Below are positions 1 through 64,000 of a stretch of DNA of 64,000 bases, in pieces. The translations under genes and the position numbers were made by a program. The notes beneath the pieces are model-generated. The model ran no database searches. It worked only from the letters and a program-made list of their open reading frames with translations, and was not told the origin of the DNA. How positions within the stretch are numbered: the stretch's first letter is position 1; the number at the start of each line of letters is the position of its first letter. Origin of the DNA: Oxalobacteraceae bacterium (lineage in GTDB: Bacteria; Pseudomonadota; Gammaproteobacteria; Burkholderiales; Burkholderiaceae_D); contig JAIZVZ010000001.1 in NCBI GenBank assembly GCA_021768485.1, forward strand, positions 1-64,000, in the 5' to 3' direction.

Positions 1-67
1 GCAATAAAAAAACGTTTTGCGTCTTCTATTTTATAATGCGCAGATAACCTTAAACCATTGGAGTAAC

Positions 68-469
68 GTGAAATTCATCATTGATAACATATATTTGTTC
101 GTCCTGATACTCGGATCGGGCATCTCGCTGCTCATTCCTGTGCTGCAAAAGCGCGGGAAAAAGGTCACGCCGATGCAGGCTGTACTATTAATTAACAAGG
201 ATCAGGCCTCCATTGTCGATGTCCGCGATGTGGCCGAGTTTAGCGCCGGTCACTTGCGCAATGCGAAAAATATCCCGCTGGCCGAACTGCGCAAGCGGAT
301 CAACCAGCTCGGTATCGACAAGACGCGGCCGCTGGTCGTGGTGTGCCAGACCGGCGTGCGCTCGGCGCGGGCCACGGCCTTGCTGCTCAAGGCCGGCTTT
401 AATGCGGTCAGCCTCGATGGCGGCGTGGCAGCATGGGAAACGGCAAATTTGCCTATTAGCAAGGATTAA
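68..469 (+). CDS. Membrane-anchored rhodanese-like protein
   Basis: About 133 aa. An N-terminal hydrophobic segment (residues ~5-25, NIYLFVLILGSGISLLIPVL) looks like a single membrane anchor. It is followed by a rhodanese domain with DVRDVAEFSAGHL and the active-site loop VCQTGVRSA, whose Cys is the expected persulfide/thiol carrier. Single-domain rhodaneses of this kind move sulfane sulfur or reduce oxidised thiols; the substrate cannot be told. I chose the GTG at 68 because GGAG lies about 4 bases upstream, rather than an upstream in-frame start at 17. The next gene is a glutaredoxin, followed by secB, a common betaproteobacterial order that suggests thiol redox housekeeping. Confidence 0.85.
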   Translation: MKFIIDNIYLFVLILGSGISLLIPVLQKRGKKVTPMQAVLLINKDQASIVDVRDVAEFSAGHLRNAKNIPLAELRKRINQLGIDKTRPLVVVCQTGVRSARATALLLKAGFNAVSLDGGVAAWETANLPISKD

Positions 470-521
470 TCATGGACATTCGTACCCCCTATTTGCCTGC
501 ACAGGCCAAGAAAGCACGCTC

Positions 522-785
522 ATGAGCGCCCGGGTCTTGATTTACGGCACCGGCGTGTGCCCGTATTGCATCAGCGCCGAGCGCTTGCTCGAATCGAAAG
601 GCGTGACCGCCATCGAAAAGATCCGCATCGACCTCGATCCGGCCCAGCGCGAGCAAATGATGAAAAAGACCGGTCGCCGCACGGTGCCGCAAATTTACAT
701 CGGCGACACCCATGTCGGCGGTTATGACGATTTGTTTGCCCTCGACCAGGCCGGCGGCTTGCTGCCTTTACTGTCCGGGAATTGA
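522..785 (+). CDS. grxC: Glutaredoxin 3
   Basis: An 87-aa glutaredoxin of normal family length. The dithiol active site CPYC is near residues 13-16 (TGVCPYCISAE), followed by the cis-proline TVPQIYI and the glutathione-binding GGYDDL motif. It should reduce protein and glutathione mixed disulfides in the cytoplasm with GSH. The ATG at 522 is used because the protein then begins directly at the first beta strand; the upstream extension of this frame lies inside the rhodanese gene. It sits about 50 bp after the rhodanese gene in the same direction and about 145 bp before secB, so co-transcription with the rhodanese is likely. Confidence 0.93.
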   Translation: MSARVLIYGTGVCPYCISAERLLESKGVTAIEKIRIDLDPAQREQMMKKTGRRTVPQIYIGDTHVGGYDDLFALDQAGGLLPLLSGN

Positions 786-810
786 TCCTCCCCCCGTCTT
801 CTTGTATGAT
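782..810 (+). promoter_or_regulatory. Candidate sigma-70 promoter for secB
   Basis: TTGATC (782-787), a 17-bp spacer and TATGAT (805-810) match the -35/-10 pattern. The -35 element overlaps the grxC stop codon. It would start secB transcription near 817, giving a leader of about 115 nt. This is a pattern match only. Confidence 0.5.
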
Positions 811-830
811 CTGGGCTGAAGTCCGATATC

Positions 831-863
831 GGCGCACCGGTTTGCCTGGTGCGCCCGATTTTC
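831..863 (+). terminator. Hairpin in grxC-secB interval (possible terminator)
   Basis: An 8-bp perfect stem, GGCGCACC (831-838) with GGTGCGCC (848-855), is followed by CGATTTT. It could terminate rhodanese-grxC transcripts, or, if the promoter at 782-810 is used, form a hairpin within the secB leader. The U-tract is short, so termination would be weak. Confidence 0.45.
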
Positions 864-869
864 AGTGCT

Positions 870-901
870 GTATTGCAAACCCATAGTATTGCAAACCCAT
901 A
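870..901 (+). repeat. Perfect 16-bp tandem duplication upstream of secB
   Basis: GTATTGCAAACCCATA occurs twice back to back (870-885 and 886-901), ending 28 bp before the secB start. It looks like a recent slippage or duplication event in the 5' untranslated leader. Confidence 0.9.
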
Positions 902-929
902 AAAACACCCCTTTTACCGAAAGCGCTCC

Positions 930-1403
930 ATGTCTGACGAAAATCTGCAACCCGTGTTCCAAATCCAACGCATTTATCTGAAAGACTTGTCGCTTGAACA
1001 ACCAAATGCGCCGGCATCGTTTTTGGAACAAGAGCAGCCGACCATCGAGGTTTCGGTTGATGTCGGCTCCGATACGCTGGCCGAAGGCATGTATGAAAGC
1101 TATGTCACCATTACCGTGACCGCCAAGGTCAAGGAAAAAATCATTTTCCTGGTCGAAGGCAAGCAAGCCGGTATTTTCGAAGCGCGCAACATCCCGGCCG
1201 ATCAAATCGATCCATTGCTCGGCATCGGTTGCCCGAACATCGTCTACCCTTACCTGCGCGCCAATATCGCCGACGTCATCACCCGCGCCGGCTTCCCGCC
1301 TGTGCATCTGGCGGAAATCAACTTCGAAGTGTTTTACCAGCAGCGCCTGCAAGCGCTGGCCGAGGCAAACAACGCCGCACCGGCAGCACCTACAGCACAC
1401 TAA
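930..1403 (+). CDS. secB: Protein-export chaperone SecB
   Basis: 157 aa, the normal SecB length. Recognisable blocks are [14 protein letters not shown] at the N terminus, the central [11 protein letters not shown] region and [20 protein letters not shown] near the C terminus. SecB is a homotetrameric cytosolic chaperone that keeps exported precursors unfolded and delivers them to SecA. The C-terminal Ala/Pro tail (AAPAAPTAH) is disordered-looking and ends without the Cys/His zinc-binding type tail that some partners have. The upstream glutaredoxin is a classic neighbour (grxC-secB-gpsA order, as in enterics), and gpsA follows here after one inserted gene. Confidence 0.97.
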
Positions 1404-1446
1404 GAGTATGCTCGACGTCTTGGCGCATCGCGAATGGTGCGCCGCT

Positions 1447-1492
1447 GGCGTCGCTGGCTCTCTTCCGAGACGGCAGCGACGCCCAAGCTTTT
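1447..1492 (+). terminator. Probable secB terminator
   Basis: A perfect 10-bp inverted repeat, GGCGTCGCTG (1447-1456) and CAGCGACGCC (1474-1483), is followed by CAAGCTTTT. It lies 44 bp after the secB stop and just before the next gene's start. The loop is 17 nt and the U-tract only 4 nt, so efficiency is uncertain. Confidence 0.5.
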
Positions 1493-1508
1493 ACCCGAAG
1501 GCTTTCGC

Positions 1509-1946
1509 ATGAAACCATCATTCCTGTTGCCGGCCCTGCTATTGATTGCCGGCGCAGCGCACGCTTACGAATTCAAATCGGTCGGTCCCGCAGCCAGCAT
1601 ACTGTACGACGGCCCCAGCCTGAAAAGCAAAAAACTCTTTATCGCCCCCAGCGGCATGCCGGTCGAAGTCGTGCAGCAGACCCCGAACTGGGTCAAGGTG
1701 CGTGACGCCAGCGGCGGCATGGCCTGGATCGAACTCAAAGCCCTGACCGCCAAACGCACGCTGGTCGTCAAAGTGCCGCGCGTGAAAGTGCGGCTGGCGG
1801 CCGACGAAGCGGCGCCGCCCGTGTTCACCGCCGACAAGGGCGTGTTGCTCGAGTGGGTGGAGGCGGACGCACCGGGCTGGATCAAGGTCAGGCACCGCGA
1901 TGGCCAGAGCGGCCACGTGCGCATCAGCGAAGTCTGGGGGCAGTAA
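1509..1946 (+). CDS. Exported SH3-like domain protein
   Basis: 145 aa. A clear Sec signal peptide (KPSFLLPALLLIAGAAHA, cleavage after AHA) is followed by two SH3b-like units. The first covers roughly residues 25-80, with VVQQTPNWVKVRDASG and a GMAWIE strand. The second covers roughly 90-140, with the parallel APGWIKVRHRDG and SGHVRISEVWG. Bacterial SH3 proteins of this kind usually sit in the periplasm and are thought to bind peptidoglycan or envelope peptides; no catalytic residues are visible. The ATG at 1509 was chosen because it begins directly at the signal peptide. It is inserted between secB and gpsA, which are adjacent in many other proteobacteria. Confidence 0.85.
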   Translation: MKPSFLLPALLLIAGAAHAYEFKSVGPAASILYDGPSLKSKKLFIAPSGMPVEVVQQTPNWVKVRDASGGMAWIELKALTAKRTLVVKVPRVKVRLAADEAAPPVFTADKGVLLEWVEADAPGWIKVRHRDGQSGHVRISEVWGQ

Positions 1947-2009
1947 CAGCATGAGAACCACCCATGTAACATCGGCCGCGCCCGCCGTCCCGACAGCAGG
2001 CAGACCACT

Positions 2010-3014
2010 ATGAACATCTCGATTCTTGGCGCCGGCGCCTGGGGCACCGCGCTGGCGATGGCGCTGGCCGAGCGCCATCGCGTCGTGCTGTGGGGCCGCA
2101 ATGCGGCGCAGATGCAGCAAGCCGCCGCCAGCCGCGAAAACAGCCAATATCTGCGCGGCTTCCGGCTGCCGGATGCACTCGAACTGAGTGCCGATTTCGA
2201 CCATGCGGTACGCCATGCGCAAGATGCCGGTTCGCTATTGCTGGCCGCCTGCCCGGTCGCCGGGCTGCGCGCCCTGGCAATGCAGCTGCAGCCTTATCAG
2301 GTCAGCAACCTGGTCTGGCTGTGCAAGGGATTTGAAGAAGGCAGCAGCCTGCTGCCGCATCAGGTGGTGGCCGAGGTTCTCGGCAGCGGCACCGCCACCC
2401 GCGGCGGCGCGCTGTCGGGGCCCTCGTTTGCGCAGGAAGTGGCGCGCGGCTTGCCGTGTGCGCTGACCATGGCCTCGAGCTCGGTGCCGCTGCAGGAGCT
2501 GGTGGTGCATGCAGTCCATGGCGGCAATCTGCGCGTGTATGCCTGCGACGATGTGATCGGCGTCGAAGTCGGCGGCGCGGTAAAAAACATCCTGGCGATT
2601 GCCACCGGCGTGGCCGACGGCCTGGGCCTGGGACTCAACGCCCGGGCCGCGCTCATGACGCGCGGGCTGGCAGAAATCAACCGCCTCGGCGTGGCGCTCG
2701 GCGGCGCCAGTTCCACCTTCATGGGCCTGTCGGGCATCGGCGACCTGATCCTGACCTGCACCGGAGACCTGTCGCGCAACCGCCAGGTCGGCCTCGGCCT
2801 GGCGCAAGGCAAGCAGCTCGAGGCGATCGTGGCCGAACTCGGTCATGTGGCCGAAGGCGTGCGCTGCGCCAAAGCGGTCCGGGCCCTGGCCCGCGCACGC
2901 GGCATCGACATGCCGATTACGGCGGCGGTAGCCGGCGTGCTGTTTGACGGCGATAATGCGCAAGCGATGGTGCAAAGCTTGCTGGCGCGCGATCCGCGCA
3001 ATGAAACGGCGTGA
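2010..3014 (+). CDS. gpsA: Glycerol-3-phosphate dehydrogenase [NAD(P)+]
   Basis: 334 aa, the usual length. The N-terminal Rossmann motif is [12 protein letters not shown] (residues 4-15), followed by VVLWGRN. The [18 protein letters not shown] block and the catalytic Lys region [13 protein letters not shown] are intact, as are [20 protein letters not shown] and [13 protein letters not shown]. It reduces dihydroxyacetone phosphate to sn-glycerol 3-phosphate for phospholipid synthesis. It stands downstream of secB and the SH3 gene; a GC-rich inverted repeat follows it. Confidence 0.97.
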
Positions 3015-3029
3015 GCCGAAACGGCATAA

Positions 3030-3071
3030 GCCGGGCGGCGTGCCCTGAAGCGACGCGCACCGCCGCCCGGC
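3030..3071 (+). terminator. GC-rich inverted repeat after gpsA
   Basis: An 11-bp perfect stem, GCCGGGCGGCG (3030-3040) with CGCCGCCCGGC (3061-3071), lies 15 bp after the gpsA stop. There is no U-tract, so it may be a pause/RNA-stability element or a Rho-assisted end rather than a classical terminator. Confidence 0.45.
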
Positions 3072-3157
3072 AATACCTGCCCGGCGTCGCTATAAGCCTG
3101 CCTGCGGACCTGCCTGCTATAGTATTAATTTTATCAACTTAACAAGTCACTCTATCG

Positions 3158-3194
3158 ATCGGCCCGATTCCACGCGTATAATCGGCCCGATTCC
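3158..3194 (+). promoter_or_regulatory. nsrR promoter flanked by repeated palindromes
   Basis: A perfect -10 hexamer TATAAT lies at 3177-3182. ATCGGCCCGATTCC occurs twice, at 3158-3171 and 3181-3194, 23 bp apart (about two helical turns). Each copy contains the odd palindrome ATCGG-C-CCGAT. One copy overlaps the -35 region and the other the -10/start region, the arrangement expected for a repressor site. No good -35 hexamer is visible. The regulator is unknown; autoregulation by NsrR is a guess, since this does not look like its described AT-rich site. Confidence 0.5.
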
Positions 3195-3226
3195 TTGATA
3201 TAGTCGAGAACAATTCCGGGGCCGAC

Positions 3227-3676
3227 ATGCATTTGACGCAATACACCGATTATTCGCTGCGGGTGCTGGCCTATCTGGCACAGGCCGAAAAAAGCGCGAC
3301 GATTGCAGAAATCAGTACGCACTTTCTGATCTCGCATAATCATCTGGTCAAGGTCGTGCATAACCTGTCCCTGAACGGCTTCGTGATCGGCACCCGCGGC
3401 AAGGGCGGCGGCATCCGGCTGGCGCGGGCCCCCGCCTTGATCAATATCGGCGAAGTGGTGCGCGTGACCGAACCGAATTTCGACCTCGTCGAGTGCTTCA
3501 ATACCGAAAAAAGCAATTGCGCACTGACCCATAAATGCGGCCTGATCGCGCCCTTGCATGAAGCGACGCGTGCCTTTATGGCCGTGCTCGACAAACAGAC
3601 GCTGGCCGACATTCACCGCGAAACCGAATGGACGCCGGTCAAGTTCACCGTCGCCCCGCCCCGCGCGGGCCAATAA
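3227..3676 (+). CDS. nsrR: Rrf2-family regulator, NsrR type (nitric-oxide sensing)
   Basis: 149 aa. The N-terminal winged helix reads MHLTQYTDYSLRVLAYLAQ followed by ATIAEISTHFLISHNHLVKV, a strong Rrf2/NsrR match. Three cysteines in a C-x7-C-x5-C pattern (VECFNTEKSNCALTHKCGL, residues ~85-103) are placed as the Fe-S ligands of NsrR. In this family an intact cluster binds DNA and NO destroys it, releasing flavohaemoglobin and related genes. No NO-detoxification gene is adjacent; the downstream phosphoesterase is convergent. The start is supported by a GGGG sequence about 7 bases upstream. Confidence 0.85.
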   Translation: MHLTQYTDYSLRVLAYLAQAEKSATIAEISTHFLISHNHLVKVVHNLSLNGFVIGTRGKGGGIRLARAPALINIGEVVRVTEPNFDLVECFNTEKSNCALTHKCGLIAPLHEATRAFMAVLDKQTLADIHRETEWTPVKFTVAPPRAGQ

Positions 3677-3747
3677 GCAAGCAACAGGCGAGCCATCCCC
3701 CTTCGGACCGGCAGCCCCCAGGCTGTCCCGCCGATCCAGAGCGCCCG

Positions 3748-4539
3748 TCAGATCGCCTCGATCAGGCGCATCGCAAACACCACCGGCAAACCGACTTCGA
3801 TGACGCGCCGCGCGGCCGCGCCGAAATCGTAAGGCACGCGAAAATAGCGCAGCGTATTGTCGTCATCGTCGTACACGGCATAACAGGCATTGCTGTTGCC
3901 GTCGCGCGGCTGGCCGACCGCGCCCGGAATCGCCAGATAGCGGTATTGCCGGTTCAGGCGCACCTGACTGTCGGCGGCCGGTATGTGTCCGCCAAGCTGG
4001 CCGTCGCCATTTTGCCGGTAGAGCGCCGGTTTGTGCACATGGCCGCAAAACGTCAGCCGCGCCGCGGTCGCCTGCAAGCTGCGGCGGGCCTCGGTCAGCG
4101 TGCGCACATATTCCCACTGCTCAGGCTGGCAGGCGCTGGCGTGGACGAACAGAATATCGTCCTCTAACACCGAATACGGCAAGCTGCGCAAAAAATCGAG
4201 ATGATGCGGCGCCAGCTGCGCAGCAGTCCAGGCAATCGCTTCGCGCGCCTCGGCGTGCATGCGCTGGCGTGGCTGGCCCGGCGCATGCTCGCCGTCGGCA
4301 GCCACTGATGCGGCGGCGCCCAGATCGAGCAGCGCCTGCTCGTGATTGCCAAGCACGGCGACGGCGCCGCGCTCGGCATGGTGCATGACGGTATCGAGCA
4401 CCCATGCCGGATCGCCGCCATAACCGATCAGGTCGCCCAGAAAGACATAGCGCTGCACGCCGTGCGCCTGGGCGTGCGCCAGACAGGCCGACAAGGCTTC
4501 GCGGTTGGCATGGATATCGGTCAGAACGGCAGTGCGCAT
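3748..4539 (-). CDS. Calcineurin-like metallophosphoesterase
   Basis: 263 aa. Conserved metal-site motifs are in order: DIHANREAL (residues ~8-16), FLGDLIGYGGDP (33-44), LGNHEQAL (~63-70), an LFVHAS segment in the middle and FCGHVHKPALY (~165-175). This YfcE/PrpE-like arrangement is typical of phosphodiesterases or protein phosphatases with a dinuclear metal centre; the substrate cannot be assigned. It is convergent with nsrR and upstream (on the same strand) sits the indolepyruvate oxidoreductase, 35 bp away from its stop, so the two may be co-transcribed. Confidence 0.85.
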   Translation of the reverse strand: MRTAVLTDIHANREALSACLAHAQAHGVQRYVFLGDLIGYGGDPAWVLDTVMHHAERGAVAVLGNHEQALLDLGAAASVAADGEHAPGQPRQRMHAEAREAIAWTAAQLAPHHLDFLRSLPYSVLEDDILFVHASACQPEQWEYVRTLTEARRSLQATAARLTFCGHVHKPALYRQNGDGQLGGHIPAADSQVRLNRQYRYLAIPGAVGQPRDGNSNACYAVYDDDDNTLRYFRVPYDFGAAARRVIEVGLPVVFAMRLIEAI

Positions 4540-4574
4540 CGCTACGAGTTCAGTATCAATCCATTCATGTTACC

Positions 4575-7500
4575 TTACAAAACGACATCGGGGGTGTCTA
4601 GTTGTTCGTCAATCTGATCGGGCCTTGCGGCAAAATATGCCGCCAGTAAAACCGCTTCCTTTTGCCGCGCCTGCAACAGGCTGGCATCCTTGATATGGCC
4701 ATAGCCGCGAATCTCGCCGGCCACCGCAGCGATGGCCACCGCCTGCGGCAAATTGTCCGCGCTCAGGCGCGGCAACAGCGACAAGATCATCTCGCGATAA
4801 TGAACAATCTGCGCCCGCTCGCTCTTGCGCTCTGCGGTATGGCCGAAGGGATCGAAGCGCGTGCCGCGCAAACCCTTCAGCTTGGCCAGCAGGCCGAACG
4901 CGACGCCCATCCACGGTCCGTATGGGCGTTTGATCAAATGCCCTTTGGCGTCCTTTTTGGCCAGCAGCGGCGGCGCCAGGTGGTAAGTCAGCTTGACCGG
5001 CCCCTCGAACAGGGCGGCGATCTGGGCCGCAAAAGCGCCGTCGGCATACAGGCGGGCCACTTCGTATTCATCCTTGTAGGCCATCAGCTTGTAAAAATTC
5101 CGGGCCACCGCCTCGCTCAGGCGCCAGTTGCCGGCATGGGAACCGAGGGCCGCCCGGGCCGGGGGCGAAAGGCCGAGCGCCGATTCCGCCGCGCGCACCT
5201 GATCGACGAGCGCGCGGTATTGCCGGGCATAGGCGGCATTCTGGTAAGCCGTCAGCAGCGCCGTCCGCTTGGCAAGCAGCTCGTCGATGCCGGGCGCCGG
5301 CTCGAAAGCGACGGCCGCGCTGTGCGCGGCGGGCGCTTGCCGGCGCGCCAGCGCAACGACGCCAGCCAGATCGGCGGCGGCGCGCCGGCCCCAGTTGAAG
5401 GCGCGCCGGTTGAAGGCCACGGCCACCGCATTCAAGTCGATCGCACGCTCGAGCGCGGCTTGCGACAGCGGCACATGGCCTTTTTGCCATGCATAGCCGA
5501 GCATAAACATATTCGTCGCCAGCGTATCGCCGAGCAGGCTGGTGGCCAGGCCGCCGGCATCGATGAACTCAGCGCTCTGCTCGCCACAGGCAAGGCCGAT
5601 ATCATGTTCGGCGCCGGCCGCCGGAAATTGCCAGTCCGGATTGCGCACGAAGGCGGCGGTCGGCGCCGCACTCGAATTGACCAGCGCAAAAGTACGTCCT
5701 TCGCCCATGCGCGACAAGGCGTCGCGGCTGCTGGCGACGATCAGGTCGCAGGCGATCACCAGATCGGCGGCGCCGGTGCCGACCCGCGTCGAATGGATTT
5801 GCCCGGGATGATCGGCCAGGCGCACATGCGACATCACCGGCCCGCCTTTTTGCGCCAGGCCGCTCATGTCGAGCACCGTGCAGCCCTTGCCTTCGATGTG
5901 CGCGGCCATCGCCAGAATCTGCCCCACCGTGACCACGCCGGTGCCGCCGATGCCGGCCACCAGAATGCCGTATGGCTGCGCGGTGCCCGGCAAATCGGGT
6001 GGTGGCAAATGCGCCAGCGCCTGCGCATTTTCCTGCTCGGCCCCGGCGGCGCCGCTGGCGGCGGCGGTCCGCTGCGCGGTGCGCAAGATGCCGCCTTCGA
6101 CCGTGACAAAACTCGGGCAAAAGCCGCTCACGCAGGAAAAATCCTTGTTGCACGACGATTGATTGATCTGGCGTTTGCGGCCAAGCGCGGTTTCCAGCGG
6201 CTCGACCGACAGGCAATTCGATTGCACGCTGCAATCGCCGCAGCCTTCGCACACGGCGGCATTGATCACCACCCTTTTGGCCGGATCGAGATACGTGCCG
6301 ATCTTGCGCCGGCGCCGCTTTTCGGAAGCGCAGGTCTGATCGTAAATCATGGCCGAGACGCCCGTGACCGTGCGCAACTGGCGCTGCACGGCGTCGAGCT
6401 CGCGACGGTGGCGCACGGTGACGCCAGCCGCCCACGGGTAATCGGACGGATATTTTTCAGGCTCGTCGGTGACCACCACAATCGTCTCAACCCCCTCGGC
6501 GGCGATCTGGCGCGACAGACGGGCCGGGTCGAGCGGGCCGTCGACCGCCTGCCCCCCCGTCATGGCCACCGCATCGTTGTACAGGATTTTATAGGTGATG
6601 TTGACCTTGGCCGCGACCGCCGCCCGCATCGCCAGAATCCCGGAATGGAAATAAGTGCCGTCGCCGAGGTTGGCGAACACGTGTTTTTCGGTGGTAAACG
6701 GCGCATGGCCGACCCAGGTCACGCCTTCGGCCCCCATATGGGTAAAGGTCGCCGTTTCGCGGTCCATCCAGGTCACCATATAGTGGCAACCGATGCCGGC
6801 CAGGGCCCGGCTGCCCTCCGGCACCCTGGTCGAGCTATTGTGCGGACAGCCCGAACAGAAATGCGGCACGCGCTCGCGCGCCGGCTCGGGCGGACCGGCC
6901 GCCGGCAGCGCCGCTTCCTTGGCCTGCAAATAGGCCAGGCGCTCGCGCACGCGCTGCTCGACCGGATGGCCGGCGAAATAGCGCGAAATGCGGCTGGCGA
7001 CGGCGCGCGCAATCTGCGCCGGGTTGAGCTCGTAGGTGGCCGGCAGCAGCCAGTCGCCATGGCCGCTGCGGTGCTCGTTACTCCATTCGCCGCTATCGTC
7101 GAACTTGCCGACCACGCGCGGGCGGTCGCCGTCCTTGAGGCTGTACAGCTCTTCCTTGAGCGCATATTCGAGGATCTGGCGCTTTTCTTCGACCACCAGG
7201 ATTTCCTCGAGCCCGCTGGCGAACGCATGCACGCCGTCCGACTCGAGCGGCCAGGTCATGCCGACCTTGTAGAGCCGGATGCCGATATCGCGCGCGATCT
7301 GCTCGTCGATGCCGAGGTCGTCCAGCGCCTGCCGCGTATCGAGATAGGATTTGCCGGCGGTGATGATGCCGATCCGCGCATGCGGACTGTCCCAGACGAT
7401 GCGATTGAGTTTGTTGGCACGCACATAGGCCAGCGCCGCATACCATTTGAAGCTGTTCATGCGCGCTTCCTGCGCCAGCACGGCATCGGGCCAGCGGATA

Positions 7501-8246
7501 TTGAGACCATCGGGCGGCAGTTCGAAATCGTCGGGCAGCACGATCTGCACGCGCGCGGGATCGAGCTCGACGGTGGCGCCCGACTCGACGATATCGGTCA
7601 CGCATTTCATGGCAACCCACAAGCCCGTATAGCGGCTCATGGCCCAGGCATGCAGACCATAATCGAGATATTCCTGCACCGAGGCCGGATACAGGACCGG
7701 GATGCCGCACGCTTTCAGGATGTGTTCGCTCTGGTGGGCGGTGGTCGACGACCTGGCCGCATGGTCGTCGCCGGCCAGCACCAGCACGCCGCCGTGGCGC
7801 GCGCTGCCGGCCATATTGGCGTGCTTGAAGACGTCGCCGCAGCGGTCGACGCCGGGCCCTTTGCCATACCACATGGCAAACACGCCATCGTATTTAGCGC
7901 CCGGAAACAAGTCGGCTTGTTGCGTGCCCCAGACGGCAGTCGCGGCCAGGTCTTCATTAATCCCGGGATGAAATTTGACGTGATGGGCTTCGAGATGTTT
8001 TTTTGCCTTAATCGCCGTCATGTCGACGCTGGTCAAGGGCGAGCCGCGGTAACCGCTGATGTAACCGGCGGTATTCAAGCCGGCTTGCACGTCGCGCTCG
8101 CGCTGCAACATCGGCAGCCGGATCAGGGCTTGCGTGCCGGTCATGAAAACGCGGCCACGCGCCAGCGTATATTTGTCGTCGAGCGAGATGGCCGCCGTCG
8201 ATGGCGCCGCCGTCAAATCGAGATTGGGAACAGTCGGTGCATTCAT
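4575..8246 (-). CDS. Indolepyruvate ferredoxin oxidoreductase, fused subunits
   Basis: 1223 aa. It fuses the alpha (TPP/pyrimidine), beta and gamma parts that are separate in archaea. The N terminus has KYTLARGRVFMTGTQAL and GYRGSPLTSVD. A TPP-binding part contains HFCSGCPHNSSTR, GIGCHYM and FANLGDGTYFHSG. A ferredoxin-like stretch has CEGCGDCSVQSNC and later cysteines (SCNKDFSCVSGFCP) for 4Fe-4S clusters. A C-terminal gamma domain follows from GIGGTGVVTVGQILAMAA. The enzyme decarboxylates aryl-2-oxoacids such as indolepyruvate or phenylpyruvate to acyl-CoA. The neighbouring phhA-hpd genes fit aromatic amino-acid catabolism. The ATG at 8246 has GGAG about 6 bases upstream, and is preferred over a longer start at 8294. 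Confidence 0.92.
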   Translation of the reverse strand: MNAPTVPNLDLTAAPSTAAISLDDKYTLARGRVFMTGTQALIRLPMLQRERDVQAGLNTAGYISGYRGSPLTSVDMTAIKAKKHLEAHHVKFHPGINEDLAATAVWGTQQADLFPGAKYDGVFAMWYGKGPGVDRCGDVFKHANMAGSARHGGVLVLAGDDHAARSSTTAHQSEHILKACGIPVLYPASVQEYLDYGLHAWAMSRYTGLWVAMKCVTDIVESGATVELDPARVQIVLPDDFELPPDGLNIRWPDAVLAQEARMNSFKWYAALAYVRANKLNRIVWDSPHARIGIITAGKSYLDTRQALDDLGIDEQIARDIGIRLYKVGMTWPLESDGVHAFASGLEEILVVEEKRQILEYALKEELYSLKDGDRPRVVGKFDDSGEWSNEHRSGHGDWLLPATYELNPAQIARAVASRISRYFAGHPVEQRVRERLAYLQAKEAALPAAGPPEPARERVPHFCSGCPHNSSTRVPEGSRALAGIGCHYMVTWMDRETATFTHMGAEGVTWVGHAPFTTEKHVFANLGDGTYFHSGILAMRAAVAAKVNITYKILYNDAVAMTGGQAVDGPLDPARLSRQIAAEGVETIVVVTDEPEKYPSDYPWAAGVTVRHRRELDAVQRQLRTVTGVSAMIYDQTCASEKRRRRKIGTYLDPAKRVVINAAVCEGCGDCSVQSNCLSVEPLETALGRKRQINQSSCNKDFSCVSGFCPSFVTVEGGILRTAQRTAAASGAAGAEQENAQALAHLPPPDLPGTAQPYGILVAGIGGTGVVTVGQILAMAAHIEGKGCTVLDMSGLAQKGGPVMSHVRLADHPGQIHSTRVGTGAADLVIACDLIVASSRDALSRMGEGRTFALVNSSAAPTAAFVRNPDWQFPAAGAEHDIGLACGEQSAEFIDAGGLATSLLGDTLATNMFMLGYAWQKGHVPLSQAALERAIDLNAVAVAFNRRAFNWGRRAAADLAGVVALARRQAPAAHSAAVAFEPAPGIDELLAKRTALLTAYQNAAYARQYRALVDQVRAAESALGLSPPARAALGSHAGNWRLSEAVARNFYKLMAYKDEYEVARLYADGAFAAQIAALFEGPVKLTYHLAPPLLAKKDAKGHLIKRPYGPWMGVAFGLLAKLKGLRGTRFDPFGHTAERKSERAQIVHYREMILSLLPRLSADNLPQAVAIAAVAGEIRGYGHIKDASLLQARQKEAVLLAAYFAARPDQIDEQLDTPDVVL

Positions 8247-8341
8247 GGGTTCTCCGTGATTGACACAACAACATGCATCGCCCGCATCGCTCAACGGCGC
8301 TGCCGCGGCCTGTTTCGCCGCATTCTACGCGTGCGGTACAA

Positions 8342-8350
8342 TGCTATAAT
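8342..8350 (+). promoter_or_regulatory. Extended -10 promoter of the GtrA-like gene
   Basis: TGCTATAAT is a perfect extended -10 element (TGnTATAAT) that ends only 10 bp before the ATG at 8361. Transcription would begin about 4 nt or less before the start codon, predicting a leaderless or nearly leaderless mRNA. No Shine-Dalgarno sequence is present. Confidence 0.55.
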
Positions 8351-8360
8351 CGGCCCGCCC

Positions 8361-8789
8361 ATGACCACCACGCCGCCGCCCGCCACTGCCTCGACCGCCT
8401 CCACTTCGCGCGAACTGGGCCGCTTCGTGCTCGCCGGCGTGGCCGGCCTGGTCGTCGACGTGGCCGTTCTCTATCTGGTCCTGGCGCTCGGCGGCGGCCA
8501 CTACAGCGGCCGCGTGCTGTCTTTTTTATGTGCGGTATTTGCAACCTGGCAGATAAACCGCCACTTCACTTTTTCCGGTGCCGCCACCGACTCGCTGTGG
8601 CGCCAGTGGTGGCACTATCTGGGCGCCATGCTCGGCGGCGGCGCCGTCAACTACGGCGCCTACAGCATTGCCATATTTCACCTGCGCGATTATGCGCTGG
8701 GGCCCATGCTGGCCGTCGCCATCGGTTCGCTGACCGGCATGGCGCTCAACTTCGCCAGCGCCAAATGGCTGATCTTCAAACGCCGCTAG
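8361..8789 (+). CDS. GtrA-family membrane protein
   Basis: 142 aa with four predicted membrane helices: FVLAGVAGLVVDVAVLYLVL, VLSFLCAVFATWQI, WHYLGAMLGGGAVNYGAYSI and PMLAVAIGSLTGMALNF. The typical GtrA motifs NRHFTFSG and ASAKWLIFKRR are present. GtrA-like proteins are thought to flip or carry lipid-linked sugars for envelope glycan modification; the partner glycosyltransferase is not in this window. Its stop codon overlaps that of phhA on the other strand within a CTAG. The reading frame continues open far upstream through the antisense of the oxidoreductase gene, which I treat as a shadow. Confidence 0.85.
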   Translation: MTTTPPPATASTASTSRELGRFVLAGVAGLVVDVAVLYLVLALGGGHYSGRVLSFLCAVFATWQINRHFTFSGAATDSLWRQWWHYLGAMLGGGAVNYGAYSIAIFHLRDYALGPMLAVAIGSLTGMALNFASAKWLIFKRR

Positions 8790-9631
8790 GCGCCGGCCGC
8801 AATCGTCGGCTCGTTTTGCAACTGTGCATAAATCGGCATGAAATCGCATGCGGTTTCATCGAATAACTGCTGAAAACTGCGAATGACGAAATACGTCTCT
8901 TGATATGCATCGATTTTATACAAGGTGCGCATGCAGCGCGCCAGACTGAACGGCAGGCGCAGCGGCGCCCGATCGTGCAGGCAGTAATCGATCTCGCCGG
9001 CCGACGATAAAATCCCGGCACCGTAGGCGCGCAAGCCGTCGGCGCCATCGATCAGGCCGAATTCGACCGTGTACCAATACAGCCGCGCCAGCAGCGCCAG
9101 ATGACCGCCGCCGAGCGCCCGCAAGCCGCCCTTGCCGTACTGCTGCATATGCTCGGCAAACAGCGGATTGAACAGCAGCGGCACATGGCCGAAATAGTCG
9201 TGGAACAGGTCAGGCTCGACCACATAGTCGAATTCGCTCTCGGCGCGCAGCCATACCGTGACCGGAAAGCGGCGGTTGGCCAGATGCGTAAAAAACACCT
9301 CGTCGGGGATCAGTCCCGGCACCGCCACCAGGCTCCAGCCGGTGGCCCGCCGCAGGGCCAGACTGGTGCGCGCGAGGTCGGGAATGGCGGCTTCGGCCTG
9401 CAGCGCGGTCAGCGCCGCGATGAATTCGCGACAGGCGCGCCCCGGCAGCAGGCCGGCCTGGCGCTGGTACAGGCGGCGCCAGCGCGCCTGCTCGGCAGGC
9501 GTATACGCGGCCATGTCTTGGCGCACCACGTATTGCGCATCGGCGCTGCCGTAATTGCCGCGCAGCGCAGTGCCATCGGATTTGTCGGCGACCACCGCAA
9601 AAAAGGCGGCGGTGTCGGGCGCCGCCTTCAT
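8786..9631 (-). CDS. phhA: Phenylalanine 4-monooxygenase
   Basis: 281 aa, the usual bacterial size. It hydroxylates phenylalanine to tyrosine with tetrahydropterin, O2 and non-haem iron. The iron ligands are visible: two His in PDLFHDYFGHVPLL and the Glu in YWYTVEFGL. The pterin-site region GLIPDEVFFTHLANRRFPVT is also present. Its ATG overlaps the TGA of hpd (ATGA, 9628-9631), so the two are translationally coupled. Together they feed phenylalanine through tyrosine to homogentisate. No pterin-4a-carbinolamine dehydratase (phhB) is in the window. Confidence 0.96.
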   Translation of the reverse strand: MKAAPDTAAFFAVVADKSDGTALRGNYGSADAQYVVRQDMAAYTPAEQARWRRLYQRQAGLLPGRACREFIAALTALQAEAAIPDLARTSLALRRATGWSLVAVPGLIPDEVFFTHLANRRFPVTVWLRAESEFDYVVEPDLFHDYFGHVPLLFNPLFAEHMQQYGKGGLRALGGGHLALLARLYWYTVEFGLIDGADGLRAYGAGILSSAGEIDYCLHDRAPLRLPFSLARCMRTLYKIDAYQETYFVIRSFQQLFDETACDFMPIYAQLQNEPTIAAGA

Positions 9632-10809
9632 TGCCGGCCTTCGGTGACGGAGTCGGCGGCAGGATCAGCGGCAGCGTGTGGCGCAGCGTCGGACCGCAGC
9701 ACGCCGCGCTTGATCTGATCGAGTTCGATCGATTCGAATAGTGCGCGGAAATTGCCTTCGCCAAAACCCTGATCGCCCTTTCTCTGGATAATCTCGAAAA
9801 AAATCGGCCCGATCACTGTTTGCGTAAAAATCTGCAGCAACAGCGCCCGTTCGCGCCCGTTGCTGTGGCCATCGATCAGGATGCGCAGGCGGCGCAGCTG
9901 CGCGAGGTCTTCGCCATGGCCGGGCAGGCGGCGCTCGACCAGTTCGTAATAGGTGGCGACGGTGTCCTGGAACGGGATGCCGTTTTGCCTGAGCCGCTCG
10001 ACCGTACGGTAGATATCGTCGCTGCCCAGCGCAATATGCTGGATGCCTTCGCCGTTATAGGCGTCGAGATATTCGGCAATCTGCGACCTGTCGTCGGCCG
10101 ATTCATTGATCGGAATGCGGATTTTGCCGCACGGCGAAGTCATCGCCTTCGATTTCAGGCCGGTGTGCTTGCCGGCAATATCAAAATAGCGGATTTCGCG
10201 GAAATTGAAAATGTTTTGATAAAAATCGGCCCATTCCTTCATCCGCCCGCGATGCACATTATTGGTCAGATGATCGATATAGGTCAGGCCGGCGCCTGGC
10301 ACGCCGACCGCGGCATCGGCGATCGCGCCGGGAATGGCGACGAAATCGGCATCGTAAATCGAGATATCGCCGATCGCCCCCGGCACCGCGCCCCGGGCCG
10401 CATCCTTGCCGCGCCAGCGGTCGACGAAGTAAATCAGCGAATCGCCCACGCCCTTGATGGCCGGGATATTCAATTCCATCGGTCCGGTCTTGTTGTCAAA
10501 ACCCCAGGCCCCCAGTTCGAGCGCGCGTTTATAGGCAAACGCGGCATCCTCGACGCGGATCGCGATTGCGCACACCGATTGTCCGTGGGCCCGGGCAAAA
10601 CGCTGGGCAAACGAGTCCTGCTCGGCATTGATCAGGAAATTGATCTCGCCCTGGCGATACAAAGTGACATTTTTATGGCGATGACGGGCGATCGCGGCAA
10701 AACCCATCTGTTCGAACAAGATACCGAGGGCGCGCGGATCGGGCGCGGCATATTCGACGAACTCGAAACCGTCGGTGCCCATCGGGTTGTCCCATTGTGT
10801 CGATTGCAT
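9628..10809 (-). CDS. hpd: 4-Hydroxyphenylpyruvate dioxygenase
   Basis: 393 aa. It converts 4-hydroxyphenylpyruvate to homogentisate in tyrosine breakdown. The 2-His-1-Glu iron facial triad is recognisable: the His in YIDHLTNNVHRG, the His in GIQHIALGSDDI and the Glu in PIFFEIIQRKGDQGFG. The C-terminal GEGNFRALFESIE helix is typical. The ATG at 10809 has a GGAGG about 6 bases upstream and gives the family length; the frame extends further but without homology. It is first in the hpd-phhA operon and divergent from an Lrp/AsnC regulator. Confidence 0.95.
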   Translation of the reverse strand: MQSTQWDNPMGTDGFEFVEYAAPDPRALGILFEQMGFAAIARHRHKNVTLYRQGEINFLINAEQDSFAQRFARAHGQSVCAIAIRVEDAAFAYKRALELGAWGFDNKTGPMELNIPAIKGVGDSLIYFVDRWRGKDAARGAVPGAIGDISIYDADFVAIPGAIADAAVGVPGAGLTYIDHLTNNVHRGRMKEWADFYQNIFNFREIRYFDIAGKHTGLKSKAMTSPCGKIRIPINESADDRSQIAEYLDAYNGEGIQHIALGSDDIYRTVERLRQNGIPFQDTVATYYELVERRLPGHGEDLAQLRRLRILIDGHSNGRERALLLQIFTQTVIGPIFFEIIQRKGDQGFGEGNFRALFESIELDQIKRGVLRSDAAPHAAADPAADSVTEGRQ

Positions 10810-10884
10810 GCAGCCTCCGCACTGTGTTTGTCCCAGTATAGGCGTTGAAAGACAGCAGAACATTGCCAATAATTTCGGTAGAAT

Positions 10885-10927
10885 CCTATATAACGCATTT
10901 TTATTGCTCCTTACGTGTATATATAGG
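10885..10927. promoter_or_regulatory. Inverted repeat between hpd and lrp (candidate operator)
   Basis: CCTATATA (10885-10892) and TATATAGG (10920-10927) form an AT-rich inverted repeat whose arms continue loosely into ACG/CGT. It lies immediately before the Lrp-like start at 10934 and about 75 bp upstream of the hpd start. Lrp/AsnC proteins bind AT-rich dyads and often control a divergent gene and themselves, so this is a reasonable operator candidate. Confidence 0.5.
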
Positions 10928-10933
10928 TAGATT

Positions 10934-11452
10934 ATGTCAAGCATTGAACTCGATAAAACCGACCGGAAGATCCTGGCGATTTTACAATCCGATGGCCGCC
11001 TGTCCAATCAGGACGTGGCCGAACGCGTTAATCTGTCCCCCTCGCCGTGCCTGCGCCGCATCCGTCGCCTGGAAGAAACCGGTGTGATCCGCAAGTACGT
11101 CGCCTTGCTCGACTCTGAAAAAATCGGCCTCGGTCTGTTGGCTTACGTCAACGTTCGCCTGGAAAAACACAGCGATGCCCTCGACGGCCCGCACACGCTC
11201 GGCACGGCCGATGCCGGCTCCGAATCGCCGCGCGTCGACTTTGCCACGGCCGTCGCCGGCTGGCCCGAAGTGGTGGCTTGCTATGCCATGACGGGGGAAA
11301 TGGATTTTCTGTTACGCATCCAGGTGCAAGATATGGCGCATTTTTCGCGCTTCATGATGAGTTCTTTGCTGCAACATGCAGCCGTGCTCGATGCGAAATC
11401 GAGTTTCGCATTGCAAAAAGTAAAAGAGACCACCGCCTTGTCGCTGGCCTGA
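10934..11452 (+). CDS. Lrp/AsnC-family transcriptional regulator
   Basis: 172 aa. The helix-turn-helix domain (residues ~5-60: LDKTDRKILAILQSDGRLSN, then LSPSPCLRRIRRLEE, then GVIRKYVALLD) is followed by a RAM ligand-binding domain with VVACYAMTGEMDFLLRI. The RAM domain carries an insertion of about 15 residues (SDALDGPHTLGTADAG) not usual in Lrp. Family members sense amino acids. Being divergent from hpd-phhA it most likely controls tyrosine/phenylalanine catabolism. The start has AGG 7 bases upstream. Confidence 0.9.
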   Translation: MSSIELDKTDRKILAILQSDGRLSNQDVAERVNLSPSPCLRRIRRLEETGVIRKYVALLDSEKIGLGLLAYVNVRLEKHSDALDGPHTLGTADAGSESPRVDFATAVAGWPEVVACYAMTGEMDFLLRIQVQDMAHFSRFMMSSLLQHAAVLDAKSSFALQKVKETTALSLA

Positions 11453-11623
11453 GTCTGCGCGGCGCTGGCGGCGGCCGGCGCAACAGGCTGGCCGACAGAT
11501 AGCGCAACGCAATGAAGCAACAGGGTGCGACATCAAGCGCGTCCATGCATCTAAGTTGTGTTGGCGCTGTCAAAGAGACGACCGGCGCGGCGCCCGCCGC
11601 GCGTCTCAAGCGAGCGTGTCGCC

Positions 11624-12541
11624 ATGGCCACTACAGACTCTGTCCCGCAGCAAAGCTTGCTGGCCCAGGCACTGGTATCGACGGCCAATGCCATTTTTAT
11701 TGCCGACGACAATGCAAAAATCGTGTGGGCCAACGCCGCCTTCATGCGCCTGTCCGGTTACGCGCCAGACGAGATCCTCGGATCGACGCCGTCCATCTTA
11801 AAATCGGGCAAACAAGACCCCGGCTTTTATGCGCAACTCTGGAAATCGATTTCTTCAGGCAATAGCTGGCGCGGCGAGCTCGTCAATCAGCGCAAGGACG
11901 GCTCGCTCTATACGGCCGACGAAACCATTACGCCCTTGTTCGACGAACACGGCAAGATCACGCATTTTATTGCCATACAGCATGACATCACCGATCAAAA
12001 ACGCGAACGCGAACGTTTCCGGCATCTGGCCTATCACGATCTGCTGACCGATCTGCCGAACCGCGCGCATTTTTTCCGCGATCAGCAGCAAGCCATCATG
12101 CAGGCCCGGCGCAGCGGACGCATGCTGGCCATCCTGTTTATCGATCTCGACAAATTCAAGCCCGTCAACGACAGTCTTGGCCATCAGATCGGCGACCAGT
12201 TGCTGAGCGCCGTGGCCGACCGCCTGCGGGCCGCCGTGCGTCAGGCCGATTTGCTGGCGCGCGTCGGTGGCGATGAATTTGCGATCTTGCTGCACGATTT
12301 GCCCGACAGTCAGGTCGCCATCGCGCTGGCCGGCAAGCTCGTCGAGGCGCTGGCGCGGCCGTTTGTCGTGCACGGGCAGAAAATAGTCGTCAGCGCCAGC
12401 ATCGGCATTGCCTTTTACCCCGGCGACGGCGACGATGCGCAAGCCGTGCTCGCGCATGCCGACCAGGCCATGTACCAGGCCAAATGCGCCGGCGGCAACA
12501 GTTTTCAAGTCTACGACACGAGTGCAGAATCGGCGCACTGA
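11624..12541 (+). CDS. PAS-GGDEF diguanylate cyclase
   Basis: 305 aa. A PAS domain with PAC tail (residues ~15-130: ANAIFIADDNAKIVWANAAF, LSGYAPDEILG, FIAIQHDITDQK) is joined to a GGDEF domain. The GGDEF domain has the start motif HDLLTDLPNR, the metal-binding FIDLDKFKPVND and the intact active site GGDEF. An allosteric I-site RxxD (RQAD) lies exactly five residues before GGDEF, so product inhibition by c-di-GMP is expected. There is no EAL domain and no membrane segment: a cytoplasmic sensor cyclase. The start at 11624 has no clear ribosome-binding site; upstream non-ATG starts in the same frame are possible. Confidence 0.9.
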   Translation: MATTDSVPQQSLLAQALVSTANAIFIADDNAKIVWANAAFMRLSGYAPDEILGSTPSILKSGKQDPGFYAQLWKSISSGNSWRGELVNQRKDGSLYTADETITPLFDEHGKITHFIAIQHDITDQKRERERFRHLAYHDLLTDLPNRAHFFRDQQQAIMQARRSGRMLAILFIDLDKFKPVNDSLGHQIGDQLLSAVADRLRAAVRQADLLARVGGDEFAILLHDLPDSQVAIALAGKLVEALARPFVVHGQKIVVSASIGIAFYPGDGDDAQAVLAHADQAMYQAKCAGGNSFQVYDTSAESAH

Positions 12542-12582
12542 GCGCGACACCAGGCACAATCGACCAGGCCGCCCGCCGCCGT

Positions 12583-13296
12583 TCAGGAAGACTTGCGCGC
12601 GATCCAGTTAAAGGCTGCGCGCCAAAAAGCCTTGGCCGAATAATCGAAGCTGGCAACCTGTTCGGCCATCGCTTCCTGCATGACGCTGCCGGGGCTGGCC
12701 GGCGGCAGTTTCAGATAGGCGTCGGTTTCGCTATGGTCGCGATGGATTTCCATGCCGGCTTTTCGGGCGATGCGCATGATGATCTGATTCGTCGACAGGC
12801 AATGCATGACCATGATATCGACGTCGGCATTCCGGCAATGGATGGCGGCGCGCTCGAACAGTTTCGATCCGCCGCCCTGGCCGCGCGAACTGGCGGTGAC
12901 CGACACCCCGAATTCGGCCACGCTGGCCTTGGTCGTCGCATCCATGATTGCCGGCCGCTCCGACAAGGGCGCAAAGGCCAGATGGCCGACACCGACCAGC
13001 TTGAAAAAACGGTTGTAAATGCCAAAGACCTTATCGCGCTGAAAATCGATGCGGTTGACGTAACTGGCAATGAGGTCATCGGTGAGAACGCTGCCAAAAC
13101 GTAGCAAACGGTCATCGCCGACCAGCGTGACGAAGTGGTTCAGCATGCGCGTGCGGTCGCGCTCCGACAATTCCTTGACGAAAACGGTGCGCCGGGGCCG
13201 CGGCGCGGGAAAAAAAGCACTGCGGTACGCGAGAATTTCATGAACTTCCCGCACCGATCTACGCACGATTTGCAGTAACTTTACGATACCTCCCAC
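12583..13296 (-). CDS. GNAT-family N-acetyltransferase
   Basis: About 237 aa. The core has the acetyl-CoA-binding loop SVTASSRGQGGGSKLFERAA (motif A, R/Q-x-x-G-x-G/A), preceded by VGVGHLAFAP and followed by MVMHCLSTNQIIMRIARKAG. The substrate is unknown. The start is a GTG at 13296 preceded by a strong GGAGGGGGG; no ATG lies in a sensible position, and the longer frame upstream is arginine-rich antisense of cca. The N-terminal ~50 residues (HEILAYRSAFFPAPRPRRTV) carry no recognised domain. It follows cca on the same strand after 71 bp. Confidence 0.75.
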   Translation of the reverse strand: MGGIVKLLQIVRRSVREVHEILAYRSAFFPAPRPRRTVFVKELSERDRTRMLNHFVTLVGDDRLLRFGSVLTDDLIASYVNRIDFQRDKVFGIYNRFFKLVGVGHLAFAPLSERPAIMDATTKASVAEFGVSVTASSRGQGGGSKLFERAAIHCRNADVDIMVMHCLSTNQIIMRIARKAGMEIHRDHSETDAYLKLPPASPGSVMQEAMAEQVASFDYSAKAFWRAAFNWIARKSS

Positions 13297-13316
13297 AATC
13301 CCCCCCTCCACGCGCC

Positions 13317-13359
13317 TGCGATTGCACAATCTAATGCACACAGACAATTGTGCGTCGCA
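13317..13359. repeat. Inverted repeat between cca and GNAT gene
   Basis: TGCGA-tt-GCACAAT (13317-13330) pairs with ATTGTGC-g-TCGCA (13347-13359), a 12-bp stem with a small internal bulge and a 16-nt loop. It sits just upstream of the GNAT start and just after cca. It lacks a U-tract, so it could be an operator or an RNA processing element rather than a terminator. Confidence 0.55.
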
Positions 13360-13367
13360 GCATTGTA

Positions 13368-14585
13368 CTATGAAACAGGGTTTGCGCCGGCGCCCGTCAC
13401 GATAGAAGATGCCATCACGGCGGCCACGGCGGCGACGCGCGCCGCATGCACGGCCGCCGCGATTTTTTGCGGCTGTCCGGGATAAGCGTGCAAGGTCGCG
13501 GCGGCAATCGCACCGGCATCGACCTCGCGCGCCGCCAGTAAGGCCGGCGCCAGCATCGCGGTGCGGGCGGCCCCGGAAAACAGGCACAGCAGCTCGCCAA
13601 AGCGGTCCGGTTTGCGCAGCGCGTCGCAGCGCTCGAACAGGCCGACCACTTGCTCGGGCGTGCGTGCGGTGCGCATGCTGCGCTTTTCACGCGCCGCCAG
13701 CAGGGCCAGTTCGCTGCATTCCCTCGGTACCCGCCAGCGCTGCGCCAGCGCCGCGATCGCGGCCTGCGTCTTGCCATCGTTGGCGCCCCCGGCGCCGTCA
13801 TCGGCATCTTCAGCCGCCTCGTCAACGGCCTCGTTAACCTCATCGTCAACGACCACCAGCAGCGCGGCGAACCGCTGCGCCAGTCCGGCCTGACGTGCCA
13901 CCGCCTGCGCCAGCGCCGCACGCACCGTCTCCGGCATGTGCTCGCCGCCCCACAGGCGCAGCAATTCCGGCCCCAGCCGCGCCAGGGCGCCGCACTGCTG
14001 CAACACCGCAAACATGAGCTCGGGATGCGCCGCCATCAGGCCGCGCGCCAGTTCCTGCCAGACCCGTTCGGCCACCAAGGCATCGACTTCGCCGGCCGCC
14101 ACCATGGACTGCATCAAGGCCATGGTTTCGGCAGCGATCACGAAACCGTCGAAGCGCGCCGCAAAGCGCGCCAGACGCAAAATACGCACGGGATCTTCGG
14201 CAAAGGCGGCCGAGACGTGGCGAAATACGCGCGCGGCCAGATCGCGCTGGCCGCCGTGCGGATCGATCAGCGTGCCGTCTTCGGCCTCGGCGATGGCATT
14301 GATGGTCAGGTCGCGCCGCACCAGGTCCTGCTCGAGCGTGACCTCGGGCGCGGTATGGAACACAAAGCCCTTGTAGCCGGGCGCAGTCTTGCGCTCGGTG
14401 CGCGCCAAGGCATATTCTTCGTTCGTCTGCGGATGCAAAAATACGGGGAAATCCTTGCCAACCGGCCGGAAGCCCTGCGCCACCATCTGTTCCGGCGTGG
14501 CCCCGACCACCACATGATCGCGGTCCTTGACCGGCAAGCCAAGCAGGCGGTCGCGCACCGCACCGCCGACGACATAGCTTTTCAT
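13368..14585 (-). CDS. cca: CCA-adding tRNA nucleotidyltransferase, HD domain degenerate
   Basis: 405 aa. The nucleotidyltransferase half is intact: [13 protein letters not shown] (residues 4-16), the catalytic carboxylates [10 protein letters not shown], the strand [20 protein letters not shown] and [12 protein letters not shown], then RFAARF. It adds or repairs the 3' CCA of tRNA. In enterobacterial Cca the C-terminal half holds an HD phosphohydrolase with motifs like CHDLGKG and clustered His. Here the aligned stretch reads [20 protein letters not shown] and no metal-binding His/Asp pair remains, so phosphatase/phosphodiesterase activity should be absent. A Glu/Asp-rich insert replaces it. 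The GST gene lies 7 bp upstream on the same strand. Confidence 0.93.
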
Positions 14586-14592
14586 GCGCGGC

Positions 14593-15306
14593 TCAATCGG
14601 GTTCCCGTTCATGCTTGCCGGCCAGCTCGACTTCGGCGCATGCCTCGCGCACCCACTGCGCCACGGCCGGATGGGCTTGCACGCGCTCGCAATAGGCTTG
14701 CAGGGCCGGCGCCAGCGATACGCCGTAACCATGAAAACGCATCACGACCGGCGCAAAAAAGGCGTCGGCGATCGAAAATTTTCCGAACAAAAATTCATGA
14801 TGGCCGAAATTCGACAGACACTCTTCCCAGATTTCAGAGATGCGCCCGATATCGGCCTGCGAGCCGGCCGTACGGCCCTTGCCCGGGAAACGACGCCGGA
14901 TATTCATCGACATGGCCGTGCGCAAGGCGCTGAAACCGGAGTGCATTTCGCAGCAGATGCTGCGGGCAAGCGCACGCGCGGCAACGTCTTGCGGCCATAA
15001 ATCCTTGTCCGGGAATTGCTCGGCCAGGTATTCGCAAATGGCCAGCGAATCGGCCACCGTGATTTCGCCGGCGATCAGCACCGGCACCCGGCCGGCAGCC
15101 GAAAAGGCGGCGATATTCATCGAGGTGTCGGGCTGATCGAGCAAAATCCGCACTTCGGTAAAGGCAATGCCGAAGGCCGTCATGACGACCCATGGCCGCA
15201 TCGACCACGAGGAATAATTCTTGTTGCCGATGACGAGCGTCAGGCCCGATTTTCTGGCCTTGGCCAGTACCGATTGCAGCGCAGGATTCGATTCGAGTGT
15301 TTGCAT
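14593..15306 (-). CDS. Glutathione S-transferase family protein
   Basis: 237 aa. The N-terminal thioredoxin-fold half shows [17 protein letters not shown] (the catalytic Ser/Tyr region), the cis-Pro in GRVPVL and the glutathione-contact [15 protein letters not shown]. The helical C-terminal half contains [15 protein letters not shown], the conserved N-cap box (S-I-A-D). It probably conjugates or reduces unidentified electrophiles with glutathione. It lies 5 bp from the slt stop codon and 7 bp before cca, so slt-gst-cca probably form one transcript. Confidence 0.88.
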
Positions 15307-15311
15307 GGGAG

Positions 15312-17282
15312 TCAGTTCTTGTCGGGAAGAGGAACATCGAGCGGCGCGGTCCAGCCTTTCGGCCCTACCGTGCCGAGCCGGGCTTTCAGCGATTGCGGTT
15401 TTTTATCAAACATGGCGGCATAGTACGTTGCATTCGATAATACGTTTTTGACGTAACCGCGGGTTTCGGTAAACGGGATCGATTCGACAAAAATGGCGCC
15501 TTCGACCGCATGCGGCAGACGCGAACGCCACAGATGCGGCCGCCCCGGACCGGCATTGTAGGCCGCAGTGGCCATCGCCTGCGAGCCTTCCAGGCTGGCC
15601 AGCACCATCTTCAGATAATTCGTGCCCAGTACGATATTGGTGTTGATATCGTTGACCTGGCTTTTGTCGAAGTCCTGCATGCCGATTTTTTTGGCCACAT
15701 AACGCGCCGTGGCCGGCATGATCTGCATCAGGCCGGAGGCGCCCACACCCGATTGCGCGCTCTGGATGAAACGCGACTCCTGGCGGATCAGGCCATACAC
15801 CCAGGCCTTGTCCAGGCCCAGCGTCTGGGTGGCCGGGCTCATGATGTCGTTATGCGGCGCCGGAAAGCGCTGCGTGAAATCGACTTCGATACGGGTGCGG
15901 TCGGAGGTGTTGACCATGCGGTCGAGGATATTGTTTTGGCGCGCCAATTCGGCGGCGGCCAGGTGCTCGCGCTCGCTCATCTTGCGCAATTCCCAATTCC
16001 ACTCGCGCAATCCTTCGTAACGCAACTGCATCGCAAAAAATTTCAGTGCGCGGCGAAAACCGGGATTGTTGGCAATCGATGTCATTTCGGCGGCGGTCAC
16101 GGGCTGCGCGGCGGCCGGGATCGTGATTTTCTGCCCGAGCTCTTCCAGCGCCAGCTGGCCATAGAAATTCCATTGCTTCGACAGCGGCCGCAGCAAGGCC
16201 TGCGCCGCCGCCTGGCTGTCCGGCTTGCCCTCTTCCTTCAGGGCGCGCGCCAGCCAGTAATTCCAGGCCGGATCTTGCCGCAATTGCGCCGGCATCGCCT
16301 CGATCGTGCCCTTGACCTGCGGCCAGTCGCCCTCGCGCAGCGCCATCCGCACCTTCCACTGCTGGCCGTCATAGGACAGCGGTGCCTTGCCGGCCTTGCG
16401 CCAGTAATCGCTCGCTTGCGGCTGCAGGCTGATCGATGCCTGCAAAGCGATTTGCGCCCAGCCGATGGCTTGCTCCGCCTCGCTCAGCTTCGGCTCGGCG
16501 CGATGCAGCGCCACCGCGGCCAGGGTATGACTGATCTTGGCGAAGCGGCCCAGCGCCACCAGATAGATTTCATGCGCCTGGCGGCCGTTGCCGACGCCCT
16601 TGGCCACGGCCAGCGCCGGCAAGTCGATCGCCTGCGCCAGCTTGTTTTCAGGGACATCGATCAACAGGCCGAGGCGGCGCGCCGCCGGGGTCGCACCGCC
16701 CTCGCCGGCCAGCCGGATCTGGGCCCAGATATCGCTTTCGCGATATTGCGATTTTTTCAGCATCACGCCGAGCAAATCGGTGCAAGGCTGGCCATAATCC
16801 TTGGGCGAGAGCAGCAAGGCGCGCGCCTCCGGCACCACGTTCTGGTCCTTGAGCGCCTTCGACATCAAGGCGTAGCACTTCAGCTGCAAATCGTCGTTGA
16901 CGACAAATTGCGGATATATTTCATCGAACAGGGCCCAGTTGCGCCGGTAGGCAAGGCTGAGCAGCCAGTCGTTGCGCAAGCGGTCGGCAATCGCCGTGCC
17001 CTGGTAACGCGTGAGAAAATCGCGCACTTCCGATTCGGAGGCCTCCCGGATGCGCGGTTTGAGTTGATAATAGTCGATGTAGGAAGGCACATCGTAATTG
17101 CCCAACTGGGCCGCGATGGCGCGCGCGCCCTCGGCATCATCGCTGCGCGCCGCATCGCGCAGCGCCAGAAAAGCGGCATCGGGAGAAGCGAAACTGTCAG
17201 GGCGTTTTTTTGCCTGCGCCGCTGGTGAATAGGCTGTGCTTGCGATTAAAATCAGGCCCACGATCCACTTGTACGAAAACAT
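15312..17282 (-). CDS. slt: Soluble lytic murein transglycosylase (Slt70-like)
   Basis: 656 aa. A signal peptide (KWIVGLILIASTAYSPAAQA) leads into a long superhelical alpha domain of about 400 residues and then the C-terminal lysozyme-like domain. That domain has the catalytic Glu in YGLIRQESRFIQSAQSG, the GASGLMQIMPATA motif and the AYNAGPGRPHLW motif. It cleaves the MurNAc-GlcNAc bond to leave 1,6-anhydro products in the periplasm. The ATG at 17282 gives the signal peptide directly; the longer frame upstream overlaps the divergent gene. Its first bases are only 29 bp from the earliest start of the divergent 5-FCL gene. Confidence 0.94.
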   Translation of the reverse strand: MFSYKWIVGLILIASTAYSPAAQAKKRPDSFASPDAAFLALRDAARSDDAEGARAIAAQLGNYDVPSYIDYYQLKPRIREASESEVRDFLTRYQGTAIADRLRNDWLLSLAYRRNWALFDEIYPQFVVNDDLQLKCYALMSKALKDQNVVPEARALLLSPKDYGQPCTDLLGVMLKKSQYRESDIWAQIRLAGEGGATPAARRLGLLIDVPENKLAQAIDLPALAVAKGVGNGRQAHEIYLVALGRFAKISHTLAAVALHRAEPKLSEAEQAIGWAQIALQASISLQPQASDYWRKAGKAPLSYDGQQWKVRMALREGDWPQVKGTIEAMPAQLRQDPAWNYWLARALKEEGKPDSQAAAQALLRPLSKQWNFYGQLALEELGQKITIPAAAQPVTAAEMTSIANNPGFRRALKFFAMQLRYEGLREWNWELRKMSEREHLAAAELARQNNILDRMVNTSDRTRIEVDFTQRFPAPHNDIMSPATQTLGLDKAWVYGLIRQESRFIQSAQSGVGASGLMQIMPATARYVAKKIGMQDFDKSQVNDINTNIVLGTNYLKMVLASLEGSQAMATAAYNAGPGRPHLWRSRLPHAVEGAIFVESIPFTETRGYVKNVLSNATYYAAMFDKKPQSLKARLGTVGPKGWTAPLDVPLPDKN

Positions 17283-17311
17283 CGTATGCAACTCTCGAAT
17301 TGATTTCTTAT

Positions 17312-18013
17312 ATGATCTCACACCCGGCGCCGATTTCCCAAGAAAACACTGCGGCAATGGAGAGTCGGATCGCCGACGCGGACGAGCTAAAGGCAGACAT
17401 GTTAAAAGTTGACGCATTAAAAGTCGAGGAATCAAGAGAGGACGCATTGAAAGTCGCGTCAGTGGACAGTATTGCTCAACAGAAGTTCGCGCTCCGGCGA
17501 ACTCTGCTGGCCGAGCGCCGCGCGCTGCCGGCCGCGCTGCGCGCGCAGTGGAACCTGGCGATCGGCGCCAGGATCCTCGAGTGGAGCCGGACGCAGCAAA
17601 TCGGCGCGCTCGGCGTCTATCAAGCCATCCAGGCCGAACCCGATCTCAGCGATTGCTATGCCCGGCTGGCCGCCGCCGGGGTGCAGCTGGCGCTGCCGGT
17701 GGTCGTCGCCGCTGATGCGCCGCTGCGCTTTGCCGCCTGGCGGCCCGGCGATGCCATGGTCAAGGACGCGCTCGGCGTCCTGATCCCCGCCACCCTCGAC
17801 TGGGTCGGCGCCTTGCCGGCCTTGCTGATTCCCTGCCTCGGCTTTAACGCCGCGCGCTGCCGGCTCGGCTATGGCGGCGGCTATTACGACCGCACGCTGG
17901 CGCCGGCCCCGCGCCCGCTCGGCATCGGCATCGCCTATGCCGGCGCACAGGTGGAGTTCGCCACCGAAGCGCACGATATCGCCCTCGACATGATCGTGAC
18001 CGAGGCCGGCTGA
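17312..18013 (+). CDS. 5-formyltetrahydrofolate cyclo-ligase
   Basis: Up to 233 aa. The family core begins near QKFALRRTLLAERRALP and continues through LPVVVAADAPLRFAAWRPG to the active-site GFNAARCRLGYGGGYYDRTL. It turns 5-formyl-THF into 5,10-methenyl-THF with ATP. The N terminus is unusual: from 17312 it has about 50 extra residues with a repeated pattern LKADMLKVDALKVEESREDALKV, encoded by a partly repeated DNA word (GACGCATTRAAAGTC twice). The start may therefore be 17312, 17357, 17399 (AAAGG upstream) or GTG 17462. It is divergent from slt and convergent with metF, both fitting one-carbon metabolism. Confidence 0.88.
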   Translation: MISHPAPISQENTAAMESRIADADELKADMLKVDALKVEESREDALKVASVDSIAQQKFALRRTLLAERRALPAALRAQWNLAIGARILEWSRTQQIGALGVYQAIQAEPDLSDCYARLAAAGVQLALPVVVAADAPLRFAAWRPGDAMVKDALGVLIPATLDWVGALPALLIPCLGFNAARCRLGYGGGYYDRTLAPAPRPLGIGIAYAGAQVEFATEAHDIALDMIVTEAG

Positions 18014-18028
18014 AGACGGCCGGCAGCT

Positions 18029-18060
18029 AAAAAAACGCCCGGCCGCTGGCGGCAGGGCGT
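18029..18060 (-). terminator. Terminator of the ahcY-metF operon
   Basis: Read on the minus strand, ACGCCC-t-GCCGC-ca-GCGGC-c-GGGCGT is followed by seven T. The near-perfect 11-bp stem plus U-tract is a textbook intrinsic terminator, 29 bp after the metF stop. Confidence 0.85.
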
Positions 18061-18088
18061 CGACTCCTCGGCTCGAACGAGGCGCGCG

Positions 18089-18916
18089 TCAGACCAGGCG
18101 TTGCCAGATCGCCGTCGTCGCCGCCGCCTGGTTCATGCTATAGAAATGCAAACCGGGGGCGCCGCCTGCGAGCAGGCGCTCACACAGCTGGGTGACGACG
18201 TCGAGGCCGAAGTCGCGGATCGAGGCGCTGTCGTCGCCGAAACTGGCCAGCTTCAAGCGCACCCAGCGCGGAATCTCGGCCCCGCACATGTCCGAAAAAC
18301 GCATCAATTGCGAATAATTCGTGATCGGCATGATGCCGGCCGCAATCGGAATGTCGATGCCGAGCTTGCGCACTTGATCGAGCAATTGAAAATAGGCGTC
18401 GGCATTGTAGAAATACTGCGTAATGGCGGCATTCGCGCCGGCCTTGACCTTGGTCGCAAAATTTTGCAAGTCGTCTTGCGGCGACCTGGCCTGCGGATGC
18501 ATTTCGGGATAGGCCGCCACTTCGATATGAAAGGCGTCGCCGGTTTCGGCGCGAATGAATTCGACCAGTTCGCTGGCATAGCGGAATTCGCCGGCGCCGC
18601 CGTAGCCGCTGGGCAGGTCGCCGCGCAAGGCGACCACGCGCTTGATGCCGTGGCTGCGGTATTGATCGAGGATGGCGCGGATCGATTCGCGCGTGCCGCC
18701 GACGCAGGACAGATGCGGCGCGGCCGGCAGGCCGGCCTGCATGATGTCGACCACCGTGTCGAGCGTGCCCTGCTGGGTGGAGCCGCCGGCGCCAAAGGTC
18801 ACGGAAAAATATTTCGGCGACAGCGCCGCCAGCTTGGTGCGCGTAGCGCGCAGTTTTTCCACGCCTTCGGGCGTCTTGGGCGGGAAAAATTCGATACTGA
18901 AGTTATGATCAGCCAT
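18089..18916 (-). CDS. metF: 5,10-methylenetetrahydrofolate reductase
   Basis: 275 aa. It makes 5-methyl-THF for methionine synthesis with FAD and NADH. Typical motifs are FSIEFFPPKTPEG (residues 6-18, with the catalytic Glu), SVTFGAGGSTQQGT, HLSCVGGTRESIRA, VVALRGDLPSGYG and IEVAAYPEMHPQA. It overlaps the small holin-like gene by 8 bp and closes the operon ahcY-holin-like-metF, which is headed by a SAH riboswitch. This couples methyl-THF supply to SAH removal. Confidence 0.96.
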   Translation of the reverse strand: MADHNFSIEFFPPKTPEGVEKLRATRTKLAALSPKYFSVTFGAGGSTQQGTLDTVVDIMQAGLPAAPHLSCVGGTRESIRAILDQYRSHGIKRVVALRGDLPSGYGGAGEFRYASELVEFIRAETGDAFHIEVAAYPEMHPQARSPQDDLQNFATKVKAGANAAITQYFYNADAYFQLLDQVRKLGIDIPIAAGIMPITNYSQLMRFSDMCGAEIPRWVRLKLASFGDDSASIRDFGLDVVTQLCERLLAGGAPGLHFYSMNQAAATTAIWQRLV

Positions 18917-19256
18917 TGTTTTTCAAAATCAAGGTAGACAGAGCCCACGAGATCACACTGTACAACAGCGCCGCGCCGATCGCGGACCAGAAACCGGCCA
19001 CCGCAAAACCGTCGACCAATTGCGCCACCAGCCAGAACAAAATGCCGTTAATGACAAAAATGAAGAGGCCGAGCGTCACAAACGTGACCGGCAAAGTCAA
19101 TAACAGCAAGAGCGGCCGGATCAGGGTGTTGACCAGGCCGAGCAGCAAGGCAGCGATGAGTGCCGTGCCAAGACTGCTGACATGGACCGAGCTCATCAGA
19201 TAGGGCAGGACAAACAAGGCGCAGGCATTGATCAGCCAGGTGAGCAGCAGACGCAT
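18909..19256 (-). CDS. Small four-helix membrane protein (phage-holin-IV-like, pfam04020 type)
   Basis: 115 aa, almost entirely hydrophobic, with four likely helices: LLLTWLINACALFVLPYLM, LGTALIAALLLGLVNTLI, LLLLLTLPVTFVTLGLFIFV and GFWSAIGAALLYSVISWALS. The conserved NTLIRPLLLLLTLPVT segment marks the 'phage holin family' that is widespread in chromosomes and not phage-derived here. Its function is unknown. It is consistently found between ahcY and metF in many betaproteobacteria (recalled, not checked). The start at 19256 is supported by GAGAAA 9 bases upstream. Confidence 0.8.
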   Translation of the reverse strand: MRLLLTWLINACALFVLPYLMSSVHVSSLGTALIAALLLGLVNTLIRPLLLLLTLPVTFVTLGLFIFVINGILFWLVAQLVDGFAVAGFWSAIGAALLYSVISWALSTLILKNNG

Positions 19257-19288
19257 GGCATTTTTCTCGCGAAACAAAGAGTCGGACA

Positions 19289-19325
19289 GCGCCGCCCCGC
19301 CTGTGCGGCAGGGCGGGGGCGGCGC
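19289..19325 (-). repeat. Strong GC hairpin between ahcY and the holin-like gene
   Basis: GCGCCGCCCC...GGGGCGGCGC arms (19289-19301 and 19313-19325) surround a short loop in the 78-bp intergenic gap of the operon. There is no U-tract. It may stabilise the upstream ahcY mRNA or cause partial termination so that ahcY is made in excess of metF. Confidence 0.6.
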
Positions 19326-19334
19326 ACTATTTAC

Positions 19335-20759
19335 TTAGTAGCGGTAATGCTCAGGCTTGTAAGGCCCTTGCACCGTGACGCCGATATAGGCGGCTTGCTC
19401 GGCGGTCAATTCCGTCAATTGCGCATTCAATTTCTTCAATTGCAGACGGGCGACCTTTTCATCGAGATGCTTGGGCAAGGTATACACGCCGACCGGATAG
19501 TTGGCCGTATTGCCGAACAATTCGATCTGGGCGATTGTTTGATTGGCAAACGACGAACTCATCACATACGACGGATGGCCGGTGCCGCAGCCGAGATTGA
19601 CGAGACGGCCTTCGGCCAGCAAGATGATGCGCTTGCCGGACGGGAAAACGATATGGTCGACTTGCGGCTTGATGTTTTCCCAAGGATATTGCTTGAGCGA
19701 AGCGACGTCGATTTCATTATCGAAGTGACCGATATTGCAGACGATGGCCTGATCCTTCATGCGGATCAGATGATCGTGCGTGAGGATGTGATAGTTGCCG
19801 GTGCAGGTGACGAAAATATCGCCGTGCTCGGCCGCATAATCCATGGTGACCACGCGGTAGCCTTCCATGGCCGCCTGCAGCGCGCAGATCGGATCGATTT
19901 CGGTGACCCAGACCTGGGCCGACAAGGCGCGCATGGCTTGCGCCGAGCCCTTGCCGACATCGCCGTAACCGGCGATCACGGCCACTTTACCGGCAATCAT
20001 GACGTCGGTGGCGCGCTTGATGCCGTCGACCAGCGATTCGCGGCAACCATAGAGATTGTCGAATTTCGATTTGGTGACCGAGTCGTTGACATTAATCGCC
20101 GGGAAAGCCAGCTTGCCTTCCTTGTGCATCTGGTACAAGCGATGCACGCCGGTCGTGGTCTCTTCGGTCACGCCCTTGATTTGCGCCAGGCGCGTGGCAT
20201 ACCAGCCGGGAGAACTGGCCAGGCGTTTCTTGATCGCGTTATACAGGCAAATTTCTTCTTCCGAACTCGGATGGTCGAGCACCGACGGATCTTTTTCGGC
20301 ACGGGCGCCAAGGTGCAAGAGAATCGTGGCGTCGCCGCCATCGTCGAGAATCATGTTCGAATAGACAGGACCGTTGGCGTCGTTCGGCCAGTCGAAAATA
20401 CGGTGCGTAAATTCCCAATATTCGTCGAGGTTTTCACCCTTAAAGGCAAAGACCGGGGTGCCGTTGGCCGCAATCGCGGCGGCCGCATGGTCTTGCGTCG
20501 AATAGATATTGCAGGAAGCCCAGCGCACCTTGGCGCCGAGCGCTTCGAGCGTCTGGATCAGGACCGCGGTCTGGATCGTCATGTGCAGCGAACCGGTGAT
20601 GCGCGCACCCTTGAGCGGCTGGCTGCCGGCAAACTCGGAACGAATCGCCATCAGGCCCGGCATTTCCGTTTCGGCGATCTTGATTTCTTTATTGCCCCAG
20701 GCAGCTAGGCCGAGGTCGGCGACATGGAAGTCTTGCGAAGTTTTGAGTGCGGCGTTCAT
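19335..20759 (-). CDS. ahcY: S-adenosyl-L-homocysteine hydrolase
   Basis: 474 aa, with the ~40-residue insertion ([20 protein letters not shown] region) typical of many bacterial enzymes. It hydrolyses S-adenosylhomocysteine to adenosine and homocysteine with bound NAD+. Visible motifs are [20 protein letters not shown], the NAD-binding [26 protein letters not shown] and the C-terminal [10 protein letters not shown] with the conserved Lys/Tyr. The ATG at 20759 has AAGGAGG 5 bases upstream. It is first gene after the SAH riboswitch, so SAH build-up should induce it. Confidence 0.98.
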
Positions 20760-20789
20760 CACGCCTCCTTTCGAATGAGAAAAAAGAAA

Positions 20790-20858
20790 CGTGAGCGCAG
20801 TTGCTAATTTGACCATTTCCGAGCCTGGCGAAAAGGATTTCGTCGCAACGCTCCTCGG
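20790..20858 (-). ncRNA. SAH riboswitch upstream of ahcY
   Basis: Reading the minus strand, CCGAGGAGCGTTGCGACG at the 5' end is followed by GCCAGGCTCGGAAATGGTC and then GCAACTGCGCTCACG. CCGAG and CTCGG form P1; GAGCG near the start can pair with CGCTC at the 3' end as the pseudoknot. These are the conserved blocks of the SAH riboswitch known upstream of ahcY in beta- and gammaproteobacteria. It ends about 30 nt before the ahcY start, near the ribosome-binding site, and is an 'on' switch when SAH binds. Matched from memory of the consensus, not by a covariance search. Confidence 0.92.
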
Positions 20859-20950
20859 AAAAATGCATCATACCATCGTTGCCGCCGATTTTACCAGCGT
20901 CAAATCGAAGCCAAAAGAAACGCTCCCGCACGCCCGCGTGCGGGCGCCGG

Positions 20951-21937
20951 TCAGCTGGCTTTTTTGGGCTTGGGCGCCAGCGGCGCGGCCACCTTGATGG
21001 CCTTCGGCGCCGGCACGTTTTGCCGGATCCAGGTCAGCATGTCGGCCCAGATGCGCTGCACTTCGACCGGCGCCGGCATTTTTTGCGCATTTGGCAATTC
21101 AAGCGTGATGACCGGCGTATTTTTATACAAACCGCTGTAGTTGCCGAGCGACCCAGGATAGACGCCGACGCGATTGAAACGCAACACGCCGAAACGTTGC
21201 GGCACCGGTGCCGGGCCATCGAAATCGAGCACGCCGAACGGCGCATGGACTGAAATGATGACATCGGGCTTGAAGCGCTCGATCTCGTCGTTGACCCAGC
21301 GGCTTTCCGATTCCGACAGCGGCGCCTTGCCCGGAAAGCGGCGCGGATCGCTCTTGGTCACCTTGGCCCAGTATTTGGGCGCATCGGGATTCCAGCCCGG
21401 GGTCGGGAAATTGCGGTTGAGGTCGACGCCATTGGCATTGACACGCTTGGGCACGCTGGCCAGCAAGCCGTCGGGATTGACCACGGGCGCCACTTTCCAG
21501 TGAAAGCTGCCGGCGATCGGGCGCGTCATCCATTTCATCCACTGAAAGACGATGGCCGAGGCAGTCAATTCGTCGCCATGAATACCGCCGAGCAAAAGAA
21601 CACGCAGCGGGGCACGCTTGTCGCCTTTGCCATTTGCGACCGGTAAAATTTCTCGGGCCAAAATCGGAAAACCGTTGCGCGAGACGGCGCCACTGGCCGA
21701 CAGCCCGCTGTTGCGGCAATCGGCCGCCGACACGCCCGGCAGGCGCGTCGCCAAGCGCGCGCACCACTGGGCATTGGGCGCCGGCGCCAGCCCGGCAGAC
21801 GGCTGCGCAGCGGCGCTGCCATTGCCCCCGAGAGGGGCGCGGACAGCGGGGCTGGTGGAAGGGCCGGCGGAGGGGCTGGCCACGGCAAGCGTCGGCAACA
21901 TGGCAAAGCCGAGGCTACACGAGAGCAAGGCGCACAC
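20951..21937 (-). CDS. M14-family zinc carboxypeptidase-like protein (murein peptide amidase type)
   Basis: About 328 aa. A signal-peptide-like start (CALLSCSLGFAMLPTLAVA) and a low-complexity Ala/Ser/Pro linker lead to the M14 domain. The domain has zinc ligands in LLLGGIHGDELTAS (H-x-x-E type) and VIISVHAPFG, plus NPDGLLASVP and NANGVDLNRNFPTPGW for substrate carboxylate binding. This pattern resembles MpaA/murein tripeptide amidases more than classic carboxypeptidase A. An envelope peptide is the likely substrate. The start is uncertain; I favour the GTG at 21937, since no ATG begins near the signal peptide. It follows metK by 85 bp on the same strand. Confidence 0.78.
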   Translation of the reverse strand: MCALLSCSLGFAMLPTLAVASPSAGPSTSPAVRAPLGGNGSAAAQPSAGLAPAPNAQWCARLATRLPGVSAADCRNSGLSASGAVSRNGFPILAREILPVANGKGDKRAPLRVLLLGGIHGDELTASAIVFQWMKWMTRPIAGSFHWKVAPVVNPDGLLASVPKRVNANGVDLNRNFPTPGWNPDAPKYWAKVTKSDPRRFPGKAPLSESESRWVNDEIERFKPDVIISVHAPFGVLDFDGPAPVPQRFGVLRFNRVGVYPGSLGNYSGLYKNTPVITLELPNAQKMPAPVEVQRIWADMLTWIRQNVPAPKAIKVAAPLAPKPKKAS

Positions 21938-22022
21938 GGTGCGCGGGGAACGATGGGCAAAAATGATGTTACCTATTAAAAAAACATTTTCGGCAGATCG
22001 CCCCGGCCTGGCCGATCCGCGC

Positions 22023-23189
22023 TTACAAACCGGCGTCGGCGCGCAGCGCGGCGACCTTGTCGCAACGCTCCCACGAAAACTCTGGTTCTTCCCTGCCGAA
22101 ATGACCATAAGCGGCGGTCTTTTGATAAATCGGCCGCAACAAGTCTAACATTTGCACGATGCCTTTTGGACGCAAATCGAAGTGTTCGCGCACCAGAGCG
22201 GCAATTTTTTCATCGGGAATGACGCCCGTGCCTTCGGTATACACCGTAATGTTAATCGGCTTGGCAACCCCGATCGCATAACTGACTTGAATCTGGCACT
22301 GACGCGCCAGGCCGGCCGCCACGATATTTTTGGCCACATAGCGCGCGGCATAAGCGGCCGAGCGGTCGACCTTGCTTGGATCCTTGCCGGAAAACGCGCC
22401 GCCGCCATGCGGGCAAGCACCGCCGTAGGTATCGACAATGATCTTGCGACCGGTCAGGCCGCAATCGCCTTGCGGTCCGCCGATGACGAAACGGCCGGTC
22501 GGATTGACCAGAAATTTTGTCTCTTTCAACCAAGCGGCCGGCAACACCGGCTTGATGATTTCTTCGATCACCGCTTCTTCAATCGCCTTGTGCGTCATTT
22601 CCGGCGCATGCTGGGTCGACAGCACGACGGTGTCGACCGCGACCGGCTGGCCATTCACATAGCGCAAGGTGACCTGCGATTTGGCGTCGGGCCGCAGCCA
22701 TGGCAAACGGCCGTCTTTACGCAATTGCGATTGGCGCTCGACCAGGCGGTGCGCATAATAAATTGCCGCAGGCATCAGTTCCGGCGTTTCGTCGCAGGCA
22801 TAACCGAACATCAGACCCTGGTCGCCGGCACCCTGATCGAGATCGAGGCCGCGCCCTTCGTCGACGCCCTGGGCGATGTCGGGCGATTGCTTGTCGTAAC
22901 AAACCATGACGGCGCAACCGCGGTAATCGATACCGAAATCGGTATTGTCGTAACCGATACGTTTGATGGTTTCGCGCGCCACATGGATATAATCGATGTT
23001 GGCGTTGGTGGTAATTTCGCCGGCCAGGACGACCAGGCCAGTATTGCACAAAGTTTCAGCAGCGACCCGTGCGTACGGGTCTTGCGTCAAAATGGCGTCG
23101 AGGATGGCGTCCGAGATTTGATCGGCGACTTTATCGGGATGGCCTTCCGAAACAGATTCGGAAGTAAAGAGGTAGTCATTATTTAACAT
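22023..23189 (-). CDS. metK: S-adenosylmethionine synthetase
   Basis: 388 aa. It makes SAM from methionine and ATP. Signature blocks are [20 protein letters not shown] (residues 7-26), the [12 protein letters not shown] methionine-loop region, and [25 protein letters not shown] lies about 8 bases before the ATG. It is divergent from the lpxL-dapF cluster, the usual betaproteobacterial arrangement. Together with ahcY and metF nearby, most of the activated-methyl cycle sits within 5 kb; methionine synthase is not in the window. Confidence 0.98.
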
Positions 23190-23203
23190 CGCAGGCTCCT
23201 AAT

Positions 23204-23232
23204 GTTGCTGCTGGATCGGTCATCGCAGCAAC
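23204..23232 (-). promoter_or_regulatory. Leader hairpin upstream of metK
   Basis: An 8-bp perfect stem (GTTGCTGC at 23204-23211 with GCAGCAAC at 23225-23232, 13-nt loop) sits in the transcript a few bases before the metK ribosome-binding site (AGGAG). It could mask or stabilise the site. It does not match the SAM riboswitch classes I know. Confidence 0.45.
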
Positions 23233-23388
23233 CTTGGCGGTCTGCGACGCTTTAGCAAAATTTTTATACCGCCTTGCAAGTTGTCTTTAACTCGGCGGTT
23301 TGATCCATTCGTGATATTTTACGCCTCTTGAAAAAATTTTGCCGTAAATCACGACCTTGATCAAGTCTGTTGTTTGTAATCTACAGTG

Positions 23389-24288
23389 ATGGATAGTCTT
23401 ATGTTAGTACTGCTGTTCCGTATTTTATCGAAATTGCCCCTGCCTGCCCTGCATGCGCTCGGCAGCGCGCTCGGCTGGCTTGTCTATGCCTGTTCGCCGT
23501 CTTATCGGCGGCGCATGAAAGCCAATATGCTGCGCGCCGGCTTTGCCGGCCAGTTGCCGCAAGCGATTGCCGAATCGGGCAAAAGCATTGTCGAACTGGC
23601 GTTCGTCTGGTGCGCCGATCCGCGGCGCGTGGCCCGTCTCACGCATGTCGACAACATGGAACTGGTGGCCCAGGCCAAGGCGCTCGGGCGCGGCGTGATC
23701 TTCCTGACGCCGCATCTCGGCTGCTTTGAAATGACAGCGCAAGCGCTGGCGCACACCGGTCCGCTGACCGTCATGTACCGGCCGCCGAAGAAAAAGTCCC
23801 TGGTTCCGCTCATAGAAGGGGCGCGCGCGCGCACCAATTTGATGTTGGCACCGGCAAATTTTTCCGGCGTACGCATCCTGGCCAAGGCGCTCAAGAAAGG
23901 CCAGCCGATCGGCATCCTGCCCGACCAGGTACCGCAGCACGGCGACGGCGCCTGGGCCGAGTTCTTCGGTCTGCCGGCCTATACGATGACGCTGCCGATC
24001 AAGCTGCAGCAGATGAGCGGCGCGGTCGTGATCCTGACCTATGCCGAACGCTTGCCTTACGGGCGCGGCTATCTCGTGCGATTTTTGCCATTCGAACAAG
24101 ATTTAAGCGGCACCATCGAGCAACAGGCGCGCGCCGTCAATATCGCCATGGAAAAATTGATCGCAACTTGCCCGGCGCAATATTTTTGGAGTTATAACCG
24201 CTACAAGACGCCCGATGGCGTGAGCCGCCAGGACGCCGTGGAACAAGGCGCCACCAGCGACGAGAAAGCGGAGGAGAAATCGCTATGA
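23389..24288 (+). CDS. lpxL: LpxL/HtrB-family lipid A acyltransferase
   Basis: About 299 aa. An N-terminal membrane segment (residues ~5-30) leads to the acyltransferase core with the catalytic H-x4-E in LTPHLGCFEMTAQAL, then VMYRPPKK, GILPDQVPQHGDGAWAEFFG and the C-terminal YFWSYNRYKTPDG. These enzymes add secondary acyl chains to lipid A in the inner membrane. Alternative in-frame starts are GTG 23386 and ATG 23401. The next gene overlaps it by ATGA (24285-24288) and is a paralogue, so the two are translationally coupled. Confidence 0.9.
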   Translation: MDSLMLVLLFRILSKLPLPALHALGSALGWLVYACSPSYRRRMKANMLRAGFAGQLPQAIAESGKSIVELAFVWCADPRRVARLTHVDNMELVAQAKALGRGVIFLTPHLGCFEMTAQALAHTGPLTVMYRPPKKKSLVPLIEGARARTNLMLAPANFSGVRILAKALKKGQPIGILPDQVPQHGDGAWAEFFGLPAYTMTLPIKLQQMSGAVVILTYAERLPYGRGYLVRFLPFEQDLSGTIEQQARAVNIAMEKLIATCPAQYFWSYNRYKTPDGVSRQDAVEQGATSDEKAEEKSL

Positions 24289-25202
24289 CGCGCCTGCTAT
24301 TGATGATTATGTGGCTGTTGCATTGGCTGCCGCTGCCGCTGCTGGGCCGTCTCGGCGATGGCATCGGCACCCTGTTGTTTCTGGCGCTGCGCTCGCGGCG
24401 CCACGTTGCCCTGACCAATTTGCGTCTGTGCATGCCAGAATTGAGCGAGGCCGAACGGCGTCATATTGCCAAAAACCATTTTCAAGCCTATTCGCGCAGC
24501 ATCTTCGAACGCGCCATCTTGTGGTGGGCCTCGGAAGCGCGCATCCGGCGCCTGATCGTGATCGAGTCGGCCCTGCCGCTGGCCGAGGTCAACGCCAGCC
24601 CGACCATTTTGCTGTGTCCGCATTTCGTCTGTCTCGATGTCGCCGGCGCGGCCACGGCGATGCAGGTATCGGCGTGTTCGGTCTATGTGCCGCAAAAAAA
24701 TCCCGGTTTCGACGCCATGCTGCGCCGCGGTCGCATGCGTTTTCGCACCCAGCGCTTATTCTCGCGCAAAGAAGGCATCAAACCGATTTTGCGCGCATTG
24801 AATGAAGGCGTGCCTTACTTTATGTTGCCCGACATGGATTTCGGCGACAAGGATGCCCAGTTCGTGCCGTTTTTCGGCGTCCCGGCCGCCACCCTGACGG
24901 CCGTGCCGCGCATCGCCAAGGCCACCCGCGCCAAGGTCATTCCGGTGGTGGCGACCTTTTTGCCCGGCTACCGCGGCTGGAAAGTGCACTACTATCCAGA
25001 GTGGAAAGATTATCCCGGCGACGACCTGGCGGCGGCGACGCGCCAGATGAATGCCTTTATCGAAGAGCGCATCAGAGAGGCGCCGGCCGAGTATTTCTGG
25101 ACCCATCGGCGCTTCAAGACGCGCCCGCCCGGCATGCCGAGCGTATATTCAAAAAATCAGCCCGCGATGCAAGCCGATCCGGCCGTTTCTGAAAACTCTT
25201 GA
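24285..25202 (+). CDS. Second LpxL/LpxM-like acyltransferase
   Basis: 305 aa, a paralogue of the preceding gene. The N-terminal membrane segment [20 protein letters not shown] is followed by the catalytic H-x4-D motif in [53 protein letters not shown] and the terminal [14 protein letters not shown]. The Asp in place of Glu is normal for the family. Two tandem acyltransferases suggest sequential addition of the two secondary chains on lipid A. It ends 14 bp before dapF, so all three genes are probably one transcript. Confidence 0.88.
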
Positions 25203-25216
25203 ACGCAGTGCCTGCC

Positions 25217-26071
25217 ATGAAATTAAAATTTACCAAAATGCACGGCGCCGGCAATGACTTCATCGTCGTCGACGCCATCCACCAGCAAGTCGCGCTGAGC
25301 GCGGCGCAGTGGCGCCAATTGGCCGACCGCCGCTTCGGCATCGGCGCCGACCAGATCCTGATCGTCGAGAAAGCGCACTCGCCCGAGGCGCAGTTCCGCT
25401 ACCGGATTTTTAACGCCGATGGCGGCGAGGTCGAACACTGCGGCAATGGCGCGCGCGCCTTCGTCAAATTCGTGACCGAGAAAAAGCTGAGCGCCCAGCG
25501 CCGCATCACGGTCGAAACCATGAGTGGCATCTTGATTTTAAGCATGGGTGAAGATGGCATGATCAGCGTCGACATGCGCGCGCCCGTTTTCGAGCACGCC
25601 GCCATCGGCTTCGATGGCGAGGGCCTGCAGCCGCGCCGCGAAGGCGAGGAATCGCTGTGGCCGCTGGCCCTGGCCGGCGGCAGCACGGCCGAGCTGGCGC
25701 TGGTCTCGATGGGCAATCCGCATGCGGTGCAAATCGTGGCCGATGTCGAGACGGCGCCGGTGGCGGCGACCGGGCCCGAGATCGAAGCGCATCGGCGCTT
25801 TGCGCGGCGCATCAATGCCGGCTTCATGCAAATTGTCGACCGCCATCAGATCCGCCTGCGCGTGTTCGAGCGCGGCACCGGCGAAACGCTGGCCTGCGGC
25901 ACCGGCGCCTGCGCCGCTGTCGTCACCGGCATCCGCCGCGGCCAGCTGGACTCGCCGGTCCAGGTGCAGATGCGCGGCGGCACGCTCTCGATCGCCTGGG
26001 GCGGCGCCGGCCAGCCCGTCTTTTTATCGGGACCGGCGACCACCGTGTTCGAGGGCGAGATCGAGCTCTGA
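25217..26071 (+). CDS. dapF: Diaminopimelate epimerase
   Basis: 284 aa. It interconverts LL- and meso-diaminopimelate for lysine and peptidoglycan synthesis. The two catalytic cysteines are in place: [13 protein letters not shown] (first) and [14 protein letters not shown] (second). The start motif [16 protein letters not shown] follows the ATG at 25217, which is chosen over an upstream TTG at 25199. In enterics and many betaproteobacteria dapF is followed directly by a DUF484 gene and xerC; here that string is split by the Sel1-like and porin genes. Confidence 0.97.
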
Positions 26072-26211
26072 TTGAATTGAGGCGCAAATTTAATTGACGC
26101 TCCAGTCAATTGCTGCGCACCAAGCGGCACGCAGGGCGCAGCGCCATGCGCCTTGCCTGCCGCTCTTGCATATTACTAGTTAGTTGCCAGTTGTCAGCGC
26201 TCCACTGAACA

Positions 26212-27789
26212 CTACGCAGCTTGCTGCGACTGCACCGTTTTCAAGCGATACAGCCGTTGCCGATAATTGCCTTCGGGCCCGCTCGGACTGCAATCGATGC
26301 CATCGAAAGTCTGGGCGACACGGTTGACGATAAAACGCTCCGATGCCGTCTGCAGCAAAATCAGGCGGCGCTTGCCGCGTCCCATGACGCCGCGGATGTC
26401 GAGAACCAGGCAATGGCCCTGGTCGGCGGCGGCGATGTCGAGCATCAGCGCTTCGGTCCGCGACAGGCCGAAGACCGCCGCCAGTTCGATCCGCGCCGTC
26501 AGCAAGGGATATTCATCGATCGCATCGCGCGTTAAATGCTCGTGCATGGCCACCGCCCAGGCTGCCGGCTCGGCACTGCCGGCCACTTTTTCCAAGAGCG
26601 CCGCCGCTTCGGCATGACCTTGGGCTTGCGCTTTTTGCAGCCAGTAAGCGGCCCGCACATCGCGCCCGGCCTCATCGCGCCGGCGGCGCCAGGCATTCAT
26701 GCCGCATTCAAATTGTGCGCCCGCGTGCCCCATTTGCGCCGCCAATTCGAGATATGCATGCGCATGCGGCACGCTGCGCTGCGAGAATTCCGATTTCAGA
26801 TAAATGCGGGAGAGCACGAACCAGGCGTCGGCCATGCCATGTTCGCCGGCCAGGGTCAGCCAGCGTATTGCTTTTTTGAAATTCGCCGAACCGGCGCCGC
26901 CGCTGACCCGCTGGCCCAGGTTTGTCATCTTGGCAAACGACAGCCCGAGCGCGAGCTGAGCCGCGCCATTGTTTTCCTGCGCCGCCAATTCGAGAAAATC
27001 GCGCGCCTCGGCTTGCGTGCCGCGGGCCTTGGGGTCGGCCGTATCGCCGTGGCTATTCGCCATCAACAGTTGCGCGCAGCGCGCCAGCAAGGCCGCCTCT
27101 TCGGGCGCCAGCCGCGGCGTGTCGGGGTTGGAGTTGGGCAACTGACTGGCTTGCAGCACCAGCTCGCGGGCCAGCGGCACGGCCCAGTGCAAGAACTGCG
27201 GATCGTCATGCTTATCCCAGGCTTGATCGGCCAGGGCATGGCGGGCCTGGGCGACGCCGGCATCGGCGGCGCGCAAAGTCCAGCCAGCAACTTGCGTTGC
27301 GGTTTCGACACCGGTCGTGCCGCGCTCATCCTTGATGCCGGCCAGATGGCCGCCATGTTGCGCCAGCAACCACTGGGCATCGGGCAAGCCGGCATTGGCC
27401 GCCATTTCCAGTGCCGCGATGGCCTTGGCAAACAGCGCCGTGGCAGCGCCGGCATCGGCCAGTTCGCTGGCGCCGAGCGCCAGCACCAACTGGGCAAAGA
27501 CCAGGCCGGCCTGGGCCGCGCCGGCATCGAAAGCGCGCTCGTACCAGACGCGCAAGCGCGCCGCTTGCGGGCTCGCGCGGGCAATTTCATAAGGAATATG
27601 GGCGGCAATCAACTGCGCCGCCTCGTCATCGCCGCGCAAGGCTGCCCGTTCCAGCCAGTGCAAAGCCGTCACCGCGCTCTGCGGCAAACCATCGCTGCCA
27701 TGCAAATACAACATGCCCAAAGTCCGCTGGGCACCGGCATCACCGGCGCGCGCAGCACGAATTACTGCCAATTCATTTCGGTTCGCCAT
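26212..27789 (-). CDS. Sel1-like repeat protein
   Basis: 525 aa, made largely of SEL1/TPR-like helical repeats of about 36 residues, e.g. AGDAGAQRTLGMLYLHGSDG, AADAGVAQARHALADQAWDK, GAAQLALGLSFAKMTNLGQR, LAGEHGMADAWFVLSRIYLK and AAQMGHAGAQFECGMNAWRR. The last ~100 residues (from IDEYPLLTARIELAAVFGLS) are not repeats and are unrecognised. No signal peptide is visible, so it is probably cytoplasmic and a scaffold for protein-protein contacts. Its partner is unknown. It points away from the porin and lies between dapF and that gene. Confidence 0.75.
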   Translation of the reverse strand: MANRNELAVIRAARAGDAGAQRTLGMLYLHGSDGLPQSAVTALHWLERAALRGDDEAAQLIAAHIPYEIARASPQAARLRVWYERAFDAGAAQAGLVFAQLVLALGASELADAGAATALFAKAIAALEMAANAGLPDAQWLLAQHGGHLAGIKDERGTTGVETATQVAGWTLRAADAGVAQARHALADQAWDKHDDPQFLHWAVPLARELVLQASQLPNSNPDTPRLAPEEAALLARCAQLLMANSHGDTADPKARGTQAEARDFLELAAQENNGAAQLALGLSFAKMTNLGQRVSGGAGSANFKKAIRWLTLAGEHGMADAWFVLSRIYLKSEFSQRSVPHAHAYLELAAQMGHAGAQFECGMNAWRRRRDEAGRDVRAAYWLQKAQAQGHAEAAALLEKVAGSAEPAAWAVAMHEHLTRDAIDEYPLLTARIELAAVFGLSRTEALMLDIAAADQGHCLVLDIRGVMGRGKRRLILLQTASERFIVNRVAQTFDGIDCSPSGPEGNYRQRLYRLKTVQSQQAA

Positions 27790-28232
27790 GAATGAGAAAC
27801 GCTTTCTAAAAAATTAGCCGAAGGTACAAATTTCAATTCATTAGAAATAGGCTCTGCAGCCATTATAACGTCTCTTTAATACAACATTCTACTGAGTCAT
27901 CGCAATCTTGTCACAATTGCTGTGCATGATGGGCCCGAGCGCCTATATGCTCGGAACCAGCGTAGGGAAGTGAGCAGAAATGGCGTGTTGCAATAAATGC
28001 GATGCTTATATGAAATAGTGGCGGGAAATTGCGCTGTTACATAAAAACAACAAATTATCAACATTTCCACTGTTTCGGCCAACTCCGTAGGAAAATAAAC
28101 GGCATTCGCAAAGACCGTCGCTAAAAAGTATTAATGTTCGATCTGCGGAGATGATCAGGACGTGGTTCAGCCAGTTCAAGAAACCGAACCGTACAAATTG
28201 ATGTACCGATTTACTTTTAAAGGAATTAAAAA
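27790..28232. promoter_or_regulatory. 443-bp AT-richer divergent region (Sel1-like gene / porin)
   Basis: This non-coding stretch is markedly more AT-rich than its surroundings and must hold the porin promoter and 5' leader. The porin ribosome-binding site AAAGGAATTAAAAAATG ends it. I could not single out a -35/-10 pair with confidence. The length suggests osmotic, sRNA or other regulation of the porin. Confidence 0.5.
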
Positions 28233-29354
28233 ATGAAAAAATCCCTATTGGCACTCGCACTTTTTGGCGCATTCGCCAGTGTTGCACAAGCACAATCTTC
28301 CGTAACAATCTACGGTGACGTCGACCTGGGCATCCAGCACTACAGCAACACCACAACATCGAGCAACACACACACAGCAAAGACCGTTGAAAAAGGCGGC
28401 GACAACAGCCGTTTGGGTTTCAAGGGTACTGAAGATCTGGGCGGCGGCTTGAAAGCTGTTTTCCAATTGGAAATCCGTTACGATGCTGACACCGGCAACA
28501 ACGAAAACAATACCCGTCCACTGTTCCAAGGCGAATCGCGCGTTGGTCTGCAAGGCGACTTCGGTATGGTCCGTCTGGGTCGTGGTTTGACCCCAATGGA
28601 AGCGACCAGCGCCGCTTTCGAACCATGGAGCTGGATGCCTAATCGCGTTGGTGGCTTCTCGTCTGACGTAATGGTTGCTGGCTACACAGCTTCCCCACTC
28701 GATGGCACAAACAGCTCGAAGAACCGTTTCTCGAACGGTATTTTCTATAACTCGCCAGTATTCAGCGGTTTCCAAATCAACGCTGCAATGACGACTAAAG
28801 AAGCCGGTACTTGCACCAACACCAGCTCGGCCACCACTTGCGCCTACACCGGTATCACCGCAGTTGGTGCTACTAGCCTGAAGTCGACCGCGACGACAAT
28901 CACTGCTTCTTCCGAAGCGATCGCAACACCGTACTCGATCAGCGCAACTTACATCAACGGCCCTGTTGGCGTGATGGTAGCAGCTGAACGCAATGCACTC
29001 GACACCAAGTACATGAGCGCCGGCGTTTATTTCCTGCCTATCCCAACATTGAAAGTGATGGTTGACTACAGCCGTCAAGATCAAAGCAGCACCATTGTTG
29101 AAGCTTACGACAAGACAACTGCATGGTTGGTTGGTGCTAACTACACCCTCGGCGCTGGCAAGATCCTGGCTGGTTACGGTCAAAAACGCCCAGACGGTTT
29201 GACAACAACCAAGCAAACTTCGCTGGGTTACGAGCACAACCTGTCCAAGCGTACTTTCCTGTACACAGACGTCATGAACAAGAAAGCCGCTTTGTCGGCA
29301 ACCAAGGCAAGCAGCGTCAACTCGATCGACGTTGGTATCCACCACAATTTCTAA
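28233..29354 (+). CDS. Gram-negative general porin (trimeric, Burkholderia/Neisseria type)
   Basis: 373 aa. The signal peptide KKSLLALALFGAFASVAQA is followed by SSVTIYGDVDLGIQHYSN, the standard first strand of betaproteobacterial porins. The constriction-loop region contains GRGLTPMEATSAAFEPW, and the chain ends in a C-terminal Phe (DVGIHHNF) as needed for Bam-dependent insertion. It forms passive diffusion channels in the outer membrane. Codon use differs sharply from the neighbours (more A/T-ending, e.g. GGT, CGT, AAC), the usual mark of very high expression rather than foreign origin. Two hairpins follow the stop. Confidence 0.95.
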   Translation: MKKSLLALALFGAFASVAQAQSSVTIYGDVDLGIQHYSNTTTSSNTHTAKTVEKGGDNSRLGFKGTEDLGGGLKAVFQLEIRYDADTGNNENNTRPLFQGESRVGLQGDFGMVRLGRGLTPMEATSAAFEPWSWMPNRVGGFSSDVMVAGYTASPLDGTNSSKNRFSNGIFYNSPVFSGFQINAAMTTKEAGTCTNTSSATTCAYTGITAVGATSLKSTATTITASSEAIATPYSISATYINGPVGVMVAAERNALDTKYMSAGVYFLPIPTLKVMVDYSRQDQSSTIVEAYDKTTAWLVGANYTLGAGKILAGYGQKRPDGLTTTKQTSLGYEHNLSKRTFLYTDVMNKKAALSATKASSVNSIDVGIHHNF

Positions 29355-29367
29355 TCACGACGCTTGA

Positions 29368-29446
29368 CGATAGAAGGGCTTGCCCTTTTATCGCCAGCTA
29401 AGATCGGAAATGAAAAGCGCCTCTGAGCAATCAGCGGCGCTTTTTG
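29368..29446 (+). terminator. Double terminator after the porin gene
   Basis: First hairpin: an 11-bp stem CGATAGAAGGG / CCCTTTTATCG (29368-29393) with CTTG loop. Second: AAAGCGCC / GGCGCTTTTT (29414-29445), an 8-bp stem running into five T. The second is a clear intrinsic terminator; the first may protect the mRNA 3' end. Confidence 0.85.
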
Positions 29447-29645
29447 CATTGAGGACCGCTTTCAATCGCCGCTATTGTCCACAGGAGTAGACTCACGGTA
29501 TGCTTTTGCAAGCGCCATCTCGACCGGATGGCATAAATTCAACTAGAATACAGCTCACCGGCACGGAATAGGCTACGATGCACAATGTCTTCCGCCCACC
29601 AGTTTGCGCAGTTCGCTTGTGCAATCGTTCATCAACACTTATGAC

Positions 29646-30314
29646 ATGACTCAATCCACACTCGACGTTGCCCGCTATCTTGCCGATCATCCTGAATTTT
29701 TCGAGGAACATGCCGCATTACTAGGCCAGGTGCAACTGACCAGCCCGCTGACCGGGCGCGCCGTGTCGCTGCAAGAGCGGCAAATGGAAGTGATGCGCAG
29801 CAAATACAAAGCGCTCGAATTGCAAATGGCCGAGCTGATCCATACGGCACGCGACAATGATGGCTTGTCGCTCAAGTTTCACCGCTGGGTGCTGGCCATC
29901 CTGGCTGCGCGCGGCGATGCCGATTTGCCGCGTACGCTGATCGACGGCCTGCAAACCGTGTTTGCCGTGCCGCAAGCCAGCCTGCGCCTGTGGGGAGTTG
30001 CCCCGCAATATCAGGATGCCTGGTTTGCGCAAGACGTCAGCGACGATGCGAAGATGTTCGGCACCAGCTTGCACCTGCCATATTGCGGCCCGAACAAGGA
30101 CTTCGAAGCCGTGCGCTGGCTGCCCGATCCGGACAGCGTGAGCTCGACCGTCATGTTGCCGCTGCGAGCCGCCGGCAGCAACGCCGGCGAGACCTTCGGC
30201 ATGCTGGTCTTTGGCGCCGACGACAGCGACCGCTTCACGGCCGATCTGGCAACCGATTTTCTGGTCAATATCGGCGAAACCGCCAGCGCTGCGCTCACCT
30301 GCCTGCGCGCCTGA
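29646..30314 (+). CDS. DUF484 family protein
   Basis: 222 aa. The N-terminal LDVARYLADHPEFFEEHAAL motif, a short coiled-coil with SLQERQMEVMRSKYKALE, and a C-terminal GAF-like domain match the DUF484 (YigA) family. It has no known biochemical role. It is nearly always placed between dapF and xerC, as here (26 bp before xerC). The ATG at 29646 begins the typical MTQSTLDVARYL start. Confidence 0.88.
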   Translation: MTQSTLDVARYLADHPEFFEEHAALLGQVQLTSPLTGRAVSLQERQMEVMRSKYKALELQMAELIHTARDNDGLSLKFHRWVLAILAARGDADLPRTLIDGLQTVFAVPQASLRLWGVAPQYQDAWFAQDVSDDAKMFGTSLHLPYCGPNKDFEAVRWLPDPDSVSSTVMLPLRAAGSNAGETFGMLVFGADDSDRFTADLATDFLVNIGETASAALTCLRA

Positions 30315-30339
30315 AGACGGCCCCGGCCGGCGACCGCCG

Positions 30340-31302
30340 ATGAATCCAAACGCCAGCGCAATCGCCGCTTATCTGCGCCACCTGCAGACCGTGCGCAAAC
30401 TGTCGCCGCACACGCTCGACGGCTATGGCCGCGATCTGCAGCAATTGCGCCAATTGGCCGATGCCCTCGACCTGGACGCCATCGCCACCAACGATATCCG
30501 CCGCTATGCCGCCACGCTGCACGCGCGCGGACTCGAGGCGCGCTCGATTGCGCGCAAACTGTCGTGCTGGCGCGGCTTTTTCGAATGGCTGGCCGAACAA
30601 ACCACCCTGGCCTGCAATCCGGTCGATGGCGTCAAGCCGCCCAAGCGCGCCAAGACCTTGCCAAAAGCGCTAGGCGTCGACGATGCCGTGCATCTGGTGT
30701 CCGCGACCACGGCGCCGCCGGGCATGCAAGCGACCCCGGAACAGATCTGCAACCACGCGATGTTCGAATTGCTCTATTCGAGCGGTTTGCGGGTGGCCGA
30801 ACTGGTTGGCGTCGATCTGCGTTACACGCGCATCGAGGCCGGTGGCCATGTCTCGGCCGGCTGGCTCGACCTCGACGGCGGCGAAGTGACCATTACCGGC
30901 AAGGGCCAGAAGATGCGCAGCGTACCGGTCGGCCAGGCGGCCCTCGCGGCCATCAAGGCCTGGCTGCCCGTGCGCGCCACGCTGGTCAGGCAGGACGACA
31001 GCGGCGACGCCGCCGCCCTGTTTGTCAGCAGTCGCGGAACCCGGATCTCGCCGCGCCTGGTGCAATTGCGCCTGAAAGCGCATGGCCAGGCGCTCGGCAT
31101 CCCGGCCAATGTCCATCCGCACGTCTTGCGCCACTCGTTTGCCTCGCACGTCTTGCAATCGTCGGGCGACTTGCGCGCGGTGCAAGAAATGCTCGGCCAT
31201 GCGTCGATTACCTCGACACAGGTGTATACTGCGCTCGATTTTCAGCGCTTGGCGCAAGTCTATGACAGCGCCCATCCGCGGGCGAAGAAAAAACCGTTGT
31301 AA
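30340..31302 (+). CDS. xerC: Tyrosine recombinase XerC
   Basis: 320 aa. It resolves chromosome dimers at dif with XerD. The N-terminal SAM-like arm-binding domain (AYLRHLQTVRKLSPHTLDGY) is followed by the catalytic domain: the first Arg in SSGLRVAELVG, HVLRHSFASHVL (H-x-x-R), LGHASITSTQVYTALDF (His and the nucleophile Tyr). All catalytic residues are present. The ATG at 30340 is preferred to the longer frame that overlaps DUF484. It is a chromosomal housekeeping recombinase, not a phage integrase. Confidence 0.96.
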   Translation: MNPNASAIAAYLRHLQTVRKLSPHTLDGYGRDLQQLRQLADALDLDAIATNDIRRYAATLHARGLEARSIARKLSCWRGFFEWLAEQTTLACNPVDGVKPPKRAKTLPKALGVDDAVHLVSATTAPPGMQATPEQICNHAMFELLYSSGLRVAELVGVDLRYTRIEAGGHVSAGWLDLDGGEVTITGKGQKMRSVPVGQAALAAIKAWLPVRATLVRQDDSGDAAALFVSSRGTRISPRLVQLRLKAHGQALGIPANVHPHVLRHSFASHVLQSSGDLRAVQEMLGHASITSTQVYTALDFQRLAQVYDSAHPRAKKKPL

Positions 31303-31322
31303 ACAATAAGGCTGTGAACGCT

Positions 31323-32405
31323 ATGGCAATGATTCCGACCACCATCCTGACCGGCTTTCTGGGCGCCGGCAAGACGACGCTGCTCAACCGTATCCTGCAC
31401 GATCAGCATGGCCACAAGATTGCGGTCATCGAAAATGAATTTGGCCAGGAAAATATCGACAATGAAATCCTGGTCCAGGACAGCGTCGAACAAATCGTCG
31501 ACATGAATAACGGCTGCATTTGCTGCACCGTGCGCGGCGACCTGATCGTGGCGCTGTCGAACCTGGCCCAGCGGCGCGATGCCGGCGAACTGCATTTCGA
31601 CTACGTCATCATCGAGACTACCGGCCTGGCCAATCCGGGGCCGGTGGCGCAAACCTTTTTCATGGATGAAGAAGTGTCGAGCCATTATCTGCTCGACGCC
31701 ATCGTGACCGTGGTCGATGCCCGCCACGCCATGACGCAACTGGACAACTATGAAGAAGCGCAGCGCCAGATCGGTTTCGCCGACAAGATCCTGTTATCGA
31801 AAACCGACCTCATGAGCGCCGAAGAGATCGCGCGTCTGAGCCAGCGCCTGGCCCGCATCAATCCGCGCGCGCCGATCGGCCGCGTCGAGTTCGGCAATGC
31901 CGGCATCGACGCCGTGCTCAATCTGCGCGGCTTCAATTTGAATGAAAAACTCGAAATCGATCCGGCTTTCCTGGCCGAGACGGAAGAGCATGTGCATGAC
32001 GCCAGCTGCGCTGCGCACTGCGCGCACGGTGACCATGGGCACGCCGATGAGCACGCCGATGAGCACGACCATGCGCACGCGCACGGCCATGCGGCGGCCA
32101 GCCACAGCGACGACATTGCCGCCTTTGTATTCAATAGCAACAAGCCGTTCGACAGTGCCAAACTCGATGAATTTTTAGCCGCCATCGTCCAGGTCTACGG
32201 CCCGGCCATGTTGCGCTATAAAGGCATCCTCTATATGGCCGGCGCGGAACACAAAGTCGTCTTTCAAGGCGTTCATCAGCTAATGGGCAGCGATCTGGGC
32301 GGAAAATGGGGGCAAGATGAGATTCGCTACAGCAAAATGGTATTTATTGGTAAAAATCTGCCAAAAGACATTTTTATTCGCGGCCTGGAACAATGTTTAG
32401 TATAA
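31323..32405 (+). CDS. COG0523 (CobW/ZigA-type) GTPase with His-rich metal-binding tract
   Basis: About 360 aa. The P-loop is GFLGAGKTTLLNRIL, followed by the metal-site motif GCICCTVRGDL (C-x-C-C) and the NKxD-equivalent SKTD. Between the GTPase and C-terminal CobW_C domains lies a His/Asp tract (HVHDASCAAHCAHGDHGHAD followed by more His) that should bind zinc or a similar metal. Proteins of this family deliver metals to client enzymes. The starts at 31314 (GTG) and 31329 (ATG) are alternatives. The next clear gene downstream is a DksA with a missing zinc finger, which is the typical context of zinc-limitation COG0523 genes. Confidence 0.88.
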   Translation: MAMIPTTILTGFLGAGKTTLLNRILHDQHGHKIAVIENEFGQENIDNEILVQDSVEQIVDMNNGCICCTVRGDLIVALSNLAQRRDAGELHFDYVIIETTGLANPGPVAQTFFMDEEVSSHYLLDAIVTVVDARHAMTQLDNYEEAQRQIGFADKILLSKTDLMSAEEIARLSQRLARINPRAPIGRVEFGNAGIDAVLNLRGFNLNEKLEIDPAFLAETEEHVHDASCAAHCAHGDHGHADEHADEHDHAHAHGHAAASHSDDIAAFVFNSNKPFDSAKLDEFLAAIVQVYGPAMLRYKGILYMAGAEHKVVFQGVHQLMGSDLGGKWGQDEIRYSKMVFIGKNLPKDIFIRGLEQCLV

Positions 32406-32464
32406 ACTAGCCGGGTTTTACGCAAGCGACCTTGATTTAGCCAAATCATCGTAAGGAGACAAAA

Positions 32465-32611
32465 ATGACAGCGTTAAAAAATCTACCGGCAGCAAGCACC
32501 ATCGACCGCTTGCCTGTCAGGGACACGCTAGGGAATCATCCCGCAACATTGCATGGTGTCATGCCTATCCGGCCCAAACCAGAGCGAAATCAAACCTGGC
32601 TTGGCCAGTAG
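32465..32611 (+). CDS. Small ORF of 48 aa with strong ribosome-binding site
   Basis: It reads MTALKNLPAASTIDRLPVRD at the start and ends in PERNQTWLGQ. AAGGAGA lies 5 bases before the ATG, one of the best Shine-Dalgarno sites in the window. It has no signal peptide or membrane segment and no homology I recognise. A GTG-started frame (32611-32811, 66 aa, Lys/Ala-rich) begins on the last base of its stop; that frame is less convincing. It may be a real small protein or a regulatory leader peptide for dksA, 240 bp downstream. Confidence 0.5.
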   Translation: MTALKNLPAASTIDRLPVRDTLGNHPATLHGVMPIRPKPERNQTWLGQ

Positions 32612-32851
32612 TGGTAAAGTTTGTCGATACATGGACAAAACGTAGCAAGCAAGCGGCAGCAGCTACTAAAATATGCGCCGAAGAGGGCCGCCGGAACGAT
32701 CCGGCCGCCAGCCAGGCACGGGCTGATGACCGAAGCAGAAAATACCGGCAAGCAATACCCGCAAGCGCAGCAAAACCACTAAATCAGCGTCCGGCGCATC
32801 TGCCGCAATAGCTGATAAAATTGAAAAACCCTTGCAGTGAAAGTAGGCGAA
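32612..32851 (+). other. Interval between small ORF and dksA
   Basis: Holds one open frame (32611-32811) with a GTG start but no good ribosome-binding site and a composition typical of chance. No hairpin or promoter stood out. It probably contains the dksA promoter or leader. Confidence 0.4.
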
Positions 32852-33307
32852 GTGACTACCAAATCCAACAAAGCGACGTCGGCAGCGACCGACAATGTGG
32901 CCATCCTGAGCGAAGAAGAAATTCGCGCGATGCCCGAAAAAGACTATATGAACCCGGCCCAGCTGGCGTTCTTCAAGGCACGCCTGCAGCAACTCGAAAA
33001 GGAGTTGCTCAAAAATGCAGGAGAGACCACCGAGCACTTGCGCGAAACCGTGCTGGTGCCCGATCCGGCCGATCGTGCCACGATCGAAGAAGAGCACGCG
33101 CTGGAATTGCGTACGCGCGACCGCGAGCGTAAATTGCTCAAGAAGGTGCAGCAATCGATCGCCACCATCGATGCCGGCGATTACGGCTGGTGCGAAGAAA
33201 CGGGCGAGCCGATCGGCGTGCCACGCCTGATCGCGCGTCCGACCGCCACCTTGTCGCTTGAGGCGCAACAACGGCGCGAACTCAAGCAAAAACTCTACGG
33301 CGATTAA
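32852..33307 (+). CDS. dksA: RNA polymerase-binding regulator DksA (zinc-cysteine-poor type)
   Basis: About 151 aa. The coiled-coil region (KDYMNPAQLAFFKARLQQLE to LVPDPADRATIEEEHALELR, with the Asp tip residues of DPADRA) is intact and would reach the RNA polymerase secondary channel with ppGpp. The C-terminal domain reads DYGWCEETGEPIGVPRLIAR then TATLSLEAQQRRELKQ: only one of the four zinc cysteines of E. coli DksA remains (C-x2-T, S-x2-A). This should be a zinc-independent form like P. aeruginosa DksA2, and is common in alpha/betaproteobacteria. The GTG at 32852 (giving TTKSNKATS) is favoured; GTG 32837 is possible. Confidence 0.9.
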   Translation: MTTKSNKATSAATDNVAILSEEEIRAMPEKDYMNPAQLAFFKARLQQLEKELLKNAGETTEHLRETVLVPDPADRATIEEEHALELRTRDRERKLLKKVQQSIATIDAGDYGWCEETGEPIGVPRLIARPTATLSLEAQQRRELKQKLYGD

Positions 33308-33723
33308 TCGACCGTTCCCGCAGCGCTGGCCGTGATGCACGCGGCCAGCGCCTCTTGCCCCGCCACCGTTGCCATGCCTGTGCCCCCGTTCCAGCCCGTT
33401 TCTGCCCTCCCCGCTCTTTTTTCACCTCTTTTTTCGCCGTCTTTTCAATCTCCTTTTGCCCGCCTGTTTCACCGGCGTTCGTGGCACGCCCAAAAATAAG
33501 GCCATGCAAATATGCCGTACTGCCGGTACTGTGGCGCCAAAAAATCGGGTAAGCTCCTTCTGCCTGCCAATTTATTATGAGCAGGCAAAGCCGAACAAGC
33601 GCCCGCGCGCCTGCCCGGCTTGTTGCTTGCCGAACAGGCGGCGCTGTGCCGGCAGCCGTCGACGGCGAGGTGTGCGCTGGTGGCACAGATCATCGATTTT
33701 GATTGCTTAAGAGCAGGAACACC
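33308..33723. other. 416-bp non-coding interval after dksA
   Basis: A 10-bp perfect inverted repeat, GCGCTGGCCG (33323-33332) and CGGCCAGCGC (33342-33351), follows the dksA stop and probably marks its 3' end (no real U-tract). Then a pyrimidine-rich stretch of about 95 bp (33385-33480) runs with C/T tracts, followed by mixed sequence. Open frames here on both strands look like chance. The end of the interval should carry the promoter for the STAS gene. Confidence 0.5.
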
Positions 33724-35019
33724 GTGGGCATTTTTTCATTTTTCAAGCGGCGCCGCACCACCGCGGCCAGCGAGGCGGACGATTTGCTGCAATCGGCACT
33801 GCCGCCGCCGGCCAGGCAGCGCGCCCCCGCCGGCGCCGACAAGGAAGCGGCCTTGCGCGACATTGCCCGCGCCACCGCCTTGAAAATCGATGCGATCGAA
33901 GCGGCGATGTCGTTCGATATTTTTCATGCGCCCGAGCCGCCATGGAGCAGACGGCCGCCGCGCCGCGCCGCCGGCGACAGTCCCGCACCAAGCCCCGACG
34001 AGCAGTGGCAACCGGCGCCAAGCCCGATGGCCGCGCCGATTGAAGAAATTGCCATGGCTTATGCCAGGCAAGAACTCGAGACGGTCGAGCAAAATCTGCA
34101 GGCCGCCTTGCGGGCCCAGCCGCGCGCGGCCGGCACCCGCGGTTGCTGGTCGATGTTGCTGGATTTTTATCAAATCACTGGCAATGCGGCCCAATTCGAC
34201 AATCTGGCCATCGATTACGCCAGCACATTCGAAACCTTCCCGCCGCTGTGGTCGAACAGCCGTTACCGCATCGCCGGCGAGACCGGCGCCCCGTCCTATA
34301 CGGGAGTAATGCCGACCCTGGCCCTGCCCGCCATCGTCGACGGCACCATCAACGCCCAATGCGACCGCCTCGCGCAACTGGCCATCGCCCACCCGATCAT
34401 CCGCATCGAATTTGTCGCCGTCACGCAGGCCGATGCTGCCGGTTGCCAGGCCCTCATCGGCTTATTGAAAAATTTGCAACAGTCGCAGCGCGAACTGATC
34501 CTGGTGGGCGCCGCCGAGATGTGCCGGCTGCTACGCAGCCAAGTCCGGATTGGCCGGCGCGATGCCGATGCGCCGTGGATTTTGCTTTTGGAAATATTGA
34601 AATTATCGCAACGCGAAAAAGACTATCGCGAAACCAGCGTCGATTACCGCGTCACTTACAATGTCTCGGCACAGCCCTATGAAAAGCCGGGCGCGGTATT
34701 CCTGGCCGATGCCCAAAACCGGCAAACCCCCGGTTCGCCCGACCGTTTCATGATGCCGGTGGTCGTCAGCCCTCAGGCCTGCCCGGCCCTGCTCGAGAAA
34801 ATTGCGGCCTATGCTTCGCGCACGGCAATTGTGGTGCTCGACTGCTCGCGCCTGGCGCGCGTCGATTTCGAGGCCGCCGCCACGCTGCTGGCCGGCTTGC
34901 AGGCATTGGCCGGCGCCGGCAAGACAATTGAATTACATGACGTCAACCATCTGGTGGCGACCTTGCTCGGCATCTTGCATTTCAATGAAATCAGTAAAAT
35001 ATTGCATCACAGATACTGA
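33724..35019 (+). CDS. STAS-domain protein upstream of hslVU
   Basis: About 431 aa with GTG start (AGGA about 6 bases upstream) and the N-terminal GIFSFFKRRR. A disordered Ala/Pro-rich part (residues ~25-110) precedes a middle domain with LALPAIVDGTINAQCDRLAQ. The C-terminal STAS domain has VVVSPQACPALLEKIAAYAS, AIVVLDCSRLARVDFEAAAT (the expected Asp/Ser loop) and a terminal alpha helix. STAS domains act in anti-sigma-factor antagonists and transport regulators; which role applies cannot be told. The middle segment (HPIIRIEFVAVTQADAAGCQ) also resembles a STAS fold, so two STAS units are likely. Confidence 0.75.
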   Translation: MGIFSFFKRRRTTAASEADDLLQSALPPPARQRAPAGADKEAALRDIARATALKIDAIEAAMSFDIFHAPEPPWSRRPPRRAAGDSPAPSPDEQWQPAPSPMAAPIEEIAMAYARQELETVEQNLQAALRAQPRAAGTRGCWSMLLDFYQITGNAAQFDNLAIDYASTFETFPPLWSNSRYRIAGETGAPSYTGVMPTLALPAIVDGTINAQCDRLAQLAIAHPIIRIEFVAVTQADAAGCQALIGLLKNLQQSQRELILVGAAEMCRLLRSQVRIGRRDADAPWILLLEILKLSQREKDYRETSVDYRVTYNVSAQPYEKPGAVFLADAQNRQTPGSPDRFMMPVVVSPQACPALLEKIAAYASRTAIVVLDCSRLARVDFEAAATLLAGLQALAGAGKTIELHDVNHLVATLLGILHFNEISKILHHRY

Positions 35020-35060
35020 TTTACATTCATGCATTACATCCACATATCATGCTGACGATG

Positions 35061-35089
35061 CTTGAAATTCTGTAGCCCGATCCCCATGT
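35061..35089 (+). promoter_or_regulatory. Sigma-32 (RpoH) heat-shock promoter of hslVU
   Basis: CTTGAAA (35061-35067), a 14-bp spacer and CCCCATGT (35082-35089) match the RpoH consensus CTTGAAA-N11-16-CCCCATnT almost exactly. It lies 67 bp before the hslV start, as expected for a heat-shock protease operon. Confidence 0.9.
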
Positions 35090-35155
35090 TTATCGACGAT
35101 ACGCAAGAACGGGCAACAATAAGCAAGGACAGGCACTCCGATCACAGGGATACGT

Positions 35156-35698
35156 ATGGAACAATTTCACGGCACGACAATCTTATCTGTCCGGCGCGGC
35201 AATATGGTGGCGATCGGCGGCGATGGCCAGGTTACCTTGGGCAATATCGTCATGAAAGGCTCGGCGCGCAAGGTGCGCAAGCTGTATCACGGTAAAGTGC
35301 TGGTCGGCTTTGCCGGCGGCACTGCCGACGCCTTCACCCTGCTCGAGCGCTTCGAGGCCAAGCTCGAAAAACACCAGGGCCATCTGATGCGCGCCTCGGT
35401 CGAACTGGCCAAGGACTGGCGCACCGACCGCATGCTGCGACGCCTCGAAGCCATGCTGCTGGTGGCCGACAAGGAGAGCACGCTGGTCATCACCGGCAAC
35501 GGCGACGTGCTCGAACCCGAAGACGGCATCGGCGCCATCGGCTCCGGCGGCACCTACGCGCAATCGGCGGCCAAGGCGCTGCAGGAAAACACCAGCCTGT
35601 CGCCGGCCGAGATCGTCAAGAAATCGCTGACCATTGCCGGCGAACTGTGCATTTACACCAATCTGTCGCATACCATCGAGACCCTGGACCCAGCATGA
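35156..35698 (+). CDS. hslV: HslV peptidase subunit of HslUV (ClpQY)
   Basis: 180 aa. The propeptide is MEQFHG and the mature chain begins [10 protein letters not shown], with the N-terminal threonine as catalytic nucleophile, as in the proteasome beta subunit. Further family motifs are [38 protein letters not shown] and [16 protein letters not shown]. It forms a double hexamer that degrades proteins fed by HslU. Its stop overlaps the hslU start (ATGA, 35695-35698), and it is preceded by an RpoH promoter. Confidence 0.97.
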
Positions 35699-37044
35699 AC
35701 ATGACCCCTCAAGAAGTCGTCTCGGAACTGGACAAGCATGTGGTCGGCCAGGACCGCGCCAAGCGCGCCGTCGCCATCGCCCTGCGCAACCGCTGGCGCC
35801 GCCAGCAGGTGCAAGAGCCGCTGCGCCACGAAATCACGCCGAAAAACATCTTGATGATCGGCCCCACCGGGGTCGGCAAGACCGAGATCGCGCGCCGCCT
35901 GGCCAAACTGGCCGATGCGCCCTTCATCAAGATCGAAGCGACCAAATTTACCGAAGTCGGCTATGTCGGCCGCGACGTCGACACCATCATCCGCGACCTC
36001 GTCGATATCGGCATCAAGCAGACCCGCCAGGCCGAGATGAAAAAAGTGCGCACGCGGGCCGAGGACGCGGCCGAAGACCGCGTGATCGACATCCTGGTGC
36101 CGCCGGCGCGCGATTTCGGCTTTCATGTCGATCCGGCCACGCTGCCAGAAGGCAGCGCTCCGAGTGGCGCCACGGCGCGCCAGACGCTGCGCAAGCGCTT
36201 GCGCGAAGGCAGCCTGAATGAGCGCGAAATCGAAATCGAGGTCAGCGAAGCCGGACCGCAAATGGAAATCATGGCGCCGCCCGGCATGGAAGAAATGACC
36301 GAGCAGATCAAGAGCATGTTTTCGGGCGCGGCCAGCGGGCGCAAGAAAATGCGCAAGATGAAAATCGGCGAGGCCATGAAAATCCTGGTCGAAGAAGAGG
36401 CGGCAAAACTGGTCAACGATGACGAGCTCAAGCAAAAAGCCATCTTCAATGTCGAGCAGAACGGCATCGTCTTTCTCGACGAGATAGACAAGATTGCCAG
36501 CCGCTCCGAAGCCGGCGGCGCCGAAGTCTCGCGCGCCGGCGTCCAGCGCGACCTGCTGCCGCTGGTCGAAGGCACGACCGTCAACACCAAATACGGCATC
36601 ATCAAGACCGACCACATCCTGTTCATCGCATCGGGTGCCTTCCATCTGGCCAAGCCGTCGGACCTGATCCCGGAACTGCAGGGCCGTTTCCCGATCCGGG
36701 TCGAACTCGATTCACTGTCGATCGCCGACTTCGTCGCCATCCTGACCGGTACCGACGCCTGCCTGACCAAGCAGTACATCGCCTTGCTGGCGACCGAAAA
36801 CGTACAGCTCGAATTTACCGACGATGGCATCACCCGGCTGGCCGAAATCGCCTATGCCGTCAATGAGCGCACCGAAAATATCGGCGCGCGCCGGCTCTAC
36901 ACGGTGATGGAAAAACTACTGGAAGAAATATCGTATTCGGCCAGTGCCAGCAAAGACCTGGTCGTCAGCGTCGATACCGCCTACGTCAATGCCCGCCTCG
37001 ATGCGCTGGCCGTAAACGAAGACTTGTCGCGCTACGTGCTGTAG
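35695..37044 (+). CDS. hslU: HslU ATPase subunit of HslUV
   Basis: 449 aa. AAA+ unfoldase for HslV. The start [20 protein letters not shown] is typical, followed by Walker [16 protein letters not shown], the pore motif [13 protein letters not shown], Walker [13 protein letters not shown] and sensor residues in [14 protein letters not shown]. The large intermediate domain (residues ~110-240) is present. The C terminus ends DLSRYVL, which inserts into HslV. Starts at 35695 or 35701 are both possible. Confidence 0.97.
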
Positions 37045-37105
37045 GCAGGATGGCCGGCAAGCGGCCGCTCGCTGCGCACTCATTGCGCACTGATGCAGTC
37101 CGCTC

Positions 37106-37717
37106 TCAGCGACCCGGCGGCGTCGGCGTCACGGTCGTGGTGCCGGTACGCGGCAATGGCGGTGAAGCGGTCGGCACATTCACCGTGGCCGCCGCAGGCG
37201 GTGGCGTGGCAGGCGTTGCCGGCGGCGCGATGACCTGCGCCGGTGCCGCCATCTGCACGCCTGGGCTCGGCGTCGGCATGTTGGCGCCCATGTTTGCCAC
37301 ATTGTTTTGCACCGGCGGCAGATCGGGCAGATCAAGCCGCTTTTGCAGGCCGCCGTCGCGCAGCACCACATGGCGCGTGAAAATTTCCTCTACCGTCACA
37401 CCGGGTGCGAGCACCCCGCCGACACCGAGCGCCACAGCCGGCTTGCCGTCGACCGACAAGATCGCCGCACTGCGCTGGCCCTGATTGTCGGCCACGATGC
37501 CTTTGAGCTGATAATTGCTGGCCGCCGCCGCGCTGCCGCCAAACAAGGCGGCCGCGGCGTCCATTGCCAGCGGCGGCGCCCCTTTCGGACCCAGCGCCGC
37601 CACCGCGCGCATCGGCGGCTTGGTCGCCTGCAAAACCCAATAGGCGAGCGACATGCACAGGGCGATAAACAGCAGAAAGCTGGCAAACTGGGGCGAACGC
37701 GGCGAGAAGTGCTTCAT
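37106..37717 (-). CDS. gspC: Type II secretion inner-membrane protein GspC
   Basis: 203 aa. A single membrane helix (residues ~10-30, FASFLLFIALCMSLAYWVLQ) leads to the periplasmic HR domain (LFGGSAAAASNYQLKGIVAD, then AILSVDGKPAVALGVGG and VTVEEIFTRHVVLRDGG). The C-terminal part is a Pro/Thr/Ala-rich tail in place of a PDZ domain. GspC links the inner-membrane platform to the GspD secretin. It is last in the operon, 8 bp after gspF, the position usual for Burkholderiales (DEFC) rather than first as in Pseudomonas and Klebsiella. Confidence 0.85.
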   Translation of the reverse strand: MKHFSPRSPQFASFLLFIALCMSLAYWVLQATKPPMRAVAALGPKGAPPLAMDAAAALFGGSAAAASNYQLKGIVADNQGQRSAAILSVDGKPAVALGVGGVLAPGVTVEEIFTRHVVLRDGGLQKRLDLPDLPPVQNNVANMGANMPTPSPGVQMAAPAQVIAPPATPATPPPAAATVNVPTASPPLPRTGTTTVTPTPPGR

Positions 37718-37724
37718 ACTGTTC

Positions 37725-38936
37725 CTAACGAACCAATTGATTAATTTCGATAATCGGCATCAGCACCGCCAACACGATCAGCAACACAACAACCCCCATC
37801 GCCAGGATCAGGGCCGGTTCCAGCAGACCGGCAATGGTCAGCGTGCGCCGCTCCAGATCCTGCTCCTGGGCGCTGGCCGCGCGTTCCAGCATGGCCGGCA
37901 ACTGGCCGGTGATTTCGCCGGCCCGTATCATATGGATCAGCATAGGCGGGAAATGCTTTTGCGCCGACAGCGCGCGCGCCAGGCTGACGCCTTCGCGCAC
38001 GCTGTTGGCGGCCTCCTCGACCAGCTCGCGCATGGCGACATTGGACAAGGTGTCGCGGCTGGTCTGCAAGGCCCGCAAGATCGGCACCCCCGATCCGGTC
38101 GTAATGGCCAGGGTACTGGCAAAGCGCGCCGTATTCAGGCTGCGCTCGAACTTGCCATACAGCGGCGCCGTCAACAGCCAGGTGTGCCAGCGCAAGCGGG
38201 TGGTGCGGTTGCGCAGCGCGCGGCGCCACGCATACATCAAGCCGATGACCACAGCCAGCACTATAAAACCTTGATGGCGCACAAAGTCGGAAATGCCAAG
38301 CATGATGATTGTCAGCAGCGGCAGCTTTTGCTTGGTGTTGGCGAACACCGAAACGATTTGCGGCACCACATAGGTCAACAGGAAAATGACGATCGCAAAT
38401 GCCACCACCGTAACGATGGCTGGATAGGTAAAGGCCAGCCGGACTTTTTGCACCAGCACATTGCGCCGCTCGAGGTAGTCGGCCAGGCGCGACAGCACGC
38501 GCGACAACTGGCCGATCTGTTCGCCGGAGGCCACCAGCGCCCGGTAAATGTCGGCAAAATCGCGCGGGTGGTGCGACAGGGCTTCCGAAAACGAGGCGCC
38601 GCCCATCACGTCCGAGCGGATCGATGCCACCAGATCGCGCACATACGTGCGCTCGGCCTGCTCCAGCAGCGCCGAAAAAGCCTGCTCGAGCGGCAATCCG
38701 GCTTCCAGCAGACTGGCCAGCTGGCGCGTAAACAAGGTCAGCTCGGTGGCCGAGAGCTTCTCGCCAAAGCGCTGCCGTCCACCGCCCTCGACCTCGGCCG
38801 CGATCTGCTCGACCGTAATCGGCAACATCCCCTGCACGCGCAGGTCGGCGCGCGCCGCACGCGCACTGTCGGCATTGACGACACCTTTCTTGGTGGCGCC
38901 GACTGGATCTACGGCTTCATAACGAAATGCTGGCAT
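37725..38936 (-). CDS. gspF: Type II secretion platform protein GspF
   Basis: 403 aa, the normal length. It begins AFRYEAVDPVGATKKGVVNA and has two homologous helical domains with membrane helices at VTVVAFAIVIFLLTYVVPQI, QGFIVLAVVIGLMYAWR and LILAMGVVVLLIVLAVLMPI. Conserved motifs include LFTRQLASLLEAGLPLEQAF and SVREGVSLARAL. It forms the inner-membrane core that transmits motor action from GspE to pseudopilus assembly. It is separated from gspE by 118 bp. Confidence 0.95.
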   Translation of the reverse strand: MPAFRYEAVDPVGATKKGVVNADSARAARADLRVQGMLPITVEQIAAEVEGGGRQRFGEKLSATELTLFTRQLASLLEAGLPLEQAFSALLEQAERTYVRDLVASIRSDVMGGASFSEALSHHPRDFADIYRALVASGEQIGQLSRVLSRLADYLERRNVLVQKVRLAFTYPAIVTVVAFAIVIFLLTYVVPQIVSVFANTKQKLPLLTIIMLGISDFVRHQGFIVLAVVIGLMYAWRRALRNRTTRLRWHTWLLTAPLYGKFERSLNTARFASTLAITTGSGVPILRALQTSRDTLSNVAMRELVEEAANSVREGVSLARALSAQKHFPPMLIHMIRAGEITGQLPAMLERAASAQEQDLERRTLTIAGLLEPALILAMGVVVLLIVLAVLMPIIEINQLVR

Positions 38937-39054
38937 CGGTCATCTACTTTTCATTTACAGCGCACCATGAATACGGCATGCGCCTCTGACCGGCACTGAT
39001 TCACGCATGATTCAACGCTGATCGCCGCCTTGTTGCGCATTCTGTTTTGCATCG

Positions 39055-40482
39055 TCATTCTTTCGCCACGCGCAGCACTTCGGCCAGCGTCGTCGTGCCG
39101 TCCTGCAGCCAGCGCTCGCCGTCTTCGCGCATCAATTGCATGCCGTCGCTTCTGGCGGCATCGCGCACCTCGGCTTCCGAGGCCCGGTTGTGAATCTGCG
39201 CCCGGATCTGGTCCGTGGTACGCAGCAATTCGTAAATCCCGACCCGCCCGGCATAGCCCGATTTTCCGCACTGATCGCAACCGACCGCGTGCCAGTGCTG
39301 GCCGTCGTGGCGCCGGCAGTGCACGCACAGTTTGCGCACCAGGCGCTGCGCCAGCACCCCGAGCAGGGACGACGACAGCAGAAACGGCTCGATCCCCATG
39401 TCAAGCAGACGGGTCACGGCGGCGGCGGCATCGTTGGTATGCAGCGTCGCCAGCACCAGATGGCCGGTCAGCGATGCCTGCACCGCGATCTGCGCGGTTT
39501 CCAGATCGCGGATTTCGCCGATCATGATGACGTCGGGATCCTGGCGCAAGATGGCGCGCAGCGCTTTCGCAAAACTCATGTCGATGCGCGAGTTCACTTG
39601 CGTCTGGCCGACGCCGGCCAGATCGTATTCGATTGGATCTTCGACCGTCAGGATATTGGTGGTCGAGGCATTCAGGCGCGACAGTCCCGCATACAGCGTA
39701 GTGGTCTTGCCGGAACCGGTCGGCCCGGTGACCAGCACGATGCCGTGCGGTTGCGTGATCAGGCCGTCGAATTGCTCGAGCATCGGCAGACTCATGCCCA
39801 GATGCTGCAAATCGAGCCGGCCGGCTTCCTTGTCGAGCAGACGCAGCACCGCGCGTTCGCCGTGGCCGGTCGGCAGCGTCGACACCCGCACATCGACCGG
39901 TTTGCCGCCGACGCGCAACGTGATGCGGCCATCCTGCGGCAGGCGCTTTTCGGCGATATCGAGCTGGGCCATGATCTTGATGCGCGAAATGAGCGAGGCA
40001 TGGATCGCTTTCTTTGGCCGCACGACATCGCGCAAACTGCCGTCGATGCGGAACCGCACGACCGAGGTCTGCTCGAACGGCTCGATGTGAATATCGGATG
40101 CCCCCTCGCGCAAAGCCTGCGTGAGCAGCGCATTGATCATCCGGATCACGGGCGCATCGTCGCTCGACTCGAGCAGATCCTCGATCGCCGGCACGTCCTG
40201 CATCAGCTTGGCCAGGTCCAGATCGGCTTCGAATTCATCGACCACTTGCGCGGCATCGCTGCCGGAGCCGGCATAGGCGGCGGCAATCGCCGCTTCGAGC
40301 TCGGCCTGCGGCATCGGGCGCAAGCTCACGCGGCCGAAACGCCGCCCCACTTCGGCAATCGCCGAGGGCGGCGTAACGGCGCACGTCCACAGCTCGACGG
40401 CAAGCGGGGCAGTCTCGCTTTGCTTGGCCAGCAACATGAAGTCGCGGGCGTAAGCGTACGGTAAAAGGCGGGCGGCGCTCAT
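39055..40482 (-). CDS. gspE: Type II secretion ATPase GspE
   Basis: 475 aa. Walker A is GPTGSGKTTTLYAGL, followed by the Asp box EDPIEYDLAGVGQTQVN, Walker B region DPDVIMIGEIRDLETAQIA and the His box HLVLATLHTNDAAAAVTRL. A four-Cys zinc element (CVHCRRH...CDQCGKSG) is intact, as typical of GspE/PilB. It powers pseudopilin assembly. Its ATG lies one base after the gspD stop codon (TAAGATG), indicating tight coupling. Confidence 0.95.
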   Translation of the reverse strand: MSAARLLPYAYARDFMLLAKQSETAPLAVELWTCAVTPPSAIAEVGRRFGRVSLRPMPQAELEAAIAAAYAGSGSDAAQVVDEFEADLDLAKLMQDVPAIEDLLESSDDAPVIRMINALLTQALREGASDIHIEPFEQTSVVRFRIDGSLRDVVRPKKAIHASLISRIKIMAQLDIAEKRLPQDGRITLRVGGKPVDVRVSTLPTGHGERAVLRLLDKEAGRLDLQHLGMSLPMLEQFDGLITQPHGIVLVTGPTGSGKTTTLYAGLSRLNASTTNILTVEDPIEYDLAGVGQTQVNSRIDMSFAKALRAILRQDPDVIMIGEIRDLETAQIAVQASLTGHLVLATLHTNDAAAAVTRLLDMGIEPFLLSSSLLGVLAQRLVRKLCVHCRRHDGQHWHAVGCDQCGKSGYAGRVGIYELLRTTDQIRAQIHNRASEAEVRDAARSDGMQLMREDGERWLQDGTTTLAEVLRVAKE

Positions 40483-40483
40483 C

Positions 40484-42697
40484 TTATTTGGCCGGTTCCG
40501 CAGTCGTGGCATCGCTCGCCGCCGGTGCCGGTGCCGGTGCCGGGGCAGACGCCGGAGCCGGGGCCGACGCCGGCGCCAATACCGGGGTCGCGGCGACAGG
40601 CTTGGACTGCTTATCCTGCGGGAACAGCTGCAGCAGCTGGCCGCCGGCCGGGCGCCCGTTCTTCAACGGCCCGAGCTCCGGCGTGCCGTAATCGGGGATG
40701 ATGGGCGCCGGCAATGGATCGGCCTCTTTCTGGATGTTGGCCGCCTCGCTGCGCATGTAATCATAACGGTCGTTCAGCAAGACCGCATCATCGTCGGCAT
40801 TGCGCACGATGGTCGGACGCAGAAATACCATCAGATTCGTTTTGCTGCGGCTACGCGTCTGATAGCGGAACAGCCAGCCGAGGTAAGGGATATTGCCCAG
40901 CAGCGGGACCATGGCATAGGTATCGGAAGTGCTGTCCTGGATCAGGCCGCCCAGCACCAGGATATGGCCGTTGTCGGCCAGCGCATTGGTTTCGATCGCG
41001 CGCTTGTTGGTGATGATGCCGGTGGTGCTGCTGGTGCTGGCGATCGACGAACTCTCCTGGTAAATCTTCATCTTGATCGTGCCGCCTTCGGAAATCTGCG
41101 GCTTGATCGTCAACTGAATCCCGATGTCCTTGCGCTCGATGATCTGGATCGGCGTCGAGCTGGTAGTGGTCGTGTAATAGCCGGAGACGAACGGCACGTT
41201 CTGGCCGACCATGATTTTTGCTTCTTCATTATCGAGCGTGAGCAGATTCGGCGTCGACAGGATATTGGCATTGCTCTGCCCGGCCAGCGCATGCGCCACC
41301 ACAGCCAGCGAGCTGTCGACCGTCCACTCGATACCCAATTCGGCCGATTTGTCGGCCGTCAGCTCGACGATCAGCACTTCGATATACACTTGCGCGCGGC
41401 GCACGTCGAGCTGGTCGATCACGCTGCGCAGATTGCGGTAAATCGGTTCACTGCAGGTAATGATCAAAGTGTTGGTGGCGGCGTCGGCCTGGATGAAGCC
41501 GGCCATGCCGCCGGTAGACAGGTTGTTCGACGAAGCATTGGCGCCCGAGCCGCTGGCGGCGCCGGTGCCGGAGCCACTGGCGCCGCCAGTCGATGACGAA
41601 GACGAGATCGAGGTCGAGCTCAGCGAACCGCTGCTCAGGCCGCCGCTGTTGCTGCCGCTGTTACCACTGCCGCTGCTATTCCCGGTGCCAGTTCCGGTTC
41701 CGCCGCCGCTACCGCTGCCGCTATTGGTCGGATTGCTCGTCAGCGTCGAGGTGTCCGACGAAATCACGGCGCGCAGCGTCTGCGCCAGCTTGGTCGCCTC
41801 GGCATTTTTCAGGTACACCACATGGACATTGCCGCGCTGCGCGGTCGGCTGGTCGAGTTTGGCGATCAGGGCCCGGGCCAGGCTGGCGCGCGCCGACGAC
41901 GGCGCCCGCAGTACCAGCGAATTGGTGCGCGAGTCGGCCAGCAGGCTGATGCGCCCGGCGTCGGCCGGGCCGCTCGTGTTATCCATCAGGCGCGTGACCA
42001 TCGCGGCCAGGTCGGCGGCAATCGCATACTGCACCGGCACCACCGCGATATCGCTGCTCGAGGGAACGTCGAGCGCACTGATGATGCGGCCCAGGCGTTT
42101 CAGGTTGTCGGCATAATCGGTGATGATCAGCGTGTTGTTGCCGGGATTGGCATTGATCGTGTTATTCGGTGACACCAGCGGTCGCAGCACCGTCACCATG
42201 CTGCTCGGCGACTCGTAATTGAGACGGAAAATCTGGGTCGCGATCTGGTCGCCCTTGAGCGCCGTACCGCCGCCGACTGTCGTCGGCCCCGGCTGCACCT
42301 TGGCATCGGCCTCCGGCACCACTTTGGCAAAGCCATCGCCAAGCACGATGGCATAGCCCTGCAGCCGCAATTGCGAACTGAGCAGGCTGAAGGCCTGGGC
42401 CTTCGACAGCGGCTTTTCCGACACCAGCGTCAGCGTGCCCTTGACGCGCGGATCGATGATGAAGGTGGTATTGGTGTAATGGCCGACGGCCTTGATCACC
42501 GATTCGATATCGGCGCCGACAAAATTGAGCGCCGCATCGTCGCGCATCGCGGTGCGCGCCGGCGGTGCCGGTTGCGCCCGGGCCGGCACGCTGACCAGCG
42601 TCGCCGCGCTGCACAGCAAGGCCAGCGTCAGCGGTGCCAGCGGGGTCAATAAAGAAGACCGGGAAATGGAGGAGTGATGTAGTTTCGATTTTTTCAT
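40484..42697 (-). CDS. gspD: Type II secretion secretin GspD (shortened secretin domain)
   Basis: 737 aa. A signal peptide and N0/N1 domains (DDAALNFVGADIESVIKAVG, TNTTFIIDPRVKGTLTLVSE) are followed by N2/N3 domains. Inside N3 sits a long Gly/Ser/Thr linker (from GSGSGGGTGTGTGNSSGSGN) of about 80 residues. The secretin part has NILSTPNLLTLDNEEAKIMV, GQNVPFVSGYYTT and the NIPYLGWLFRYQT block, then a Pro/Ala tail. Between the N3 end (KSAELGIEW) and ALAGQSNANILSTP there are only about 15 residues where homologues have roughly 60-100, so early barrel strands seem missing. It overlaps the gspN stop by one base (TAATG). Confidence 0.9.
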   Translation of the reverse strand: MKKSKLHHSSISRSSLLTPLAPLTLALLCSAATLVSVPARAQPAPPARTAMRDDAALNFVGADIESVIKAVGHYTNTTFIIDPRVKGTLTLVSEKPLSKAQAFSLLSSQLRLQGYAIVLGDGFAKVVPEADAKVQPGPTTVGGGTALKGDQIATQIFRLNYESPSSMVTVLRPLVSPNNTINANPGNNTLIITDYADNLKRLGRIISALDVPSSSDIAVVPVQYAIAADLAAMVTRLMDNTSGPADAGRISLLADSRTNSLVLRAPSSARASLARALIAKLDQPTAQRGNVHVVYLKNAEATKLAQTLRAVISSDTSTLTSNPTNSGSGSGGGTGTGTGNSSGSGNSGSNSGGLSSGSLSSTSISSSSSTGGASGSGTGAASGSGANASSNNLSTGGMAGFIQADAATNTLIITCSEPIYRNLRSVIDQLDVRRAQVYIEVLIVELTADKSAELGIEWTVDSSLAVVAHALAGQSNANILSTPNLLTLDNEEAKIMVGQNVPFVSGYYTTTTSSTPIQIIERKDIGIQLTIKPQISEGGTIKMKIYQESSSIASTSSTTGIITNKRAIETNALADNGHILVLGGLIQDSTSDTYAMVPLLGNIPYLGWLFRYQTRSRSKTNLMVFLRPTIVRNADDDAVLLNDRYDYMRSEAANIQKEADPLPAPIIPDYGTPELGPLKNGRPAGGQLLQLFPQDKQSKPVAATPVLAPASAPAPASAPAPAPAPAASDATTAEPAK

Positions 42698-43476
42698 TAG
42701 AATTCTAACGCGATAAAATTTTTGTCGCCTTCTTTGCGCCGCTGACCGAGCAAATTCAACATATTTGCCAGCCTCTCTTCTTGCCCGGTTTCGGCGCTGG
42801 CCTTGCCAGAAAACCGAAAACGTCCATTATCCAACATTCCCGTACCAGACAGCAGCAACGGGCCGTTGACTGTCGTCAATGCAATTCGTGCCTGCGCGCC
42901 ATGCCAATCAAATACCATCTGATACGCCCCAAGCGGGCGGATCGACGACAGTTGCGATGCCACATCATCGAGCCGCAAGCTCATGCGTCCGTCAAGATAC
43001 AGTGCCGAGCCATGCATGCCCACCGACAAGGCACTCCACGACAGCTGCATCTGCCCGGTCGGCGCCAGCGTATTGAGCGGGGCGCCAAGGCCGGCCAGGC
43101 CTGAAATCGGCAAATCGAGCAGCCCCGGTGCCACATCCCAATGCGTCCAGCCGCCGCGCACCATCACCGGCTGCGGCATCGCCACCGGATTGCTCAGCTC
43201 GAGCTCGACCTGCCCCAGCAATAACAGCGGCGACAAGCGCCAGCTGAAGCGCCCCGGCAACAATGGCGTGACGGCATCCTTGCCGCTCGGCGCGCCGCCA
43301 ATAAACGCCGAACCGCGCCACAGAGTACCTGTCGCATCGCCAAGCGTCAAACGACCGCCGCTCTGGCGCTCCAGGGCACTGGCCAGCCAGGCGGCAGGAC
43401 AATACGCAAGCACGGTCAACAAGATTGCAAACAGGCCCGCCGCCAGCCATGGCAGGGCCGCACGCACTTTATTCAT
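42697..43476 (-). CDS. gspN: Type II secretion protein GspN
   Basis: 259 aa. One N-terminal membrane helix (LPWLAAGLFAILLTVLAYCP) followed by a soluble periplasmic domain, with LTLGDATGTLWRGSAFIGG and LSWRLSPLLLLGQVELELS typical of GspN. GspN is an accessory component found only in some T2SS operons, with no firm role. It overlaps gspM by 8 bp and gspD by one base. Confidence 0.82.
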   Translation of the reverse strand: MNKVRAALPWLAAGLFAILLTVLAYCPAAWLASALERQSGGRLTLGDATGTLWRGSAFIGGAPSGKDAVTPLLPGRFSWRLSPLLLLGQVELELSNPVAMPQPVMVRGGWTHWDVAPGLLDLPISGLAGLGAPLNTLAPTGQMQLSWSALSVGMHGSALYLDGRMSLRLDDVASQLSSIRPLGAYQMVFDWHGAQARIALTTVNGPLLLSGTGMLDNGRFRFSGKASAETGQEERLANMLNLLGQRRKEGDKNFIALEF

Positions 43477-44035
43477 TTTTCTTCAGACGCAAAGTCAGTG
43501 TCGCATTGACGATGCCCGGCACCGCTTGCGCCGTGACGTTGGCTTCCTGTACCGAAATACGCGCACTGTGCTGGACATCATCGAGCCAGGCCAATAGCGT
43601 GGCGAAGGCAACGCCATTTAACTGAACTTTGGCGAAATCGCCCATCAAGGCCACGCTTTGCGCCGCCAGACCATGGCGCGACAGGCTTTGTTCGATACTG
43701 TCGTGGGCCGCCGGCGCCGCCGTTTTGCCGGCCAGGGTCGACGCTTCGAGTACCAGCGCCCGCATTTGCGCGTTTTGCTCGCGCAGCAGGGGCAAGCTGC
43801 GTTCGAGTTGCGCACGGCCGGCGATGGCCGGCGCCAACAGTAATAAATACGCCAGCGCCAGCAATAACAGCGCCGCGCCCGCCGTCAGGTAATTGCGCTC
43901 CTGGCGGCTGCGCGCGTCCCAAAAAACACTCCAGCGCGCCTGCAATGGCGCCAGCCGGGCAACCGCACTGGCCAATTGCCTGCGCATTTCGCTTGTCATC
44001 TCGCTTTTCATCTCGTTTGTCATCGTGCTGTGCAT
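43469..44035 (-). CDS. gspM: Type II secretion protein GspM
   Basis: 188 aa. A membrane helix near residue 50 (NYLTAGAALLLLALAYLLLL) precedes a ferredoxin-like periplasmic domain (VALMGDFAKVQLNGVAFATL, LAWLDDVQHSARISVQEANV). It pairs with GspL in the inner-membrane platform. The N terminus (MHSTMTNEMKSEMTSEMRRQ) is encoded by a degenerate 12-bp tandem repeat (about 43983-44040), so the exact start is doubtful; the ATG in front of RRQLASAVARL is an alternative. Confidence 0.85.
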   Translation of the reverse strand: MHSTMTNEMKSEMTSEMRRQLASAVARLAPLQARWSVFWDARSRQERNYLTAGAALLLLALAYLLLLAPAIAGRAQLERSLPLLREQNAQMRALVLEASTLAGKTAAPAAHDSIEQSLSRHGLAAQSVALMGDFAKVQLNGVAFATLLAWLDDVQHSARISVQEANVTAQAVPGIVNATLTLRLKKNE

Positions 44036-44048
44036 TTCGCTTTGAATT

Positions 44049-45365
44049 TCATTTTCCGCTCTTGATTTGCCAGACGCCGCTGGCCTGCTGGCTCAGCGAC
44101 AGATTATGTGCCGCCAATGCCATCTTCATCGCCTCGAACGGGGTCTCGCCATCGTTCTTGAAGCGCACCAGCAGCGCCCGCTCCTTGTATTCGAGCGCCG
44201 CAATGCTGGCATGATTTGGCAAGCCATTCCAGAGCTGGCCGAAGGCAGCCGCCAGCGCCACGAAATCGTCGCTGGCCAGTTGCCCCGAGTCGGCTCTGGC
44301 TGCCGCCACTTTTTGCCGCATCTGCAGCAGCGGGTCGATCACCACCGCTTCTTTCGGATAGGCCGATTTGTACGTTTGCAGCAGTAAAAAGCGCTGGGTA
44401 TCGGCGTCGCGTTTCAAGCGCCACCAATCGCCATTGAGGACAAGGACATTCATCAGCATCAGCAGCGCCGCCAGTCCGATCGGCCAGCGCCAGCGGCGCC
44501 AGTCGACGCCGCCGACCAGCCCGAGATCGAGCCCGGCGGCCAGATCGGGCGGCGGCGCAGAAGCGTCGGGCAGCCAGTTGGCCCAGTGATCGGGCGCCAG
44601 CGTCACGCCGCTCAGGCCGCCGGCATCGGCGGCGCGCTGATACGATGCCAGCTGGGCCGGCGGCACAAACAACTGCACACTGGCCTCGGGCGCCAGCGCC
44701 CGCAGCGCCTGCAAGACCTGCAACGCGGCCGCCTCGGGCACGGCGCCGGCCTCATTCAATGCCGGCTTCGATACTTTGTCCGATACTTCGTGCGATACCG
44801 CCAGGCCGACGCCATCATAACGCCCCAGGCGCAAGCTCAATTCGAGTTCGCCATTGTCGCCGGCCTCGCCGACGGCGGCATACAGCATGTCGGGGGCCAG
44901 CGGCAGGCACAGCTGCGACGGCAGCACGCTGATGCGGCGCGCGCCCTGGGCCTGCAAGGCTTGCACCAGCCGCACCAGCCACGCGCGCTCGACCACCGCC
45001 ACCCGCAGCAAGCCGTCGCCCTGCTCGCCGGCCAGCGGCGCCGGGCCGGCGGCAACCACGACGCAGTCGGCCGGATCGGAAATCAACTGTTCTTCGATCA
45101 GATTGGGCAAGGCCGCTTTCAAGCGCTTGCCGCCCAAGGGCGGGGCCTTGACGCGCAGCAGACTGACATCGCTGGCGGCGAGCAACAGCACGACGCGCGA
45201 GGCCAGTGCGATCACCGCGGCCAGGCTGCCCAACAATCCCGCGCCTTGCTGCATGACGGTTCCGCTGTCGGCGACCAGGGCAAAGCGGCATGCCGGCGCC
45301 AGCAGAGCGCCATCGGCAAGCTCGACGCTCACGCGGGACGGGTGGCGGATATACAATGTACTCAA
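44049..45365 (-). CDS. gspL: Type II secretion protein GspL
   Basis: 438 aa. A cytoplasmic actin-like domain (from STLYIRHPSRVSVELADGAL through LKAALPNLIEEQLISDPADC) is followed by a membrane helix (WRWPIGLAALLMLMNVLVLN, ~residue 310) and a periplasmic ferredoxin-like domain. It docks GspE to the membrane and pairs with GspM, whose gene begins 13 bp downstream. Confidence 0.88.
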   Translation of the reverse strand: MSTLYIRHPSRVSVELADGALLAPACRFALVADSGTVMQQGAGLLGSLAAVIALASRVVLLLAASDVSLLRVKAPPLGGKRLKAALPNLIEEQLISDPADCVVVAAGPAPLAGEQGDGLLRVAVVERAWLVRLVQALQAQGARRISVLPSQLCLPLAPDMLYAAVGEAGDNGELELSLRLGRYDGVGLAVSHEVSDKVSKPALNEAGAVPEAAALQVLQALRALAPEASVQLFVPPAQLASYQRAADAGGLSGVTLAPDHWANWLPDASAPPPDLAAGLDLGLVGGVDWRRWRWPIGLAALLMLMNVLVLNGDWWRLKRDADTQRFLLLQTYKSAYPKEAVVIDPLLQMRQKVAAARADSGQLASDDFVALAAAFGQLWNGLPNHASIAALEYKERALLVRFKNDGETPFEAMKMALAAHNLSLSQQASGVWQIKSGK

Positions 45366-45414
45366 GTCGTCTCTCTTTCGATGATCGATAGATTATTCAT
45401 GTGCTCAAATAGGC

Positions 45415-46434
45415 TCAATTCTCGCGCACCCACACCACCGTACTGGTATTGATATTACGTTGCAATAAAGCCAGCGTCTGCAGCGATGCACGATCGAGTT
45501 TGACACGCCCGACGACAAAAAAGAAATCGGTCTCGGTGGCGATGCTGTCACTCAATGTCACCGCCTTGCCATGCATGCGCGCCTTGAAATCGGCGATATT
45601 CTTGAAATACGCGCGGTCGCGCTGCAGCACCAGGGCACGGGCATCGGCCATCGACAGCAGCGGCATCACCGCCGCCAGCACTTCGGGCGAAGCCGTGTTG
45701 ACATTGATCTTGGTCGGCGACACCGGCAAGAAGGCGACATGATCCTGCAAACGATCCCTGACCTCGACCGACAAACCCGGCACCGCCAGCAAATCGTCGA
45801 TCTGCGTCATCGGCATCAGCGTCGGCTCCACATTGCCGGCGCTGGTGCCGGTGCTGGTGGTGCTGCTGGTGCTGCTGGTGGTACTGGTGCTACTGCTGGT
45901 AGTGCTGGTGCCGGCGGCGGTACTGCCGCCGCTGCTGGCCACCACCATGGCCGCGATACGCTCGGCCAGTTCCGGTTTTTGGTTCAAATTAATCAACAGG
46001 CGCCGCAAGATCGCCAGCTCGATCGGATCGACCATGCCATTGCGCGCCAGATTGCACAGATTGTAACGTGCCTGTGCGTCCACGATATTGCCCGACAAAG
46101 AGGCATCGGTGCTGTCGCCGCCAATCGGGCTTTTTTCGATATAGTCGTCCAGGCGCGTATCGGCCAGAGTCACCGCCCACGGCTCGCCCATATGGTCGAC
46201 GCTCGAATAGCGCTTATCCTCGCGCAAAATCAGCCGCGCCCAGTCGAGCGCGCCACGCAAAATCCACTTCGTCTGCAATTGCAGGCGCTGGTTTTCCATC
46301 GACCGCACCTGGACCTGCTGCTGCCAGAACAAGCTGGCAACAATGGTGATGGCCAGCGCCGTCAACAGCATGGCGGTAATGATCGCCACCCCGCGCTGGC
46401 GCCGCTTGTCGACGATGCCCGCACGGCGGCTCAT
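45415..46434 (-). CDS. gspK: Type II secretion minor pseudopilin GspK
   Basis: 339 aa, much larger than other pseudopilins, as usual for GspK. The prepilin start is RRQRGVAIITAMLLTALAIT with the cleavage site after Gly. The alpha-domain region has WARLILREDKRYSSVDHMGE and the comEA-like helix-hairpin part KINVNTASPEVLAAVMPLLS. A Ser/Thr-only stretch of about 30 residues (STTSSSTSTTSSTSSTTS core) interrupts the middle. GspK caps the pseudopilus tip with GspI and GspJ. The start overlaps the gspJ stop (ATGA). Confidence 0.9.
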   Translation of the reverse strand: MSRRAGIVDKRRQRGVAIITAMLLTALAITIVASLFWQQQVQVRSMENQRLQLQTKWILRGALDWARLILREDKRYSSVDHMGEPWAVTLADTRLDDYIEKSPIGGDSTDASLSGNIVDAQARYNLCNLARNGMVDPIELAILRRLLINLNQKPELAERIAAMVVASSGGSTAAGTSTTSSSTSTTSSTSSTTSTGTSAGNVEPTLMPMTQIDDLLAVPGLSVEVRDRLQDHVAFLPVSPTKINVNTASPEVLAAVMPLLSMADARALVLQRDRAYFKNIADFKARMHGKAVTLSDSIATETDFFFVVGRVKLDRASLQTLALLQRNINTSTVVWVREN

Positions 46435-47219
46435 ACGGCCCCCAGCAAAAAGACTTTCACGACGCCGCTTTCCAGACCGCGCAGCTGCAAGCTGACCTTC
46501 AGGCCGACCGGGTTGGCGAAGGCCGCCGCCGCCGACAGCAGCGGGGTGGCGCCGGTGGTGCTGGTGGTGCTGCTGGTCAGGCTGGCAATGGCGCCCGACA
46601 GCGAGATCAGGCCCGCGCCCGCCGGCGTGGTCGCGCTCGAACCGGCCGTCATCGGGTCCGCTTCGCTGCTGCCGGTGTCGACCACGCGCCAGCCGGGCCC
46701 ATCGCTTTGCCATTGCAGTATTTCCATCGCCGCCACACCCGATTGCAGCACCACCATTTGCGCCGTGTCGGTATCGGCCAGCGCCGCCTGCCACAAGGTA
46801 TCGAGCACCGAGAGGTCGCGCGTGGCGACCGATTCGCGCCGGCTCAGCACGCCGTCCTTGAGCCGGAAAGCCACCACTTGCAAGCGCGTCGGCTGGTCGT
46901 CGGCAAAGACGCGGCGCACCAGGATCAGGCGCTGGGCATCGGCCACCACGGTCTTGCGATTGCCAAGGTCGCTACTGCGCACAAAATGATCGCAATCGCT
47001 TTGCAATTGCGCAAACGCCAGTTGCATGCCCCGCGTTTGCTCCATGTCCGCACTGAGCGCGACGCGCGAGCGGATGATGCTGTCCAGGCCGCGCCAGCCG
47101 AGCACCGCGACCACCGCCAGAATGGTGATGGCAACCAGCAGCTCGATCAGGGTAAAGCCGCGCGCCGCATCCGGAGCCGGTGCCAGAGGCTGCGCGCGGG
47201 CCGCCAGCGCCTCAGCCAT
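46431..47219 (-). CDS. gspJ: Type II secretion minor pseudopilin GspJ
   Basis: 262 aa. A prepilin signal RGFTLIELLVAITILAVVAV (cleavage after Gly, Glu at +5) follows about 20 residues of leader (AEALAARAQPLAPAPDAA). The body has GWRGLDSIIRSRVALSADME and LVRRVFADDQPTRLQVVAFR, matching GspJ. A low-complexity insert (TAGSSATTPAGAG and SLTSSTTSTTGATPL) lies before the C-terminal strands. The start at 47219 overlaps gspI by 8 bp. Confidence 0.9.
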   Translation of the reverse strand: MAEALAARAQPLAPAPDAARGFTLIELLVAITILAVVAVLGWRGLDSIIRSRVALSADMEQTRGMQLAFAQLQSDCDHFVRSSDLGNRKTVVADAQRLILVRRVFADDQPTRLQVVAFRLKDGVLSRRESVATRDLSVLDTLWQAALADTDTAQMVVLQSGVAAMEILQWQSDGPGWRVVDTGSSEADPMTAGSSATTPAGAGLISLSGAIASLTSSTTSTTGATPLLSAAAAFANPVGLKVSLQLRGLESGVVKVFLLGAV

Positions 47220-47661
47220 TGGGCACCACCTGCACCAGCTTGATGATGCGCCGCTCCAGATTGCCGGCCTCAAATACCGCGACCTCGACGCGCCGGAAAT
47301 TCTGGTTCGGCGTGGTCAGCACTTCTTCGGCACACACCAGATGCAAATTGCCTTGCGAACAGTCGAAACTGCGCCTGCCGATCGCCGGAAATTCATGACC
47401 GAGGCGGATTTGCACCAGACGGTTTTCGGCCGACCAGGTCGCCATCATGGCGGTCCGCAGGCTGGCGCTGTTTTGCGTCAGGCTGCCGACCGCGCGCAGC
47501 GAAGCGCCCAGCGAAGTGCCGACGATGACCAGCGCCACCAGCACCTCGAGCAGCGTGAAGCCGCCGGCCGGCCGGCGCGGGCCGTTGCGCCCGGTATTGC
47601 ACCCGGTATTGCACCGTATATTGCGCAGCAAAAGCGGCAAGGGGAAAAGAGAAGGCGGCAT
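47212..47661 (-). CDS. gspI: Type II secretion minor pseudopilin GspI
   Basis: 149 aa. The prepilin motif GGFTLLEVLVALVIVGTSLG is followed by MMATWSAENRLVQIRLG and VVPNG at the end. The leader before the cleavage site is long (about 33 residues) and includes a repeat NTGCNTG encoded by a duplicated GTATTGCACCCG-type word; a later start is possible but no ATG is closer. It forms the pseudopilus tip with GspJ and GspK. Confidence 0.85.
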   Translation of the reverse strand: MPPSLFPLPLLLRNIRCNTGCNTGRNGPRRPAGGFTLLEVLVALVIVGTSLGASLRAVGSLTQNSASLRTAMMATWSAENRLVQIRLGHEFPAIGRRSFDCSQGNLHLVCAEEVLTTPNQNFRRVEVAVFEAGNLERRIIKLVQVVPNG

Positions 47662-47667
47662 CGCAGC

Positions 47668-48165
47668 TCAATCGACAACGAAATGGCCGATGCCGTCGGC
47701 GCGGATGGCAACGCTGGCCTCGCCCGCCGACAGCGTCAGAACAAAGGGCTTGTCGACCGGTTCGCGGCCGAATGTGATGCGCAGCGGAGTCTGGCTATCG
47801 GCCGCCGGCGGATCGATCGCCAGCCCGACCGGCGCCAGCTTGAACGGGCGTTCGCGCAACAACTCGTCAGTCATGGTTTGCCATTTATTTTCATCGCGCA
47901 GCAAAAAACGATAGTGGTCGGACTCGGCCTCGAACGCAATCATGCGGTTGCGCACAATCGCTTCATCGCGCGCCAGCTGCAGCAGCAGGGCGATACGCTG
48001 GGCTTCGTTTTGCAAATTCTGTCTGGCGCTAGGCATCGCATTGACCGACACCATGCCCAGGATGATGCCGGCAATTACCAGTACCACCAGCAATTCGAGC
48101 AGGGTGAAACCGCCTTGCCAGCACGCGCCGCAACGGCGCGGCCTGCATCCGTTTATGGCTCCCAC
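47668..48165 (-). CDS. gspH: Type II secretion minor pseudopilin GspH
   Basis: 165 aa. Prepilin motif QGGFTLLELLVVLVIAGIIL, then ARQNLQNEAQRIALLLQLAR typical of GspH, and a soluble domain ending GEASVAIRADGIGHFVVD. The start lies inside the end of gspG (13-bp overlap), so translation is probably coupled. Confidence 0.88.
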   Translation of the reverse strand: MGAINGCRPRRCGACWQGGFTLLELLVVLVIAGIILGMVSVNAMPSARQNLQNEAQRIALLLQLARDEAIVRNRMIAFEAESDHYRFLLRDENKWQTMTDELLRERPFKLAPVGLAIDPPAADSQTPLRITFGREPVDKPFVLTLSAGEASVAIRADGIGHFVVD

Positions 48166-48596
48166 GATCCGATATCGGCGTCAATACCGCTACCGCCGGG
48201 CTGGCCGTCAGCGCCCAGGGAAAAGATATCGATTTCGCCTTTGACGCCCGGCGACAGATACAGATACGGGTTACCCCATGGATCTTTCGGCAATTTGTCG
48301 ATATAGCCGCCGGCTTTCCAGCCATTGGCCGCCGGACCGCTGGTCGGCTGGGTGACCAGCGCCTGCAAGCCTTGTTCGGTGGTCGGATAGCGCTGATTGT
48401 CGAGCCGGTACAATTTCACGGCCTGCATCAGGGTGGCGATGTCCTGGCGCGCCGCGCCAATCTTGGCGTCGTCGGTACGGCCCATCAATTTCGGCACCAC
48501 CAGCGATGCCAAAATACCCATGATGACGACCACCACCATGATTTCAATCAGCGTAAAGCCGCGCGCGCGGCGTGGGAGGGGGAGCTTGGGCATCAT
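48153..48596 (-). CDS. gspG: Type II secretion major pseudopilin GspG
   Basis: 147 aa. The prepilin motif is RARGFTLIEIMVVVVIMGIL, followed by VVPKLMGRTDDAKIGAARQD, LYRLDNQRYPTTEQGLQALV, LPKDPWGNPYLYLSPG and the calcium-site SLGADGQPGGSGIDADIGSW. It forms the pseudopilus shaft. ATG 48596 or 48593 both work. It is the first gene of the GHIJKLMNDEFC operon, and the promoter should be within the 120 bp before it. Confidence 0.95.
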   Translation of the reverse strand: MMPKLPLPRRARGFTLIEIMVVVVIMGILASLVVPKLMGRTDDAKIGAARQDIATLMQAVKLYRLDNQRYPTTEQGLQALVTQPTSGPAANGWKAGGYIDKLPKDPWGNPYLYLSPGVKGEIDIFSLGADGQPGGSGIDADIGSWEP

Positions 48597-48718
48597 TCGT
48601 GTACATCTAAAAAAGGTTGGACCAACCGGCCCGGTGACAGAGTATAAGGCCGAACCGTCGCGGCGCACCAAAACGATAGTATGACGCGGCGCGCGCGCCG
48701 CCGGACGATTGCTAACAT

Positions 48719-49435
48719 TTACTTACGATCTTTGGCAAATTGCGTAAATTCGGCATACCCGCGCGCGCGCAAGGCACAGGCCGGACAGCTGCCGCAGCCA
48801 TACCCCCAGTCGTGCAAGGTACCGCGCTCGCCCAGATAACAGGTGTGGGTGGCGGCACGGATGAGCTCGATCAGGGCGCCGCCGCCGAGTTCCTGCGCCA
48901 ATTGCCAGGTCTGGCTCTTGTCGATCCACATCAGCGGCGTTTCCAGTTTGAGGCGCGTGGCCATGCCCAGATTGAGCGCCACTTGCAAGGCTTTCATCGT
49001 ATCGTCGCGGCAATCGGGGTAACCGGAAAAATCGGTTTCGCACATGCCGCCGACCAGCACCGTCAAGCCGCGCCGATAGGCCAGCGTCGCCGCCACCGTC
49101 ATGAAGAGCAAATTGCGCCCCGGCACAAAGGTATTCGGCAAACCGTTTTCAGCCATCGCAATTTCGACATGCTGGGTCAGCGCCGTATCGGAAATGTCGC
49201 CGATGAAGGACAGATCGATCACGTGGTCGGGCCCCAGCTTGCCATCCCATTCCGGTTTGAGGGCGCGCATCGCCTGCAATATCTGGGGCCGTACGCTCAT
49301 TTCGACCGCATGCCGCTGACCATAATTAAAGCCTATCGTCTCGACCTTGGCGTAGCGCGACAAGGCCCAGGCCAGACACGTGGTCGAATCCTGGCCGCCA
49401 CTAAATAGCACCAGAGCGCCGTCCGAAAATTGCAT
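48719..49435 (-). CDS. queC: 7-cyano-7-deazaguanine synthase
   Basis: 238 aa. The ATP-binding loop is [17 protein letters not shown] (residues ~8-24). Further blocks are [31 protein letters not shown] and the C-terminal zinc site [20 protein letters not shown] with [12 protein letters not shown] (four Cys). It makes preQ0 from 7-carboxy-7-deazaguanine for queuosine tRNA modification. The ATG at 49435 has GGGA 8 bases upstream; 49447 is an alternative. QueD, QueE and QueF are not in the window. Confidence 0.96.
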
Positions 49436-49814
49436 ATGTAATCCCATGAAACACAATCGATAAGCCGCTATTTTATCGCGACTTGCCCCCGCCATCGCCG
49501 ATTTCGCCGCGCGCAGCTCCGGCTTTTTCGCCGCGGGCGACGATTGCCGGCGCCCGATGGCGCGACGGCGATGGCAAACGCCATAAACACGCGAAAACCA
49601 TTAGCATGCTTGCAAGAAAAATGCTGGCCTTGCGCCAAATCAACTATTACCGAGGCAATTGAAGCAATAAACGGTAAACACTTCACAAACAGCGCACAAG
49701 GACCGGCTTTTTTGGGATACTGGCAGGGTTTTCCGTACTTTCATTTTTTATAACGTATTTTGCTGCCCGCCCGGGCGCAATGAATGTTTTACCCGTTAGC
49801 ATCGGAGCCGAATC
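49436..49814. other. 379-bp divergent region queC / tamA
   Basis: No convincing gene is present; a 69-codon frame on the plus strand (49544-49753) has no good start signal. The part from 49590 to 49760 is AT-richer and contains ATAACG and TATTTT tracts that probably hold the tamA promoter. I looked for a preQ1 riboswitch in front of queC and saw none. Confidence 0.4.
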
Positions 49815-51686
49815 TTGCTGTTTCGTTCGATCGCCCGGATCGCCGTCCAGATTGCCGCCGCGCTCGCCACCACCGTCACCCTTACGCTGGCCATTCCCGG
49901 CAGCGCCCGCGCCGCCGGCCTGAACTACGACGTCGCCGTCGAGGCGCCGGCGCCGCTCGAGGCGCCGGCGCCGCTCAAGGCGCTGCTCGAAGCCAATCTC
50001 GACCTGCTGCGCTGGCGCGGCAATGCCCGCATCGACGCCGAGCAGTTGCAGCGCCTGTATCGCGCCGCCCCCGAACAGATCCGCACGCTGGCCGCCACCG
50101 AAGGCTTTTATACGCCCACCATCACCACGCATCTGCAGCGCCCCGACAATGAGCAGGCCGATTCCGTCTGGCATGTGCAATTGACAGTCGCCCCCGGAAA
50201 CCCGGCGCGTGTTGCCCGGCTGACGCTCGAACTGCGCGGTTTCGGCGACGCCAGCCTCGGCGCCAGGCAAGACACGCAACCGTTCGACAGCGCCCGCCTG
50301 CGCGCCGCCTGGCCGCTGCAGACCGGCCAGATCTTCCGCCAGGCCGACTGGGAAGAGGCCAAACGGGCATTGCTGCGTCAGGCGATGCTGCAGCGCTATC
50401 CGCGCGCCAGCCTGGTCGAAAGCCTGGCCACGGTCGATGCCGACAGCGGCCAGGCCAGTTTGCGCCTGGTCCTCGACAGCGGTCCGGCCGTACATTTCGG
50501 CGCCCTGCGCATCGAGGGCCCGCGCCATTTTCCGGCGGCCCTGATCGCCAATCTGAACCCGATCCGCCCCGGCGACGTCTATGACGAAACCAAACTGCTG
50601 ACGCTGCAAACCCGGCTGCAGGAAACCGGCTATTACAGCGCCATCGAGATCACGACCGATGTCGACGGCGCGCTGGGCAGCCCAAACGGCCTCACGCCCG
50701 AACAAATCCAGGCCGCCACCGGCAGCCTCGTGACGGCGCCCCTGATCGTCAAAGTCAGCGAAAACCGGCGCAAGAAAGCCGGCGTCGGCCTCGGCTACAG
50801 CACCAACACCGGCCAGCGCGCGCAAGTGACTTACGACGACCTGGACGTCATGGGACTGCGCCTGGGCAGCGGCGTCACGCTCGAGACAAAAAAGCAGACG
50901 GCCCACGCCGATCTCTACTTTCCGGCGACCGACGACGGCTATAACGACAGTATCGGCACGCGCGCCGAGCACAGCACGGTGTCGGGCGAAATCACCGGTC
51001 TGGTCAGCGTGGCCGCCAAACGCAGCTGGGGCTCGCCCACCCTCGAACGCAATCTGACGCTGGAATCGGTCAGCGAGCGGCAAACCATCACCGGCTACGA
51101 CACCACCCACGCCAAAGCCCTGCCGCTCACCTACGGCATTACCCTGCGCCGCGTCGACAACCTGATCTTTCCGACCAAGGGCTATGCCTTGAGCGCCCAG
51201 CTCGGGGCCGCCCCGGTGCGGCTGCTGACCGACCAGACTTTTGTGCGCGGCACGGCCAAATTGATCGGATACCTGCCGCTTGGCAGCAAAAGCACGGTGG
51301 TGCTGCGCGCCGAGCTCGGCGCCCTCGAGTCCAGAAACAAGGACGGCGTGCCGGCCACCTATCTGTTTCGCGCCGGCGGCGATCAATCGGTGCGCGGCTA
51401 TGCCTACCAGGGGCTCGGCATCAAGGTCGGCGATGCCGTGGTTGGCGGCCGCTACCTGGCCACCGGCAGCGCCGAATACCAGTACTGGTTCGAACCGAGC
51501 TGGGGCGCCGCCGTGTTTTACGATGCCGGCAACGCCGCCGATTCGATCAAGGATTTGAAACCGAAGTCCGGTTATGGCCTCGGCGCGCGCTGGAAAAGCC
51601 CGGTCGGCCCGATCAATGCCGATATTGCATACGGCCACGCGGTGCGCCAATACCGATTGCACTTCTCGCTTGGTTTCACTTTTTAG
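49815..51686 (+). CDS. tamA: TamA, Omp85-family outer-membrane translocation subunit
   Basis: 623 aa with a TTG start. A signal peptide (RSIARIAVQIAAALATTVTL to PGSARA) leads to three POTRA domains (first: LEANLDLLRWRGNARIDAEQ; third ends DGALGSPNG). The 16-strand barrel has GVGLGYSTNTGQRAQVTYDD, the Omp85 VRGY motif in FRAGGDQSVRGYAYQ and a C-terminal Phe (LHFSLGFTF). It cooperates with TamB in envelope assembly and phospholipid transport. Right after the signal peptide the hexapeptide APAPLE is duplicated. The next gene, 47 bp on, is tamB. Confidence 0.93.
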   Translation: MLFRSIARIAVQIAAALATTVTLTLAIPGSARAAGLNYDVAVEAPAPLEAPAPLKALLEANLDLLRWRGNARIDAEQLQRLYRAAPEQIRTLAATEGFYTPTITTHLQRPDNEQADSVWHVQLTVAPGNPARVARLTLELRGFGDASLGARQDTQPFDSARLRAAWPLQTGQIFRQADWEEAKRALLRQAMLQRYPRASLVESLATVDADSGQASLRLVLDSGPAVHFGALRIEGPRHFPAALIANLNPIRPGDVYDETKLLTLQTRLQETGYYSAIEITTDVDGALGSPNGLTPEQIQAATGSLVTAPLIVKVSENRRKKAGVGLGYSTNTGQRAQVTYDDLDVMGLRLGSGVTLETKKQTAHADLYFPATDDGYNDSIGTRAEHSTVSGEITGLVSVAAKRSWGSPTLERNLTLESVSERQTITGYDTTHAKALPLTYGITLRRVDNLIFPTKGYALSAQLGAAPVRLLTDQTFVRGTAKLIGYLPLGSKSTVVLRAELGALESRNKDGVPATYLFRAGGDQSVRGYAYQGLGIKVGDAVVGGRYLATGSAEYQYWFEPSWGAAVFYDAGNAADSIKDLKPKSGYGLGARWKSPVGPINADIAYGHAVRQYRLHFSLGFTF

Positions 51687-51733
51687 CTATTCCTGTATTT
51701 TTTCGCCAACGGCGGATTGCGGCACAAGTAACG

Positions 51734-54700
51734 ATGCAACGACAAATTCGACAGGCAATTGTTTTACAACTACGGCACTGGCTGCGGCGACCGTGGCTGC
51801 TGGCCGCGCTGGCCGCCACGGTCTTGCTGGCGCTGCTGGCCTGGCAAGCCGGGCGTGAAAGCAGCTTGCAGCTGCTGGCCCGCAGCGTCGCCCAGGCCAG
51901 CGGCGGCGACATCGCAATCGAAGGCGTGCACGGCACGCTATACGGCCCGATACATATCGACCGCCTGCGCTACCGCTCGCCCGAGCGCAAGGTCGAGGCC
52001 ACCGATATCGACCTCGACTGGAACGCGCTGTCGCTGCTGCGGCGGACCATCGCCGTCCGCCAGGTACGCGCCGCCTCGCTCGACATCGTCACGCTGGCGG
52101 CCTCGAGTACGCCGGCCACCATGCCGACCAGCCTGGCCCTGCCCTACGGCCTGCGGCTCGCGCTCGATGCCGTCCGCCTCGAGCGCCTGACGCTGAGCGC
52201 GGGCCCGGTCAGCGCCACGCTCGACCATCTGCGCTTTGCCCTGCATGCCGACAGCGGCCAATGGCGTCTGCAAGACGCTTATGCCGACACGCCGTGGGGC
52301 GCGGCCAGCAGCCAGTTGACGCTGGCGAGCCAGCCGCCGTTTGCCCTTGCCGGACGCGCCGATCTGCTGCAAGCCAACGGCCAGCTCGGCATCGCCGCCA
52401 GCGGCAATCTCGGGGCGCTGCATATCGCGGCCCAGGCCCGCGGCCATGGCGGCAACGCCGATGCCCAACTCGATCTCGCGCCGTTCGATGCCGGCAGCAT
52501 GCTGCGCACCGTGCGCCTGAGCGGCACCGGCCTCGATCCGGCCCAGTGGGACAAGCGCTGGCCGCAAGCCGACCTCACGCTCGGCGCCAGCATCGCGGTC
52601 GCGCCCGGCGGCGGCGTCGACGGCAAGATTGCGCTGGCGAACCGGGCCCCGAGCGGCCGCCTCGATCAGCATTTGCTGCCGCTGCGCAGCGTCGATGCCA
52701 CGCTGGCCGGCACGCTCGAGGCCTTGCGCCTGGACGGCGTCGTGCTCGACCTCGGCGCCGCCGGCAAACTGGGCGGCAGCGGCAATCTCGGCGGCGCCAT
52801 GCTCGGCGCTGGCGGCAAGACCGGCGGCGCCGCCGCCCAGGCCGCGTTCAGGCTGCACACCGAGCGGCTCGACCTGCATGCCATCGACGGCACGCTGCGC
52901 AGTACCAGGATTGCCGGCGACATCACGCTGGGCAGCGACGGCGCGACCCATCTGCTGGCGGCGACGCTGAGCCAGGACGATTTGCGCCTGAAGCTGCGCG
53001 CGGCGCTGGCCGGCGCCACACTGAGCGTGACGCAAGCCGATCTGCGTTCGCGCGCCAGCAGCATCACCCTGGACGGCAGCCTCGAGCTCGGCGGACGGCG
53101 CCTGTTTCAGGCCCGCGCCAATGCCCGCCACTTCAATCCGGCCGATTTCGGCGCCTACCCGAAAGCCGACCTCAATGCCGATGTCCGTCTGAACGGCCAG
53201 GCCGACCAGGCCTGGCGCGTGGCGGCGGCCTTCACGCTGCAGCCGAGCACCTTGCTGCAGCGCAGTCTGTCCGGCCACGGCGAGCTGCAGGCCGACAGCA
53301 GCCACATCCATACGCTCGATGCCCGCCTGGCGCTGGGCGGCAATATGCTGGCCGTACGCGGCAATTTCGGCGCGCCAGGCGATCAATTGCGCTGGACGGT
53401 CGATGCCGGACAATTGGCCGTGCTGCATAGCGGCCTGAGCGGCAGCCTGACGGCCAGCGGGATTGCCAGCGGCAGCTATGCGGCGCCGACTACCAGTATC
53501 ACGCTCGACGCGCGCGGCCTGCGCCAGAACACCAGCCAGAACACCAGTAAGCAGGCGGACAACAAGGCGGACCAGCGCGCCGGCACTCGCAGCAACATTG
53601 GCAACAGTGCAGGCAAGCGCGCCGACAGCCATCTGCACGCCAGCGGCATGCTGGCGCTGCGCGAGGGCATCGCCGAGTTCCGCCTGGGCGGGCAAGCGCG
53701 CCAATTCGACCCGGCGGCCCTGCTCGAGCTGGCAGGCGGCAGCCCGGCGGCGCCAGGCGGTGCCCAACTCCGAGGTCCACTGGGCGCTCAAGCGGGCAGT
53801 CAACCGAGCAGCCAACTGAGCGGCGACTTCACGCTCAGCGGCAGGCTCGGCGGCAATTATCAGACCGCGCTCGACCTGAACTTGCTGCCATCGACGCTAT
53901 TTGGCGCGCCATTGAGCGGCCACGCCCGGCTGCGCGCCGACAAAAGCCATATTCAACAGGCCGATATCGATCTGCAACTGGCGGAAAACCGCCTGCGCGC
54001 CAGCGGCAAGTTCGGCGCCAGCGGCGATGCCCTGGCCTGGCAGCTCGAGGCGCCGCGCCTGGCCGTGCTCGGCCCCGGCTTTGGCGGCGCGCTGCGCGCC
54101 AACGGCACGCTCAAAGGCTCGCGCGAGGCACCGGCCGCCACCCTGGCGCTCGACGGCCGCGGGCTCACGCTGTTCGGCAGCCAGTCGATCGGGGCCTTGA
54201 CGGCGCGCCTGCAAACCTCGGCCACCAGCCACGGTGCACTCGAAGCCCATCTGACGCTGCAAGACTACCGGGCGCCGGAACCGCTCTTGCAGGCGCTCAG
54301 CATCGATCTCAGCGGCAGCATGGCGTCGCACATCGTGCGCCTGACGGCAAAAAATGCGCGCCTCGATCTGACCACCGAGCTGCGCGGACGCTTGAGCAAC
54401 AACGATTGGCGCGGCGTCTTGCAAAGCCTGCAAAACCGTGGCCCGGCCAGCTTTGCGCTGCAAGCGCCGGCGCCGCTGCACGTTCAGCTCGACGGCGGCC
54501 AACTGGGCCTGGCAAAACTGAGCCAGTTCGGGCTCGACAATGCCATCTTCAAGCTGAGCCACGGCCAGATCGAACTCCAGAAGCTTGAAAAAAACGGCGT
54601 GCACTGGAAAACCCAGGGCCGCGCCGCCGGCGTGCCGCTCGCTTTTGCCGCGCAATTTTCAGCGCCGCTACAAGACATGGCCGGTGGCGACCTGACGCTG

Positions 54701-56257
54701 GGCGCAAACTGGAATTTCGAACTCGGCAACGCACTGAACGGCGCCCTGCGCGTCTTCCGCGAAAAAGGCGATGTCGCAATCGGCGCCGAGACGCCCCTGA
54801 AACTGGGCCTGTCGGTGCTCGAAGCGCGCCTCACCGCCGTCAACAATGCCCTGCGCGCGCAGGGCGACTTGCAGGGCACGCGCGCCGGCAAGCTGCATGT
54901 CGACCTGGCCAGCCAGTTGACGCGCCAGAATGGCCAATGGCGCGTGGCCGGCAACAGCCCTTTGACGCTGTCGGGCAGCGCCGACATGCCCTCGATTGCC
55001 TGGCTGGCGCCGCTGACCGGCCAGGTCGGACTCGAACTGGGCGGACATCTGACGCTGGCCGTCACGGCCGGCGGCAGCTTCGACGCGCCGCTGCTGAACG
55101 GCCAGCTGCGCGGCGAGCAATTGACGGTCAACTGGGCCGATCAGGGCGTGAAGCTGCACAATGGCCAGTTGCGGGCCCAGCTTGCCGGTCAAGAAATGGT
55201 CCTGCAGACATTGCGCTTCGACGGCGTGCAAGGCAGCGCCCATGCCGACGGTACGCTGCACTTCGGCGCCGGCGAGGCCAGCATGCAGCTGAAACTGGTG
55301 GCCGACAAGCTCGAAGCGCTGTCGCGCCCGGACCGCATATTGGTGGTCAGCGGCCAGGGCAGCGCGACGCTGGCAAAGCGGCAGTTGCAGCTGGAAGGGA
55401 AATTCAAAGCCGACCGTGCCGCCATCGAACTGGCCGGCTCGAGCGGGCCGACGCAATCGGACGATATCGTGGTCGTGCGCGGCGCCAAAAAGCCGCTCGC
55501 GGCCGCCGCGCCGACGGTCAAAGTCCTCATCGATGTCGAAGCCGATCTCGGCGACCAGTTCCGTCTCAAGGGCAAGGGCATCGATGCCCAGCTCGGCGGC
55601 ACGGTACGGGTGCGCCTGCAGGAGCGGGCCATGGCGCGCGCCACCGGCGCCATCCACGTCATCGAAGGCACGTATCTGGCTTACGGCCAGAAACTGCAGA
55701 TCGAGCGCGGCGTGCTGACCTTTAACGGCCCGCTCGACAATCCGGGGATTAATATCCTGGCGGTGCGCAAAAACGACGACAGCATCAATACCGCCACGTC
55801 GGAAACCAATGTCCAGGCCGGCGTCGAGGTGCGCGGCACGGCGCTGGCGCCAACCGCCAAGCTGGTCTCGACGCCGACCGTGGCCGACAGCGAAAAACTG
55901 TCCTGGCTGGTGCTTGGCCACGGCACCGACAGCGTCGGCAGCGGCGAGCTCGATTTGCTCAGTACGGCAGCCGGGGCGCTGCTGGGCGGATCGTCGGCCG
56001 GCTCCATGCAAAACAAGCTGGCCGGCACCTTCGGCGTCGACAGCATCGCCATGGGCCGCGCCAAAGGCCTGGAAACCACGGTGCTGACCGTCAGCAAGCG
56101 CATTTCGCAGCGCGCCTATGTGACGATCGAGCGCGGCGCCAGCAGCGCCACCAGCCTGGTCAAGCTGCATTACGCGCTCAACCGACGGCTGTCGCTGCAG
56201 GCGCAAACGGGGGCCACCACCGCCTTCGATATACTATACAACTGGGCCTTCGATTGA
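51734..56257 (+). CDS. tamB: TamB, AsmA-like inner-membrane/periplasmic bridge protein
   Basis: 1507 aa. One N-terminal helix (PWLLAALAATVLLALLAWQA) anchors a very long periplasmic beta-groove, with repeated strands such as LRWTVDAGQLAVLHSGLSGS and ALAWQLEAPRLAVLGPGFGG. The C-terminal DUF490 domain (last ~350 residues) has VIEGTYLAYGQKLQIERGVL, FNGPLDNPGINILAVRK and the end ATTAFDILYNWAFD. With TamA it spans the envelope and is thought to carry lipids outward. The middle contains internal repeats (LPSTLFGAPLSGHARLRADK resembles LQPSTLLQRSLSGHGELQAD). Confidence 0.94.
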   Translation: MQRQIRQAIVLQLRHWLRRPWLLAALAATVLLALLAWQAGRESSLQLLARSVAQASGGDIAIEGVHGTLYGPIHIDRLRYRSPERKVEATDIDLDWNALSLLRRTIAVRQVRAASLDIVTLAASSTPATMPTSLALPYGLRLALDAVRLERLTLSAGPVSATLDHLRFALHADSGQWRLQDAYADTPWGAASSQLTLASQPPFALAGRADLLQANGQLGIAASGNLGALHIAAQARGHGGNADAQLDLAPFDAGSMLRTVRLSGTGLDPAQWDKRWPQADLTLGASIAVAPGGGVDGKIALANRAPSGRLDQHLLPLRSVDATLAGTLEALRLDGVVLDLGAAGKLGGSGNLGGAMLGAGGKTGGAAAQAAFRLHTERLDLHAIDGTLRSTRIAGDITLGSDGATHLLAATLSQDDLRLKLRAALAGATLSVTQADLRSRASSITLDGSLELGGRRLFQARANARHFNPADFGAYPKADLNADVRLNGQADQAWRVAAAFTLQPSTLLQRSLSGHGELQADSSHIHTLDARLALGGNMLAVRGNFGAPGDQLRWTVDAGQLAVLHSGLSGSLTASGIASGSYAAPTTSITLDARGLRQNTSQNTSKQADNKADQRAGTRSNIGNSAGKRADSHLHASGMLALREGIAEFRLGGQARQFDPAALLELAGGSPAAPGGAQLRGPLGAQAGSQPSSQLSGDFTLSGRLGGNYQTALDLNLLPSTLFGAPLSGHARLRADKSHIQQADIDLQLAENRLRASGKFGASGDALAWQLEAPRLAVLGPGFGGALRANGTLKGSREAPAATLALDGRGLTLFGSQSIGALTARLQTSATSHGALEAHLTLQDYRAPEPLLQALSIDLSGSMASHIVRLTAKNARLDLTTELRGRLSNNDWRGVLQSLQNRGPASFALQAPAPLHVQLDGGQLGLAKLSQFGLDNAIFKLSHGQIELQKLEKNGVHWKTQGRAAGVPLAFAAQFSAPLQDMAGGDLTLGANWNFELGNALNGALRVFREKGDVAIGAETPLKLGLSVLEARLTAVNNALRAQGDLQGTRAGKLHVDLASQLTRQNGQWRVAGNSPLTLSGSADMPSIAWLAPLTGQVGLELGGHLTLAVTAGGSFDAPLLNGQLRGEQLTVNWADQGVKLHNGQLRAQLAGQEMVLQTLRFDGVQGSAHADGTLHFGAGEASMQLKLVADKLEALSRPDRILVVSGQGSATLAKRQLQLEGKFKADRAAIELAGSSGPTQSDDIVVVRGAKKPLAAAAPTVKVLIDVEADLGDQFRLKGKGIDAQLGGTVRVRLQERAMARATGAIHVIEGTYLAYGQKLQIERGVLTFNGPLDNPGINILAVRKNDDSINTATSETNVQAGVEVRGTALAPTAKLVSTPTVADSEKLSWLVLGHGTDSVGSGELDLLSTAAGALLGGSSAGSMQNKLAGTFGVDSIAMGRAKGLETTVLTVSKRISQRAYVTIERGASSATSLVKLHYALNRRLSLQAQTGATTAFDILYNWAFD

Positions 56258-56285
56258 GCGCCCCAGTCAAACGGAGTGCGTATCA

Positions 56286-57629
56286 ATGAAAGATAGCTTG
56301 TTAGTCCTGCTGGCCCTGGGCCTGGTAGCCTTGAATGGATTTTTTGTCGCGGCCGAATTCAGCCTGGTCAAATTGCGGCCGACGCGCATTCGCGCCATCG
56401 CCGGCACGCACGGCCTGCGCGGGCGCCTGCTGGCGCAAGTACACACCAAGCTCGATGCCTATCTGTCGGCCTGCCAGCTCGGCATTACGCTGGCCTCGCT
56501 CGGCCTGGGCTGGATCGGCGAACCGGCTTTTGCCGACCTGCTGCGCCCGCTATTGCATGCAGTCGGCATTGCCTCGCCAGAACTGGTGGCCGCGATCGCC
56601 TTTGCCGTCGCTTTTTTTGTCATTTCCTTCTTGCATATCGTGGTCGGCGAACTGGCGCCGAAATCGATCTCGATCCGCGACCCGGAAGCGGTCGGCCTGT
56701 GGACCGCGCCGCCGATTTACGGTTTTTACTGGCTGATGTTTCCCGCCATTTTCCTGCTCGACAGCAGCTCGCGCCTGGTGCTGCGCCTGCTCGGACTGAA
56801 CGGCGTCCACAGCCAGGACGCGCAATACTCGTCGGACGAACTGAAGCTGATTTTGCGCAGCCGGCGCAGCGGCGAGCATTACACGCCCGATGAGCGCAAC
56901 GTGCTGGCGCAAGTGCTCGATTTTAACCAGCTGACGGTGTCGGACCTGATGCGTCCGGTCAATGAGCTGATCGTGCTCTACGACGACCAGCCCTTGGCGG
57001 TCAATCTCGATATCGTGCACCGGCACCGCTTCAGCCGCTACCCGTATTTCGAACACAAAAACGGCAAGGCGCTCGGCATCCTTCACATCAAGGACATTTT
57101 TTTCGCCCAGCGCAACGGCAAGCGCATCGACTCGCTCATGCCTTTGCTGCGGCCGCTGCAATTCGTCTCGGGGCGCATGGCGGCGCTCGAATTGTTTCGC
57201 CGCCTGCGTACCGGCGCGCCGCATTTTGCGCTGGTCGGCCGAAAAGGCCAGCCGCTGCAAGGCTTCATCACCTTCGACAATCTGCTCGGCGCCATGGTGG
57301 GCGAAATTCGCGACGAATTCCGCCAGAACGACAACGACTGGAGCCATCTCGACGATGGCAGCCTGCTCGGCAAGGGCAGCCTGTCCATTTTTTCGCTCGA
57401 GCGCGCGCTCGGCATCGATATTGAAAACGAAGCGCTGGAAGTGGCCGATGTCGAATCGGTCAGCGGCCTGATTATGGTGCAACTAGGTAACGTACCGAGC
57501 GAAGGACAAAAAATCACCTTCGAGCGCTTCGATATCGTCGTCAAGAAAATGACGGGGCCGCGCATCCTGCTGGTGCGCGTCTATCCGCATGCCGACAATG
57601 GCGAAGAGGATGCGCACAATCAGGACTGA
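56286..57629 (+). CDS. CNNM/CorC-type (hemolysin family) membrane protein
   Basis: 447 aa. An N-terminal DUF21/CNNM membrane domain (helices ~5-25, 60-80, 100-125, 135-160, with AAEFSLVKLRPTRIRAIAGT and ISIRDPEAVGLWT) is followed by a CBS pair (VSDLMRPVNELIVLYDDQPL, LGILHIKDIFFAQRNG) and a C-terminal CorC_HlyC domain (DGSLLGKGSLSIFSLERALG). Members are linked to Mg2+/Co2+ export or resistance; 'hemolysin' is a historical name. It follows tamB by 28 bp with GGAG 10 bases before the ATG, so they may be co-transcribed. Confidence 0.9.
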   Translation: MKDSLLVLLALGLVALNGFFVAAEFSLVKLRPTRIRAIAGTHGLRGRLLAQVHTKLDAYLSACQLGITLASLGLGWIGEPAFADLLRPLLHAVGIASPELVAAIAFAVAFFVISFLHIVVGELAPKSISIRDPEAVGLWTAPPIYGFYWLMFPAIFLLDSSSRLVLRLLGLNGVHSQDAQYSSDELKLILRSRRSGEHYTPDERNVLAQVLDFNQLTVSDLMRPVNELIVLYDDQPLAVNLDIVHRHRFSRYPYFEHKNGKALGILHIKDIFFAQRNGKRIDSLMPLLRPLQFVSGRMAALELFRRLRTGAPHFALVGRKGQPLQGFITFDNLLGAMVGEIRDEFRQNDNDWSHLDDGSLLGKGSLSIFSLERALGIDIENEALEVADVESVSGLIMVQLGNVPSEGQKITFERFDIVVKKMTGPRILLVRVYPHADNGEEDAHNQD

Positions 57630-57668
57630 CGGTGCGCGCCGCCGGCGCCATGCCGGCGGCGGCGCCAT

Positions 57669-58205
57669 TTAATCGCGGTCATGGTGCCCGCCATGGCCGC
57701 CTTCGCCGTGGTCGCGCTCATGCCCATGCCAGCGGCGATCCCGGTACCGACCGTGGCCATCGCGGACTTCATAGCGCGGACCGGCATAGCCGGTGGCGTA
57801 ATTGGTAGCGGCATAATAGCCGGGCGCATAAACCGGCGCCGGTTCGACCAGCACCATCGGCCGCGCGCGATAGACGGGCACCGCCACGCGCTCGACCACC
57901 GTGCGGCAGCGCTGCACCGTTTGCATCGACGGCGCGCGCGGCGCCGACAGATTCTGGCCGACCGCCGCGCCGCTTACGGCGCCGACTGCAGTGGCAAGCA
58001 GACGCCCATTGCCGCCGCCGATCTGATTGCCCAGAATGCCGCCGGCGATGCCGCCCAGCAAGGCACCGCCTCCGTTGCGCGGCTGCACCTGGACTTGCTC
58101 GTTCCAGCACTCCTGGCGCGGACGCTCTAGCGTCTGATATTGAGCCGCCAGAGCGGCAAGCGGACAGGCCAGAACGACCAGGGCGCTGATCAGTTTGAGT
58201 CGCAT
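57669..58205 (-). CDS. Glycine-zipper exported protein with His-rich tail
   Basis: 178 aa. A signal peptide (KLISALVVLACPLAALAAQ) is followed by a glycine-zipper segment (GGGALLGGIAGGILGNQIGG, then LLATAVGAVSGAAVGQNL), a Cys-containing strand (TVQRCRTVVERVAVPV) and a Tyr/His/Arg-rich tail ending GHERDHGEGGHGGHHDRD. Such 17-kDa-antigen-like proteins sit in the periplasm or outer membrane; the signal peptide has a Cys but not a proper lipobox. The His tail may bind metals. The ATG at 58205 has AAGGAC 9 bases upstream. Confidence 0.75.
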   Translation of the reverse strand: MRLKLISALVVLACPLAALAAQYQTLERPRQECWNEQVQVQPRNGGGALLGGIAGGILGNQIGGGNGRLLATAVGAVSGAAVGQNLSAPRAPSMQTVQRCRTVVERVAVPVYRARPMVLVEPAPVYAPGYYAATNYATGYAGPRYEVRDGHGRYRDRRWHGHERDHGEGGHGGHHDRD

Positions 58206-58367
58206 GATAAGTCCTTTCAGTGATTGGGCAGCAACGGCAGCAAGTGGCCGGCCCATACTCACATAACGCGGGAGCAGACTGACAGGATGTGGCAGAGGCG
58301 TTTCAGCGGTAAGGAAATGTAAGCGCCGCGGCGGGGCCACGAAAACGCGACAGAGGCGCCCGGCGAT

Positions 58368-58565
58368 TCAGGCAACGTGGCTCGGATTGGGGTCCGGCAG
58401 CGGCTCGTCGTCGGGCGTCGGGTGCGGATGCGGTTCCGGCACCGGTTCTTCGACCGGCACCGGGTCCGGCGCGCGGTGCGCATGGGGAACGGTATGAAAC
58501 ATGGTATGACGCACGGCATGGCGCACGGCATGTCCCATGAGCTGACACACGGCTAGTTGTTGCAT
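58368..58565 (-). CDS. Small His/Pro-rich ORF, unknown function
   Basis: 65 aa: QQLAVCQLMGHAVRHAVRHT then HTVPHAHRAPDPVPVEEPVP and a Pro/Asp tail. The HAVRH unit is repeated, and alternating His and Pro-Glu pairs suggest a disordered metal-binding or adaptor peptide. GGGAG lies about 10 bases before the ATG. It has no signal peptide. It could also be a chance frame in GC-rich DNA; homologues would decide. Confidence 0.4.
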   Translation of the reverse strand: MQQLAVCQLMGHAVRHAVRHTMFHTVPHAHRAPDPVPVEEPVPEPHPHPTPDDEPLPDPNPSHVA

Positions 58566-58663
58566 GGCAAAACTCCCGTCGGATAAAACCTTACCCTACC
58601 ACGGCGCTTGTCTTACCGCACGAACTTCGTCAAACGGCCGGGCTGCCTAACGGCAGCCACGGC

Positions 58664-61477
58664 TCAGGCCGCCGCGCTGCGCCGCTGCAAGACAAAAATC
58701 GGCGGCGCCCAGCTGGTGTCGTTTTTCTTCTTGCTCGTAATGAGCGTCAACTCCGACGGATCGTAGACGTCGGTATTGTGGGTCAACGGCGTCGTCATCA
58801 GATATTGGGCATCGGTGTTTTTCAAGAATTCGCCGACCAGCTGGATATTGCGGATATCGAGATGGGCAAACGGTTCATCGATGAACACGAAACCGCCCGA
58901 GCCGTCGTCGGACTTGAGCAGGCCAATCAGCAAAATCAAGGACTTCATCACTTGCTGGCCGCCCGACGCTTCGCCATCGTTCATGCCGATGGCGCCCTTG
59001 CCGTCGAACTTGAAACGCACGTGAAGGCCGGCTTGCGACAGCAGCAAATCGTCGTTTTCCAGGCGCACCGGATCGGCGCTGACGTCGATCCCGGCCAGTT
59101 CGCCCAGTTCCTTGATGTTGCGGCTATACGCTTTCACGGTATAGCGCAGCCGGTCGATATAGGCGCCGCGCGCATTGATGGTGGCCTCGATCGCGCGGTT
59201 GTTTTGATAACGCCGCTCGTCGGTCTCCATCTGGCGGCCGTGCAACTGGTCCGACAGCCGCTGGTACTTGTCGAGCACGCTGACATCTTGCTCCCAATCG
59301 CTTTGCTCGAGACTGGCAATCAGGCTGGCCACGCGCAGATCGACCTGATGCGTGTTCTGGTGCTGGGCCACCAGCGCGGCGCGCCGCTCGGCCCGGCGCC
59401 AGGCCAGCGGCAGGCGGCGCCACTCGAGGCGCAGCGCCAATAAAGCCTTGGCATGGCCGCTGCGCTCGTCGCGCTGGCGTTGATGCGTGCCGCGCAACAT
59501 CGACTGCGCGTCCTGCAATGCGCTCTGGGCCGCATGCCAGCCGGTATCGGCGCGCGTGCGCGCTTCGGTCGCCGCCTTGCTCAAGGCCTGCAATTCGCCC
59601 AGGCGCGTGCCCACTTGCAGCCGTTCGGCCTTCAGCGGTTGCGCGCTTTCCTGCGCATCGTCGAACTCGACCTGGCGCGCCGCCAGCTCCTTGGCGGCGT
59701 CGACCCCGGCCAGCCGGCTCTTCAGGGCGCTGATCTCGTTGGCCAGACGCGACACGGCCAGCGTCAGCTTGTCTTCTTCCTGCTCCAGCGCCGGCAAGGA
59801 TTTTTGCAGCGCTGCCAGGCGCTGGGCCCGCCCGGCCTGGCCGAAACGGTAACGCGATACTTCGACAAACAGCGAGCGGCCGCCGCGCCGTTCGCGGCTA
59901 TAGGCTTGCGGCGTGATCCATTCCTCGTACTTGCTGTGCATGCCCTCTTCGACGGTGTCGACGCGCATGATGCGCGACAGCTGGTCGATCAGCCAGGACG
60001 GCGCCGCCGCCGAGAACTGGACCACCGACAGCAGGCTGTTCTTCGGCGCCGGCGGCGCGGCGACGCGCTCGGCGACGATGAAATGGCTGTAACGCTCGCG
60101 CTCGCCGATACGAAAAGCGGCCTGGGCATCGCTGGCCTTGTCGAGCAGCAGCATGGCGGTCGAGCCGCGCAACACGCCTTCGACCGCGCCCTGCCAGCGG
60201 GCGTCGGTGACATCGACGATATCGGTCAGCATGCTGTGGCCGATGCCGGCCTCGCGCAGGGCGCGCCGCATCGATTTGACGTTGTCTGGCTCGGGCAGCA
60301 CGGTCTTGCCCTGCAGCGCGGAAATCGTCGATTCCTCGGCCGCGATTTTTTCGTTCAGCGCGCTCTTTTTCTGGCGCAGCGCCTGGTACTCGCCCTCTTT
60401 TTTCTCGAGCTCTTCAGCAGCCTGGGCCAGGTCGCCGCCGGCATCCTGCGCCAGCTTTTGCAGGCGCTGCCGCTGTTCGAGCACGCTGTCGAGCGGCTTG
60501 AGCTTGGCGTTGATCTCTTGCAGGCGGGCCTGCAATTGCGTGGCTTCCTGCTCGAGCGCCGCCTCCTGCTGCTGGGCCGCGCTCAAGGCACTGGCGCGCT
60601 GCGCCAGATCGCCGCGCCGACCCGACAATTGGGCCTCTTGCGCCGCCAACGATTGCCGCGTGCCATGCAGATTGCGGCTGATGGCCGCGTGTTTTTCGCG
60701 CGCTTCGTGATACTGCAGGATCGGCAAGACTTCTTCCTGCAGATCGCGTTTTTCGGTTTGCAGGCCCGACCATTGATGATAATTGGCGACCCGCAGGCGC
60801 AAGCCTTCCAGATTGGCTTTCGAGCCCTCCAGTTCGGTTTCGAAGCGCTGCAATTCCTGTTCGGTGTCGCGCTGGTGGCGCTTGGCTTCGTCGTAGGCGT
60901 CCAGCACTTCCTTGTCGCCGAACACCTGGAACACGAGGTCGAGCAGTTGGCGCGGCGCGTATTCGCACAATTTGTCGGTCTCGCCCTGCTCTAAGGCCAG
61001 AACCTTGGCCATGGCCGGCGACAGGCCGGCATTGGCCAGGCGCTTGCGATAAGTCTCGACGCCGAGCCAGTCGGTGGCGTCCTGCACTTCTTCGATCTCG
61101 ACCACGCCGGCGCGCATCAGGTACTGGCGCTTCCAGTCGCCGCCGTTCTTCTCGATCTGGCAAAACAGCGTGACGTCGTCTTCGCTGAAAAAGCCCGATG
61201 AGCGGAATGGCCGGTTCGACAATTGCTGGCCGCTGTTCTTGTTGTCGACCACGGCCCGCAGCCAGGCCGTGTGCTGGCCCGAGTGCCGCGCATAGTGCTT
61301 GTAGGTGCGGCCCATCGAGCAGTCGAGCCCGAACAGCGTGCGCAAGGCGTCGAGCAGGGTGGTCTTGCCCGAGCCGTTCTGGCCGGCGATCGTGATGATC
61401 TTGGCGTCAAGCGGAATATTCTTGATGCGCTGCCAGTAATCCCAATGCACCAGTTCTAACGATTTGATATGAAACAT
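58664..61477 (-). CDS. mksB: MksB, SMC-like ATPase of a MukBEF-type condensin
   Basis: 937 aa. Walker A is AGQNGSGKTTLLDAL (residues ~31-45). Long coiled coils (residues ~190-380 and ~570-780) flank a hinge-like middle (AGIGHSMLTDIVDVTDARWQ, AVEGVLRGSTAMLLLDKASD). The C-terminal head has signature GEASGGQQVMKSLILLIGLL and Walker B GGFVFIDEPFAHLD. The length is close to P. aeruginosa MksB (about 940) and far from MukB (about 1490). The start is ATG 61477; a TTG at 61486 is possible. With MksE and MksF upstream it should form a DNA-loop-extruding complex for chromosome organisation or plasmid restriction. Confidence 0.88.
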   Translation of the reverse strand: MFHIKSLELVHWDYWQRIKNIPLDAKIITIAGQNGSGKTTLLDALRTLFGLDCSMGRTYKHYARHSGQHTAWLRAVVDNKNSGQQLSNRPFRSSGFFSEDDVTLFCQIEKNGGDWKRQYLMRAGVVEIEEVQDATDWLGVETYRKRLANAGLSPAMAKVLALEQGETDKLCEYAPRQLLDLVFQVFGDKEVLDAYDEAKRHQRDTEQELQRFETELEGSKANLEGLRLRVANYHQWSGLQTEKRDLQEEVLPILQYHEAREKHAAISRNLHGTRQSLAAQEAQLSGRRGDLAQRASALSAAQQQEAALEQEATQLQARLQEINAKLKPLDSVLEQRQRLQKLAQDAGGDLAQAAEELEKKEGEYQALRQKKSALNEKIAAEESTISALQGKTVLPEPDNVKSMRRALREAGIGHSMLTDIVDVTDARWQGAVEGVLRGSTAMLLLDKASDAQAAFRIGERERYSHFIVAERVAAPPAPKNSLLSVVQFSAAAPSWLIDQLSRIMRVDTVEEGMHSKYEEWITPQAYSRERRGGRSLFVEVSRYRFGQAGRAQRLAALQKSLPALEQEEDKLTLAVSRLANEISALKSRLAGVDAAKELAARQVEFDDAQESAQPLKAERLQVGTRLGELQALSKAATEARTRADTGWHAAQSALQDAQSMLRGTHQRQRDERSGHAKALLALRLEWRRLPLAWRRAERRAALVAQHQNTHQVDLRVASLIASLEQSDWEQDVSVLDKYQRLSDQLHGRQMETDERRYQNNRAIEATINARGAYIDRLRYTVKAYSRNIKELGELAGIDVSADPVRLENDDLLLSQAGLHVRFKFDGKGAIGMNDGEASGGQQVMKSLILLIGLLKSDDGSGGFVFIDEPFAHLDIRNIQLVGEFLKNTDAQYLMTTPLTHNTDVYDPSELTLITSKKKNDTSWAPPIFVLQRRSAAA

Positions 61478-61495
61478 GCGGCTCAATCCAGGAAG

Positions 61496-62293
61496 TTAAT
61501 CGGGAACGTGGTCGACGTCGGCACCGGACCGCGCCTCGTCGGCCGCCTTGGCGGGCAGCTCGGCAGTCAGCTCGGCGGTCAGCTCATCAAACACCGCAGA
61601 TTCGGCGTCGCCTCCGCTGCTGTCAGCCTGCGCTTCGGGATCGAATTCATCGATGGCGCCGGCGGCGTGCGCAAAGACGTCGCTCAGGGCGCCATTGACG
61701 ATGCGCTCCTTGAGCATATCGGTGTCCATCATCAAGTCCAGCAGCGGCCCCTCGAGCAGCGCATCGCCGCGCCGTTCGATGAAGCCGAGCTTGGCCAGCA
61801 AGCCGAGGTTCATGTCCATCCGCGTCTTCTTGCCGAGCTTGTCGCCAAAGTCGGACAGCAAGGCCTTGTACGAAATGGCCATCGAGACGTCGGCCGCGCG
61901 CGGCAGGGGCCGCTCCTTGCCGAACATTTCTTCCTGCTGCAATTCGGCCTCGGCCTGGGTCTGGTGCGCTTCCTGCCGCTCGCGCTTGGGCAAAATGATT
62001 TGCGCCCACAAAACGACCAGCAGGGCGACACCGTCGCGCGCCAGGCCGAAGTTATTGTTTTGCCACACCTCGCGCGCGCCGAAAATCTTCGGCTCGACCA
62101 CGCGCGTCAGCGCGACGGTGACAAAATCGGCATACACGTTGTCGACCAGCTTCATGCCGCAGCTCGTCAGGCGGGCATCGACATCGGCCCGAAACAGGTC
62201 GTCCGACAGCACGCGGCGCACCAGCTTGTCGTCGCGCCGCAGCGTCTGGTGCGTCAACAGCCTGGCAATCAGGATTTGGGCATCGTCATTCAT
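61496..62293 (-). CDS. mksE: MksE, KITE-type subunit of the Mks condensin
   Basis: 265 aa. Predicted winged-helix dimer: RLLTHQTLRRDDKLVRRVLS, VDNVYADFVTVALTRVVEPK, then DMNLGLLAKLGFIERRGDAL and LLDLMMDTDMLKERIVNGAL. The order and size match MksE/JetB. The C-terminal 40 residues are acidic and Ala-rich and look disordered. Its ATG directly abuts the mksF stop codon (no gap), and mksB starts 18 bp after its end. Confidence 0.82.
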   Translation of the reverse strand: MNDDAQILIARLLTHQTLRRDDKLVRRVLSDDLFRADVDARLTSCGMKLVDNVYADFVTVALTRVVEPKIFGAREVWQNNNFGLARDGVALLVVLWAQIILPKRERQEAHQTQAEAELQQEEMFGKERPLPRAADVSMAISYKALLSDFGDKLGKKTRMDMNLGLLAKLGFIERRGDALLEGPLLDLMMDTDMLKERIVNGALSDVFAHAAGAIDEFDPEAQADSSGGDAESAVFDELTAELTAELPAKAADEARSGADVDHVPD

Positions 62294-63619
62294 TTATTTC
62301 GGCTCCGCAGGGGCATCGATGCTCAGGGTGGCTTGCGACAGCGCCACCACCGCCGGGTCGTCGATCGCGACCAGGGCATCGTAAGGGATAAAGTTCAAAG
62401 GCATGCCGGCCAGTCTGGCGCTGGCGCCGGTCGAGGCCGCCACGCTGGCGTCGCCCAGTAATGGCAACAGCGAGGCGCGATACGAGGCCACCGCAAAACT
62501 GGCCGGCAGCAGGCTGTGCTGCACCGGCACCGGCGCGGCATTCTGCGCGCCCTCGGGTGCGCGGCCCGCCAGCTGGCTCAGGCTATCGAGCCAGGCCTCG
62601 AGTTCGAGCATGGCCGGCGCCGCCTCGCTGTGCGCCAGCGGGGCGTCCTCGCCGGCCGGCAGGCCAAGCAGGCCGGCATCGGCGTGGCGATCCGACAGCA
62701 ATTCGGTTTCGGCGACATCGATCATTTCGGCCGGCGTGATAAACAGCGGCATCACCGGCTGTTCGAGCGCGCCGTGCGCGAGCGAGGCCAGGTTATCGTG
62801 ACGCAACAGCCAGCGCTTGATATCGGTAGTCGACAAACCCGACTGCCCGAGATGCACGCGCTGGCGCTCAATCTGGTTCAAGGCCCGCGAAAACATGCCC
62901 TGCATGTTGAGCAAGGTACTCTGGGCGCGGCCGATCGCTTGCGCGGCGCGGTGGATGGCGGCGTCGGCCTCGGGATCGGCGGTGATGGCGGCGATGATTT
63001 GCGAGCCTTTTTCGACCCAGTCGCAGGCGGTATTCCATTTGGCCTGGGCGCTGCGCAGGCGGAATTCGGAACCGGACGCGATCGCATCGCGAAATTCTTC
63101 GGTCAGGTCGACCAGGCGCCCCAGCAAATGCTGCAATTGCTCAGGCGAAATCGCGCCCATGGCCTGCGAGCCGGCCACTTGCGACATCAAAAAGCCCATT
63201 TCGCTATCGTCGCTGCTCTGGCCCATATGCAGCAGGCTGTCGATGGCGGCGAGCACATTGCGCGCCATCGGCGTGACGCGATACAGGCCGCGCTGCGCTT
63301 CCCAGGCCAGCAAATGGTGCGAGCGCAGCCGGCCGAGTACGGTTTCGAGGCTGTCGGGCAGCAGATAAGCGAGCTTTTGATTGATGTCGGCGCGCGTGAA
63401 GGCGACCGCCTCGCTGTCGGCGGCCAGTTCGCGCAAAACCAGCAGACGCACCAGCACGCCATCGGGGCCGCCATGGAACAGGGCGGTGAACGCCTGCAGC
63501 AGCGGCTGCGCGCGCTTGAGGTGAAACACCTGTTCGATTTCGTCGAAGGCGACCGAGGGCTGAAAATGGGCCTGCAGGGAATCGGGATGGCTGGATTCGG
63601 AAGAGCTGCTCGCTGTCAT
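62294..63619 (-). CDS. mksF: MksF, kleisin subunit of the Mks condensin
   Basis: 441 aa. An N-terminal winged-helix part (AFDEIEQVFHLKRAQPLLQA, DINQKLAYLLPDSLETVLGR) is followed by a helical middle (LVDLTEEFRDAIASGSEFRL, QSTLLNMQGMFSRALNQIER) and a C-terminal part with LMSQVAGSQ-type helices. It bridges the two MksB heads. The ATG at 63619 gives the MTASSSSESSHP start; a TTG at 63631 is possible. It is first in the operon mksF-mksE-mksB; no mksG (TOPRIM nuclease) gene follows. Confidence 0.82.
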   Translation of the reverse strand: MTASSSSESSHPDSLQAHFQPSVAFDEIEQVFHLKRAQPLLQAFTALFHGGPDGVLVRLLVLRELAADSEAVAFTRADINQKLAYLLPDSLETVLGRLRSHHLLAWEAQRGLYRVTPMARNVLAAIDSLLHMGQSSDDSEMGFLMSQVAGSQAMGAISPEQLQHLLGRLVDLTEEFRDAIASGSEFRLRSAQAKWNTACDWVEKGSQIIAAITADPEADAAIHRAAQAIGRAQSTLLNMQGMFSRALNQIERQRVHLGQSGLSTTDIKRWLLRHDNLASLAHGALEQPVMPLFITPAEMIDVAETELLSDRHADAGLLGLPAGEDAPLAHSEAAPAMLELEAWLDSLSQLAGRAPEGAQNAAPVPVQHSLLPASFAVASYRASLLPLLGDASVAASTGASARLAGMPLNFIPYDALVAIDDPAVVALSQATLSIDAPAEPK

Positions 63620-63936
63620 GGATGTCCACAAAAATGACGATTACACCGCCCGATGCAAGGGTGGCGCCGCAGTATACCAGTTAAGCACCTGTTTCAGTAG
63701 AGCAAGACGCAGCCCGGGCCATGCCGGTGCCCGCCGCTACCCGCGCCAGGGCGGCACGCCGCGGGCCGTTTTCAGGGTAAAAAATCGGACCAGGCGGCAG
63801 CGGCCGGCTGGAACGTTGCCGGAATATCACGGTCAAAGCGAGGTCACCGACAGGTGATGCGGCCAAGCGCGAGGTATCAAGCTATCGATCCGTCACACGC
63901 CATCCCCCCTCTCCCCCACACACCAAAGGAACGACC
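63620..63936. promoter_or_regulatory. 317-bp divergent region mksF / right-edge gene, with candidate sigma-E-type promoter
   Basis: No ORF is convincing. On the plus strand GGAACGT (63810-63816) and GTCAAA (63832-63837), 15 bp apart, resemble an ECF sigma factor (RpoE-like) promoter for the gene starting at 63937. TCACC-gaca-GGTGA is a small dyad (about 63843-63857). The mksF promoter should lie in the left part; I could not place it. Confidence 0.35.
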
Positions 63937-64000
63937 ATGAGCGCAAATTCGAAAAGCGGCGGCAAAAGCGACGACAAAAAATCGGGCAGCCAGGGCGGCT
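63937..64000 (+). CDS. Start of an unidentified Lys/Gly/Ser-rich protein (truncated by window end)
   Basis: Only 21 codons are visible (SANSKSGGKSDDKKSGSQGG). AAAGGA lies 9 bases upstream, a good ribosome-binding site. The basic Gly/Ser/Lys start resembles stress-induced KGG-repeat proteins or nucleoid-associated proteins, but too little is present to say. Confidence 0.6.
   Translation, partial: MSANSKSGGKSDDKKSGSQGG

Follow-up and report, generated by a model that had tools for sequence, protein, structure and literature searches.

The locus analyzed here encodes a GspD secretin of a type II secretion system (T2SS) in which the connector between the N3 domain and the secretin core appears to be far too short, and the question is what is missing, whether the loss is real, and what it would mean for the pore. 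The preliminary description had proposed that early strands of the barrel are lacking, either by an in-frame deletion or in an unusual secretin, that in addition a long linker is inserted in N3, and that the pore might be changed or the T2SS non-functional. The window, i.e., the whole stretch of DNA that was analyzed, has a length of 64,000 nucleotides, and the features are compiled in Table 1. Residue numbers are those of the protein P0001; the profile searches, the XcpQ comparison and the AF2 model number one lower, with Met1 left out.

The curated tests identify the protein as a GspD, although, as judged from its sequence, as a lip-less variant. No stop codon or frameshift was seen in the frame. 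The score with the T2SS secretin model TIGR02517 was 615.9 bits, well above the curated cut-off (351.35), and Pfam matches were obtained for N0 (PF21305), three Secretin_N stretches (PF03958) and the secretin core (PF00263), the last of these along the entire profile. The models for T3SS secretins (TIGR02516, 136.8 bits, cut-off 238.45) and for the type IV pilus secretin PilQ (TIGR02515, 223.5 bits, cut-off 284.35) stayed below their cut-offs. Together with gspC, gspE and gspF to gspN it forms a single series of gsp genes on the minus strand, in the order G-H-I-J-K-L-M-N-D-E-F-C, and all frames of this series are open. The apical region, or beta-lip, comprised 34-101 aa in a published survey and is about 7 aa long in the query, which also sets the protein apart from the top-gated Vibrio-type T2SS secretins with an apical region of at least 80 aa. 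Although a lip is shared by the members surveyed, the curated cut-off does not include it, and the name GspD was therefore retained.

Table 1. Features of gspD and of the surrounding gsp genes (positions refer to the window; aa, P0001 numbering unless stated otherwise).
Feature	Position	Strand	Residues (aa)	Basis
gspD, T2SS secretin (P0001)	40484..42697	minus	737 aa	intact single ORF
N0 domain	42320..42529	minus	57-126	Pfam PF21305, 88.5 bits
Gly/Ser/Thr-rich linker in N3	41498..41764	minus	~312-400 (89 aa)	alignment
Putative outer strand A after N3 (AQVYIEVLIVEL...GIEW)	41324..41392	minus	~436-458	AF2 435-447 (model numbers)
Site of loss	41267..41323	minus	459-477 (19 aa)	alignment, 121 relatives 67-85
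Putative helix alpha-11 after the lip, kept	41282..41308	minus	464-472	AF2 helix 463-471, alignment columns
Pfam Secretin core	40802..41290	minus	470-632	PF00263, 167.8 bits, profile 1-169 of 169
Putative outer strand B (ANILSTPNLLTL)	41234..41269	minus	~477-488	AF2 strand 476-487 (model numbers)
Putative gate 1 hairpin, with I517 and I519	41138..41188	minus	504-520 (17 aa)	alignment
Putative amphipathic helical loop (AHL) (VPLLGNIPYLGWLF)	40868..40909	minus	~597-610	sequence comparison
gspC	37106..37717	minus		PF11356, 36.7 bits, cut-off 27
gspF	37725..38936	minus		TIGR02120, 520 bits, cut-off 424
gspE ATPase	39055..40512	minus		TIGR02533, 696.1 bits, cut-off 630.25
gspN	42697..43476	minus		PF01203, 109.8 bits
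gspM	43469..44035	minus		PF04612, 105.5 bits
gspL	44049..45365	minus		TIGR01709, 232.1 bits, cut-off 65
gspK	45415..46794	minus		NF037980, 263.1 bits, cut-off 130
gspJ-like pseudopilin	46431..47273	minus		N_methyl; TIGR01711, 33.3 bits, below cut-off 64.85
gspI	47212..47661	minus		TIGR01707, 63.5 bits, cut-off 44.35
gspH-like pseudopilin	47668..48165	minus		PF12019, 36.9 bits, cut-off 21
gspG	48153..48671	minus		TIGR01710, 192 bits, cut-off 88.85

The shortened connector was borne out by the comparison with relatives. The best GspD frame of each locus was used (138 loci, i.e., 140 minus L001 and L116, which are the query itself), the frames were reduced to 123 different sequences, and a MAFFT alignment of 124 rows was generated together with the query. 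L035 and L085 were dropped as truncated, leaving 121 relatives, or 122 rows including the query. The nearest of the aligned relatives share at most about 64% protein identity with the query GspD. The interval from W458 to N478 (NILSTP) comprises 19 residues in the query and 67-85 residues in all 121 full-length relatives. A connector of about 15 residues had been noted before; its shortness was correct, but the number of residues between ELGIEW and ALAGQSN is 11, and about 7 aa of the apical region are left before helix alpha-11 in the alignment. The comparison with the solved structure of P. aeruginosa XcpQ (5wln), which had been suggested at the outset, confirmed the gap, and the match ends at chain residue 352 and restarts at residue 395. 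The frame is open, and the earlier notions of an in-frame loss and of an unusual secretin were both right; the alignment suggests that about 48-66 codons have been deleted in comparison with the relatives. Four loci (L045, L054, L063 and L076) have GspD frames of 930, 1001, 1046 and 1011 aa, respectively, and are longer than most relatives; part of this extra length may be only upstream open frame.

A junction peptide of 73 aa was used to search for further short forms, which would stand at the top of the best-first match lists. In the family search (336 of 392 genomes matched, own genome included) the own genome yielded 140.8 bits and the next best match 51.7 bits, and in the class search (236 of 369 genomes matched, own genome included) the next best match reached 46.1 bits. 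No other short-form GspD was found among the best-scoring matches listed in either search. Weaker matches with 40-43% identity spanned most of the peptide in G274 (1-72), G093 (1-68) and G587 (2-72), and they are read as alignments that run on into an ordinary lip; G587 has a second match further along in the same frame. A short form that is common to the relatives sampled was rejected in view of the lengths in the 121 aligned relatives and of the matches listed. A second candidate, namely that the missing piece has been placed elsewhere in the protein or genome, was also rejected, because a search of the genome with the lost stretch as it occurs in a relative yielded nothing significant at any other place (best E 0.149, and this match falls on gspD itself).

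The same search bears on the possibility that the contig lacks about 150-200 bases owing to an assembly or sequencing error and that the true gene is of full length. This is regarded as quite unlikely, although the assembly consists of 241 contigs, the genus is represented by this genome alone in the genome set compared, and a random deletion is in frame one third of the time. Not only is the relative's lost stretch without a significant match elsewhere in the assembly, but also the edges of the gap differ from what the simple removal of a segment would leave in an ordinary gene. At one edge Q457, which is Q in 121 of 121 relatives, is replaced by E, and at the other edge G465, which is G in 120 of 121, is replaced by A; neither residue of the query is seen in any relative at these positions. 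The region 451-472 holds six conserved columns, and two of them are changed to residues that are seen in no relative (hypergeometric P for clustering at the gap 0.006 for unique residues and 0.03 for all departures, both calculated post hoc). A misjoin cannot yield the changed residues and the shorter gate 1 found about 40-60 residues away (see below), but these distant changes could be unrelated divergence. In addition, the genome has four further secretin-like loci (L002-L005), and the one that was read, the PilQ-like L002, has a connector of 73 residues by a measure that gives 32 residues for the query. A direct repeat of at least 10 bases was not present in 41200-41430, which is weak evidence and says little, because a collapse would leave one copy.

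Next, the position of the loss within the secretin fold has to be considered. The AF2 model of the query is a monomer with a mean pLDDT of 69.1 and a pTM of 0.42, and eight core strands are drawn in it (model numbering 435-447, 476-487, 492-504, 518-534, 540-551, 562-573, 579-595 and 610-630). They were mapped on the published anatomy of secretins (BfpB legend, pIV), not on coordinates. According to this mapping, the outer strands would be A (about 436-458), B (477-488), C (580-596) and D (611-631), and the inner strands would be 493-505, 519-535, 541-552 and 563-574. In BfpB the outer barrel is described as being made up of the segment between N3 and the inner barrel and of the C-terminal part, and gate 1 comes after the first inner stretch (PMC12114550). 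For pIV it is described that the secretin domain starts at 175 and that residues 199-234 are without density, which is the typical size of a phage lip (PMC8563730). Strand A is drawn by AF2 only as far as 448 (P0001 numbering), and its extension to W458 is suggested by pIV residues 175-198 and the BfpB legend. The helix 464-472 would correspond to alpha-11 as it is named in PMC10550240. With eight core strands mapped and drawn in the model, the loss appears to remove the beta-lip and to spare the core. The missing piece is thus, according to the model, the extracellular beta-lip (apical region) between the outer strands A and B, and the earlier idea that early barrel strands are missing was rejected, because all four outer and all four inner strands are present in the AF2 model. 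In the AF2 model of a full-length relative (L053) the extra region contains strands at 405-413, 420-427 and 461-468 and a helix; the pLDDT of these strands is mostly below 50, and the first of them overlaps the edge that is kept by the query.

The published lengths underline how unusual the query is. Barbat and colleagues report apical regions of 34-101 aa in 6,167 T2SS secretins (PMC10550240), and 51-60 residues, or about 80 with a cap gate, are given for T2SS secretins at the position of the pIV lip (PMC8563730). The lip of T2SS secretins is described to consist normally of four strands per subunit, which extend the outer wall (PMC6155069). The best sequence match of the query in the PDB was XcpQ and the best Foldseek match was PulD, with large rmsd values and low TM-scores for the whole models; VIA-align 2 returned secretins and also unrelated chains that matched the N0 domain. 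The Klebsiella-type T2SS secretins without top gate (XcpQ/XcpD 5wln, PulD 6hcg, E. coli K-12 GspD 5wq7) have N0-N3, core, AHL and gates in common with the query, but they keep a beta-lip; the published lengths of T2SS apical regions given above compare with about 7 aa in the query. The pIV protein of phage f1 (7ofh) has a similar core fold and a compact lip of 36 aa, and it is described with only N0 and N3 and without S-domain; when its boundaries are applied, about 15 residues remain at the lip position of the query. The T3SS secretin InvG is a natural precedent for a smaller lip, with three lip strands per subunit versus four in T2SS secretins according to its description, but it retains a lip, in contrast to the query, which scored below the cut-offs of the T3SS models. 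The eukaryotic, mitochondrial GspD (N. gruberi, G. okellyi) is reported to form pores in vitro and is described as lacking N0-N3 and the S-domain, whereas the query keeps N0-N3 and strand A. In the literature searched, which comprised open-licence papers only, no report of a lip-less or short-apical secretin was found among the papers listed.

The core of the query contains further changes at some distance from the gap. The query keeps 158 of the 166 columns that are conserved in at least 95%, and it departs at 8 columns, or at 11 by leave-one-out; the latter number is higher than that of 113 of the 122 rows, and other long branches equal or exceed it. Two departures, F517I and T519I, affect positions at which F and T, respectively, occur in 121 of 121 relatives, and both would be located in gate 1, as residues 504-520 can be named by comparison with pIV. 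This hairpin is the shortest of the 122 rows, with 17 aa in the query versus 18-23 aa in the 121 relatives. According to the description of InvG (PMC6155069), the tip of gate 1 is in contact with the outer barrel and the lip of adjacent subunits in the open state, and opening displaces the lip upwards and outwards. The loop at about 597-610 probably represents the AHL, following papers on secretins. The region around it (594-611) ranked first of 122 in hydrophobicity on the Wimley-White interface scale and fifth on the Kyte-Doolittle scale, and the whole core ranked first and 16th, respectively, all ranks being post hoc. For shorter segments the two scales disagree, i.e., the ranks (Wimley-White versus Kyte-Doolittle, of 122) were 1st versus 43rd for 597-610, 1st versus 85th for strand C (579-594) and 13th versus 53rd for strand D (611-631). 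The hydrophobicity of the AHL region may compensate for the loss of the membrane-spanning lip, or it may have arisen by chance on a long branch. In the AHL-flanking residues 595-608 (window 40874-40915, minus strand), the charged E595 and K596 and the polar N608, which are present in 99, 96 and 96 of 121 relatives, respectively, are replaced by A, M and W, which occur in none of the aligned relatives.

The second feature of the preliminary description, an insert of about 80 Gly/Ser/Thr-rich residues in N3, is indeed present, with a length of 89 aa. It is the longest of the 124 aligned rows, but the median is 59 and the two longest linkers of relatives have 80 and 81 residues; the linker as an anomaly was therefore rejected, and from the alignment it is a family feature with the query at the upper end. 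Its length could be taken to mean that the lip is supplied otherwise, by the long linker or by a separate rim-capping protein. This is very improbable, because N3 is a periplasmic domain and the linker sits in it, its pLDDT is 31-36 over most of its length in the AF2 model, and no significant counterpart of the lost stretch was found at another place in the genome.

A further explanation is that the deletion is real but damaging, so that the protein neither inserts nor secretes and the T2SS is early in decay. According to PMC6532946, it is mainly the beta-lip by which T2SS secretins span the membrane, and losing it could well prevent insertion. Also the changes of invariant residues and the unusual divergence of the core are as relaxed selection would give: the core ranked 115th of 122 in divergence, N0-N2 ranked 93rd, and the ratio of core to N0-N2 ranked 113th. 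The ratio of the GspD to the GspF distance is likewise near the top of its range (63rd of 71). Nevertheless, decay appears fairly unlikely. The gsp frames are without stop codon or frameshift, a prepilin peptidase family match is present elsewhere in the genome, and most conserved columns have been kept. When the mean GspD distance is divided by the mean GspE distance, the value of 2.14 (57th of 73) lies within the family range of 1.79-2.47, with a median of 2.00, and the GspD/GspN ratio ranked 41st of 77. A non-functional T2SS, as considered in the preliminary description, is thus possible but without direct support. In the GspE tree (73 rows, midpoint root for drawing only) the query joins the Massilia-Janthinobacterium-Rugamonas-Duganella group with a support of 100/97 and a branch length of 0.26. 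All of this evidence comes from a single genome.

Within the gsp run the starts of two genes need care, as the gspJ-like frame overlaps the listed gspK frame. The true start of gspK is probably nearer to 46400, because residue 133 of the ORF is the first one covered by the match to the family. The gspH-like pseudopilin reached 75.9 bits with TIGR01708, slightly under the cut-off of 80. Elsewhere in the window, an SAH riboswitch was detected at 20786-20862 on the minus strand (64.9 bits, gathering score 37).

Taken together, we give about an even chance to a real, partly co-adapted secretin that has lost its lip and inserts more shallowly. A T2SS secretin of a lineage with a single genome near Massilia/Janthinobacterium/Duganella would have lost the beta-lip by an in-frame deletion, and about 15 subunits would still assemble into a double-walled barrel. 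In place of the lip, the outer strands A and B would be linked by a short turn and helix alpha-11, and the barrel would be anchored in the membrane by the strands C and D together with the intervening amphipathic loop. With such an anchorage, the pore would sit shallower in the outer membrane, and its rim would be lower and more open or wider; the changed pore of the preliminary description is probable. How secretins, whose hydrophobic rim is very short, manage to span an outer membrane is described as unsettled (PMC7545093, on VcPilQ). With the lip gone, gate 1 would lose part of its packing surface when it swings open, and the shorter gate 1 and its new hydrophobic residues would fit this loss.

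It is possible, though somewhat short of an even chance, that this gene encodes a working, natural lip-less T2SS secretin, that the lip is dispensable for the assembly and the opening of the pore, and that the changes in gate 1 and the docking loop followed its loss, with lip and gate co-evolving. The lip is taken as the main membrane-spanning part of T2SS secretins in the description cited above, and this gene seems to manage without it. If the secretin is functional, the strands C and D together with the amphipathic loop would make up the smallest unit with which a bacterial secretin can insert into a membrane, at which the mitochondrial homologue, as described, already hints, and a natural example would be at hand for testing what the lip does in gating.
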